Positions 1 to 38,372 of a DNA stretch of 38,372 nt are shown here, piece by piece. The notes beneath the pieces are model-generated. The model saw nothing but the letters and a program-made list of their open reading frames with translations. It was not told where the DNA came from and did no database searches. The stretch spans positions 1 through 38,372 of the forward strand of contig NZ_JANKOF010000039.1 in assembly GCF_024655565.1 (NCBI RefSeq). Direction: 5' to 3'. A program made the position numbers and the translations under genes. Position 1 is the first letter of the stretch. Every line of letters begins with the position of its first letter. This DNA is from Nitratireductor sp. ZSWI3 (GTDB taxonomy: Bacteria; Pseudomonadota; Alphaproteobacteria; Rhizobiales; Rhizobiaceae).

Positions 1-325
1 GCGCGCCGAGTGCTGCACCGCCGGCCGTGCCGATCGCCGCGCCGATCGTCGCGCCCAGGCCCGCGCCGCCGAGGGCACCGGTAACGGTTCCCACCACCGG
101 GAAGATCGATCCGATCACACCGCCGGCGACGCCGCCTGCGATGGCGCCACCGGCCGTGCCCAGAGCCGCACCGATCGGGCTGCCCACCGCGAGGCCGAAA
201 CCGCCGCCGGTGACGATGCCACTGGCGGTGGCAGCCATGGACGAGCCGCTGCCACTGCCGCCGCCACCGAAGCTGAGCGGCGAATCCAAATCCTTACGAA
301 CAATGAAATTGTCGGTCATTATCAT
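1..325 (-). CDS. Glycine-zipper / Gly-Ala-rich small protein, C-terminus cut by window edge
   Basis: This minus-strand frame stays open from position 325 to the window edge, at least 108 codons. The start is the ATG at 325: GAGGA lies 5 bases upstream, while a second in-frame ATG at 319 is 11 bases from it. The N-terminus is polar and charged (MIMTDNFIVRKD). It is followed by a Gly/Ser linker and then a long Gly/Ala/Ile/Val region full of GxxxG and AxxxG spacings. A segment of about 11 residues, IGAALGTAGGA, recurs as IGAAIGTAGGA, so the helix seems to be built from repeats. Glycine zippers pack in membranes and occur in class II bacteriocin-like peptides, outer-membrane assembly factors and pore proteins. 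No specific family is recognised, the export route is unknown and the C-terminus is missing. It is read as a gene because of the Shine-Dalgarno, the open frame and the coherent composition. The overlapping plus-strand frame is Pro/Ala-rich and looks like its shadow. Confidence 0.6.
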   Translation of the reverse strand, partial: MIMTDNFIVRKDLDSPLSFGGGGSGSGSSMAATASGIVTGGGFGLAVGSPIGAALGTAGGAIAGGVAGGVIGSIFPVVGTVTGALGGAGLGATIGAAIGTAGGAALGA

Positions 326-979
326 TCAGGTCCTCAAAAATGGGAACGTCGAAGTCCCCGATGGCGATTGCCGGCGCCAACGCACCGGCGGCTGCTTGGC
401 AGGAAGCCCTGCCGACGCGTCCCCGTGAGCAAACCTTTCCGGGAACACGCCCTTCGCGCCGGCCGCTCTGCGGCGGACGCAAAAGACCTTAATGGTCTGA
501 TTCCCACAGACGGACGGACCCGTCCGTTGGTGAAAATCTGCTCGGATGCAGGCATGCGGCAGAGGCGTGCACCCGCCCCGTGAAATCCAAAGAAAATATA
601 CAATGATTCCATATTATTATTATAAATTCTATAGTTTAAATAAATATACACCAACAAAACTTGGAGTCAATATGAAAACCCACAGATATTTGATTGCGTT
701 ATAAGCTTATAATCGATATTTATTTCATAACTTTCTTTTAGGACCAACTTCCCGAAACGTCTTAACCTTCGGTCAACAAGGGCCGTCTGGTGGCGCCATC
801 GAACCGCCGGGCAAGCTGAATTTGAACATTTGTCATTTTAAAATAACCAATGTAACGTGGCTGGAATTCTCGGTGAAACTTTTCCCGAGGCAAAACCTTT
901 CAATGTCAGGCCGCCAGCTTTTCGGCAACGAAAGGCACCCTCGGGGCGGATGTCGCAGCGATAAGACGCGCGAGGCGAA
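326..979. other. Long intergenic region, AT-rich in its middle
   Basis: No convincing gene was found here. The stretch from about 585 to 760 is strikingly AT-rich against a GC-rich background and probably holds the promoter of the minus-strand glycine-zipper gene. A small hairpin is visible at 510-527 (ACGGACGG and its complement around a 2-base gap) and a weaker one at 484-498. The minus-strand frame at 334-657 crosses both AT-rich and GC-rich parts without family features and is not called. Nothing resembling an RNA gene was recognised. Confidence 0.5.
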
Positions 980-2653
980 ATGAGCGGTTCCGTGTTCTTT
1001 CTGCATATGGCCGGTGCGGTGGCCCTGCTGCTGTGGGCGACGCGGATGGTGCGCACGGGCGTCGAGCGCGCCTATGGCAATGCCCTGCGCCAACGCCTGC
1101 GGCGGACGCTCGGCAATCCCGTGCTGGCGGCGCTGACCGGGCTGGCGCTGGCCGTCGCCCTGCAGAGCTCGACCGCCGTGACGCTGCTCGTCGGCTCCTT
1201 TGCCGGGCTCGGCATCGTCACCGGCCTGTCGGGCATTCTCGCCGTGCGCGGTGCCGAGGTGGGCTCGGCGCTGGTGGTGAAGATCCTGAGCTTCGACCTG
1301 ACGCTGCTGATCCCGCTGTGCCTGCTGACCGGCACGACGATCTTTCTGGCGACGGAGCGCCGGCAGTGGCGCCAGCTCGGCCGCATCCTGGTCGGCGTCG
1401 GCCTCCTGATCCTGTCGCTGGAGATGATGGGCGAAGCTTCCGAGCCGCTGCGCCAGAGCACCATCGTGCCGCTCATCGTCGGCTATCTGTCGGGCGATCC
1501 CATCACCGCCTTCCTGCTTGCCGCGGCGGTGACCTACCTGTTCCATTCCAGCATCGCCGCCGTGCTTCTTCTGACGACGTTTGCAGCGCGCGGCATCGTC
1601 TCGCCGGAGCTCGGCATCGTTATGGTGCTCGGCATCAATCTCGGCAGCTCGTTCATCGCGCCCATGCTGACGCGCGGCGCGCCGCCGGCCTATCGCGTCG
1701 TGCCGCTCGGCAACCTGTTGATGCGCGGTCTGGGCTCGGTCCTGCTGCTCGCCGCCTTCGTCGTCTTCGATCCGACGCTGGAGCGGCTCGGCAGCGACCC
1801 CGCCGACCGCATCATCCACGCCCACATCGCCTTCAACCTGTTGATCCTGATCGCCGGGATACCGCTGTCGCGCCTCGTCCTGAAGGCGACGGAGGCGATC
1901 GTCGCGCTGCAGGCCACAGAGGCGAAGGACGGCGAACAGGAGTTGCCGGCCGTCCCCGAGACCAGCGCGCTCAACGACAATGCGCTCGACCACCCGCAGC
2001 AGGCGCTCGCCAATGTGACGCGCGAGGTGGTGCGCATGTGCGAGACGGTCGAATTCATGCTCGGCCGCATCCTGGAGCTCTACGAGAAGGCCGACCGCAA
2101 GTCGATCGAGGCGCTGGCCGCCCTCGACGACGAGGTCGACCGGCGGCATGCGGCGATCAAGCTCTATCTCGCCCGCATCACCATGCACCAGATGACCGAC
2201 GAGGAGGCGCGCCGCTGCCAGGAACTGCTCGGCTTCTGCGTCAAGCTGGAACAGGTCGGCGACATCATCGTGCGCAACATGCTGGCGCATGTGGAGAAGA
2301 AGATGGAGCGCGGTGTCGAATTCACCGATGCCGGGTGGCGCGAGCTCTCGGCCTTCCACGCCTCGGTGCTGGCCAATGCGCGGCTCGCCTTCAACCTTCT
2401 GGTGACGCAGGATGCGCAGACGGCGCGCGAACTGGTGATGGAGAAGGACCGCCTGCGCGACGTGGAGAAGGAAACGAGCCGCCGGCATTTCGAGCGGCTG
2501 CGCCAGGGCACGGAGCAGAGCCTGGAGACCAGCTCCATCCATCTCGACACGATCCGCGACCTGAAGCAGATCAACTCCCTGCTCGCCGCCCTCGCCTACC
2601 CGGTTCTGGAAGAACGCGGGCTCCTCAGCGGATCGCGGTTGAAGGCGGTCTGA
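980..2653 (+). CDS. Na/Pi cotransporter family protein with C-terminal PhoU-like domain
   Basis: A 557-residue inner-membrane protein expected to move phosphate with sodium, or a related anion. The N-terminal ~310 residues contain two copies of the Na/Pi-cotransporter fold: the first carries the family signature Q62-S-S-T65 (LQSSTAV), and the second a variant FHSSIAA near residue 189. Hydrophobic helices alternate with short loops. Residues from about 330 onward form a charged, helical PhoU-like region, as in bacterial YjbB/NptA-type proteins. The start ATG at 980 has GAGG 4 bases upstream. A longer frame-shifted frame across the same DNA is a shadow. The gene converges on the downstream symporter, with strong hairpins between them. 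Transport of phosphate is family knowledge. Several homologues have little demonstrated uptake and may export phosphate. Confidence 0.92.
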   Translation: MSGSVFFLHMAGAVALLLWATRMVRTGVERAYGNALRQRLRRTLGNPVLAALTGLALAVALQSSTAVTLLVGSFAGLGIVTGLSGILAVRGAEVGSALVVKILSFDLTLLIPLCLLTGTTIFLATERRQWRQLGRILVGVGLLILSLEMMGEASEPLRQSTIVPLIVGYLSGDPITAFLLAAAVTYLFHSSIAAVLLLTTFAARGIVSPELGIVMVLGINLGSSFIAPMLTRGAPPAYRVVPLGNLLMRGLGSVLLLAAFVVFDPTLERLGSDPADRIIHAHIAFNLLILIAGIPLSRLVLKATEAIVALQATEAKDGEQELPAVPETSALNDNALDHPQQALANVTREVVRMCETVEFMLGRILELYEKADRKSIEALAALDDEVDRRHAAIKLYLARITMHQMTDEEARRCQELLGFCVKLEQVGDIIVRNMLAHVEKKMERGVEFTDAGWRELSAFHASVLANARLAFNLLVTQDAQTARELVMEKDRLRDVEKETSRRHFERLRQGTEQSLETSSIHLDTIRDLKQINSLLAALAYPVLEERGLLSGSRLKAV

Positions 2654-2666
2654 ACCGCCTTCAACC
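2637..2666 (+). terminator. 13-bp perfect stem-loop with the stop codon in its loop
   Basis: GGTTGAAGGCGGT (2637-2649) and its exact complement (2654-2666) are separated by CTGA, whose last three bases are the stop codon of the Na/Pi cotransporter gene. The hairpin would form in the 3' end of that mRNA. There is no U-tract, so it is more likely a 3'-end stabiliser or a Rho-assisted end than a classical intrinsic terminator. Confidence 0.6.
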
Positions 2667-2680
2667 CTTCGGCCGTGCGC

Positions 2681-2709
2681 CCCGCTGCCGGCGATCGGCC
2701 GGCAGCGGG
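2681..2709. terminator. Hairpin between convergent genes
   Basis: CCCGCTGCCGG (2681-2691) and its exact complement (2699-2709) surround a 7-base loop. It lies between the stop codons of the two convergent transporter genes, so it could end or protect transcripts from both sides. A U-tract is absent on both strands. Confidence 0.6.
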
Positions 2710-2717
2710 TCAGATGT

Positions 2718-4160
2718 TCACGCCGGCTGGGCGTCGGGATCCACTCCGGTCCAGGCGGTGCGGTCGATGTCCAGATCCGGGAAATCGTTCGGATTGAGGA
2801 CGGGGCGATCGACGCCCGCCTTCAGTTGCCGCCGGAAGTCGCGGAGGATGCGCAGGCAGGTGGGGAGCAGCATCATGATCGCGATCAGGTTGACCAGCGC
2901 GAGGAGCCCCATCAACGGATCGGAGAAGAAGAACACCGAGGTCGCACCGGGCGCCACCGCGCCGAGAAACACGATGCCCATGACGATCACCCGCAACGCG
3001 TTGCGCGCGGCGACGCTCTCGGTCAGCACCGTCAGCGCGTTCTCGCCGAGATAGTAGTTGTAGATGATCGAGCTGAAGGCGAACAGCAGCAGGATGAATG
3101 TCAGGAAGTACTGCGTCCATCCGCCCAGATGCGAGACCAGCGACTGCTGCGTCAGCACCACGCCGTCGATCGCCTCCGCGCCGGGCACGTAGACGTCGCC
3201 GAGCAGGATGATGAAGGCCGTGCAGCTGCAGATCAGGATCGTGTCGATGAACACGGAGAACGACTGGGTGATGCCCTGGCTGATGGGATGACGCACATCC
3301 GCCGTGGCGGCCACATTGGGCGCGGAACCCAACCCGGCTTCGTTGGAGAACAGGCCGCGGCGCAGCCCCTGCGCCAGGGCGGCTCCCATGCCCCCGCCGA
3401 CCGCCTGCTCGAGCCCGAAGGCATTCAGGAAGATCGATGACAGGACGGCGGGAATGGAGGTGATGTTGATGAGAATGATGACGATCGCCATCAGCAGATA
3501 GGCGATGGCCATGACCGGCACGACGACGTCTGCCGCCTTGGCGATGCGGCGGATGCCGCCGAAGACGATGAAGCCGGCGATCACCGTCAGCAGCGCGCCG
3601 GTCCATAAGCGGTCGACGCCCAGGCTGTCTTGCGCGGCGCCGGCCACCGTGTTGCCCTGGAAGGCGTTGAAACCGATCGCGAAGGCGGCGATCAGGCAGA
3701 CGGCATAGAGCATCGCCAGCCATTTGTAGTCCTCGCCGAGGCCGTGGATGATCGACCGCGCCGGCCCGCCGCGGAACGTGCCGTCGGGCTCGCGGCGCTT
3801 GTAGAGCTGGGCAAGCGAGCACTCGACGAGGCTGGTGGCCATGCCGACCAGGGCGATCGCCCACATCCAGAACACGGCGCCAGGACCGCCGAGCGTGATC
3901 GCCACCGCCACGCCGGCGATGTTTCCGCCGCCGACACGGCCGCCCACCGACACCAGGAGAGCGGCGCGCGCCGAAATCGCATTGGGATCGCCGCTCTGGT
4001 TCTTGGACGAGAGAACCCGGAACATGCGCTTGAAGAATTCGAACTGAACGAAGCCCGTCAGGGCGGTGATGAAGATGCCGAGGACGACAAGGATCGGAAT
4101 GAGGGACCAGCCCCAGGTTAAGTCGCCGATGACACCGAATAAGCTTTCCAAGAACGCCAT
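2718..4160 (-). CDS. Alanine/glycine:cation symporter family protein (AGCS)
   Basis: A 480-residue inner-membrane symporter, a typical length for the AGCS family, which imports alanine or glycine with Na+ or H+. About ten hydrophobic helices can be read. The conserved early region is intact: FVQFEFFKRMFRVL followed by the Gly-rich VGGRVGGGNIAGVAVAITLGGPG, with the family's GxGNIxG-type motif. The later NEAGLGSAPNVAATADV stretch, also diagnostic of the family, is present. The start ATG at 4160 follows GGAGGGA on the minus strand, with good spacing. The gene stands alone, divergent from the metal-efflux pair. Amino acid specificity cannot be read from the sequence. Confidence 0.95.
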   Translation of the reverse strand: MAFLESLFGVIGDLTWGWSLIPILVVLGIFITALTGFVQFEFFKRMFRVLSSKNQSGDPNAISARAALLVSVGGRVGGGNIAGVAVAITLGGPGAVFWMWAIALVGMATSLVECSLAQLYKRREPDGTFRGGPARSIIHGLGEDYKWLAMLYAVCLIAAFAIGFNAFQGNTVAGAAQDSLGVDRLWTGALLTVIAGFIVFGGIRRIAKAADVVVPVMAIAYLLMAIVIILINITSIPAVLSSIFLNAFGLEQAVGGGMGAALAQGLRRGLFSNEAGLGSAPNVAATADVRHPISQGITQSFSVFIDTILICSCTAFIILLGDVYVPGAEAIDGVVLTQQSLVSHLGGWTQYFLTFILLLFAFSSIIYNYYLGENALTVLTESVAARNALRVIVMGIVFLGAVAPGATSVFFFSDPLMGLLALVNLIAIMMLLPTCLRILRDFRRQLKAGVDRPVLNPNDFPDLDIDRTAWTGVDPDAQPA

Positions 4161-4300
4161 CTGTCCCTCCTACCTTCGCCCCGATGCCGCTGGCCGCAAT
4201 CCGGGGAGGTCGTGTGAGTCGTTGTTAGCCAGCACATCGACCACCTTAAATATCAACGCAAGCTCGTAAAGCCCGAACGGGGCACAACCGTGCCGTATGC

Positions 4301-4336
4301 TTGACCCTATCCTATGGAGGAGGATAGGATTAAACG
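4301..4336 (+). promoter_or_regulatory. Promoter with CsoR/RcnR-type operator in the spacer
   Basis: A TTGACC box (4301-4306) and a TAGGAT box (4325-4330), 18 bases apart, fit a sigma-70 type promoter. The spacer and the -10 box contain a perfect inverted repeat, ATCCTAT (4309-4315) and ATAGGAT (4324-4330), around the G-rich core GGAGGAGG. An inverted repeat flanking a G-tract is the operator layout known for RcnR/FrmR/DmeR-type repressors. The predicted transcription start falls on or next to the ATG at 4337, so the message may be leaderless. The role is inferred from position. Confidence 0.7.
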
Positions 4337-4612
4337 ATGAGCGAGCACCGTCATTCATCCCATCCGGGCATCGTCAAGCGGCTGCGGCGGGCCGAGGGGC
4401 ATCTGCGCAGCGTCGTTGCCATGATCGAGGCCGGGAAGCCCTGCCTCGATATCGCTCAGCAGTTGCATGCGGTGGAGAAGGCGGTGGCGCAGGCCAAGCG
4501 GACGCTCATCCACGATCACCTCGACCATTGCCTGGAGGAGACGGTCGGGCCGCTCTCCCGGCAGAAGCGCGAGACGGTGAGCGAGTTCAAGGAAATCGCG
4601 AAGTATCTGTGA
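4337..4612 (+). CDS. Metal-sensing repressor, CsoR/RcnR (DUF156) family
   Basis: A 91-residue all-helical repressor of the CsoR/RcnR/FrmR family. Apo-protein binds DNA as a tetramer and releases it when metal is bound. The coordinating pattern C36-H61-C65 is visible, the same spacing as Cu(I)-sensing CsoR of Mycobacterium. An N-terminal His cluster (H4, H6, H9) could provide the fourth ligand, as in the nickel sensor InrS or in RcnR/NreA-type proteins. The conserved RLRRAEGH DNA-contact segment lies at residues 15-22. Its stop overlaps the start of the downstream exporter (TGATG), so the two are one operon. The exporter's His-rich tail favours nickel or cobalt over copper, but this is not settled. 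No good Shine-Dalgarno sits at normal distance; the GGAGGAGG 13 bases upstream is better explained as operator core. Confidence 0.93.
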   Translation: MSEHRHSSHPGIVKRLRRAEGHLRSVVAMIEAGKPCLDIAQQLHAVEKAVAQAKRTLIHDHLDHCLEETVGPLSRQKRETVSEFKEIAKYL

Positions 4613-5919
4613 TGCTGGCCATCCTCGCCGACCGCACCTATCGCCACCTGTTTGCGGCCCAGATCATCGCGCTGGTCGGCACCGGCCTGGCGACGGTCGC
4701 GCTGGGTCTGCTCGCCTACGACCTGACGGGCGAGCGGGCCGGGGCCGTGCTCGGCACCGCCCTGGCGATCAAGATGGTCGCCTATGTGGGTGTGGCCCCG
4801 ATTGCCTCCGCGTTTGCCGAGCGGGTCCGGCGGCGGGTGATGCTCGTCGCCCTCGATCTCGTCCGGGCGGGCGTCGCCGTGTTCCTGCCCTTCGTGACGG
4901 AGGTGTGGCAGGTCTATTGCCTGATCTTCGTGCTGCAGGCGGCATCGGCCGCCTTCACACCGGCCTTCCAGGCGACGATCCCCGACGTGCTGCCGGACGA
5001 GAAGGATTATACGCGGGCGCTGTCGCTCTCGCGCCTCGCCTATGATCTGGAGAGCGTCGTCAGCCCGATGCTGGCGGCGGCGCTGCTGACCCTCGTTTCC
5101 TTCCACAACCTGTTTGCCGGCACGGTCATCGGCTTCCTCGCTTCCGCCGCCCTGGTGCTGACGGTGGCGCTGCCGAGCCCGAAACCCTCCAGGCCCCGCG
5201 GCATCTACGATCGCATGACGCGCGGCATCCGCATCTATCTCGCCACGCCGCGCCTGCGCGGGCTGCTCGCCGTCAACCTCGCCGTCGCGGCGGCGGGGGC
5301 GATGGTCATCGTCAACACCGTCGTCTACGTGCAGGCCGCCTTCGCGCTCGGCGAAAGGGCGACGGCCATCGCGCTCATGTCTTTCGGCGGCGGCTCCATG
5401 GTCGCCGCGCTGATGCTGCCGGGGCTGCTCGAGAAGATCCCGGACAGAACAGCCGTGCTGACGGGCGCAGCGCTACTCGGCGCCGGCACGCTGGCGGCCG
5501 TGGCGCTCGATGCCTACTACGTGCTTTTGCCGCTGTGGTTTCTGCTCGGCCTCGGATACTCCCTGGCGCAGACACCGTCCGGGCGCCTCCTGCGCCGGTC
5601 CTCGAACCCCGAAGACCGCCCCGCCCTCTTTGCCGCCCAGTTCGCCCTGTCCCATGCATGCTGGCTGGTCACCTATCCGCTGGCCGGATGGGTGGGGGCG
5701 GCCTTCGGACTGCCGGCAGCGGCCATCATCCTGGCGCTGCTCGCCGCCGTCGCCATCGGCTTCGCGCTCCTCGTCTGGCCCGTCGAAGATCCCGAGATCA
5801 TCGAGCACGCCCACGACGACCTGCCCGAGGACCACCCGCATCTCGGCGGCTCCCGCCGGCGCCACGCGCATGCCTTCGTCATAGACGATCTGCACACCGG
5901 CTGGCCGGAAAGGAAGTGA
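4612..5919 (+). CDS. MFS exporter with His-rich C-terminus, NreB/NrsD-like metal efflux
   Basis: A 435-residue major facilitator protein with about 12 membrane helices. The start is the ATG at 4612, overlapping the repressor stop. The open frame runs further upstream, but only through the repressor gene in another frame. The N-terminal half has typical MFS features, including the FAERVRRRVML loop at the motif A position between helices 2 and 3. The tail of about 40 residues is hydrophilic and rich in His and Asp/Glu (EHAHDD, EDHPHLGG, RRRHAHAF), resembling the metal-binding tails of nickel exporters NreB and NrsD. Together with the cotranscribed metal sensor this suggests Ni(II) or Co(II) efflux. 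Without the tail and neighbour it would only be called a generic enterobactin-exporter-like MFS protein. Confidence 0.88.
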   Translation: MLAILADRTYRHLFAAQIIALVGTGLATVALGLLAYDLTGERAGAVLGTALAIKMVAYVGVAPIASAFAERVRRRVMLVALDLVRAGVAVFLPFVTEVWQVYCLIFVLQAASAAFTPAFQATIPDVLPDEKDYTRALSLSRLAYDLESVVSPMLAAALLTLVSFHNLFAGTVIGFLASAALVLTVALPSPKPSRPRGIYDRMTRGIRIYLATPRLRGLLAVNLAVAAAGAMVIVNTVVYVQAAFALGERATAIALMSFGGGSMVAALMLPGLLEKIPDRTAVLTGAALLGAGTLAAVALDAYYVLLPLWFLLGLGYSLAQTPSGRLLRRSSNPEDRPALFAAQFALSHACWLVTYPLAGWVGAAFGLPAAAIILALLAAVAIGFALLVWPVEDPEIIEHAHDDLPEDHPHLGGSRRRHAHAFVIDDLHTGWPERK

Positions 5920-6013
5920 CCGGCGCGGCCGCGCGACACAAATCCGCCTGGCGCGCATTGATCCATGTCAATTTTGGATGGATTCGATGAAATTATTCGT
6001 CTAGCATATATTT

Positions 6014-7012
6014 ATGGAGACGCGGGACCTTCAGACTTTTCTGGCCGTTGCCGAGACCGGGAGCATCACCAAAGCGGCGGTGCTTCTGGAGCGCTCGCAG
6101 CCTTCGGTCACGCGGACCATCCAGGAGCTCGAGGCCAAGCTGGGCTTTTCGCTTCTGCAGCGTGCCGGGCGACGGGTGATGCTTTCCGACGAAGGCGTGG
6201 CTTTCGAGGAAGAGGCGCGCCGTGTGCTGAATTCCCTTTCCGGCCTGGCGGCGCGGGCCCGCGCCATCGCAGCGGGCAAGGGCCGCACGCTGCACGTGGC
6301 CGCGACCTCGGCGATCGCCACCGGACTCATTCCCGCCGCACTGGCCGAGTTTGCCGCCGAAAAGCTGCCGGCCGAGATCCAGATCGCGCAATATCTGCCG
6401 AACATGGTCGCGCAGGAGGTGGGGTCCGGCGGCGCGGAGATCGGCTTTTCCAGCATGCCGCTCGACGTGCCGGGGCTGGACGTGGTGCGGCTCTACCGGG
6501 CCAATGACGTGGCCGCCCTGCCCGAGGGCGACCCGCTCGCCGAGCACGACGTCGTGCCGCTTTCGGCCTTTGCCGGACGGCGGTTCGTGACCATGCTCGA
6601 CCCGGGCCGCTTCCAGCGCCAGGTCTCGCAGATCATGGAAGCAAAGGGCGTTCGCCCCGGTCCCCTGATCCGCACCAACGTGTCCTATTCCGCGCTGCGC
6701 CTCGTCCAAAAGACCGGTGTCGTGTCGATCATCGATCCCGTCAGCGCCTATGGGGTCACCCTGCCGGGCGTGGTGATCCGGCCGATCGATGTCGCCGTGC
6801 CCTTCTATTGGGGCGCCGTCGCCACCGCCGCGCGGCCGCTGCGGCCCCTCGCCGCGCAACTGATCGAGGAAGTGGAGAAGGAGGCGCTGCGCCTCATTCC
6901 CGATCTCGAGATACTCGACCCCGCCCGCAACGTTCAGGCGAGGGACCGGCAGGCATCCGCGGCGGCGCGGAGCCCGTCGAGCAACCAGGCGCATCATCGA
7001 GGATCAGCATGA
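6014..7012 (+). CDS. LysR-family transcriptional regulator
   Basis: A 332-residue LysR regulator. The N-terminal winged helix-turn-helix is clear (residues 1-60: LQTFLAVAETGSITKAA, then SQPSVTRTIQELEAKLG). It is followed by a linker helix and a periplasmic-binding-protein-like effector domain. The ATG at 6014 follows an AT-rich leader, and an inverted repeat ATCCAT/ATGGAT lies at 5961-5983. It is co-directional with, and overlaps by ATGA, the downstream monooxygenase gene, so it appears to be the first gene of the catabolic operon. This is unusual, since LysR genes often diverge from their target. It probably senses the substrate of the encoded pathway. The C-terminal ~30 residues are polar and probably disordered. 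Confidence 0.94.
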   Translation: METRDLQTFLAVAETGSITKAAVLLERSQPSVTRTIQELEAKLGFSLLQRAGRRVMLSDEGVAFEEEARRVLNSLSGLAARARAIAAGKGRTLHVAATSAIATGLIPAALAEFAAEKLPAEIQIAQYLPNMVAQEVGSGGAEIGFSSMPLDVPGLDVVRLYRANDVAALPEGDPLAEHDVVPLSAFAGRRFVTMLDPGRFQRQVSQIMEAKGVRPGPLIRTNVSYSALRLVQKTGVVSIIDPVSAYGVTLPGVVIRPIDVAVPFYWGAVATAARPLRPLAAQLIEEVEKEALRLIPDLEILDPARNVQARDRQASAAARSPSSNQAHHRGSA

Positions 7013-8520
7013 CCTGTCAGTTCCGCCCCGCCCCCGGCGCCGCGCAAGGCCTGGATGCCCTGGCCGCCCGCATCCGTTTCGACCTCGAATGCCTCAACCT
7101 GCCGCCGGCCAACTGGGTGCCGGAGCGGCGCAGCGCGTCGGGCGAAAAGATACACGACGTCGTGATCATCGGCGGCGGCATGTGCGGCCTGGTGGCGGCC
7201 TTCGCGCTGAGGACCGGCGGAATACACAATATGCGCATCTTCGACCGCAGCCCTAAGGGGCGTGAGGGTCCGTGGCTCACCTATGCCAGGATGGAGACGC
7301 TGCGGTCGCCCAAGACGCTGCCGGGCCCCGCCTACGGCATGGGGCCCCTCACCTTCCGCGCCTGGTATGAGGCGCAGCACGGGCCGGAGGCCTGGGAAGC
7401 GCTCGACAAGATCCCCCGCCCGATGTGGATGGACTACCTCGTCTGGTACCGCAAGGTGCTCGGCCTGCCGGTGGAGAACGAGGTCGAGGTCAGGAGCGTC
7501 ACCCCGGAGGGCGGTTGCCTGCGGCTCGAACTGGGCGGCGCCGGCGCGAAGGAAAGCTCGGTGCTGACGCGCAAATTCGTCATGGCGACGGGGCGCGACG
7601 GGACGGGTCATCCGAACATTCCGGATTTCGCCGCAGGCCTGCCCAAGCACCTGTGGGCGCACTCCTCCGAGGACATCGACTTTTCCACCCTCAAGGGCAA
7701 GCGCGTCGTCGTCGTCGGTGTCGGCGCCTCGGCGGTCGACAATTCGGCGGAGGCGCTCGAGGCCGGCGCAAAGGAAGTGCGCCATCTGATCCGCCGCCGG
7801 CAGATGCCGACCATCAACAAGATGATGGGCATCGGCTCCTTCGGCTTCACCGCCGGCTATGCCGAGCTGCCGGACGAGTGGCGCTGGCGCTTCATGCAAT
7901 ATTCCTTCGCCACGCAGACCCCTTCGCCGCGCGGCTCGACCCTGCGGGTCAGCCGGCACGAGAATGCCTTCTTCCATTTCGGCGAGGGAATCGCACGGCT
8001 GCGTCACGAGGGCGACGAGGTGGTCGTCGAAACCACCACCGGAAAGACGCTGCACTCGGACTTTCTCATCCTCGGCACCGGCTTCACCGTCGATCCCCTG
8101 GCGCGCGCCGAGCTCGGCAGTGCGGCGGGCGAGATCCTCCTGTGGGGCGACCGCTATACGCCGCCCGAGGGAGAAGAGAGCCCGGAACTGGCGAACTTTC
8201 CCTATCTCAACGCCGATTTCTCGTTTCGCGAGCGCCGCCCCGGCCGGGCGCCGTGGCTCGCCGACATCTACTGCTTCAACTACGGCGCCTCGGCCAGCCT
8301 CGGCAAGGTCTCCGGAGACATCCCGGGGATCAGCGAAGGCGCCCGATGGCTCGCCTACGCGCTTGCGGCCAAGCTCTACCGGGAGGATGTCGAGCGCCAT
8401 TGGCAGGGGATGCTCGACTACGACAAGCCGGAACTGCTCGGTGACGAGTGGACGGAAACCGAACTCGAGGACAGCGCGGGCGCGGCTGTTGCCGAGCGGG
8501 CCTATCAGATCGGGAGCTGA
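7009..8520 (+). CDS. FAD/NAD(P)-dependent flavin monooxygenase (FMO/BVMO-like)
   Basis: A 503-residue flavoprotein. A first dinucleotide-binding motif, DVVIIGGGMCG, lies at residues 50-60 (FAD). A second, RVVVVGVGASA, follows near residue 231 (NADPH), and an LGTGF motif lies in the C-terminal third. This is the layout of flavin-containing and Baeyer-Villiger monooxygenases. Between the two nucleotide sites the usual FxGxxxHxxx(W/Y) fingerprint is degenerate: GLPKHLWAH, with His in place of Trp/Tyr. The enzyme may thus be an N-hydroxylating or otherwise divergent member. The start ATG at 7009 overlaps the LysR stop and has GGA just upstream; a longer in-frame extension runs back inside the LysR gene and is rejected. 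Its operon partners suggest that it oxidises an imported amine or amino-acid conjugate. Confidence 0.88.
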   Translation: MTCQFRPAPGAAQGLDALAARIRFDLECLNLPPANWVPERRSASGEKIHDVVIIGGGMCGLVAAFALRTGGIHNMRIFDRSPKGREGPWLTYARMETLRSPKTLPGPAYGMGPLTFRAWYEAQHGPEAWEALDKIPRPMWMDYLVWYRKVLGLPVENEVEVRSVTPEGGCLRLELGGAGAKESSVLTRKFVMATGRDGTGHPNIPDFAAGLPKHLWAHSSEDIDFSTLKGKRVVVVGVGASAVDNSAEALEAGAKEVRHLIRRRQMPTINKMMGIGSFGFTAGYAELPDEWRWRFMQYSFATQTPSPRGSTLRVSRHENAFFHFGEGIARLRHEGDEVVVETTTGKTLHSDFLILGTGFTVDPLARAELGSAAGEILLWGDRYTPPEGEESPELANFPYLNADFSFRERRPGRAPWLADIYCFNYGASASLGKVSGDIPGISEGARWLAYALAAKLYREDVERHWQGMLDYDKPELLGDEWTETELEDSAGAAVAERAYQIGS

Positions 8521-8528
8521 ACAAGGGC

Positions 8529-9035
8529 ATGAGTGAACTTTCGCCGAACGACGTCGTGATAACGCAGGCAGATGCGGCAGGCAGCGGCCCGGTCCGCGAT
8601 GCGCTGGAAGGCCGCGTCGACATCATGGCCATGACGCAGGCAACCCACGATGCCGCCCTCAGGCCGGCTGACCCCGGCGGGCTCTCGCACGGCGAACGGG
8701 CCGCGCTCGCCGCCCGCATCGCGCGTCTCAACGCCGATGAGGGCCTCGCCGCGCACTACGCGGCGCTGCTCGAGGAAGCGGGCGCCGACGAAGCGGTTTC
8801 GGCGATGGCCGATCCTGCCCACAAGGGCGGCGGCGATGCCCGGCGCGCCGCGCTGATCGCCTACACGGACCTGGTGTCGGTGCACCCGCGCGACACGGCC
8901 GCGGCCGACATCGAGGCGCTGAAGAGCGCCGGTATCTCGGACGCGGACATCGTGCGCCTCTCCGAGCTCAACGCATTCCTGGCCTACCAGATCCGCGTGA
9001 TCGCCGGCCTCAAGCTTATGAAGGCGACGGCATGA
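8529..9035 (+). CDS. CMD-domain protein, Avi_7170-like, without cysteines
   Basis: A 168-residue protein of the carboxymuconolactone decarboxylase/AhpD fold class, similar in layout to the family named after Agrobacterium vitis Avi_7170. It is helical. The C-terminal part (SDADIVRLSELNAFLAYQIRVIAGLKLM) matches the last helices of AhpD-like proteins. It has no cysteine at all, so it lacks the CxxC peroxidase centre. The start is the ATG at 8529, 8 bases after the monooxygenase stop; the open frame extends upstream into that gene and was not used. Its stop overlaps the next start (ATGA), so the two proteins are probably made together and may form a heteromer in which this subunit is structural. 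Family assignment is from memory of the pairing with the Avi_7169 type. Confidence 0.75.
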   Translation: MSELSPNDVVITQADAAGSGPVRDALEGRVDIMAMTQATHDAALRPADPGGLSHGERAALAARIARLNADEGLAAHYAALLEEAGADEAVSAMADPAHKGGGDARRAALIAYTDLVSVHPRDTAAADIEALKSAGISDADIVRLSELNAFLAYQIRVIAGLKLMKATA

Positions 9036-9610
9036 GCACCATCATCCACGAATTCACCACTAAGATCCCCCATTGGCGCCCGCGCGTCCAGCCGATCAAG
9101 CTCGACGAGGCGACGCCCGAGCAGCTCGACGCCCTCAAGGTGACGCCGTCCAACACCAAGGTTTCCGACTACGTCCTGGTGCTCGCCAACGATGTCGAGA
9201 CGCTCAAGGTGCGCACGCCGCTCTTCAACGCGATCATGTACAATCGCGGCGGCATGGGACGGGCCGAACGCGAGCTGAGCGCGGTCGGCGCCTCGGTTGT
9301 CAATCATTGCATCTATTGCACGGCGGTCCATGCGAGCCGCTACAACCAGCTCGCCAAGGACGAAGAGGTCATGCGCCGCATATTCGCCGATGGCGAGGAT
9401 GCGGAACTCGACGAGCGCAAGAAGGCGATCTTCACCTTCGCAGCGAAGCTCTCCAAGGCGCCGAGCGAGGCGACCGAGGAGGACATGCGGGCATTGCGTG
9501 CGGCAGGTCTGAAGGACGACGAGTTGCTCGACCTCATTCTCTCGGCCGCGTTGTTCGGCTGGGCCAACCGTTTGATGCACACGCTGGGCGACCCGGTGGT
9601 CGAGGATTGA
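9032..9610 (+). CDS. Alkylhydroperoxidase-like (AhpD/CMD) protein, Avi_7169-like
   Basis: A 192-residue AhpD-superfamily protein with the catalytic signature C93-xx-C96-xxx-H100 (NHCIYCTAVH). It therefore has an intact redox-active dithiol and proton-relay His. It resembles the peroxidase-related family named after Avi_7169, whose genes accompany the Avi_7170-type partner encoded just upstream. The ATG at 9032 overlaps the upstream stop. In the AhpD family the thiol pair reduces peroxides or reacts with acyl/lactone substrates. Beside a flavin monooxygenase it could detoxify peroxide leaked by that enzyme or process its product. The physiological substrate is unknown. Confidence 0.87.
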   Translation: MSTIIHEFTTKIPHWRPRVQPIKLDEATPEQLDALKVTPSNTKVSDYVLVLANDVETLKVRTPLFNAIMYNRGGMGRAERELSAVGASVVNHCIYCTAVHASRYNQLAKDEEVMRRIFADGEDAELDERKKAIFTFAAKLSKAPSEATEEDMRALRAAGLKDDELLDLILSAALFGWANRLMHTLGDPVVED

Positions 9611-9653
9611 TGAACGAGGTTCGGAGTAAGGCGTTTTGCGTAAGGGGGACAGC

Positions 9654-10745
9654 ATGCGTGTTGGCATAGTCGGGGCAGGAGCCATCGCCTTCGGGGTTGC
9701 GGCGTTTCTCGAGCAATCGGGCCACCGGCCGGTCCTGTGGTCGCCCTCCGGCGCCCGCACCGGGAGGCTGGCCGCCGGCGAACCGCTCGTTGCGAGCGGC
9801 GCCGTCGAAGGCTCCTTCCATCCCGGCGTCGCACGATCGGCCGAGGAACTGGTCGCCGGTGCCGACGTGGTTCTCCTCGCCCTGCCCGGCTACGGGCACA
9901 AGCATGCCTTTGATGCGATCGCCCCGCATATCCGCCCCGGCCAGGCGGTGATCATCTCCTCGCACGCCTCGTTCGGCGCGCTCTATCTTTCGCGCCTGCT
10001 GGCCGCGCGCGGCATCACCATACCCATCGTCGCCTGGGGGACGACGGCCGTCACCGGCCGCCAGCCGAGCCTTACGGAGGTCAACGTCAACACGGTGCGC
10101 AGCAAGATCGACCTGTGCACCGTGCCGGAGCGGCTTTCCGACGAGGGCCTCGCGCTCTGCCAGAGCCTGTTCGGCGACCGCTTCGTCCAGCGCGACGGGC
10201 TGCTCGCCATCGCGCTCAGCAATCTCAACCCGCAAAACCACATGGGCATCGCGCTCTGCAACATGACCCGCATGGAGCATGGCGAAAGCTGGAGCCAGGG
10301 CTTCAACGTGACGCCCAATGTGGGACGGCTGCTCGAAGCGCTCGACCGCGAGCGGCTCGCCATCGCCGAGGCGCTCGGCCTGTCCGTGCGCACCATTTTC
10401 GAGCACTTCCACCTCTCCTTCCACGTGCCGCAGGATACGGTGTCGAACATGAACCTGGCGATGCACGAGGAAGGCCGCGGCGGCACGGGGCCGGCCACGG
10501 CCGACAGCCGCTATGTCACCGAGGACGTCCCCTATGGCCTGCTGATGACGGTCAGGCTCGGCGAGCTGACGGGCCGTGAGGCGAAGCTGCACCGGGCCGG
10601 CGTCGAGACGTTTTCGGCGATGTATGGGCGCGACTTCTTCGCCGAAAACGAGCTTCTGGACGCGCTGGCGATCGACGGCATGACGCTCGAGGAGCTCAAA
10701 ACCCTGTCGCGCGAGGGCTATCGCGCCGAAAAACTGCCGGCCTGA
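9654..10745 (+). CDS. NAD/NADP octopine/nopaline dehydrogenase family protein
   Basis: A 363-residue oxidoreductase. The N-terminal Rossmann motif VGIVGAGAIAFG starts at residue 3. The C-terminal half carries the octopine/nopaline dehydrogenase domain with the conserved N195-H196 (NPQNHMGIALCN), the His expected to act in catalysis. Family members join an amino acid and an alpha-keto acid reductively, or oxidise the resulting opine back. The ATG at 9654 has AGGGGG 6 bases upstream, so it is preferred over an upstream TTG at 9636. It sits 43 bases after the AhpD-like gene and before an ABC importer, a context that favours breakdown of an opine-like N-(carboxyalkyl) amino acid. Ketopantoate-reductase-like functions cannot be excluded. 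Confidence 0.88.
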   Translation: MRVGIVGAGAIAFGVAAFLEQSGHRPVLWSPSGARTGRLAAGEPLVASGAVEGSFHPGVARSAEELVAGADVVLLALPGYGHKHAFDAIAPHIRPGQAVIISSHASFGALYLSRLLAARGITIPIVAWGTTAVTGRQPSLTEVNVNTVRSKIDLCTVPERLSDEGLALCQSLFGDRFVQRDGLLAIALSNLNPQNHMGIALCNMTRMEHGESWSQGFNVTPNVGRLLEALDRERLAIAEALGLSVRTIFEHFHLSFHVPQDTVSNMNLAMHEEGRGGTGPATADSRYVTEDVPYGLLMTVRLGELTGREAKLHRAGVETFSAMYGRDFFAENELLDALAIDGMTLEELKTLSREGYRAEKLPA

Positions 10746-10840
10746 CCGCCGGAACGCCTGACGAAAGGGCCGCAAAGATCCCTGCCGAACGAAATGCATG
10801 ACATGATGAACGTACCGGAACCGAAAGAGGGATAACCGCC

Positions 10841-11950
10841 ATGAGCAAACTCATCATCAATCGCAGACATCTCCTCAAGACGGGCGCAGCCGGTGCCGGC
10901 CTGCTTGCCGCCCCCGCATATCTGCGCTCGACCGCCGCCCGTGCCGCGGGCGTCGTCAACGTGTGGACCTATGCCAACTTCATCCCCGACGACTTCAAGG
11001 CCGAATTCGAGAAGGACACAGGCATCCAGATCCAGATCCGGCTGGTCGACGACCAGGGCAAGCAGTTCAACCTGCTCGCCGCGGAAGCACCCAACCCGTC
11101 CACCGACATCGTCACCGTGGCCGGCCACCGCTTCCTGCAGTTCATCTCCTCGGACCTTCTGGCACCGCTCGACACCGACCGCCTGAAGAACTGGGGCAAC
11201 ATCAACCCGGTCTATTCCGAGAGCGACTGGGCGACGATCGACGGCAACAAATGGGGTGCGCCGATCCTGTCGGGCGCGGAGATCCTCGCCTACAACACCG
11301 AGGTCGTCGGCGAGGACGAGGTGAAGAGCTGGGACGTGCTCTTCTCCGACAAATACTCCGGCCAGACCGCCTACACGATCCAGGACATGATGTCCGTCGT
11401 CATGCTGTACAAGGGCTATGACGGAAACATGGTCGCCTATATGGACGATCCGGCAAAGGCAGCCGCGGTCGTCAAGGAAGCGCGCGACTTCCTGATCGAG
11501 AAGAAGCCGCTGGTGCGCAAATACTACGACGCCGGCGCCGAGGTCCAGCAGATGTTCATCAACCAGGACATCGTGCTCGCCCATGCCTGGAACGGGCCGA
11601 TCGCCAAGCTGATCACCGACGGCTTCCCGGTCGACATGACCATTCCGAAGGAAGGCACATACGGCTTCGTCTACACGCTGAACGTCACCAACAACGCCCC
11701 CAATGCCGACAACGCCTACACCTTGCTCGACGCGCTCCTGGCGAATCCGCAGGTGGGCGCGAAGATGACCCAGTCGTCCGGCTTCATCTCCACCTACAAG
11801 GGCGCCGACCAGTATCTGTCCGACATCGAGAAGAAGGCCTCCTCCTTCACCGAGGAGGAACTGGCGGGGCTGCAGTTCTTCCGGGCCGAGGCCAATGAGA
11901 TGAAGTACAAGCTCGTCGATCCCGCGGTCGAGGAAATCAAGGCCGCCTGA
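10841..11950 (+). CDS. ABC solute-binding protein, spermidine/putrescine (PotD) type, Tat-exported
   Basis: A 369-residue periplasmic binding protein. The N-terminus NRRHLLKTGAAGAG (twin Arg at 8-9) is a Tat signal, followed by cleavage near residue 34 (ARA). Export in folded form by Tat is common for this subfamily in rhizobia. The mature part begins VNVWTYANFIPDDF and follows the PotD/extracellular solute-binding family pattern. Homologues bind polyamines, opines such as mannopine, or related cationic amines. The GAGGG 9 bases before the ATG at 10841 supports the start. A stem-loop directly downstream separates it from the permease genes and may raise its expression above them. Ligand identity is open; the neighbouring opine-dehydrogenase-like gene makes an opine-like ligand plausible. 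Confidence 0.93.
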   Translation: MSKLIINRRHLLKTGAAGAGLLAAPAYLRSTAARAAGVVNVWTYANFIPDDFKAEFEKDTGIQIQIRLVDDQGKQFNLLAAEAPNPSTDIVTVAGHRFLQFISSDLLAPLDTDRLKNWGNINPVYSESDWATIDGNKWGAPILSGAEILAYNTEVVGEDEVKSWDVLFSDKYSGQTAYTIQDMMSVVMLYKGYDGNMVAYMDDPAKAAAVVKEARDFLIEKKPLVRKYYDAGAEVQQMFINQDIVLAHAWNGPIAKLITDGFPVDMTIPKEGTYGFVYTLNVTNNAPNADNAYTLLDALLANPQVGAKMTQSSGFISTYKGADQYLSDIEKKASSFTEEELAGLQFFRAEANEMKYKLVDPAVEEIKAA

Positions 11951-11968
11951 CGGCGAAACGACGGCGAA

Positions 11969-12001
11969 CCGGACGGGCGGGGATCCTCCCCGGCCGTCCG
12001 G
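11969..12001 (+). promoter_or_regulatory. Stem-loop between binding-protein and permease genes
   Basis: CCGGACGG (11969-11976) pairs with CCGTCCGG (11994-12001), and inside it GGGG (11979-11982) pairs with CCCC (11988-11991) around a 5-base loop. It lies 18 bases after the binding-protein stop, on the same transcript. Such structures protect the upstream mRNA or attenuate read-through, giving an excess of binding protein over membrane subunits. Confidence 0.6.
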
Positions 12002-12029
12002 CCTATCGAGACAGGACAGGCGATCCCCC

Positions 12030-13016
12030 ATGGCCCATGCGGACTCCGAAACTGCAAACCTGGCGAAGGCGGCCGCCCCGGGCGGCAGGCCGACCTTCTG
12101 GGGCGCGCTGCTGCAGAACGGCGCCTACCAGGCGATATCCGGCACGCTGTTCAAGACGCCGCGCCGGCAATTCGTGCTCCTGGCGAGCCTGCCGCTGTTC
12201 TGGGTCTTCTTTGCCAATCTCGGCCCCATCATCGAGATGTTCTGGATCGGCTTTCTCGATTCCTACCCGCCGAAGGTCGGCTATCAGCCGCAGTTCACGC
12301 TCGCCAACTGGGCGGCCTTTTTCCAGGACCGGGTGTTCATCATCCCGTTCTTCCGGACCCTGGCCTACTCCTTCACATTCACCACGATCACGCTGTTGAT
12401 CACCTATCCGGTCGCCTATTTCCTGGCCAAGCACGTGAAGCGCGGACACCAGCTCCTGTTCCTGCTTCTGCTGCTGATCCCGTTCTGGGTGGGCGAGATC
12501 GTGCGCACCTATGCGATCATGATCCTGCTCGGCAACAACGGCGCGGTGAACCTGGCGCTCAAATCGCTCGGCCTGATCGAGCGCCCCATCCCGTTCATGT
12601 ACACCGGGTTCTCGCTGGGCGTCGGCATCATCTACCTGACGGCGCTCTACATGCTGCTGCCGCTATATTCGGCGCTGGAGAAGATCCCCGACAACTATCT
12701 CGAGGCCGCCGCCGATCTGGGCGCCGGCGCGTGGACGCGCTTCCGCCGCGTCACGCTGCCTTTGTCGAGGGAGGGCATCGCCTCGGGCTGCACGCTCGTC
12801 TTCCTGATCTCGACCGGCTACTACGCCACGCCGGTGTTGCTCGGCGGGCCGCGCTCGACGGTCTTTGCCGAAACCATCGCCGGCTTCTTCCACGTCGCCG
12901 GCGATCAGTGGCCCATGGGCGCAGCCTTCTCCTCCATCATGCTGATCGCCACGCTGGCTCTGACGGGACTCTTCCTCAAGCTGATGGGCCGTGACGGGAA
13001 AGGAATGATGCGATGA
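12030..13016 (+). CDS. ABC transporter permease, PotB type
   Basis: A 328-residue inner-membrane permease. It has a long polar N-terminus of about 50 residues and then about six membrane helices. The EAA loop that docks the ATPase is visible: LEAAADLGAGAWTRFRRVTLPLS, with the conserved Gly. This is the first of a PotB/PotC pair. The last bases overlap the next permease gene by ATGA, showing translational coupling. The start ATG at 12030 follows a purine-rich stretch. It works with the PotD-type binding protein and the PotA-type ATPase of this operon. Confidence 0.94.
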   Translation: MAHADSETANLAKAAAPGGRPTFWGALLQNGAYQAISGTLFKTPRRQFVLLASLPLFWVFFANLGPIIEMFWIGFLDSYPPKVGYQPQFTLANWAAFFQDRVFIIPFFRTLAYSFTFTTITLLITYPVAYFLAKHVKRGHQLLFLLLLLIPFWVGEIVRTYAIMILLGNNGAVNLALKSLGLIERPIPFMYTGFSLGVGIIYLTALYMLLPLYSALEKIPDNYLEAAADLGAGAWTRFRRVTLPLSREGIASGCTLVFLISTGYYATPVLLGGPRSTVFAETIAGFFHVAGDQWPMGAAFSSIMLIATLALTGLFLKLMGRDGKGMMR

Positions 13017-13798
13017 CCCGCCACACGCGCATCCTGATGTCGATCATCTACTGGGCCTTCGTCGCCTACCTCTTCGTGCCGCTGGCGCTGATGGTGACGA
13101 TGGGCTTCAAGGATTCCAAGTTCATCGGCTTTCCGATCCGCTCCTGGACCTTCGACTGGTACATCGCCGTCGCGCAGGACACGCAGGTGCTTGCCGTGTT
13201 CGGCTACTCGATGGCGATCGCCATCTCGACCACGGTGCTGTCGCTGATCATCGGCACGTGGATGGCGGCCTTTCTCGGGCCCAACACCTTCCGCGGCAAG
13301 GCGATCATCTTCGCGCTGGCCTGCCTGCCCGCCGTCATTCCCGGCATCATCTCGGCCATCGCGCTGCGCATCTTCGCCAGGCTGATCGACATCGAGCCCG
13401 GCATGATGGCCATCATCCTCGGCCACACGGTGCACAACGTGCCCTTCGTGGCGCTGGTGGTGATGGCGCGGCTGTCGACCCAGCCGAAGAGCCACATCGA
13501 GGCGGCGCGCGACCTCGGCGCCGACAGCATCGTCGCCTTCTTCCGCGTGACGCTGCCCTATCTGAAGCCGGCGCTGATCGGCGCCGGCATCTTCTGCATG
13601 CTGCTCTCCTTCGACGATTTCGTGCGCGCCTTCTTCCTCGGCGGCTACCAGCCGACCCTGCCGGTGCTGATCTTCGCCAAGCTGCGCTCGGGCATGTCGC
13701 CGGAGATCAACGCCATCTCGACCATCGTCCTCATCATGACCGCGATCCTCGGCCTGTGGGCCGAGCGTTCCATGCGGCGCTTGAACAAAGGCTCCTGA
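13013..13798 (+). CDS. ABC transporter permease, PotC type
   Basis: A 261-residue inner-membrane permease, the usual PotC length, with about six membrane helices. The EAA loop IEAARDLGADSIVAFFRVTLPYLKP is intact. It overlaps the upstream permease by 4 bases, and the ATPase gene starts 2 bases after its stop, so all three are one translation-coupled unit. It forms the heterodimeric membrane channel with the preceding gene product. Confidence 0.94.
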   Translation: MTRHTRILMSIIYWAFVAYLFVPLALMVTMGFKDSKFIGFPIRSWTFDWYIAVAQDTQVLAVFGYSMAIAISTTVLSLIIGTWMAAFLGPNTFRGKAIIFALACLPAVIPGIISAIALRIFARLIDIEPGMMAIILGHTVHNVPFVALVVMARLSTQPKSHIEAARDLGADSIVAFFRVTLPYLKPALIGAGIFCMLLSFDDFVRAFFLGGYQPTLPVLIFAKLRSGMSPEINAISTIVLIMTAILGLWAERSMRRLNKGS

Positions 13799-13800
13799 CC

Positions 13801-14889
13801 ATGACCGGCGAAAAGGACACCATCGTCCACATCGACAACGTCACCAAACGCTTCGGCAGCGTCGTCGCCGTCGACCGGCTGGACATGAAGATCGTGGCCG
13901 GCGAGTTCGTCACCTTCCTCGGCCCGTCCGGCTGCGGCAAATCGACGACGCTGCGCATGCTCGGCGGCTTCGAGACCCCCGACGAAGGCCGCATCGTCCT
14001 CGACGGCGCCGACGTGACCCGCCAGCCGCCCAACCGGCGCGACGTCAACATGGTGTTCCAGGATTATGCGCTGTTCCCGCACATGACGGTCGGCCAGAAC
14101 GTCGCCTTCGGGCTGGAGCTGAAAGGCAAGTCGCGCGCCGAGATCGACCGCCGCACCGGCGAATTGCTTGAGTTCCTGCAGCTTTCCGGCTTCCGCAACC
14201 GCACGCCGGAGCAGCTTTCCGGCGGCCAGCGGCAGCGCGTGGCGCTGGCCCGGGCGCTGGCCCCCGATCCCAAGCTGCTCCTGCTCGACGAGCCGCTCGG
14301 CGCGCTCGACGCCAAGTTGCGCGGCCAGGTGCAGATCGAGCTCAAGGACATCCAGAAGCGCACCGGCAAGACGTTCTTCTTCGTCACCCACGACCAGGAA
14401 GAGGCGCTGACCATGTCGGATCGCATCGTCGTCATGAACGCCGGCAGGGTGGAACAGGCCGGCACGCCGGAGGACCTCTATTTCCGTCCGGAGAGCCGTT
14501 TCGTGGCCGAGTTCATCGGCGAGACCAACCTCATCGAAGGCACGGTGCGCGGCATCGACAGGGACGCGATCGTCATCGACTGGAACGGCATGGCCGTGCG
14601 CGGCGCGGCGCATGGCCGCCAGCCGGCCGCGGGCGAGGCCGTGACCGCCTCGCTGCGGCTCGAGAACGTCACCTGCCATCCGAAGAAGCCTACCAGGGAA
14701 GACGCCATAGAGGGACGCGTCGTCAACAAGCTGTTCAAGGGCAGCCGCACCTCCCTCGATATCCGCATCGGCGAGGGCCGGGACACGCTCATCCGCGCCT
14801 ATATGGACGCGGGCAACGCCGCCAGCATCGACGACGATCAGCTGTGGATCAGCTGGGAGGCCGACCGGCTGGCGGTGCTGCGGGACTGA
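13801..14889 (+). CDS. ABC transporter ATP-binding protein, PotA/MalK type
   Basis: A 362-residue ATPase. Walker A GPSGCGKST (about residues 41-49), the Q-loop (VFQDYALFPHMT), the signature LSGGQRQRVALARAL, Walker B LLLLDEPLGALD and the switch His (FFVTHDQ) are all intact. The last ~120 residues form a TOBE-type regulatory domain, as in polyamine and sugar importers. The start ATG at 13801 comes 2 bases after the permease stop; the long upstream frame extension is a shadow of the permease gene. Its 3' end overlaps the 3' end of the convergent kinase gene by 41 bases, and no terminator could fit between them. Confidence 0.96.
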   Translation: MTGEKDTIVHIDNVTKRFGSVVAVDRLDMKIVAGEFVTFLGPSGCGKSTTLRMLGGFETPDEGRIVLDGADVTRQPPNRRDVNMVFQDYALFPHMTVGQNVAFGLELKGKSRAEIDRRTGELLEFLQLSGFRNRTPEQLSGGQRQRVALARALAPDPKLLLLDEPLGALDAKLRGQVQIELKDIQKRTGKTFFFVTHDQEEALTMSDRIVVMNAGRVEQAGTPEDLYFRPESRFVAEFIGETNLIEGTVRGIDRDAIVIDWNGMAVRGAAHGRQPAAGEAVTASLRLENVTCHPKKPTREDAIEGRVVNKLFKGSRTSLDIRIGEGRDTLIRAYMDAGNAASIDDDQLWISWEADRLAVLRD

Positions 14890-15511
14890 GCGTGTAATCG
14901 GCCGCGATGCTGCCCGTCATCACCCGTCTTCCGTTCGGCAGATCGTTGCCCTCGATCTTGGCGCGGCGTTCCCCGAGAGGCAGATCGCGCCAGCGCTTTT
15001 CCAGCCTTTGCCGCAGCACCGCTTCCGGTTCATCGATCATGACGGTCATGTCGTAGCAGCCGTGAAGATCGCGCCAGCGATCCTCGTCGAGCAACAGATA
15101 GTTGCCCTCGGCGATCACGAAGCGCACCGACCGCGGGATCATCCTGGCGCCCGCCCTGGCGATCTCGATGGCGCGGTCGAACACCGGCACTGCGATCTCC
15201 GGCTCCTCATTGGCCTTGAGCCGCCGCAGCATATGGCCGAAGCCGGCGACGTCGAAGGTCTCCGGCGCGCCCTTCCTGGCGCGCAGGCCGCGCGGGACGA
15301 GCACCAGATCGTCATAGTGATACCCATCCATGGGCAAGACGGCGGCACTGTCCGGCGCCGCCTCGTTGAGCGCTTCCGCAAGACGGCTGGCGAGCGTCGA
15401 CTTGCCCGAGCCCGGCGCCCCGGCCACGGCGACGACCGCACGCTGCCCGGGACCCGCAAGCGCTCCGATGGCCGCAGTCAGGGCTTCGATCGTGTCCCTC
15501 TCGCCGCTCAT
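14849..15511 (-). CDS. P-loop nucleoside/sugar kinase-like protein (uridine kinase / FrcK-like)
   Basis: A 220-residue P-loop protein. Walker A GAPGSGKST is at residues 31-39, and PMDGYHYDD follows about 20 residues later, typical of the uridine kinase/phosphoribulokinase superfamily. RFVIAEGNYLLLDEDRW matches the family's strand and helix after the substrate site. Rhizobial members next to sugar ABC importers include the fructose-system kinase FrcK. The ATG at 15511 overlaps the stop of the upstream epimerase gene (ATGA), which outweighs the 33-codon upstream extension. Likely role: phosphorylation of the ketose delivered by the importer and epimerase. Its 3' end is antisense to the end of the convergent ATPase gene. 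Confidence 0.85.
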   Translation of the reverse strand: MSGERDTIEALTAAIGALAGPGQRAVVAVAGAPGSGKSTLASRLAEALNEAAPDSAAVLPMDGYHYDDLVLVPRGLRARKGAPETFDVAGFGHMLRRLKANEEPEIAVPVFDRAIEIARAGARMIPRSVRFVIAEGNYLLLDEDRWRDLHGCYDMTVMIDEPEAVLRQRLEKRWRDLPLGERRAKIEGNDLPNGRRVMTGSIAADYTLSPAAPPAGRPPS

Positions 15512-16368
15512 GGCCGCTCCATGTCCAGGCCCGCCCGCCGCGCCGCCTCGGTGAGATAGGGAACGCCCTTGTCGACGACGTCGTCCGGGTTCTCGGCGAC
15601 CGGCCGCCACACGGCAAGACCCCCGGCAAGCTCCGGCGCCACGTGGACGAAGCTTTCGAGCGTCATGATCCCACCATATCCGAGCGCCTTCAGGCTGGCG
15701 AAGACATCGTCCCAGTCGATCGTCCCCGCGCCCGGCACGCCCCTGTTGCTTTCCGACAGGTGGACATAGCCGAGATGCCGGCCGGCATCGCGGAAGCCGT
15801 TGCCCAGCCCCTTCTCCTCGATGTTCATGTGATAGGTGTCGAGGTGGATGAACAGGTTGTCGGCGCCGATCCGCTCGATGAGGTCGGCCGTCTGCCGGGC
15901 TGTGTTGAGGAGATGGGTCTCGTAGCGGTTGCAGGGCTCGAGCCCGAGCCGCATGCCGAGCGACCGGGCCGTGCCCGCCACATGGCCGATCAGCCGGCAG
16001 ATCGCGTCATACTCCCTCGCCTGCGGCGGGCGGCCGGAAACCCGGCCGATCGTCCCGTAGGTCACGCCGCCCAGCATGTCTGCCCCGCTGGCACGGGCGG
16101 CCCTCACCACGGCGTCGAGAAAATCCATCGCCTCCTCGGTGCGCTCCGTCACGTCGATCGTGCCGGGAAGGCCAAGCGAGCAGATCGGCGTCAGGCCGTG
16201 CTTCTCGAACACAGCCTTCGTGCCCGCGCTGTCGAACGTCGCGGGATCGAGAAGCGGCACTTCGAACGCGCTGATGCCGAGCGCCTTGAGTTTGGGGAAA
16301 TAGCCTTCCGCCTCCTGCGGATTCCACAGAGGCGTGATGGCGAGCGAATGCAGTCCGAGACGTGTCAT
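15508..16368 (-). CDS. Ketose 3-epimerase (D-tagatose/D-psicose 3-epimerase family)
   Basis: A 286-residue TIM-barrel enzyme. The four metal-binding residues of Agrobacterium D-psicose 3-epimerase (Glu, Asp, His, Glu at 150, 183, 209, 244) are present as E144, D177, H203 and E238 with identical spacings (33, 26, 35). The surrounding motifs LEPCNRYETHLLN, HLDTYHMNIEEKG and SESNRGVPG are family hallmarks. It should interconvert ketoses at C3, for example fructose and psicose (allulose), using Mn2+ or Co2+. The ATG at 16368 has GGAAG upstream. It lies in the sugar-import module, after a 110-base gap containing two hairpins. The exact sugar cannot be read from sequence. Confidence 0.9.
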   Translation of the reverse strand: MTRLGLHSLAITPLWNPQEAEGYFPKLKALGISAFEVPLLDPATFDSAGTKAVFEKHGLTPICSLGLPGTIDVTERTEEAMDFLDAVVRAARASGADMLGGVTYGTIGRVSGRPPQAREYDAICRLIGHVAGTARSLGMRLGLEPCNRYETHLLNTARQTADLIERIGADNLFIHLDTYHMNIEEKGLGNGFRDAGRHLGYVHLSESNRGVPGAGTIDWDDVFASLKALGYGGIMTLESFVHVAPELAGGLAVWRPVAENPDDVVDKGVPYLTEAARRAGLDMERP

Positions 16369-16390
16369 CTTTCTTCCTTCACTGCAGCCC

Positions 16391-16410
16391 GTGCGTCCAT
16401 CCGGACGCAC
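16391..16410 (-). promoter_or_regulatory. Small hairpin upstream of the epimerase gene
   Basis: GTGCGTCC (16391-16398) and GGACGCAC (16403-16410) form an 8-bp stem with a 4-base loop, between the ATPase gene and the epimerase start. It may act as a processing or attenuation site together with the larger palindrome next to it. Function is inferred from position only. Confidence 0.4.
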
Positions 16411-16437
16411 AAGGACGCTGCAAACCATTGAATCTAC

Positions 16438-16471
16438 GCATCGGCCCGAAAATCCGTTTTCGGGCCGATGC
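16438..16471. repeat. Palindromic repeat, 15-bp arms (family 1, copy 1)
   Basis: GCATCGGCCCGAAAA (16438-16452) and its exact complement (16457-16471) surround a 4-base loop. It begins 8 bases after the importer ATPase stop on the minus strand. A related element with the same outer GCATCG/CGATGC and inner CGAAA/TTTCG pairs lies at 22512-22548, so this seems to be a dispersed rhizobial-type palindrome. Here it could lower read-through from the importer genes into the epimerase and kinase genes. Confidence 0.65.
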
Positions 16472-16478
16472 CGTGGCT

Positions 16479-17222
<744 letters not shown>

Positions 17223-17223
17223 G

Positions 17224-18174
17224 TCAGATCCTCCCCCGGCTGCGGATCTGATCCAGCCACACGGCGGCGATGAGCACGATGCCGATCGCCATCTGCTGGT
17301 AATAGGCCTGCACGGCCATCAGGTTCAGCCCGTTCTGCAGGACGCCCATGATCAGCGCGCCGATCATCGTGCCGAGGATCGAGCCGCGCCCGCCGAAGAG
17401 GTTGGTGCCGCCGATGATCGCCGCCGTGATGGCCAGCAACTCGTAGTTCAGGCCGGCTGTCGGATCGCCGGTGTTGACGCGGGCGGTGAAGATCAGCCCG
17501 GCTAGCCCGGCCATCAGGCCGGACAGCGAATAGAGCATGAGGCGCTGGCGCCGCACGTCGATGCCGGTCGCCCGCGCCGCCGCCTCGTTGTCGCCGAGCG
17601 CCAGCGTGTGGGCGCCGAAGGGCGTGTGGGCGAGGATGTAGTGTGCGACGAGCGCGACGACGATCAGCACATAGACCGGGGTGGGAACCCCGAACGGCCG
17701 CGCCTGGCCGAGAAACAGGATCTCCTCGGGCAGGCCGTAGATGCCACGCCCGCTGGAGATGATGAGGGCAAGACCCCGGGCAATGCCCAGCATGCCGAGC
17801 GTGACGATGAATGCGGGAACCCTGCCGCGCACGATGATCAGCCCGTTGACCGCCCCCGCCGCAAGGCCGGCGGCCAGGCACCCGACGATGGCGAACGGCC
17901 AGGGAAGCCCCAGATTGACCACCAGGAAGGCGCCGGTGACGGAGGCGAGCCCGAGAACCGAGCCCAGCGACAGATCGATGCCCGCCGCACTGATGACGAA
18001 GGTCGCGCCGATCGCCAGGATCCCGTAGGTGGCGGTCGCCAGGATGATGTTGAACAGATTGCCGAAGCTGAGGAACACCGGCGAGATGATCGCCATGACG
18101 GCCGACAGCGCGATGAGGACCGCAAGGGATTCAGCCCGGACATGGGCGCGCGCAAGCAAGGAAGCCAGTTTCAT
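17224..18174 (-). CDS. Sugar ABC transporter permease, RbsC/FrcC type
   Basis: A 316-residue inner-membrane permease of the branched-chain/ribose family with about 8-10 helices. The family motifs are clear: SAAGIDLSLGSVLGLASVTGA in the first half, VTLGMLGIARGLALI, then ALGDNEAAARATGIDVRR, and GRVNTGDP-like ARVNTGDPTAGLNYELLAITAAIIGG in the second. It follows the binding-protein gene after a 63-base gap with a strong hairpin, and sits directly against the ATPase gene. Confidence 0.95.
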   Translation of the reverse strand: MKLASLLARAHVRAESLAVLIALSAVMAIISPVFLSFGNLFNIILATATYGILAIGATFVISAAGIDLSLGSVLGLASVTGAFLVVNLGLPWPFAIVGCLAAGLAAGAVNGLIIVRGRVPAFIVTLGMLGIARGLALIISSGRGIYGLPEEILFLGQARPFGVPTPVYVLIVVALVAHYILAHTPFGAHTLALGDNEAAARATGIDVRRQRLMLYSLSGLMAGLAGLIFTARVNTGDPTAGLNYELLAITAAIIGGTNLFGGRGSILGTMIGALIMGVLQNGLNLMAVQAYYQQMAIGIVLIAAVWLDQIRSRGRI

Positions 18175-18199
18175 GATTGCTTTCCGAAACTCGAAGAAA

Positions 18200-18229
18200 C
18201 CGGCGGGCGGGCTTGGCCGCGCCCGCCGG
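18200..18229 (-). promoter_or_regulatory. Stem-loop between sugar-binding-protein and permease genes
   Basis: CCGGCGGGCG (18200-18209) and its exact complement (18220-18229) form a 10-bp GC stem with a 10-base loop. It starts 9 bases after the binding-protein stop on the minus strand. There is no U-tract. It is probably an mRNA-stabilising or attenuating structure setting binding protein in excess of permease. Confidence 0.6.
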
Positions 18230-18237
18230 CGGGAGGA

Positions 18238-19200
18238 TCACTTGACGTATTCGAGCATCGGCTCGGTGCCGGCCTCCAGAACCTCCTTGGTCAGGACCAG
18301 CGTCGGAACGTAGATCCAGTCGTCCATGCTCTCGCCGGCGATGACCTTGCCGACATCCTCGACGGCCTGCTTGCCGACGAGATAGGGAAGCTGGGCGACC
18401 GAGGCGTTGAGGCGCCCGGCCTTGATCGACTTGACGGCATCGGAATTGCCGTCGACGCCGATCACGGTGACCTGATCCTGTTTGCCGGCCGCATAGACCG
18501 ATTCCACGGCGCCGAGCGCCATGCCGTCATTGGCGGCGAAAATGGCGACGAGGCCGGGATTGGCCGTCAGCGTGTCGTTGGCGATGTTGGCGGCCTTGCC
18601 GCGATCCCAGTCGCCCGGCAGGGAGGCGACGATCTCCAGCCCCGGCGCCAGCTCCTTCAGCTTGTCGGCAAAGCCGGTGGCGCGCTTCTGGCCGGTGATG
18701 TTGCCGGACAGTCCCTCGATCACCAGAACCGGCCCCTCGGCATCCTTGCCGAGCTTCGAGACCAGGTATTCGGCGCCCTGCGCCCCGGCGGCGACATTGT
18801 CCGAGCCGATGGAGAAGGCGATCTTGACGCCGGCGCCCTCGGCGATCTCGTGGTCGAGGTTACCGTCGAGATCGACCACCGGAATGCCCATATCCGTGGC
18901 CTGCTTGAGGCATGGCAGCAGGATCGTCGAATTAATCGCGGCGGTGATCATCGCGTCCGGCTTGCGCTGCAGCATGGTGTTGCAGACGTTGAGCTGCGGC
19001 TCGGCGGCCTGGTCGCTCTCGACGGCCTGCAGGTAATATTCGACGCTGGCCGCGGCCGCCCCGTCCTTCACCCCTTCTTCCATCGCGCCCCAGAACGGGT
19101 TGGACAGCGTCTTCATCAGGACGCCGTAAACCTTGTCGGCGGCTTGCGCCTGGGTCGCAAGAACCCCGACGGCGACGGTCATCAGCAGTTTCTTCAGCAT
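18238..19200 (-). CDS. Sugar-binding protein of ABC importer, D-allose/ribose type
   Basis: A 320-residue periplasmic binding protein of the LacI-like sugar-binding group. A Sec signal peptide (LLMTVAVGVLATQAQA) is expected to be cut after residue 20. The mature N-terminus, YGVLMKTLSNPFWGAM, closely resembles E. coli D-allose-binding protein AlsB (VVLKTLSNPFW). Later VIEGLSGNITGQKRATGF, DWDRGKAANI and AANDGMALGAVE match the ribose/allose-binding pattern. The ATG at 19200 follows AGGAGGAG. With the ketose 3-epimerase and kinase downstream, allose, psicose or a related rare sugar is a reasonable ligand; this is inference. Confidence 0.92.
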   Translation of the reverse strand: MLKKLLMTVAVGVLATQAQAADKVYGVLMKTLSNPFWGAMEEGVKDGAAAASVEYYLQAVESDQAAEPQLNVCNTMLQRKPDAMITAAINSTILLPCLKQATDMGIPVVDLDGNLDHEIAEGAGVKIAFSIGSDNVAAGAQGAEYLVSKLGKDAEGPVLVIEGLSGNITGQKRATGFADKLKELAPGLEIVASLPGDWDRGKAANIANDTLTANPGLVAIFAANDGMALGAVESVYAAGKQDQVTVIGVDGNSDAVKSIKAGRLNASVAQLPYLVGKQAVEDVGKVIAGESMDDWIYVPTLVLTKEVLEAGTEPMLEYVK

Positions 19201-19288
19201 TTTCTCCTCCTGTTTGCTGCCCGTCGGGGACACGTCTCCCAACCTGTCCCCATGCTGAACTCCGGCGTGACGGGCCACCGGAGCGATT

Positions 19289-20356
19289 TCACTTCCTTCG
19301 GCCGGCCTCCATGCCTCCGTTTCGAGGTGGCGTCATCGTGCCCCGCCGCTCGAACCGGCATGAGACACGCTCGGTCCGCGCCGGCCCGAGACCGCCGCCG
19401 ATCCTGCCCATGAGCATCGACCAGGCCCTGCGGGCGATCACCTGCACCGGCTGCACGATCGCCGCGATGGGCGGCGTCATATGCGCCAGCCAGGCGCTGT
19501 CGTCGAAGCCGACCAGGGCGACATCGCGCCCGGCCTCGAGCCCCCGCTTGCGCGTGATGCTGTAGGCGGCGAGCGTCGCGGTGTTGAAGAGACAGAAGAT
19601 CGCCGTCGGCACCGGATTCGCATCGAAATGCTTCTCGAACGCCGCCAGGGCGCTCTCCACCGTCGGTCCGCAGGCGAGATAGTCGACGTGGAGCGGGCCG
19701 TCACGGCGCATGGCCGCCCTCCTCACCCCGTCGAGGCGCTCGGCGACGTTGCTCACCGCATCGTCGAAATAGGCGACGAGGATCCGCCGGTGCCCGAGCT
19801 CGATCAGCTCGCGCATCACCGCCTCCGTGGCCTCGGCGTTGTCGACCCCGACGCCGTCGATAAGGTCCTTCTCGAACACCCGGTCGACAATGACCGACGG
19901 GACGTCCTGATCGGCAAGATGCTCTCGCCCATAGGTGCTGCCGGCGGTGGGGGCGAGGAACAGGCCGGCGACGCGCCATCCCAGAAGCTCGCGGATCTCG
20001 CGGCTCTCGACATCCGCGGATTCCCGGCTCGAGGTGGCGACGATGCGGTATCCGGTCTCTTCCGCGCAGCGCTCCAGTTCGGCGACGAGCTCGGCGAAGA
20101 AGGGGTTCTGGAAATCGGGGATGACGAGGCCGATGACGCGACTTTCGGCGCGTCTCAGGCTCGAGGCGATGGCGTTGGGGCGGTAGTCGAGCGCCTTCAC
20201 GGCCTCAAGCACCGCGCGGCCGATCGGATCGTCGCGCCGCCGCTTGCCGTTCAGGACATTGGAAACGCTGCCCGGAGAGACCCCGGCGCGCTGGGCCACG
20301 TCGCGGATCGAAACCGCGCTCGCCGATCGCCGCTGTGAGGGGTTTTCCCTGCGCAT
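19289..20356 (-). CDS. LacI-family transcriptional regulator
   Basis: A 355-residue LacI regulator. The helix-turn-helix (VSIRDVAQRAGVSPGSVSNVLNG, residues ~15-37) and hinge (YRPNAIASSLRR) are followed by a sugar-binding-protein-like effector domain ending with the typical VALVGFDDSAWLAHMTPPIAAI region. The ATG at 20356 has GGGAG 8 bases upstream; an open frame extends another 69 codons upstream through the operator region and is not used. It is transcribed first, 88 bases ahead of the sugar importer genes. Two AAAACGTTTT palindromes lie 30-57 bases upstream of its start, typical CG-centred LacI operators, so autoregulation and control of the sugar module are likely. Confidence 0.94.
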   Translation of the reverse strand: MRRENPSQRRSASAVSIRDVAQRAGVSPGSVSNVLNGKRRRDDPIGRAVLEAVKALDYRPNAIASSLRRAESRVIGLVIPDFQNPFFAELVAELERCAEETGYRIVATSSRESADVESREIRELLGWRVAGLFLAPTAGSTYGREHLADQDVPSVIVDRVFEKDLIDGVGVDNAEATEAVMRELIELGHRRILVAYFDDAVSNVAERLDGVRRAAMRRDGPLHVDYLACGPTVESALAAFEKHFDANPVPTAIFCLFNTATLAAYSITRKRGLEAGRDVALVGFDDSAWLAHMTPPIAAIVQPVQVIARRAWSMLMGRIGGGLGPARTERVSCRFERRGTMTPPRNGGMEAGRRK

Positions 20357-20384
20357 TGCTCTCTCTCCCGGGGAAAACCGTACA

Positions 20385-20412
20385 TAAAACGTTTTACATT
20401 GTAAAACGTTTT
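20385..20412. promoter_or_regulatory. Tandem LacI-type operators AAAACGTTTT
   Basis: AAAACGTTTT occurs at 20386-20395 and again at 20403-20412, with centres 17 bases apart. The first extends to a perfect 12-mer TAAAACGTTTTA. The halves facing each other, GTTTTAC and GTAAAAC, also form an inverted repeat. CG-centred palindromes of this shape are classical LacI-family operators. They lie just upstream of the LacI gene and in the divergent intergenic region, probably over its promoter. Confidence 0.75.
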
Positions 20413-20436
20413 TCATAGCGTTTCCTGGTGGTCTGA

Positions 20437-20465
20437 TCGAAACAGATGGCACCCATCTGTTTCGA
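20437..20465. promoter_or_regulatory. Palindrome ACAGATGG-N3-CCATCTGT, copy 1
   Basis: A perfect inverted repeat with 13-bp arms (20437-20449 and 20453-20465; core ACAGATGG/CCATCTGT) around CAC. A second copy lies 68 bases downstream, centre to centre. Both lie upstream of the hydroxyacid dehydrogenase gene in the divergent region. It is probably a binding site for a dimeric regulator, and it differs in sequence from the LacI sites beside it. Confidence 0.7.
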
Positions 20466-20505
20466 CAAGTCAGCCCACAAGCTATTGATCTGGTGGGGCG
20501 ATTTT

Positions 20506-20532
20506 CCCAACAGATGGGTACCATCTGTTGGG
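20506..20532. promoter_or_regulatory. Palindrome ACAGATGG-N3-CCATCTGT, copy 2
   Basis: A perfect inverted repeat with 12-bp arms (20506-20517 and 20521-20532; core ACAGATGG/CCATCTGT) around GTA. It lies 30 bases ahead of the hydroxyacid dehydrogenase start. The shared core with copy 1 is AACAGATGG-N3-CCATCTGTT, while the outer flanks and the spacer differ, as expected for two sites of one protein rather than a recent duplication. Confidence 0.7.
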
Positions 20533-20562
20533 GTCGCACCACTCGCGCATCGGGAGGAGACA

Positions 20563-21579
20563 ATGCGGATAGTGCTTGACCCGGAACCGCGCACGGCGGA
20601 GGAGATCTTCTCGCCGGCGGACCACCGGTATCTCCTGGAGACTCACGATGTCGCCGCCTATCCGGGCGGGAGCCGCGACGCCTTTTATGCCGACCATCTG
20701 CCGGGCTGCGACATCCTCATCAGCCAGCAGCCGATGGATACGGCGCGTCTGGAGACAGCGCCGCGGCTCAAGGCCATTTTCAACGTCGAGACCAACTTCC
20801 TGCCCAACATCGACTATCCGACCTGCTTCGCCCGCGGCATCCATGTGCTCGCGCCGAGCGGCGTCTTCGCCCTGCCGGTGGCCGAAATGGGGCTCGGCAT
20901 GGCGCTCAGCCTGGCGCGCGGCATCCACAGCGAGCACAAGCTGTTCCTCGACGCCGAGGAGCGCTACGGGCTGGAGGGCAATCACGACGCCGAGCTCATG
21001 ACCGGCTCGCAGATCGGCTTTGTCGGCTTCGGTGATCTCGGCCGCGCCCTGCACGCGCTGCTGCCCGGCTTCAGGCCGGCCGCGGTGCGCGTCTTCGACC
21101 CGTGGCTGCCGGATGCCCATCTGCAACGGCTCGGCGTGACGCCCGCATCGCTTGAGGAGGTTCTGGCCAAAAGCCGCTTCGTCTTCGTGGTGGCGGCCAT
21201 CACGACGGAAAACGCCCACCTCCTGAACGCCGGGAACCTGGCGCTGATGCAGGACGGCGCCTCGCTGATTCTCCTGAGCCGTGCCGCCGTGGCCGATTTC
21301 GACGCCGTTGCGGCGCTGACGAAAGCCGGCCGCATCCGCTTTGCGACGGACGTCTTCCCCAAAGAGCCCGTGGACCGGCAGGACCCGATTCGCACGATGC
21401 CCAACACGCTGTTCTCGCCGCACCGGGCCGGCGCGCTTCACAGCGCGCTGAAGGAAATCGGCAGGCGGGTGATCGAGGACATCGGGCAGATCGAAAAGGG
21501 CTTGCCGCCGATCAGTTGCCGGCGCGCCGAACGCGAGACGGTGATGCGCCTGCGCAGCAAGCCCATCGAAAAGACCTGA
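20563..21579 (+). CDS. D-isomer-specific 2-hydroxyacid dehydrogenase family protein
   Basis: A 338-residue NAD-dependent dehydrogenase that should reduce 2-oxo acids or oxidise D-2-hydroxy acids. The Rossmann motif IGFVGFGDLGRA lies near residues 148-159. The catalytic triad of the family is present: R240 (LLSRAAV), E268 (FPKEPV) and H287 (SPHRAG). The start ATG at 20563 has GGGAGGAGA 5 bases upstream; the longer open frame begins inside the palindromes and is rejected. It diverges from the LacI/rare-sugar operon and stands alone. It is likely controlled by the two ACAGATGG palindromes. Substrate is unknown; a link to the sugar module is possible through the shared intergenic region. Confidence 0.92.
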   Translation: MRIVLDPEPRTAEEIFSPADHRYLLETHDVAAYPGGSRDAFYADHLPGCDILISQQPMDTARLETAPRLKAIFNVETNFLPNIDYPTCFARGIHVLAPSGVFALPVAEMGLGMALSLARGIHSEHKLFLDAEERYGLEGNHDAELMTGSQIGFVGFGDLGRALHALLPGFRPAAVRVFDPWLPDAHLQRLGVTPASLEEVLAKSRFVFVVAAITTENAHLLNAGNLALMQDGASLILLSRAAVADFDAVAALTKAGRIRFATDVFPKEPVDRQDPIRTMPNTLFSPHRAGALHSALKEIGRRVIEDIGQIEKGLPPISCRRAERETVMRLRSKPIEKT

Positions 21580-21609
21580 GCCGGCTTCCCGACGAGGTCA
21601 GAAGCCGGC
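21580..21609 (+). terminator. Hairpin after hydroxyacid dehydrogenase gene
   Basis: GCCGGCTTC (21580-21588) and its exact complement GAAGCCGGC (21601-21609) start directly after the stop codon, with a 12-base loop. There is no U-tract. It is a plausible transcript end before the min operon promoter. Confidence 0.5.
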
Positions 21610-21688
21610 ATCGGCGACCGCCGCTTCCTGTCGACAAGCGCGGTCGTGCGTTCACATATTGTCTCATCCGCTGTAACACGCATGGTCG

Positions 21689-21703
21689 TTAACCATTGGT
21701 TAA
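21689..21703 (+). promoter_or_regulatory. CtrA-type binding site upstream of minC
   Basis: TTAACCATTGGTTAA is an exact TTAA-N7-TTAA match to the CtrA box and sits inside a perfect 17-base palindrome (GTTAACCA-T-TGGTTAAC). It lies about 53 bases before the GTG chosen as minC start. CtrA, the alphaproteobacterial cell-cycle regulator, is reported to control minCDE in Sinorhizobium meliloti. The match is seen directly; activity here is inferred. Confidence 0.75.
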
Positions 21704-21755
21704 CCATCAGCCTTCCATAGATCGTATCAACGAAAAATTAACCGAAATAATCAAA

Positions 21756-22484
21756 GTGCTAACAGACACCCGTCCCCTCCGTCTCAAGGGGCGCTCCTTC
21801 ATGGCGCTCGTGCTTTCCCCGGAACAGCCATTCGACGAATGGCTCGCCCGGCTCGACGATCTGGCGGCCCGTTCCGCCGGCTTCTTCCTGCAGCGCCCGA
21901 TCGTCCTCGACGTCAAGGACCTCGACACCGACCGTGCGCAGCTCACCGAACTCCTCGAAGCGCTGGCGCAGCGCAACGTGCAGATCCTCGGCATAGAAGG
22001 CGCGCGGCCCTCGCAGCTCGGACGCGGCATGCCGCCGGCCCTGAGCGGCGGCCGGCCGGCCGGCGACATCGAGCCGCCGGCCGAATCACCGCCGGTCGCA
22101 GGCCCGGATCTCAGCCACGCCGAAACGGCGCCCGCCGCCCAGCCGGTCCGCGCCGTGCACTCGATCATCATCAGGGAGCCGGTCCGCTCCGGCCAATCGG
22201 TGAACTTTCCGGAAGGAGACGTGACGGTCATCGGCTCGGTCGCTTCGGGCGCGGAGATCATCGCGGGCGGCTCGATCCATGTCTACGGAACGCTGCGCGG
22301 CAGGGCACTGGCGGGGTCGGTGGGCAACGCCTCGGCGCGCATCTTCTGCCGCAAGCTGGAAGCCGAGCTGCTGGCCATAGACGGCCTCTACAAGACCGCC
22401 GAGGACATGGACGGCAAGCTTCGCGGGCAGGCCGTCCAGTTCTGGCTCGAGGGCGAATCCATCATGGCCGAGACATTGAACTGA
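21756..22484 (+). CDS. minC: Septum site-determining protein MinC
   Basis: A protein of about 242 residues that blocks FtsZ ring assembly at cell poles when recruited to the membrane by MinD. The N-terminal FtsZ-binding domain begins VLTDTRPLRLKGRSFMALVLSP. A Pro/Ala-rich linker (about residues 90-130) leads to the C-terminal beta-helix dimerisation and MinD-binding domain (EGDVTVIGSVASGAEIIAGG, then HVYGTLRGRALAG). The frame is open back to a TTG at 21696, but that TTG lies inside the CtrA box. Alphaproteobacterial MinC proteins begin close to the KVLTDTR segment, so GTG at 21756 is preferred; no strong Shine-Dalgarno decides it. minD follows after 88 bases containing a palindromic repeat. 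Confidence 0.95.
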   Translation: MLTDTRPLRLKGRSFMALVLSPEQPFDEWLARLDDLAARSAGFFLQRPIVLDVKDLDTDRAQLTELLEALAQRNVQILGIEGARPSQLGRGMPPALSGGRPAGDIEPPAESPPVAGPDLSHAETAPAAQPVRAVHSIIIREPVRSGQSVNFPEGDVTVIGSVASGAEIIAGGSIHVYGTLRGRALAGSVGNASARIFCRKLEAELLAIDGLYKTAEDMDGKLRGQAVQFWLEGESIMAETLN

Positions 22485-22511
22485 GCCGACGCCGCAAATC
22501 ACGGACCCCAC

Positions 22512-22548
22512 GCATCGCGCTTTGCGAAAGCCGGTTTCGGACCGATGC
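22512..22548. repeat. Palindromic repeat between minC and minD (family 1, copy 2)
   Basis: Outer arms GCATCG (22512-22517) and CGATGC (22543-22548) enclose an inner stem CGAAA (22525-22529) and TTTCG (22535-22539). The same order of motifs occurs in the palindrome at 16438-16471. It is an imperfect, degenerate copy of a dispersed element sitting inside the minCDE operon. Confidence 0.55.
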
Positions 22549-22572
22549 AGTGGGAAAGAACAGGAGAGCAAG

Positions 22573-23388
22573 ATGGCAAAGGTAGTTGTGGTCACATCCG
22601 GCAAGGGAGGCGTCGGCAAGACGACATCCACCGCCGCCCTCGGCGCTGCGCTGGCGCAGAGGAACGAGAAGACGGTGGTCGTCGATTTCGATGTCGGCCT
22701 GCGCAATCTCGACCTCGTCATGGGGGCCGAGCGGCGGGTGGTCTACGACCTGATCAACGTCATCCAGGGCGATGCCAAGCTGCCGCAGGCGCTGATCCGC
22801 GACAAGCGGCTCGAGACCCTCCACCTGCTGCCGGCCTCCCAGACCCGCGACAAGGACAATCTGACGCCCGAGGGCGTCGAGCGCGTGATCAACGAGTTGA
22901 AGCAGTCCTTCGACTGGATCATCTGCGACAGTCCGGCCGGCATCGAGCGCGGCGCCACGCTGGCCATGCGTCACGCCGATGCCGCGGTGATCGTCACCAA
23001 CCCGGAAGTCTCCTCGGTGCGCGATTCGGACCGCATCATCGGCCTCCTCGACGCCAAGACCGCCAGGGCGGAGCGCGGCGACCAGGTGGAGAAGCATCTG
23101 CTGCTCACCCGCTACGACATGAACCGGGCCGAGCGCGGCGACATGCTGAAGGTCGACGACGTGCTGGAGATCCTGTCGATCCCGCTGCTCGGCATCATCC
23201 CGGAAAGCCTCGACGTGCTGCGCGCCTCCAACATCGGATCGCCGGTCACCCTCGCCGACGCCCGCAGCGCACCGGCGCTGGCCTATCTCGACGCCGCACG
23301 CCGGCTCGCCGGCGAAACGCTCCCGGTCACCGTTCCGGGCGAGAAGCGCGGCCTGTTCAGCAAGATCTTCGGACGGAGGGCGGCATGA
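22573..23388 (+). CDS. minD: Septum site-determining protein MinD, membrane ATPase
   Basis: A 271-residue ParA/MinD-type ATPase that dimerises on the membrane with ATP, recruits MinC and is released by MinE. The deviant Walker [11 protein letters not shown] with signature Lys11 and catalytic Lys16 is intact. [16 protein letters not shown] and [15 protein letters not shown] (Walker B) follow. The C-terminal amphipathic membrane-targeting helix [10 protein letters not shown] is clearly present. The ATG at 22573 follows CAGGAGAGCAAG; an upstream extension through the palindromic repeat is rejected. It overlaps minE by ATGA. Confidence 0.98.
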
Positions 23389-23648
23389 GCATCTTCAACT
23401 TCTTCGGCAAAAAGACCTCGGCACCGACGGCGCGCGAACGCCTGCAGGTGCTGCTCGCCCACGAGCGGGCCTCGCTCGCCCACTCGGACCTGGTCGCCAT
23501 CCTGCGCGAGGAGATCCTCGCCGTGATCGCCAAGCATGTGCAGGTCGATCGTGAGAAGGTGAACGTGAAGATGGACCGGGGCGAAAAGGTTTCGACGCTG
23601 GAGATCGACGTCGAGATTCCGCGCGACGCGGAGATGCGGGCGGCCTGA
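23385..23648 (+). CDS. minE: Cell division topological specificity factor MinE
   Basis: An 87-residue protein that stimulates the MinD ATPase and confines MinC/MinD to the poles. The N-terminus [10 protein letters not shown] is the membrane-binding amphipathic segment. The anti-MinCD helix follows ([20 protein letters not shown]), and the C-terminal dimerisation domain carries the usual [13 protein letters not shown] and LEIDVEIP strands. The start overlaps the minD stop, so the two are translationally coupled. Confidence 0.98.
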
Positions 23649-23703
23649 CGGCCATCCGCAAAAAGTGCAACCGCCATTTCGGATCGGAGGAAAGGAGACG
23701 CGA

Positions 23704-23892
23704 ATGACCCGTTTGTCACTTCTCGAACGCCTCAAGGAGCTTCAGGACATGCCGAAGTTCCAGAACCGCGACATCCGCACGATCACCGCGATGATGTCGA
23801 TGGAAGCGCTCGCCAAACATGTCGAGGTGTGCGAAGCGGCCGTGCAGGCATCCGCACAGGACGCGTCGCAAAACGCCGGCACGCGGCATTAG
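23704..23892 (+). CDS. Small helical protein of unknown function downstream of minE
   Basis: A 62-residue protein. The ATG at 23704 has AAGGAG 6 bases upstream, a strong ribosome binding site. It lies 55 bases after minE on the same strand, so it may belong to the min transcript. The sequence is predicted helical (SLLERLKELQDM, then TITAMMSMEALAKHVEVCEAAV) with a single Cys and a polar Ala/Gln/Asn tail. It has no signal peptide or membrane helix. No family is recognised. The good Shine-Dalgarno and coherent amphipathic pattern favour a real gene. Confidence 0.65.
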   Translation: MTRLSLLERLKELQDMPKFQNRDIRTITAMMSMEALAKHVEVCEAAVQASAQDASQNAGTRH

Positions 23893-23978
23893 ATAGCGGA
23901 CATCACCGGGCCCCGGATCAACGGATCTGGAGCTCCATGACTGCACACCACAGGACAGAATGCCGAAGTCGATCGGTC

Positions 23979-25403
23979 CTAAGGGATAAGCGCTCCGGGA
24001 TTCATGATGTTCTTCGGATCCAGAACGGTCTTGATGTCCCGCATCAGGGCGATCTTCACGGGATCGCCGAGCCGTTCGAGCTCCGAGGTCAGCTTGCGGC
24101 CAATGCCGTGTTCGGCGCTGATCGTGCCGCCGAAGCGATCGGCGATGTCGTGCACCGCCATCTCCACCTCGAGTGCCTTTGCCTCCTTGTCGGCCAGGGC
24201 CTGCCAATAGGCATGCGTGAACATCACGATGTAGTGGACGTTGCCGTCACCCAGATGCGCGACCACCAGCCGGCCGGCTTCGGGGAAAAGCTCCTCGGTC
24301 ATCGCGTCGGCGGCGGCGATGAAGGCCGGCACCTTCGAAACCGGCACCGCCGTGTCGTGCACGACGCCGATCCCATGGATCTTGTGCGCTTCGGTAACGG
24401 AATGGCGCACATGCCAGATGTCCCGGGCCTGCGCTTCGTTCTGGGCGATCATCGCGTCGTCCGCCAGGCCGGCTTCGATCGCCGCGCCCAGCACCTCCTC
24501 CAGCGCCGGCAGGAGCTCGGCCGCCGGGTCGGCGTCGGCGAGCTCGATCATCACCGACCAGTCCGGGGTCGTCGCGAAGGGGGTGCGCACGCGCGGGATA
24601 TGGGCCAGGACGCAATCCACCTCGGCCCGGTTGAGCATTTCGAAGGCCTCGATCGTTTCGCCGCAGCGGTCCTGCAGGCGGGAAAGCAGATCGACGGCCG
24701 CTTCGGGGCCGGTGACCGAAACCCAGGCATGGGCGCGCGCGTGGATGGCCGGCCGCATCCTGAGGGCAGCGCCGGTCACCAGGCCGAGCGTTCCCTCTCC
24801 CCCGATGAAGAGCTGCTTCAGGTCGTAGCCAGTGTTGTTCTTCTTGAGCGCGTTGAGATCGCGCAGGATGCGGCCGTCCGGCAGCACCGCCTCGATGCCG
24901 CAGACGAGGTCCCGCATCGGCCCGTAGCGGACGACGCCCGTGCCGCCCGCATTGGTCGAGATGAGGCCGCCGATCTGCGCGGTTCCCTCGCTGCCGAGAT
25001 ACAAGGGGAACTGACGGCCCTCGCCGGCAGCGATCTCATGGACGGCGGAGAGCGTCATGCCCGCATCGACCGTCATCACGTTCGCCGCGCGGTCGACGGA
25101 GCGAAGGGCGTTCATGCGGGCAAGGCCGACGACGATGCCGGCCTTGCGCCCGCTGCCCCCCGCGGGAACCGCGCCGTAGCACAGCCCCGTGTTGCCGCCG
25201 AGCGGATAGATCGGCAGGTCGTGCGCTGCGGCCAAACGAATGGTCTCGGCCGCCTGTTGCGTGCTGGCCGGCAGCGCGACCGCAACGGCTTCCCCTTTCC
25301 ACCGTCCCCTGAAATCGGTGACGAACGGAGCCATCTCCGCCGGATCCGCGATCAGACCCTTCTCGCCCAGGATGGTTCCCAAACGCTGGAGGATTTCGCT
25401 CAC
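23979..25403 (-). CDS. FAD-linked oxidoreductase, D-2-hydroxyacid dehydrogenase (GlcD/D-lactate dehydrogenase) family
   Basis: A 474-residue flavoprotein of the vanillyl-alcohol-oxidase FAD fold. The FAD-binding PP-loop PLGGNTGLCYGAVPAGG lies near residue 70. The FAD-domain region YLGSEGTAQIGGLISTNAGG is followed by the C-terminal signatures LVVAHLGDGNVHY and TISAEHGIGRKL, typical of GlcD and D-2-hydroxyglutarate dehydrogenases. The GTG start at 25403 overlaps the stop of the upstream DapA-family gene (GTGA), which argues against the much longer open frame. It is last in the TRAP operon and probably oxidises a D-2-hydroxyacid that is imported or made by the pathway, passing electrons to the respiratory chain. 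Confidence 0.93.
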   Translation of the reverse strand: MSEILQRLGTILGEKGLIADPAEMAPFVTDFRGRWKGEAVAVALPASTQQAAETIRLAAAHDLPIYPLGGNTGLCYGAVPAGGSGRKAGIVVGLARMNALRSVDRAANVMTVDAGMTLSAVHEIAAGEGRQFPLYLGSEGTAQIGGLISTNAGGTGVVRYGPMRDLVCGIEAVLPDGRILRDLNALKKNNTGYDLKQLFIGGEGTLGLVTGAALRMRPAIHARAHAWVSVTGPEAAVDLLSRLQDRCGETIEAFEMLNRAEVDCVLAHIPRVRTPFATTPDWSVMIELADADPAAELLPALEEVLGAAIEAGLADDAMIAQNEAQARDIWHVRHSVTEAHKIHGIGVVHDTAVPVSKVPAFIAAADAMTEELFPEAGRLVVAHLGDGNVHYIVMFTHAYWQALADKEAKALEVEMAVHDIADRFGGTISAEHGIGRKLTSELERLGDPVKIALMRDIKTVLDPKNIMNPGALIP

Positions 25404-26299
25404 GCCGCTTCGGCCTCCTTCATCCTGGCAAAGGCCCGCTCCAGCGCGGCGATTGTCTCGCCGCTCGGGTCGGTCAGCGGCAGTCTCACGCCGCCCGCGC
25501 TCATGCCCGCCAGCCTCATGTAGTGCTTCAAAGGACCCGGATTGGTTTCCAGGTAAATTGTGTCGATCACCGGATCGAGTTCCTGCTGCAGCTTGATCGC
25601 CTCTTCGAGCCGGCCGGCCTGCGCGGCGCGGAACACCTTGATCCAATGATGCGGATAGACGGTCGCCGAGGCAAGCACGCCGCCTTTGGCACCCAGCGCC
25701 ACATGGGTCGCGAAAAGCGGCTCCTCGCCGCTCAGGATCGCCATCTTGTCGCCGGCGAGCTTGATCGTCTTGATGAACTCCGGCATGTCGTAGGACGAGC
25801 ATTTCATGCCGATGATCGCGGCGTCCGCGGCCAGTTCGGCGATAGTCTCGGCCTTCAGGGCGACGCCGGTGCGCCGCGGGATCTCATAGGCCAGGACCGG
25901 TGCGCCGACGGCATCGCGGTAGTTGCGGAAATAGGCGGCCATTCCCTCCTGCGTGCCGGCGGCGTAGTAGGGCGTGACAGTCATCACGCCGCTGGCGCCG
26001 GCCGCCACGAAGTCCCGCCCGGCCTCCACCGCATCGGCAAATCCGGTCGACAGGACGCCCGGCAGCACCGGTGCCCCCTCCGCTGCTTCGACACAGGCCC
26101 GGACGATGTCGGCGCGTTCCTTGCGCGACAGGGCCGGGTATTCGCCGGTGCCGCCGATGGGCACGATGCCGGTCGCGCCGGCCTTCATCTGGAACCGCAC
26201 CAGCGACCGCAAGGCGTCGAAATCGACGGACCCGTCGTCCGTGAACGGCGTCACGATCGCCGTAAAGAGACCCGACAGGTCGTTCATGGTCAGTGTCAT
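25400..26299 (-). CDS. Dihydrodipicolinate synthase/N-acetylneuraminate lyase (DapA) family protein
   Basis: A 299-residue class I aldolase. The Schiff-base lysine K166 (IIGMKCSS) and the catalytic Tyr138 (LAYEIPRRTG) keep the 28-residue spacing of DapA. The substrate loop is GGTGEYPALSRKER (G49-R62), a variation on GTTGE. The ATG at 26299 has AGGA 8 bases upstream. Its location between a TRAP transporter and an FAD-linked dehydrogenase, and not in a lysine locus, suggests a catabolic 2-oxo acid aldolase or dehydratase. Candidates include 5-dehydro-4-deoxyglucarate, 4-hydroxy-2-oxoglutarate or hydroxyproline-type substrates. Which one is not determined by the motifs. Confidence 0.9.
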   Translation of the reverse strand: MTLTMNDLSGLFTAIVTPFTDDGSVDFDALRSLVRFQMKAGATGIVPIGGTGEYPALSRKERADIVRACVEAAEGAPVLPGVLSTGFADAVEAGRDFVAAGASGVMTVTPYYAAGTQEGMAAYFRNYRDAVGAPVLAYEIPRRTGVALKAETIAELAADAAIIGMKCSSYDMPEFIKTIKLAGDKMAILSGEEPLFATHVALGAKGGVLASATVYPHHWIKVFRAAQAGRLEEAIKLQQELDPVIDTIYLETNPGPLKHYMRLAGMSAGGVRLPLTDPSGETIAALERAFARMKEAEAA

Positions 26300-26321
26300 G
26301 CGTGATGTCCTTTCGAATGCG

Positions 26322-27623
26322 TCATAAGAATCCGAACAGCCTCGGGAGGGTCAGTGAAACCGCCGGCACATAGGTGACGACCAGCAGCACCATCAGGTTC
26401 GAGACCAGGAAGGGAACGGACTGCCTGACGATCGCGCCGAGCGGCACCCCGGAGATCGACGATCCCAGATAGAGCGCAAGCCCGTAGGGCGGCGTCATCA
26501 GGCCGATCATCACGTTGAGCACCATGATGACCCCGAAATGCACCGGGTCCACGCCCATGGAGGCAAGGAGCGGGGTGAACAGCGGCGCAAACAGGAGGAG
26601 TTGGACGGAATCGCCGACCCACAGTCCGTTGACGAGGAAGAAGACGTTCAGCAGGAGCAGCAGCATCCACGGTTCGAGCTGCCAGTCGCGGACCAGCGCC
26701 GCGAGCTCCGTCGGCACGCGCTCATTGGCCAGGACCCAGCTTATGATCGTCGCGAAGCCGACGATCAGATAGACCGAGGCGGAGGTGCGCGCGGCGCGGT
26801 CGAGGATCTCCCACAGGGTCTTGAGCGTCAGGTTGCGATAGGCGAGAACGCCGACCAGCGTCGCATAGGCGACGGCGATCGCCGCCGCTTCGGTGGCCGT
26901 GAAGATGCCGCCGATGATGCCCCCGATGATGATCAGCGGCATAAAGATGGCCCAGAAGGCGTTGAGGATGATGCCGAGCGCGATCGAGAGATTGAGCCCC
27001 GCGATGGGGTTGCGGGGAAAGCCCTTCCTGCGGGCGATGAAATAGATGACGGTCATCTGCGCCATGCCGAGCATGATGCCCGGCACCGCGCCGGCCAGAA
27101 ACAGCGCCGCAACCGAAGTGTTGGTGAGGGCGGAGAAGATGATCAGCGGAATGGAGGGGGGAATGATCGGCCCCTGGATGGCGGAACTCACCGTCACCGC
27201 GGCGGAGAAGTCCTTTCGATAGCCGTCCTTCTCCATCATCTTGATCTCGACCGGACCGAGCGCCGAGATATCGGCAAGCGCCGAGCCGGAAACGCCGGAG
27301 AACATCATCGATCCGACGACGTTCACATAGGCGAGCCCGCCGCGCAGGCGGCCGACCAGCAGCCGCGACAGGTTCACCAGCCGGTCGGTCATGCCGATGG
27401 CGGTCATGATTTCGCCGGCGATGATGAACAGCGGGATGGACAGCCAGATGAACACGTCCATGCCGGTGAAGAACTTGTGGGCGTAGATGTCGAGCATGCC
27501 GGACATGCCCGGCTTGACGAAGAAATAGGCCATGCCGGCAAAGCCGATCGCGAAGATGACCGGGCTGCCCATGATCATCAGAACGAGAAGCAGGCCGATC
27601 ACGATCAGGAGGGAATGATCCAT
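26322..27623 (-). CDS. TRAP transporter large permease (DctM)
   Basis: A 433-residue inner-membrane protein of the TRAP DctM family, with about 12 helices. Family segments include GVSGSALADISALGPVEIKMM, AIQGPIIPPSIPLIIFSA and GLMTPPYGLALY. The ATG at 27623 (MDHSLLIVIG) is chosen over a 28-codon upstream extension because that extension runs into the DctQ gene. It forms the Na+-driven channel together with the small permease 10 bases upstream. Confidence 0.95.
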   Translation of the reverse strand: MDHSLLIVIGLLLVLMIMGSPVIFAIGFAGMAYFFVKPGMSGMLDIYAHKFFTGMDVFIWLSIPLFIIAGEIMTAIGMTDRLVNLSRLLVGRLRGGLAYVNVVGSMMFSGVSGSALADISALGPVEIKMMEKDGYRKDFSAAVTVSSAIQGPIIPPSIPLIIFSALTNTSVAALFLAGAVPGIMLGMAQMTVIYFIARRKGFPRNPIAGLNLSIALGIILNAFWAIFMPLIIIGGIIGGIFTATEAAAIAVAYATLVGVLAYRNLTLKTLWEILDRAARTSASVYLIVGFATIISWVLANERVPTELAALVRDWQLEPWMLLLLLNVFFLVNGLWVGDSVQLLLFAPLFTPLLASMGVDPVHFGVIMVLNVMIGLMTPPYGLALYLGSSISGVPLGAIVRQSVPFLVSNLMVLLVVTYVPAVSLTLPRLFGFL

Positions 27624-27633
27624 CGTCTCTTCC

Positions 27634-28149
27634 TCAGATTTCGGCTTTGAGAACGGAAGGCCCCGTCTCCGGCGTGCCGCGCACGAGATCGCGGATCGCC
27701 AGAACAAGCATGTGGAACATCATCAGCCCCGCCCCGACCGGCACGGAGAGATAGATCCAGTAGAAGGAGACGGGCAGGGTCGCAGCGCTGCGGCGCTGGC
27801 CGAAATCGGCATTCTCGTAGCCCTTCCACAGCAGCACGGCGAGGAGCACGGCAAGCAGGAGCCTGAAGCTCGCATTGCGCAACGAAAGGACGCGCTTCGG
27901 CCAGTATTGGTCGAAGAAGTCGACCCTGACGAGCTGCTCGTCCCTCACCAGCAGGCTGCCGGCCAGCATCACCACCCAGATCATCAGGTAGCGTGCGGCC
28001 TCCTCCGGCCAGGGCAGGGAGAAGCCGAACCCGTATCGAAGCGTGACCTGCAGGAAGAGGATCACGGCGACCGCCGACAACATGATGCGCGCGGCCCAGG
28101 ACGAGACCGTTGCGAGCACGGCGCCAAGTCTTTCAAGCTGGTTGAGCAT
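27634..28149 (-). CDS. TRAP transporter small permease (DctQ)
   Basis: A 171-residue membrane protein with four hydrophobic helices, the usual DctQ size. The conserved WPEEAARYLMIWVVMLAGSLLVRDEQLVRVDFF stretch carries the family's WxEExxRYLxxW pattern in its middle. Located between the binding-protein gene, with a hairpin and repeat in the 143-base gap, and DctM. The ATG at 28149 gives the family-typical start. Confidence 0.93.
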   Translation of the reverse strand: MLNQLERLGAVLATVSSWAARIMLSAVAVILFLQVTLRYGFGFSLPWPEEAARYLMIWVVMLAGSLLVRDEQLVRVDFFDQYWPKRVLSLRNASFRLLLAVLLAVLLWKGYENADFGQRRSAATLPVSFYWIYLSVPVGAGLMMFHMLVLAIRDLVRGTPETGPSVLKAEI

Positions 28150-28186
28150 CAGACCTTCAGTCCCCCTGTCCGGCTGCTGGCGATCG

Positions 28187-28209
28187 GACGGCCCTCGAGG
28201 AGGGCCGTC
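28187..28209 (-). promoter_or_regulatory. Stem-loop between DctP and DctQ genes
   Basis: GACGGCCCTC (28187-28196) and its exact complement (28200-28209) form a 10-bp stem with a 3-base loop. It lies between the TRAP binding-protein stop and the small-permease start on the minus strand. It parallels the stem-loops after the two ABC binding-protein genes and may set expression ratios. Confidence 0.6.
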
Positions 28210-28243
28210 ATTGGATTCGCTCTTCGGAAAGCTTCAACACGTC

Positions 28244-28276
28244 GGAGCGCGATGCGGGCGGAAATCCGCTTCACAC
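28244..28276. repeat. Dispersed repeat, family 2, copy 1 (partial)
   Basis: The stretch from 28245 to 28276 matches 31463-31494 at 30 of 32 positions, including GATGCGGGCGGAAA and CCGCTTCACAC. The second copy is a complete palindrome, whereas this one lacks a perfect closing arm (the far arm has decayed). It lies between the TRAP binding-protein and small-permease genes. Confidence 0.65.
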
Positions 28277-28292
28277 GCGCCCTCGTCCGGCT

Positions 28293-29327
28293 CTACTCCT
28301 GCGCCTCGGCGACGGCCTTCTTGAGCTCGTCCACCAGTTCCGCTCCAACTTCCTGCGCCAGGATCTCGGAGATCGGACCCTGCACCTTGTCCACGAACTT
28401 GCCGAACTCGTCCCTGGTCGGCTGGTAGATCTCCACGCCGGCGCCGGCGATGGTCTTCAGGTCCTGCGATTCCTTGGCGGTGATGATGCCGAGCATCGCG
28501 AAGGTCGCCTCGCGTGCCGCATAGTCGAAGGCGGCGCGATCCTCATCGCTGAGGCCCTTGTAGAACGCCTCGTTGATGGTGATCAGCGGCATGTTGATCA
28601 GGTGATGATCGAGCGTGTAGTACTTCTGCACCTCCTGCAGATTGGCAAGCAGGATGGTGTAGGGAGCGTTCTCCTGGCCGTCCACGACGCCGGTCTGCAG
28701 CGCGCTGTAGAGTTCCGCCCAGGCGATGGGCGTGGGCGAGGCACCGAGGGCCTCGACCATCTTGATGTGGATCGGCACCTGCTGGGTGCGTATCTTGAGG
28801 CCGACCATGTCCTCGGGTGTCTTGATCGGGCGCACCGAATTGGAGAAGTTGCGGAAGGCGGAGGGAAGGTAGCTCAGGATGCGCACGCCGCCCTGCTCGG
28901 CCACCGTATCGGCGAGCTTCTTGCCAAACGGGCCTTCGAGCACCTTCCGGGCAACCTCCGTATCGGGGAAGGTGTAGGGCATCTCGAGCACCTGGGCCGC
29001 CGGCGCATAGGCGGCGACATGACCGGCGTTCAGGCCGCCGACCATCTGCAGCGACCCGCGCACGTTCTGCTCCAGGAGCGACTCCAGGTCGCCGAGCTGG
29101 CTGTTGGGAAACACCTGCAGCTCATAGCGGCCGTTGGTCTGCGCCTTGAGCACGGAGCCGAACACTTCCGTGAACGCCCAATAAGGGTTGGCGAGCAGGT
29201 CGCCCTCGCCGTCCACATGGCCGAACCGGACGACGGTCTGGGCCTGCGCCTGCGGCGCGGCGAACACGCAGAGGCTGAGCGCCGCCGCCGCGGAAAGAAC
29301 GCTTAATTTGCGGAACAAGGCTTTCAT
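28293..29327 (-). CDS. TRAP transporter solute-binding protein (DctP)
   Basis: A 344-residue periplasmic receptor. A Sec signal peptide (LSAAAALSLCVFAAPQAQA) is followed by VVRFGHVDGEGDLLANPYW. The family's ligand-binding Arg is visible in GLKIRTQ, and GVVDGQENAPYTILL near the middle is diagnostic. The Arg normally salt-bridges a carboxylate, so the ligand is probably an organic acid. It is the first gene of the minus-strand TRAP operon (P, Q, M, DapA family, FAD dehydrogenase) and diverges from the XRE-cupin regulator gene. Confidence 0.95.
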   Translation of the reverse strand: MKALFRKLSVLSAAAALSLCVFAAPQAQAQTVVRFGHVDGEGDLLANPYWAFTEVFGSVLKAQTNGRYELQVFPNSQLGDLESLLEQNVRGSLQMVGGLNAGHVAAYAPAAQVLEMPYTFPDTEVARKVLEGPFGKKLADTVAEQGGVRILSYLPSAFRNFSNSVRPIKTPEDMVGLKIRTQQVPIHIKMVEALGASPTPIAWAELYSALQTGVVDGQENAPYTILLANLQEVQKYYTLDHHLINMPLITINEAFYKGLSDEDRAAFDYAAREATFAMLGIITAKESQDLKTIAGAGVEIYQPTRDEFGKFVDKVQGPISEILAQEVGAELVDELKKAVAEAQE

Positions 29328-29640
29328 GTCTTCAACTCCCCTGTCGATTTTGCCTTGGAACAGTCACAGCAGCTCCCGGTCCCGGCAGGCGCACGCCTGC
29401 TGAGCTTGGAACTCACCGTCAATGCTGATCACTTCCATCCCCTGGAGCGTTGTTGCCGCTCCTTCAGGAATTTACCATACGACAGCGTGGACGCCTGTCA
29501 AGTCGCTTAGTATATGAATTTTCTTATAGTGGATTTTTGCGATAATCCGCACTATTCTGATTTTGATGGAATCCGTGTAAAAGCGTGGTCGAGATCGGTC
29601 TCGACTCACGATTGCAGCCAACCCGTTCCGGAGCGTGACG
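29328..29640. promoter_or_regulatory. Divergent intergenic region between TRAP operon and XRE-cupin gene
   Basis: This 313-base gap should hold both divergent promoters. The part from about 29470 to 29580 is AT-rich. An imperfect dyad lies at 29527-29554: TAGTGGATT on the left and AATCC-GC-ACTA on the right, differing by a 2-base insertion. It is a candidate operator for the XRE-cupin regulator. No small gene was convincing here; the minus-strand frame at 29472-29705 has no family features and covers the regulator's start. Confidence 0.45.
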
Positions 29641-30249
29641 ATGAACATCCTATCCCCCGAGCAGAAAGAGCCCGAGAGCGGGGGGCTGCCGGGCTCCTTC
29701 GACATCGGTCTGCGCCTTTCCCAGTTGCGCCGGGAGAGAGGCTGGACGCTTCAGCAGGCGAGCAAGCGCACCGGCGTTTCATCCTCGGCCTTGTCCAAGA
29801 TCGAGCGCAACGAGTTGTCGCCGACCATCTCGACGGTGCAACGGGTGGCCAGCGGATACGGGGTCGACGTCGTCACCCTGCTCAACGAGAAGGACGGCTC
29901 GCGCAGCCTTGCCGGCCGCCGCAGCGTCACGCGGGCGGGCGAAGGGCGGCCCTACCAGTCCAACAGCTGCGCCAACACGCTGCTGTGCGCGGATCTGATC
30001 GACAAGCGGATGACGCCGATCAGGAGCATCGTCACGGCCCGTTCGCCGGACGACTACGGCTCCTGGCCCGTCAACGACGCCGAAATCTTCGTCACCGTGA
30101 TCAGGGGCACCATGGTGGTTCACAGCGAGATCTACGAGCCGCTCGTTCTCAATCAGGGCGACAGTCTCTACTACGATGCCAGCTCGCCGCATGTGTGGAC
30201 ATCCGAGGGTCCCGAAGATGCGGAGGTCGTCTGGGTCATCGTGTCGTGA
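29641..30249 (+). CDS. XRE-family regulator with cupin domain
   Basis: A 202-residue regulator. The N-terminal helix-turn-helix is IGLRLSQLRRERGWTLQQASKRTGVSSSALSKIERNE, split here as LRRERGWTLQQ and GVSSSALSKIE (residues ~20-60). The C-terminal cupin (about 125-200) contains the sensor barrel, ending YDASSPHVWTSEG. Such proteins often control amino acid, polyamine or organic acid catabolism. The ATG at 29641 has GGAG at 7-base spacing; the GTG 6 bases upstream would be too close. It diverges from the TRAP operon and its gene nearly abuts the alpha-hydroxyacid oxidase, suggesting control of both. Confidence 0.93.
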   Translation: MNILSPEQKEPESGGLPGSFDIGLRLSQLRRERGWTLQQASKRTGVSSSALSKIERNELSPTISTVQRVASGYGVDVVTLLNEKDGSRSLAGRRSVTRAGEGRPYQSNSCANTLLCADLIDKRMTPIRSIVTARSPDDYGSWPVNDAEIFVTVIRGTMVVHSEIYEPLVLNQGDSLYYDASSPHVWTSEGPEDAEVVWVIVS

Positions 30250-30251
30250 CC

Positions 30252-31448
30252 ATGTTGCTGAACGCCGACGATTTCCGGGAAAGGGCGCGCGGAAACCTGC
30301 CCCGGGGGCTGTTCGAATACATCGATCGCGGGACGGAGGACGAGCGCGCGCTTACCAGCCTGCGCTCCTCCCTCGACGCCATCACCCTGCGCCCGTCCGT
30401 CCTGACGGGGCACGACCGGCGAAACCTTCAGAGCCGGCTTTGGGGCCGAACGATCGCCGCACCGCTGGTCGTCGCACCGACGGCGCTGGCCGGGCTGGTC
30501 TCCTTCGACGGCGAGACGAAGCTTGCCCGCGCGGCGGCCGCCGTCGGCATACCCTTCTGCGTCTCCACCCAATCGGTGACGACGATCGAGACCATACGGC
30601 GCGGTGCGCCGGACGCCACCTTGTGGTTCCAGCTCTATGTCTGGCGCGACCGCTCGCTGACCGCCGACCTCCTGAAGCGTGTCGCGGCCTGCGGCTGCGA
30701 TGTCCTGGTGGTCACGGCGGACACGCCCGTCGCTCCCAACCGCGAGTACAACCTGCGCAACGGTTTCTCCATCCCCTTCTCGGCGACGGCGGGCAACCTC
30801 GTCGACATGGCCCTTCATCCGCGCTGGCTCCTGGGGGTGATGGCGCGCTATCTGCTGACCGAGGGCATTCCGACCTACGGACACTATCCGCCCGCCTTTC
30901 GCGGCGCCATCACCCGCCCCAGCGTGGCCGAGGCGGTGCGGCTCGAGCACCGGCTGAACTGGGACGACGTTGGCGCGCTCCGAAACGCCTGGAAAGGCAA
31001 GCTCGTCATCAAGGGCATCCTCCACGCTGAGGATGCGCAGATCGCGGCGGACATCGGTGCCGACGGCGTGGTCGTTTCGGCGCATGGCGGCCGCAACCTG
31101 GACTGCCTGCCGCCGCCGGCGGCCTGCCTGCGCGAAATCTCCGACGCGGTCGGCAGCAGGCTCACCGTTCTTGCCGACAGCGGCGTGCGCCGCGGCACCG
31201 ACGTCCTCAAATATCTGGCTCTCGGTGCGCAGGCCGTGCAGCTCGGCCGCCTGCCCCTGTGGGGACTTGCCGCCGGCGGTGAAAAGGGCGCTGTTGCCGT
31301 GCTCCGGATGATCATCCGCGAGATGGACACGGCCATGGGCTTCCTCGGGGCCGAGCGGGTCGAGGCGCTGCGCCTGGCCGAAGGCTCCGCGCCGCTGCCC
31401 GCCGGCGGCTCGCACCGCTCTATGGCGCCGGAAGCGCGCATCTTCTAG
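30252..31448 (+). CDS. FMN-dependent alpha-hydroxyacid oxidase/dehydrogenase (LldD/mandelate dehydrogenase family)
   Basis: A 398-residue FMN enzyme that oxidises L-2-hydroxyacids such as lactate, mandelate or glycolate to 2-oxo acids. The catalytic His278 lies in SAHGGRNLD (family form SNHGGRQLD), with Arg281 nearby. The N-terminal FEYIDRGTEDE, the FMN-site APTALAGLVSFDGE, the middle FQLYVWRD and the C-terminal ADSGVRRGTDVLKYLALGAQAVQLGR are all typical. The start is the ATG at 30252, 2 bases after the regulator stop; GTG at 30246 overlapping that stop is an alternative. It presumably complements the D-specific FAD enzyme encoded on the other strand, so both stereoisomers of a hydroxyacid could be used. 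Confidence 0.94.
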   Translation: MLLNADDFRERARGNLPRGLFEYIDRGTEDERALTSLRSSLDAITLRPSVLTGHDRRNLQSRLWGRTIAAPLVVAPTALAGLVSFDGETKLARAAAAVGIPFCVSTQSVTTIETIRRGAPDATLWFQLYVWRDRSLTADLLKRVAACGCDVLVVTADTPVAPNREYNLRNGFSIPFSATAGNLVDMALHPRWLLGVMARYLLTEGIPTYGHYPPAFRGAITRPSVAEAVRLEHRLNWDDVGALRNAWKGKLVIKGILHAEDAQIAADIGADGVVVSAHGGRNLDCLPPPAACLREISDAVGSRLTVLADSGVRRGTDVLKYLALGAQAVQLGRLPLWGLAAGGEKGAVAVLRMIIREMDTAMGFLGAERVEALRLAEGSAPLPAGGSHRSMAPEARIF

Positions 31449-31460
31449 ATCGCGATGAAT

Positions 31461-31513
31461 TAGAGCGGGATGCGGGCGGAAAACCGCTTCACACTTTTCC
31501 TCATCCCGCTCTA
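31461..31513. repeat. Dispersed palindromic repeat, family 2, copy 2 (complete)
   Basis: TAGAGCGGGATG (31461-31472) and its exact complement (31502-31513) form 12-bp outer arms. An inner GCGG/CCGC stem flanks AAAA at 31476-31487. The left half matches 28245-28276 with two differences. It separates the hydroxyacid oxidase gene from the following LysR gene and may act as a transcript end. Confidence 0.7.
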
Positions 31514-31544
31514 GCATGCCTGTCCGCCGGTCGTGAACCGGTTG

Positions 31545-32480
31545 ATGCTGGGGGCTGCAAGGTTGCAACTGCGTTTTCTCGAGACATTCGTCCACCTCGC
31601 CAAGGTGCGCAATTTCCGAAAGGCAGCCGATCTCCTGCACACGTCGCAGCCGGTCATCTCCTCGCGCATCAACGCCCTCGAGAACGAATTGGGCGCCAAG
31701 CTTTTCGAGCGATCGAAGCGCAGCGTCCAGCTCACCAGCGAAGGCCGGATGCTCCTGCCCCATGCCGAGCTGGTGATCGAGCTGACCAACGAGATGAAAT
31801 GGCTCGTCGGTCCCGGCAGCCGGCTGACGGGCTCCCTGCGCGTCGGGGTCACCGACACCATCCTCAGATCCTGGTTCGTCCGGCTGATGGAGGCCTTCCG
31901 GGAGAAATATCCGAACGTCAACATCGAGATGCTGTCGTCCACCTCGGCGGAAATCATCCAGTCCCTGAGGGACCACGGCGTCGACGTCGGCCTGGCGATG
32001 ATGGACGGCACCGACCCGAAGCTGAACTTCGTGCCGCTCGGCGCCTTCCCCGTCGCCTGGGTTGCAAGCCCGACGGCTTTCCCGATCCGCCGCGCCGCGC
32101 TCGACACGCTGCTCGACATGCCGATCCTGACCTTCCCGAAGAACTCGATCCCCTACAAGACGCTGGAGCGCTATCTCAAGGCATGTTCGAAGGTGCGCGC
32201 CAACGTCCACTCGTCGAACTCGATCGCAACCATCGTCAAGATGGCGGAGGAGGGATTGGGCGTCGCGCCCATGCCGCGCGCCGTGGTGCTGAGGGAACTG
32301 GCCAGCGGCAGCCTGCACGAGATCGAGGTGGACGTCGATTTCCCGCCGCTGGAGTTCTATGCGATCTGTGAGGCCTCGCCGCACAAATCGCTGAAGGACG
32401 AGTTCGTGCGCATGGCGCAGGAGCAAGCGCTCGCCTATGCCGCGGAGCATCCCGCGCAGTACCTGATGCCGTCTGATTGA
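31545..32480 (+). CDS. LysR-family transcriptional regulator
   Basis: A LysR regulator of about 311 residues. The helix-turn-helix region reads RFLETFVHLAKVRNFRKAA, then TSQPVISSRINALENELGAKLF. The effector domain begins near SLRVGVTDTILRSW. Three starts are possible: GTG 31533, ATG 31545 and TTG 31563. ATG is given, but none has a convincing Shine-Dalgarno, and family alignment would tolerate any of them. It is co-directional with the second TRAP operon, whose first gene starts 102 bases downstream, and probably regulates it. Confidence 0.92.
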   Translation: MLGAARLQLRFLETFVHLAKVRNFRKAADLLHTSQPVISSRINALENELGAKLFERSKRSVQLTSEGRMLLPHAELVIELTNEMKWLVGPGSRLTGSLRVGVTDTILRSWFVRLMEAFREKYPNVNIEMLSSTSAEIIQSLRDHGVDVGLAMMDGTDPKLNFVPLGAFPVAWVASPTAFPIRRAALDTLLDMPILTFPKNSIPYKTLERYLKACSKVRANVHSSNSIATIVKMAEEGLGVAPMPRAVVLRELASGSLHEIEVDVDFPPLEFYAICEASPHKSLKDEFVRMAQEQALAYAAEHPAQYLMPSD

Positions 32481-32582
32481 ATTCCTTTATCACAGACACC
32501 CATTATTTTGATTTGGACTTTTTTAGCGGCCTCTTCGATCCTTCCCCCAACAATCAATCAAAAAAGCAGATGGGGAAGAAAA

Positions 32583-33587
32583 ATGAGCCGTATCCTCCGC
32601 ACGATTCTGGTTGCCGCCGCCTTCGCCGCAGCGGGCACGGGCGCATCCGGCACTGCGCTCGCCGAGACCTGGCGCATGGCCCACAAGATGCCGCCGGACA
32701 GCATCGAAGGCGAATTGTTTCAGCTCTTCGCCGACAAGGTGAAGGAGAAGACCGGCGGCGAGCTGGACGTGAAGGTGTTTCCGAACGAGCAGCTCGGCTC
32801 CGACGATACGGTGCTGGAGCAACTGCAGATCGGCACGGTGAACGTTTACCCGGAGGGCACCAGCTATCTGCAGAAATGGGTGCCGGACATGAAGTTCGTC
32901 TCGGCTCCCTTCCTGTTCGACGATCGCCAGCACTGGGTCCGCTTCATGCAGTCCGACCTGGTCGGGGAGTGGCTGAAGAAGATCGAGGACGAGGCGGGCA
33001 TCGCGCTGATCGGCTCGCCGACGGCCTTCGTGCGCGGCCCCTATCGGGTCATGGTCACGGACAAGCCGTGGAATTCGCTGGAGGAGATGCAGGGCACGCG
33101 GCTGCGCATGCATCCCGACGAGCTGGCGGCGGCCGCCTGGCGCCATCTCGGCACCGAGGTCCGCACGCTTGCCTGGACCGAAGTCTATGAATCCATCAGC
33201 CGCGGCATCGTCGACGCGGTGAACAGCCCGATCGCGCTGGTCGAGCCGATGAAGTTCTACGAAGTGGCGCCGCACATCATCCGCCACGACGAATACCCGC
33301 AGGGCATGGCGTTCATGACCAACGCCAAGCGCTGGAACGCCCTTTCCGACGAGCGCCGCGCCCAGGTGCTCGAAGCGCTCGCCGAAACGGCAGCCGAATC
33401 CGAGAAGCGCATGACGGCGGCGGCCGACAAGGATCTCGCCGCCATGCAGGAAAAGAACGTCTCCTATTCGGAGCCGGACACCGCCGCCTTCGTCGAGCGC
33501 ATGGAGAGCTTCTATGAGCAGATGGAGAAGGCAGGCGAGCTTCCCGAAGGCTTCCTCGATGCCGTGCGCGCCTCGCGCGCCGAGTGA
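32583..33587 (+). CDS. TRAP transporter solute-binding protein (DctP), second system
   Basis: A 334-residue periplasmic receptor. A Sec signal peptide ending GTALA-ET (cut near residue 28) precedes WRMAHKMPPDSIEGELFQLF. The ligand Arg lies in GTRLRMHP, a variant of the GLKIR motif, and SRGIVDAVNSPIALVEPMKFYEVAPHI matches the middle region of the family. The start ATG at 32583 follows GGGGAAG; an upstream 25-codon extension spoils the signal peptide and is rejected. It is clearly divergent from the DctP on the other strand, so the two TRAP systems probably carry different acids. Confidence 0.95.
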   Translation: MSRILRTILVAAAFAAAGTGASGTALAETWRMAHKMPPDSIEGELFQLFADKVKEKTGGELDVKVFPNEQLGSDDTVLEQLQIGTVNVYPEGTSYLQKWVPDMKFVSAPFLFDDRQHWVRFMQSDLVGEWLKKIEDEAGIALIGSPTAFVRGPYRVMVTDKPWNSLEEMQGTRLRMHPDELAAAAWRHLGTEVRTLAWTEVYESISRGIVDAVNSPIALVEPMKFYEVAPHIIRHDEYPQGMAFMTNAKRWNALSDERRAQVLEALAETAAESEKRMTAAADKDLAAMQEKNVSYSEPDTAAFVERMESFYEQMEKAGELPEGFLDAVRASRAE

Positions 33588-33621
33588 CGGCCCGTCGGAC
33601 AAGAGCTGAAGGGGAGGCCCC

Positions 33622-34125
33622 ATGCCCATCCTGGATCGAATCCTGGCCGCCATCGACCGGCTGTTTCTCGTGGGAGCGAATGCGGCACTGCTCGCCATGC
33701 TGGTCGTCACCGCGCTGAACATCGCCTCGCGCGCGCTTTTCGAGCAGGGGCTGATGTGGGCCTTCCCCATCAGCATCGTCTGCTTCGTGTGGATGACCTT
33801 TCTCGGCTTCTTCGTCGTCTATCGGCAGAACAAGGACATCACGGTGGACTTCCTGCTGAACGCCATGCCGGCACCGGCGCGCCTCGCCGGCAGGATGCTC
33901 GTGGACATCGCGGTGATCGCGTTTCTGCTGATCCTGCTGCGCGAGGCGCCGGAGCTGATCCAGCGGCAGGTCGGCAACATCGAGATGGTGGGGCTACAGC
34001 GGTATTGGCTGAGCATCCCCTTCTTCGTTTCCTGCGCCCTCATCGCGCTGCATTTCCTCAGCGACCTCGTGCATGCGCTGAGGGGGCACGCACCGCGCGA
34101 GCATCATCCCGTCGGCGATATCTAG
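33622..34125 (+). CDS. TRAP transporter small permease (DctQ), second system
   Basis: A 167-residue inner-membrane protein with four helices. FEQGLMWAFPISIVCFVWMTFLGFFVVYRQNKDI corresponds to the family's conserved second-helix region, but with WAFPIS in place of WxEE, so the acidic pair typical of DctQ is missing. AGGGGAGG before the ATG is a strong ribosome binding site. It lies 34 bases after the receptor gene and 15 before DctM. No hairpin separates this binding protein from its permease, unlike the other three systems in the window. Confidence 0.92.
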   Translation: MPILDRILAAIDRLFLVGANAALLAMLVVTALNIASRALFEQGLMWAFPISIVCFVWMTFLGFFVVYRQNKDITVDFLLNAMPAPARLAGRMLVDIAVIAFLLILLREAPELIQRQVGNIEMVGLQRYWLSIPFFVSCALIALHFLSDLVHALRGHAPREHHPVGDI

Positions 34126-34140
34126 GGTCAGGGCGCAACC

Positions 34141-35424
34141 ATGACATTGCTTCTCTTCGCGGGCTTCGTGGCCCTCATCCTCCTGCGTGTCCCGATCACC
34201 ATGGCCATCGGCCTGGCCGTTCTGACGGCACTCGTCTATGCGGGCTTTTCCGACACGCTCTACATCATCCCGCTTCAGGTGCTCGACGGCGTCGACAACC
34301 CGTCGCTGCTCGCCATCCCCTTCTTCATCATGGCCGGAAACCTGATGAACGGCGTCGGCATGACGGACCGCATCTTCAACTTCGCCTCGGCTCTGGTCGG
34401 CCACATGCGCGCCGGCCTGGCACAGGTGAACGTGGTGTCGTCGCTCCTGTTCGCCGGCGTCTCCGGCGCTGCCGTGGCGGATTGCGCGGGTCTCGGCACG
34501 ATCGAGATCAAGGCCATGCGGGAGCGTGGATATCCTGCTCCCTTCGCCGCGGCGATCACCGCCGCAAGCGCCGTGGTCGGCCCCATCATCCCGCCCTCGA
34601 TCAGCCTCGTCGTCTACGCGTTCCTCTCCAACACCTCGGTCGCGCGGCTGTTTCTGGCCGGCATCGTGCCCGGCCTCGTCGTTGGCCTGTCGCTGATGAT
34701 CTTCAACTATCTGCTGGCGATCAAACACGACTTCCCGCGCGAGGAGCGCAAGACGCTGCCCGAGGTCGGCCGCCTGGCCCTTGACGGCATAGCCGCCCTG
34801 GTGGCGCCCGGCATCATCCTGGTCGCCATCCTGACGGGCTTCACCACCGCCACCGAGGCGGGCGTATTGGCCTGCGTCTACACCATCGCGCTGGGGTTCG
34901 TTTACCGCACCTTCTCCTTGCGCATGATGTGGCGAGCGCTCACCGAGACCATGACGATCACCAGCGTGATCATGATCATCATCGGCTTCTCCCAGGTGAT
35001 GGGCTGGCTGCTGGCCATCGAGCAGATCCCCCAGCAGCTCGCCGACCAGATCCTCGGCGTCACCGAGTCCCGGAGCGTCTTCCTCCTGCTGCTCCTGGTC
35101 TTCCTGCTCGCCGTCGGCTGTTTCGTGGAGGGCGTGCCGGCGAAGCTGATCCTGGTGCCGATGCTGCTGCCGATCATCGATCAGTTCGGCATCGACCGGA
35201 TTCACTTCGGCCTGATCATCACCCTGGCCCTTTTGATCGGCATCGCAACGCCGCCCATGGGCATTGCCCTCTACATCGTCTCGGAGGTCGGCAAGGTGCC
35301 GTTCGAGAAGGTGGCGGTAGCGATCCTGCCCTTCCTGGTGCCGCTGATCGTGGCTTTGCTGCTCGTCACCTTCGTGCCGGAACTCGTTCTCTTCCTCCCC
35401 AACCTCATCCTCGGGCCGGCCTGA
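34141..35424 (+). CDS. TRAP transporter large permease (DctM), second system
   Basis: A 427-residue membrane protein of the DctM family with about 12 helices. GVSGAAVADCAGLGTIEIKAM, AVVGPIIPPSISLVVYAF, GFTTATEAGVLACVY and GIATPPMGIALYIV are the expected family segments. Its stop codon (TGA) lies in the loop of a small GC hairpin, CCGGCC (35416-35421) with GGCCGG (35425-35430). It pairs with the preceding small permease. Confidence 0.95.
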   Translation: MTLLLFAGFVALILLRVPITMAIGLAVLTALVYAGFSDTLYIIPLQVLDGVDNPSLLAIPFFIMAGNLMNGVGMTDRIFNFASALVGHMRAGLAQVNVVSSLLFAGVSGAAVADCAGLGTIEIKAMRERGYPAPFAAAITAASAVVGPIIPPSISLVVYAFLSNTSVARLFLAGIVPGLVVGLSLMIFNYLLAIKHDFPREERKTLPEVGRLALDGIAALVAPGIILVAILTGFTTATEAGVLACVYTIALGFVYRTFSLRMMWRALTETMTITSVIMIIIGFSQVMGWLLAIEQIPQQLADQILGVTESRSVFLLLLLVFLLAVGCFVEGVPAKLILVPMLLPIIDQFGIDRIHFGLIITLALLIGIATPPMGIALYIVSEVGKVPFEKVAVAILPFLVPLIVALLLVTFVPELVLFLPNLILGPA

Positions 35425-35465
35425 GGCCGGACCGGTATCAATCCCCAAAATGCAAGGACCATTCC

Positions 35466-36272
35466 ATGAAGATCTCCGTCATTCAGATGAACTCGCAGGA
35501 CGACAAGGCGCGGAACATCGCCGATGCGACCCGCCTCATCCGTGAGGCGGTCGCTGAGGACCGGCCCGACCTCGTCGTTCTGCCGGAAACCTTCACCTAT
35601 ATGGGCGGCACCGTGGAGAGCCGGCGCGCCAACGCCGAGACCTTCCCGGACGGCGAAGCCTACCGCGCCATGTCCGCCCTTGCCGCGGAGTTGAAGGTGA
35701 ACATCCATGCCGGCTCCATGGCGGAAGCGGCGGGCGAGAAGTGCTACAACACCACGATCGTGTTCGACCGGGAGGGCAACGAGATCGCCCGCTACCGGAA
35801 GATCCACCTGTTCGACGTGCAGGTTCCCGGCGGCATCAGCTACCTGGAATCGGACACGATGAAGCGCGGCGAGAATGTCGTCGTCTACGAGCTCGAGGGC
35901 GTCAGGGTCGGCTGCGCGATCTGCTACGACCTGCGGTTCCCCGAGCTGTTCCGCAAGCTGCGCGACAAGGGCGCCGAGCTCATCGTGCTGCCGGCGGCCT
36001 TCACCCTGCAGACGGGCAAGGATCACTGGGAGCAGCTGCTGTGCGCCCGTGCCATCGAAACCCAGTCCTACGTGGCCGCCTCGGCGCAGATCTTCGCCCA
36101 TGACGACGGCCGGAAACTGTGTTTCGGCCATTCGCTGGTCATCGACCCGTGGGGCATCACCGTCGCCAACTGCTCGGATCGCATCGGCCATGTGAGCGCC
36201 GTCATCGACACCGGCTACGCAGCGCAGATCCGGCAATCGATGCCGGTCGCAGAACACCACGTCGTGGCATAA
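35466..36272 (+). CDS. Carbon-nitrogen hydrolase, nitrilase superfamily (omega-amidase/Nit2-like)
   Basis: A 268-residue hydrolase with the complete nitrilase-superfamily triad E41 (VVLPETF), K112 (YRKIHLFD) and C153 (GCAICYDLRFPE). The segment KIHLFDVQVPGG closely resembles Nit2/omega-amidase proteins, which hydrolyse alpha-ketoglutaramate and related dicarboxylic monoamides, rather than nitriles. The ATG at 35466 has AGGA 7 bases upstream; the long upstream frame is a shadow of DctM. It follows the TRAP genes by 41 bases and likely deamidates the imported compound or an intermediate to a dicarboxylate. Confidence 0.9.
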   Translation: MKISVIQMNSQDDKARNIADATRLIREAVAEDRPDLVVLPETFTYMGGTVESRRANAETFPDGEAYRAMSALAAELKVNIHAGSMAEAAGEKCYNTTIVFDREGNEIARYRKIHLFDVQVPGGISYLESDTMKRGENVVVYELEGVRVGCAICYDLRFPELFRKLRDKGAELIVLPAAFTLQTGKDHWEQLLCARAIETQSYVAASAQIFAHDDGRKLCFGHSLVIDPWGITVANCSDRIGHVSAVIDTGYAAQIRQSMPVAEHHVVA

Positions 36273-36283
36273 GGAAAACGCGA

Positions 36284-36943
36284 ATGTACCAGGTCAATCC
36301 CATGCCCCGGCAGCTTGCCCAGGCCAAGCTCGACAAGCTCATGCAGGTGGAGACCGCGACCGTCGGCCACTTCCTGCATGCCAATTTCCTGGACAGCGGC
36401 CTGCGCTCCATGCTGCCGAAAGTGCGCGCCGCCGGCACCGCCGTGACCCTGCGCCTGCCGCATGCCGACAGCACGCTTCTGCACTATGCCATGGACCATG
36501 TCCGTCCCGGCGACTTCATGATCATCGACCGCGCCGGAGATACGCGCCACGCCTGCTGGGGCGGCGTCATCACCCATACGGCGGCCGGCAAGAAGCTGGC
36601 CGGCGCGGTGGTCGACGGTCCGGCGACCGACGTCGCGGATTTCGCGCGTCACGGCTTTCCCATGTGGTGCCGCGGCCCCTCCCCGATCACCACGAAGCTT
36701 CTCGGCATTTCCGGCGAGATGAACATCCCCGTCAGCGTCGGCGGCGTGGTGGTCCGCCCGGGCGATGCCGTGCTGGCGGATGAAAACGGAGTTCTGATCC
36801 TGGCGCCGGAGGAGGTGGACGCGGTGGCCGATCGCGCCATCGAGATGCAGATCCGAGAGATCGACCTTTTGAAGCGCATCGACGCCGGCGAGAGCCTTCC
36901 CGCCATTTCCGGCGCCAAGGCGCGCGTCGAGCAGACGGCCTGA
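36284..36943 (+). CDS. RraA-family protein (HMG aldolase/oxaloacetate decarboxylase-like) with altered active-site Arg
   Basis: A 219-residue protein of the RraA/demethylmenaquinone-methyltransferase-like fold. The central motif AGAVVDGPATD (residues 107-116) aligns with the family's GVVVDGxxRD. The metal-ligand-type Asp116 is kept, but the substrate-binding Arg is replaced by Thr115. Known aldolases of this family (4-hydroxy-4-methyl-2-oxoglutarate aldolase) use that Arg, so this may be a different lyase, isomerase or non-enzymatic homologue. The ATG at 36284 follows AAGGA, 11 bases after the amidase stop. It is the last gene of the second TRAP operon and likely handles an oxo-dicarboxylate product. 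Confidence 0.88.
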   Translation: MYQVNPMPRQLAQAKLDKLMQVETATVGHFLHANFLDSGLRSMLPKVRAAGTAVTLRLPHADSTLLHYAMDHVRPGDFMIIDRAGDTRHACWGGVITHTAAGKKLAGAVVDGPATDVADFARHGFPMWCRGPSPITTKLLGISGEMNIPVSVGGVVVRPGDAVLADENGVLILAPEEVDAVADRAIEMQIREIDLLKRIDAGESLPAISGAKARVEQTA

Positions 36944-36965
36944 TCCATCGGCCGCAACGACGAGG

Positions 36966-37004
36966 CGGATCGCTTCCCTCCTTGCGAAAGGGTGGAGCGA
37001 TCCG
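36966..37004. terminator. Hairpin between convergent genes
   Basis: CGGATCGCT (36966-36974) and its exact complement (36996-37004) form a 9-bp outer stem, with a partial inner CCCT/AGGG pairing. It lies 22 bases after the RraA-family stop and before the 3' end of the convergent peptidase gene. Without a U-tract it is a tentative bidirectional end. Confidence 0.5.
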
Positions 37005-37087
37005 GCGTGGTCTGCGGTCGATCGACGGTGTGGTTTCTGCGCGCGGCGGCGGCCTTTCGGCCGGGTGCCTCCCGCAGGGAGGAAAGC

Positions 37088-37702
37088 TCAGACCCGCTCC
37101 GCCGCTCCGATGCGCTCCCAGCGCTTGCCGTTGCCTTGCGACTGGCGGGCGAAATACCGGTAGGGTGTGTTCGACCAGTCCTTCACCGAATTGTTCATGT
37201 TATCGAGGATCAGGTCGCCCCGTGTGGTCCTCACGGTGAGCACGGTGTGGCCTTCGCCGCCGCTGCGCGCCACGGTCAGGAGCAGGGACGATGCCGGCCA
37301 GCCCAGGCGCATCAGCTCCGCCTTCTTCAGGATGGCGAAGTCTTCGCAGTCACCGTATTTCTGCGGCAGCCGCCAATCGTCTTCCTTGCCGGTCGTTGCG
37401 ATATCGGACCGTTCCTGGATGCGCCGATTGACCGACGCGTTCACGCGCCTCAGTTCCTCGGAGCGCCGTGCGGTCAGCTCGACCGGCTTTCCGTCGCCGT
37501 TCGTGCTGCACAGGCGCGCCTGCCGGGCACAAAAGTCATGAAAGGCCGGCGGCGCGAACGCATGGCCGACAAGCTGCATCCGCGATCCGCCGCCGGATCG
37601 GCCGGCCGCTTCCTGCGAATGGGCAGTGATCGATTCCGTCGTGGTGCTGCAACCCGCGCTCGCCAGAAAAGCGGCGAGCGCCATTCCTATCGAGAACTTC
37701 AT
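37088..37702 (-). CDS. Transglutaminase-like cysteine peptidase (BTLCP family), probable lipoprotein
   Basis: A 204-residue exported protein. The N-terminus MKFSIGMALAAFLASAGC ends in a lipobox-like cysteine (C18; the -3 position is Ser, slightly unusual), so it is likely a lipoprotein. The BTLCP catalytic triad is present: C119 (KYGDCEDFAI), H152 (GEGHTVLTV) and D167 (LILDNMN). The family includes LapG, a periplasmic protease that releases large adhesins and controls biofilm attachment, but most rhizobial members have unknown targets. The ATG at 37702 has GGGGGT upstream. No LapD-like gene lies in the window. Confidence 0.9.
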   Translation of the reverse strand: MKFSIGMALAAFLASAGCSTTTESITAHSQEAAGRSGGGSRMQLVGHAFAPPAFHDFCARQARLCSTNGDGKPVELTARRSEELRRVNASVNRRIQERSDIATTGKEDDWRLPQKYGDCEDFAILKKAELMRLGWPASSLLLTVARSGGEGHTVLTVRTTRGDLILDNMNNSVKDWSNTPYRYFARQSQGNGKRWERIGAAERV

Positions 37703-38007
37703 CAGGGACCCCCATTGGCGGGCTATCCCTTAGACTGCCTCAGAATGATTAAGCAACTCCTGCCGGAGTATGAGCCCATAACGATTATCAACATCACGAA
37801 ATGTTTACACGGTTTACTCCTGCCGCTTTCCAGGCTGACAATATCGCATCGTTCAATCCAAATTGATTATATCGTAGTTAAAATTGTATAAACATTAAGT
37901 AATGTATGTTTATTACTAAGTAAATAGTGGTAATTATTCAAATAAACCGGAACAGCAAAGGCAGCTGATGCGTTGCTTCGCATTCTTCAAACCTAGGGAG
38001 AACTGCG
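37703..38007. other. AT-rich intergenic region
   Basis: This is a 305-base gap between divergent genes, strongly AT-rich from about 37780 to 37950, against the GC-rich background. It should contain promoters for both neighbours. A small dyad AGTAAT (37898-37903) and ATTACT (37912-37917) is visible. No gene or RNA structure was recognised. Confidence 0.5.
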
Positions 38008-38372
38008 ATGCGTAGCACGGCGCTATTACTTTCAGGGTCAAAAATCCTGGTATCTATCGGCGTCATCTGCCTCATGCCTGTGGCTCCGACATTCGCCCAG
38101 TCCAGCATCAGGCCGCTCATGACGGCGGAGCAATGCTCCCCGCTGACGGACCAGAACTACGAGCTTTGCTGTGTCGCCCGCAATCGGGTGCAACTGCTTT
38201 CCCCGGAAGATCTTGCCCAATGCCCTCCCCTCACCACCAGCCTCATCCAGAATGCCCTCAATAACAGTGACGGTGGCGGCAACGGCAACGGCGGCGGTGG
38301 CGGCAACGGTGGCGGCGGTGGCGGCGGCGGCGGCAACGGTGGCGGTGGCAACGGCGGCGGTGGCGGCAACGG
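38008..38372 (+). CDS. Secreted Cys-containing, Gly/Asn-rich protein, C-terminus cut by window edge
   Basis: An open frame of 121 codons to the window end. The ATG at 38008 has GGGAG at 7-base spacing. A Sec signal peptide (ILVSIGVICLMPVAPTFA) should be cut after Ala30. The mature N-terminal domain has four cysteines: C43, C54, C55 and C72 (QCSPL, ELCCVAR, AQCPPL), enough for two disulfides. From residue 88 the protein is almost pure Gly with regularly spaced Asn (GGGGGN). No family is recognised. The first codons (CTA TTA CTT TCA) are poorer in GC than local genes. It could be a surface or matrix protein; the acidic Ca2+-binding Asp pattern of RTX repeats is absent. Confidence 0.72.
   Translation, partial: MRSTALLLSGSKILVSIGVICLMPVAPTFAQSSIRPLMTAEQCSPLTDQNYELCCVARNRVQLLSPEDLAQCPPLTTSLIQNALNNSDGGGNGNGGGGGNGGGGGGGGGNGGGGNGGGGGN

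Follow-up and report, generated by a model that had tools for sequence, protein, structure and literature searches.

The window, a 38,372-nt stretch of DNA, carries nine genes between positions 6014 and 14889, all on the plus strand, neighbors either overlapping by ATGA or lying no more than 95 bases apart:

6014..7012, plus strand: LysR-family regulator, first gene (HTH_1/LysR_substrate; ATGA overlap with the start of the next gene)
7009..8520, plus strand: FAD/NAD(P)H-type, class-B-like flavoprotein monooxygenase (FMO; Pyr_redox_3, profile-to-PDB and Foldseek matches)
8529..9035, plus strand: CMD-fold protein (8-bp gap after FMO; TIGR04029-like, just under the cut-off)
9032..9610, plus strand: AhpD-like peroxidase-related protein with CxxCxxxH (TIGR01926; ATGA overlap with CMD)
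9654..10745, plus strand: NAD(P)-dependent opine-dehydrogenase-family enzyme (ODH; Octopine_DH; 43-bp gap after the AhpD-like gene)
10841..11950, plus strand: PotD/PotF-type periplasmic binding protein (SBP; SBP_bac_8; 95-bp gap after ODH)
11970..12000, plus strand: strong hairpin between the SBP and first permease genes (folding of the 79-nt spacer)
12030..13016, plus strand: PotB-type permease (BPD_transp_1; 79-bp gap after SBP)
13013..13798, plus strand: PotC-type permease (BPD_transp_1; ATGA overlap with the PotB-type gene)
13801..14889, plus strand: PotA-type ABC ATPase, last gene (TIGR01187; 2-bp gap)

This layout agrees with a preliminary description of the locus as nine codirectional genes with overlaps or gaps under 100 bases, and its placement of the regulator, first and coupled to the monooxygenase by an ATGA overlap, is likewise correct. 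The LysR gene takes the same place in the Nitratireductor locus L031. The spacer between the SBP and permease genes folds with a z score of -2.16, 5 of 200 shuffled sequences folding equally well.

Enzymes of the locus

The FMO matched Pyr_redox_3 and, over residues 135–265, part of Lys_Orn_oxgnase (PF13434), but not PF00743, which we take to be the classic FMO model of Pfam, at an E value of 0.001. Two Rossmann motifs are present, G55, G57, G60, G237, and G239 being conserved in no fewer than 97% of the 79 FMO rows. The best matches in a profile search of the PDB were 4usr, 4c5o, 4a9w, and 4usq, and the first 40 rows of a Foldseek search were amine N-hydroxylases of the SidA/PvdA/DfoA kind, tied in Z with other proteins, the domains of the model being poorly packed. 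The model resembles class-B flavoprotein monooxygenases. Oxygenation by this flavoprotein had been proposed from the outset, and the predicted fold can fairly be read as that of an amine N-oxygenase, though it is no proof of one.

The ODH, a candidate opine enzyme, scored 117.9 bits against Octopine_DH (PF02317; gathering score 30; E 4.9e-34), with both the Rossmann and the helical domain present. Residues 5–348 of its 363 aligned with 1BG6, N-(1-D-carboxylethyl)-L-norvaline dehydrogenase (E 4.9e-31), a nearly full-length match. The alignment retains the catalytic His and Asp positions of 1BG6 (presumably H202 and D297), and the motifs NLNPQNH and RYxxED occur in all 67 ODH rows, that of the window included. 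The CMD and ODH translations used for family scoring had one extra codon in front.

The CMD protein scored weakly, with 96.5 bits against TIGR04029 (cut-off 100.75) and 20.6 against the Pfam CMD model (gathering score 23). The AhpD-like protein passed TIGR01926 with 201 bits (cut-off 81.8) and fell under TIGR04030 (156.3 bits against 233.15). All 79 AhpD rows, including the window's, contain CxxCxxxH; the window's CMD protein has no cysteine at all, and none is conserved among CMD rows. The CMD pair of the earlier description needs correcting on this point: of its two AhpD-fold proteins only the second has a CxxC.

Conservation of the unit and exchange of its importer

The nine genes form one conserved unit. 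Out of 481 confirmed relatives we kept the best 80, which biases the survey toward close ones, and the identity thresholds for presence were our own choice. Among these 80 FMO loci, all from named genomes, the order monooxygenase–CMD–AhpD was found in 79, always on a single strand, the one exception lying where a contig ends. A Pot-type importer was present at 62, every one of which also had an ODH homologue (62/62); a TRAP importer took its place at 12, the two kinds never occurred together (0/80), and one or the other was found at 74. Rarity of enzymes and importer in each other's company had been set beforehand as grounds for refutation, and the opposite was observed, with Pot importer and ODH at 62 of 80 loci and the core at 79.

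The association with these orthologues exceeds chance. CMD and AhpD genes accompany 79/80 of them versus 0/26 loci of FMO paralogues (38–48% identical), and ODH, SBP, and both permeases were also found at none of the 26, the ATPase at four. Excluded from this control was paralogue locus L071, where a more distant CMD/AhpD pair lies beside a TRAP gene and whose addition makes the count 1/27; L069 and L070, with FMOs of 50–53% identity and no CMD/AhpD pair found there, also stood outside it. The neighborhoods of more distant FMOs (peptide-type ABC genes, hydrolases, an M24 peptidase) named no substrate. At the genome level, an ODH of at least 62% identity was present in 10 of 295 same-order genomes, each of which belongs to the 12 (of 297) that have an FMO of at least 58%; the genome co-occurrence tests count these 297 and 295 genomes, drawn separately, as a single sample. 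The module spans Hyphomicrobiales, Rhodobacterales, Granulosicoccus, and others, many of them soil and marine bacteria.

In the FMO tree, which covers 71 of 126 rows (12 paralogues and roughly every second Pot row were retained), the TRAP loci, together with one cut contig (L107), form one group (SH-aLRT 98) inside the Pot+ODH group. We infer from this nesting that one importer was swapped for the other, as expected if both carry a similar solute. TRAP carriers of this kind favor carboxylates; no TRAP binding protein with a solved structure was close enough to indicate the ligand of these loci. An ODH lies close by at just 2 of the 12 TRAP loci, which makes the dehydrogenase optional at the locus. 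As part of the best explanation, the core would be oxygenase, CMD, and AhpD, with importer and dehydrogenase as exchangeable add-ons.

Proposed substrate and pathway

On the reading we tentatively prefer, an opine-like compound or related amino-acid derivative would be imported and degraded oxidatively. The operon would be a self-contained catabolic unit under its own LysR regulator, whose importer may take up a small zwitterionic amine with a carboxylate; the likeliest candidates are opine-like N-(carboxyalkyl) amino acids and related derivatives of amino acids. With NAD(P)H and O2, the flavoprotein would oxygenate this putative substrate, most likely at or next to nitrogen; the CMD–AhpD pair may process the oxygenated product or its peroxide; and the dehydrogenase could oxidize (or reversibly reduce) the C–N bond, with a keto acid and an amino acid as the products.

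The principal competitor, which we consider unlikely, is sulfur-amino-acid catabolism, in which the flavoprotein would S-oxygenate a cysteine-like compound with a substituent on sulfur, a PLP lyase resembling cysteine desulfurase would cleave the C–S bond, and the CMD–AhpD pair would handle a sulfenate or persulfide. The CxxC of the AhpD-like protein would suit such chemistry, and a class-V PLP enzyme with a conserved RGGCxCAGxYxH (40 rows) lies in the fetched stretch of 42/80 loci at a 35% identity threshold (35/80 at 45%) versus 0/26 controls, an AsnC regulator in 41/80 versus 1/26. An HCCA-isomerase-like protein, which we take to have a DsbA-like fold, is encoded inside the C58 version and one other; such a gene adjoins an FMO paralogue (L074) as well. 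By genome, the PLP enzyme occurs in 6 of 12 with the FMO module and 35 of 283 others; its 41 carriers among 295 genomes, however, mostly lack the module, and its contexts elsewhere named no substrate. In the window's own genome the gene is not beside the operon but on another contig (G000:C38), it is absent from seven plasmid loci (L031–L037), and the scheme leaves the ODH without a role.

A detoxification unit, in which the oxygenase, linked to an importer, would render harmless a toxic metabolite of plant or marine origin and MATE or MFS transporters would expel intermediates, appears quite improbable. MFS genes lie in 33/80 loci versus 0/26 controls, and MATE genes in 8/80 and in annotated plasmid versions, but the latter frequency shows no difference from controls (p 0.2), the window operon has neither, and an importer at 74/80 loci suggests use rather than defense.

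Uptake and breakdown of a polyamine or polyamine conjugate has slightly less in its favor still. The SBP has the PotD/PotF fold and a possible Tat signal (a Pfam match under the gathering score), and fold and subunit make-up are common to this importer and PotFGHI/PotABCD. SBP, permeases, and ATPase all match polyamine systems best; the ATPase alone passes a model (TIGR01187, 359.4 bits, cut-off 355.6), whereas the best polyamine models for SBP and permeases remain far under their NCBIfam cut-offs. Of the acidic diamine contacts of PotF, which we take to be D39, E185, D247, and D278, the window has N46, D182, P253, and Y278, that is, one acid of four. The D247 position is Pro in 29 of 30 SBP orthologues and the D278 position Tyr in 30 of 30; at D39 an acid is found in 13 of 30. 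The aromatic cage is kept, and a new acid, D230, stands at PotF S226. A TRAP swap would also be odd for a diamine. The substrate had been proposed as an N-(carboxyalkyl) amino acid or a polyamine conjugate; with two acidic amine contacts lost the latter is less likely, and the opine-like half remains the best choice, if a provisional one. Agropine- and mannopine-binding proteins were absent from the SBP fold list, an absence that carries no weight.

Equally slight is the chance that the ODH works reductively, to form a conjugate of opine type or to recycle a keto acid, and has only a loose connection with the oxygenase; the TRAP loci mostly lack it and in some genomes it is divergent or on another contig, but it accompanies 62/62 Pot importers and adjoins importers in paralogous systems.

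Comparison with known systems

In the ODH tree, built from 51 rows with roughly every second module ODH included, the nearest relatives outside the module include odh of Ti-plasmid opine-catabolic regions; with family and catalytic motifs also in agreement, the earlier label of an opine-dehydrogenase-like enzyme is confirmed. On nopaline and other Ti plasmids odh is of the same family, about 47–50% identical to the window's ODH, and adjoins a NoxABC-type gene set, arginase, and ornithine cyclodeaminase, with no CMD or AhpD gene annotated in the stretches around it. ODH relatives lie near NoxABC-like gene sets on the six plasmids examined, and more distant ODHs (39–49%) beside the same TRAP family in four genomes. 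The preliminary description had opines in Agrobacterium oxidized by opine oxidases or dehydrogenases; in PMC6733357 the cleaving enzyme of nopaline and succinamopine Ti plasmids is described as a flavin/2Fe-2S NoxABC-type complex, and the role of odh “has not been clarified as yet.” A noc-type operon was rejected for the window, whose nine genes include no 2Fe-2S or second flavin subunit. Through the module, Ti odh joins a larger family of dehydrogenases that are linked to importers.

The same gene set occurs on pSymB of Sinorhizobium meliloti 1021 as SMb20278–SMb20285 (tags mapped by gene order and content, the fetched record being without annotation), with an FMO 61% identical, the importer genes preceding the FMO, and the ODH divergent. 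Published accounts describe this set as a co-regulated unit labeled polyamine uptake (PMC3596328) and list SMb20284 as possibly polyamine uptake (PMC3484140), labels that speak for the polyamine reading. Within the literature library that we searched, there was no paper joining an opine dehydrogenase, flavin monooxygenase, CMD/AhpD, and ABC importer, and none on Avi_7170, Avi_7169, TIGR04029, or TIGR04030. A testable pathway is offered for a large conserved module now annotated piecemeal or as polyamine uptake, including in this model symbiont.

A further parallel is the TIGR04027/TIGR04029/TIGR04030 cassette, comprising a KPN_01858-type luciferase-like monooxygenase, CMD Avi_7170, and AhpD Avi_7169. 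Four loci, in four other genomes, exceed the TIGR04030 cut-off, and in all of them a homologous CMD–AhpD pair follows a TIGR04027-type monooxygenase and a Liv-type importer adjoins, downstream in three and upstream in the fourth. Cassette and window share the series flavin monooxygenase, CMD, AhpD with an ABC importer alongside, the ODH intervening in the window and having no match in the cassette. The window's CMD and AhpD fall under the cassette's cut-offs, TIGR04027 is not among the 14 families listed for the window, and the oxygenases differ, FMN luciferase-like in the cassette versus FAD class-B-like (Pyr_redox_3 type) here. It is possible, if doubtful, that in importer-linked catabolism CMD–AhpD generally partners flavin monooxygenases, whatever their fold, and that the operon breaks down opine-like secondary amines oxygenolytically, by a route that differs from the NoxABC-type oxidases and is widespread among bacteria of the sea and the rhizosphere. 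The comparison singles out CMD–AhpD as a recurrent partner of these enzymes.

Composition of the operon

The preliminary description of nine co-directional genes with ATGA overlaps or gaps under 100 bases held: the plus-strand genes at 6014-14889 have three ATGA overlaps and other gaps of 2 to 95 bases. Domain searches identified a LysR regulator, four oxygenase, CMD, AhpD and dehydrogenase genes and a full Pot-type ABC importer; these four genes and the first importer gene are:

7009-8520, +, class-B-like flavoprotein monooxygenase with a Pyr_redox_3 domain (FMO)
8529-9035, +, CMD-fold protein (weak CMD match)
9032-9610, +, peroxidase-related AhpD-like protein
9654-10745, +, Octopine_DH-family enzyme (ODH)
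10841-11950, +, importer binding protein

Both members of the proposed CMD/AhpD pair are present, but CxxCxxxH occurs only in the second, the first being without cysteine. Pfam searches of ten further ORFs of the window, three of which had no match, revealed no link to the operon.

A strong hairpin at 11970-12000 (spacer z -2.16) separates the binding-protein and permease genes; such hairpins are often found where the binding protein is produced in excess. The window also encodes an MFS carrier with a His-rich tail (4297-5919), inside whose called start lies a 91-aa ORF (4337-4612) resembling a CsoR/RcnR-type metal regulator, which suggests that the carrier exports metal and truly begins further downstream.

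Conservation and exchange of importers

The importer-oxygenase-dehydrogenase operon is real and widely conserved. In a neighbourhood survey like the one proposed earlier as a check, its enzymes and importer co-occurred: among the best 80 of 481 relatives in named genomes, FMO, CMD and AhpD genes follow in this order on one strand in 79 loci, the sole exception (L139) being a contig that stops right after FMO. Three or all four Pot genes accompany them in 62/80 loci and a TRAP importer in 12/80, never both. Of the six loci with neither, L107, L122, L139 and L148 come from short or truncated contigs; L138 and L160 do not. ODH is present in 62/62 Pot loci versus 2/12 TRAP loci. CMD, AhpD, ODH, binding protein and permeases were absent, at the thresholds used, from 26 control loci around FMO paralogues, four of which matched the ATPase query. 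Paralogue locus L071 was excluded from this control; besides a distant CMD-AhpD pair it carries a TRAP gene, a PALP-family PLP enzyme, an ABC importer of the peptide type and one more FMO, and it may represent a further version of this arrangement.

The identical nine-gene order occurs on a Nitratireductor rhodophyticola plasmid, and on five other annotated plasmids the importer comes ahead of FMO and the regulator is of the XRE or LysR type. Within the same taxonomic order, FMO matched at 1e-30 in 53/297 genomes and with at least 58% identity in 12, the window's own included. CMD and AhpD follow FMO in all 12, and nine hold ODH and Pot genes at the same locus; of the others, G294 has these genes on another contig, G206 has a more distant ODH beside a TRAP importer on another contig, and G065 showed neither ODH nor Pot genes at the FMO locus. 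ODH orthologues (at least 62%) were found in 10/295 genomes, all among these 12.

In the FMO tree (71/126 rows; quick method, SH-aLRT only), the TRAP loci, including one cut contig, form one group (support 98) nested in the Pot and ODH group. Their hosts are Halomonas, Vreelandella, some Rhodobacterales and a Salinarimonas. The same TRAP family adjoins distant ODHs in four genomes (L094-L097). The two importer types are unrelated and stand ahead of the same enzymes, which suggests one class of solute; TRAP carriers of this type usually transport carboxylates. In L095, L096 and L097 such a distant ODH (~40%) directly follows the TRAP importer, and in L095 a D-glutamate cyclase-like protein comes next.

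Candidate substrates

An opine-like substrate is tentatively the best of several readings, at somewhat under even chances. The closest solved relative of the window ODH is N-(1-D-carboxylethyl)-L-norvaline dehydrogenase (1BG6; alignment over residues 5-348), and the motifs with its catalytic His and Asp are present in 67/67 ODH rows. In a 51-row tree the 38 rows of module ODHs cluster together, although without strong support (81/92), near odh of Ti plasmids, with nopaline synthase far off on a long branch. In the nopaline region of pTiC58, odh is flanked by the genes for arginase and ornithine cyclodeaminase. A paper on pTiEU6 describes the role of odh in opine catabolism as not clarified and gives the opine-cleaving enzyme as NoxABC type (PMC6733357); a relationship of nos and odh is mentioned elsewhere as unpublished data (PMC6546132). 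On one Ti plasmid (L184, 8947-11629) two adjacent genes carry the annotation opine dehydrogenase; the first of these types clusters with odh, the other with nopaline synthase on a long branch.

In Sinorhizobium meliloti, the eight genes SMb20278-SMb20285 were reported to be co-regulated under the influence of GlnD and were named a putative system for polyamine uptake (PMC3596328), and another paper lists SMb20284 among possible polyamine-uptake proteins (PMC3484140). We mapped these tags by gene order and content, the fetched record being without gene tags.

A sulfur substrate draws its main support from a cysteine-desulfurase-like PLP enzyme in the fetched stretch of 42/80 loci, often just upstream of FMO. 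This enzyme is missing from the window locus, although the same genome encodes one away from the operon, on contig C38 (L205, about 10588-12021), where its neighbours are an AsnC regulator, an MFS carrier and another class-V aminotransferase. Other neighbours are AsnC (41/80 loci), MFS (33/80) and Tdh or Kbl (13/80). Kbl-Tdh lies on either side of the FMO unit in several families, and at L140 two ODH genes are accompanied by XRE, Kbl and Tdh upstream of the unit.

Comparison with the TIGR04027 cassette

An AhpD above the TIGR04030 cut-off was found in 4/199 genomes, in each of which the CMD-AhpD pair follows a TIGR04027-type monooxygenase, with a Liv-type importer lying downstream in three cases and upstream in the fourth. 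Only L235 was scored with the TIGR models, the other loci being matched to it by homology; L235 itself (6953-13892) is a single run of TIGR04027 luciferase-like monooxygenase, TIGR04029, TIGR04030 and Liv-type importer. In G050, whose AhpD match is under the cut-off, the pair is present with neither oxygenase within 19 kb. The pair thus accompanies flavin oxygenases of two unrelated kinds, suggesting that it may act on an oxygenation product or peroxide. The operon would encode a well-bounded pathway and is not a new kind of system. As in the TIGR04027-type cassette, the CMD-AhpD pair follows a flavin oxygenase and an importer lies nearby, but the oxygenases themselves are unrelated.
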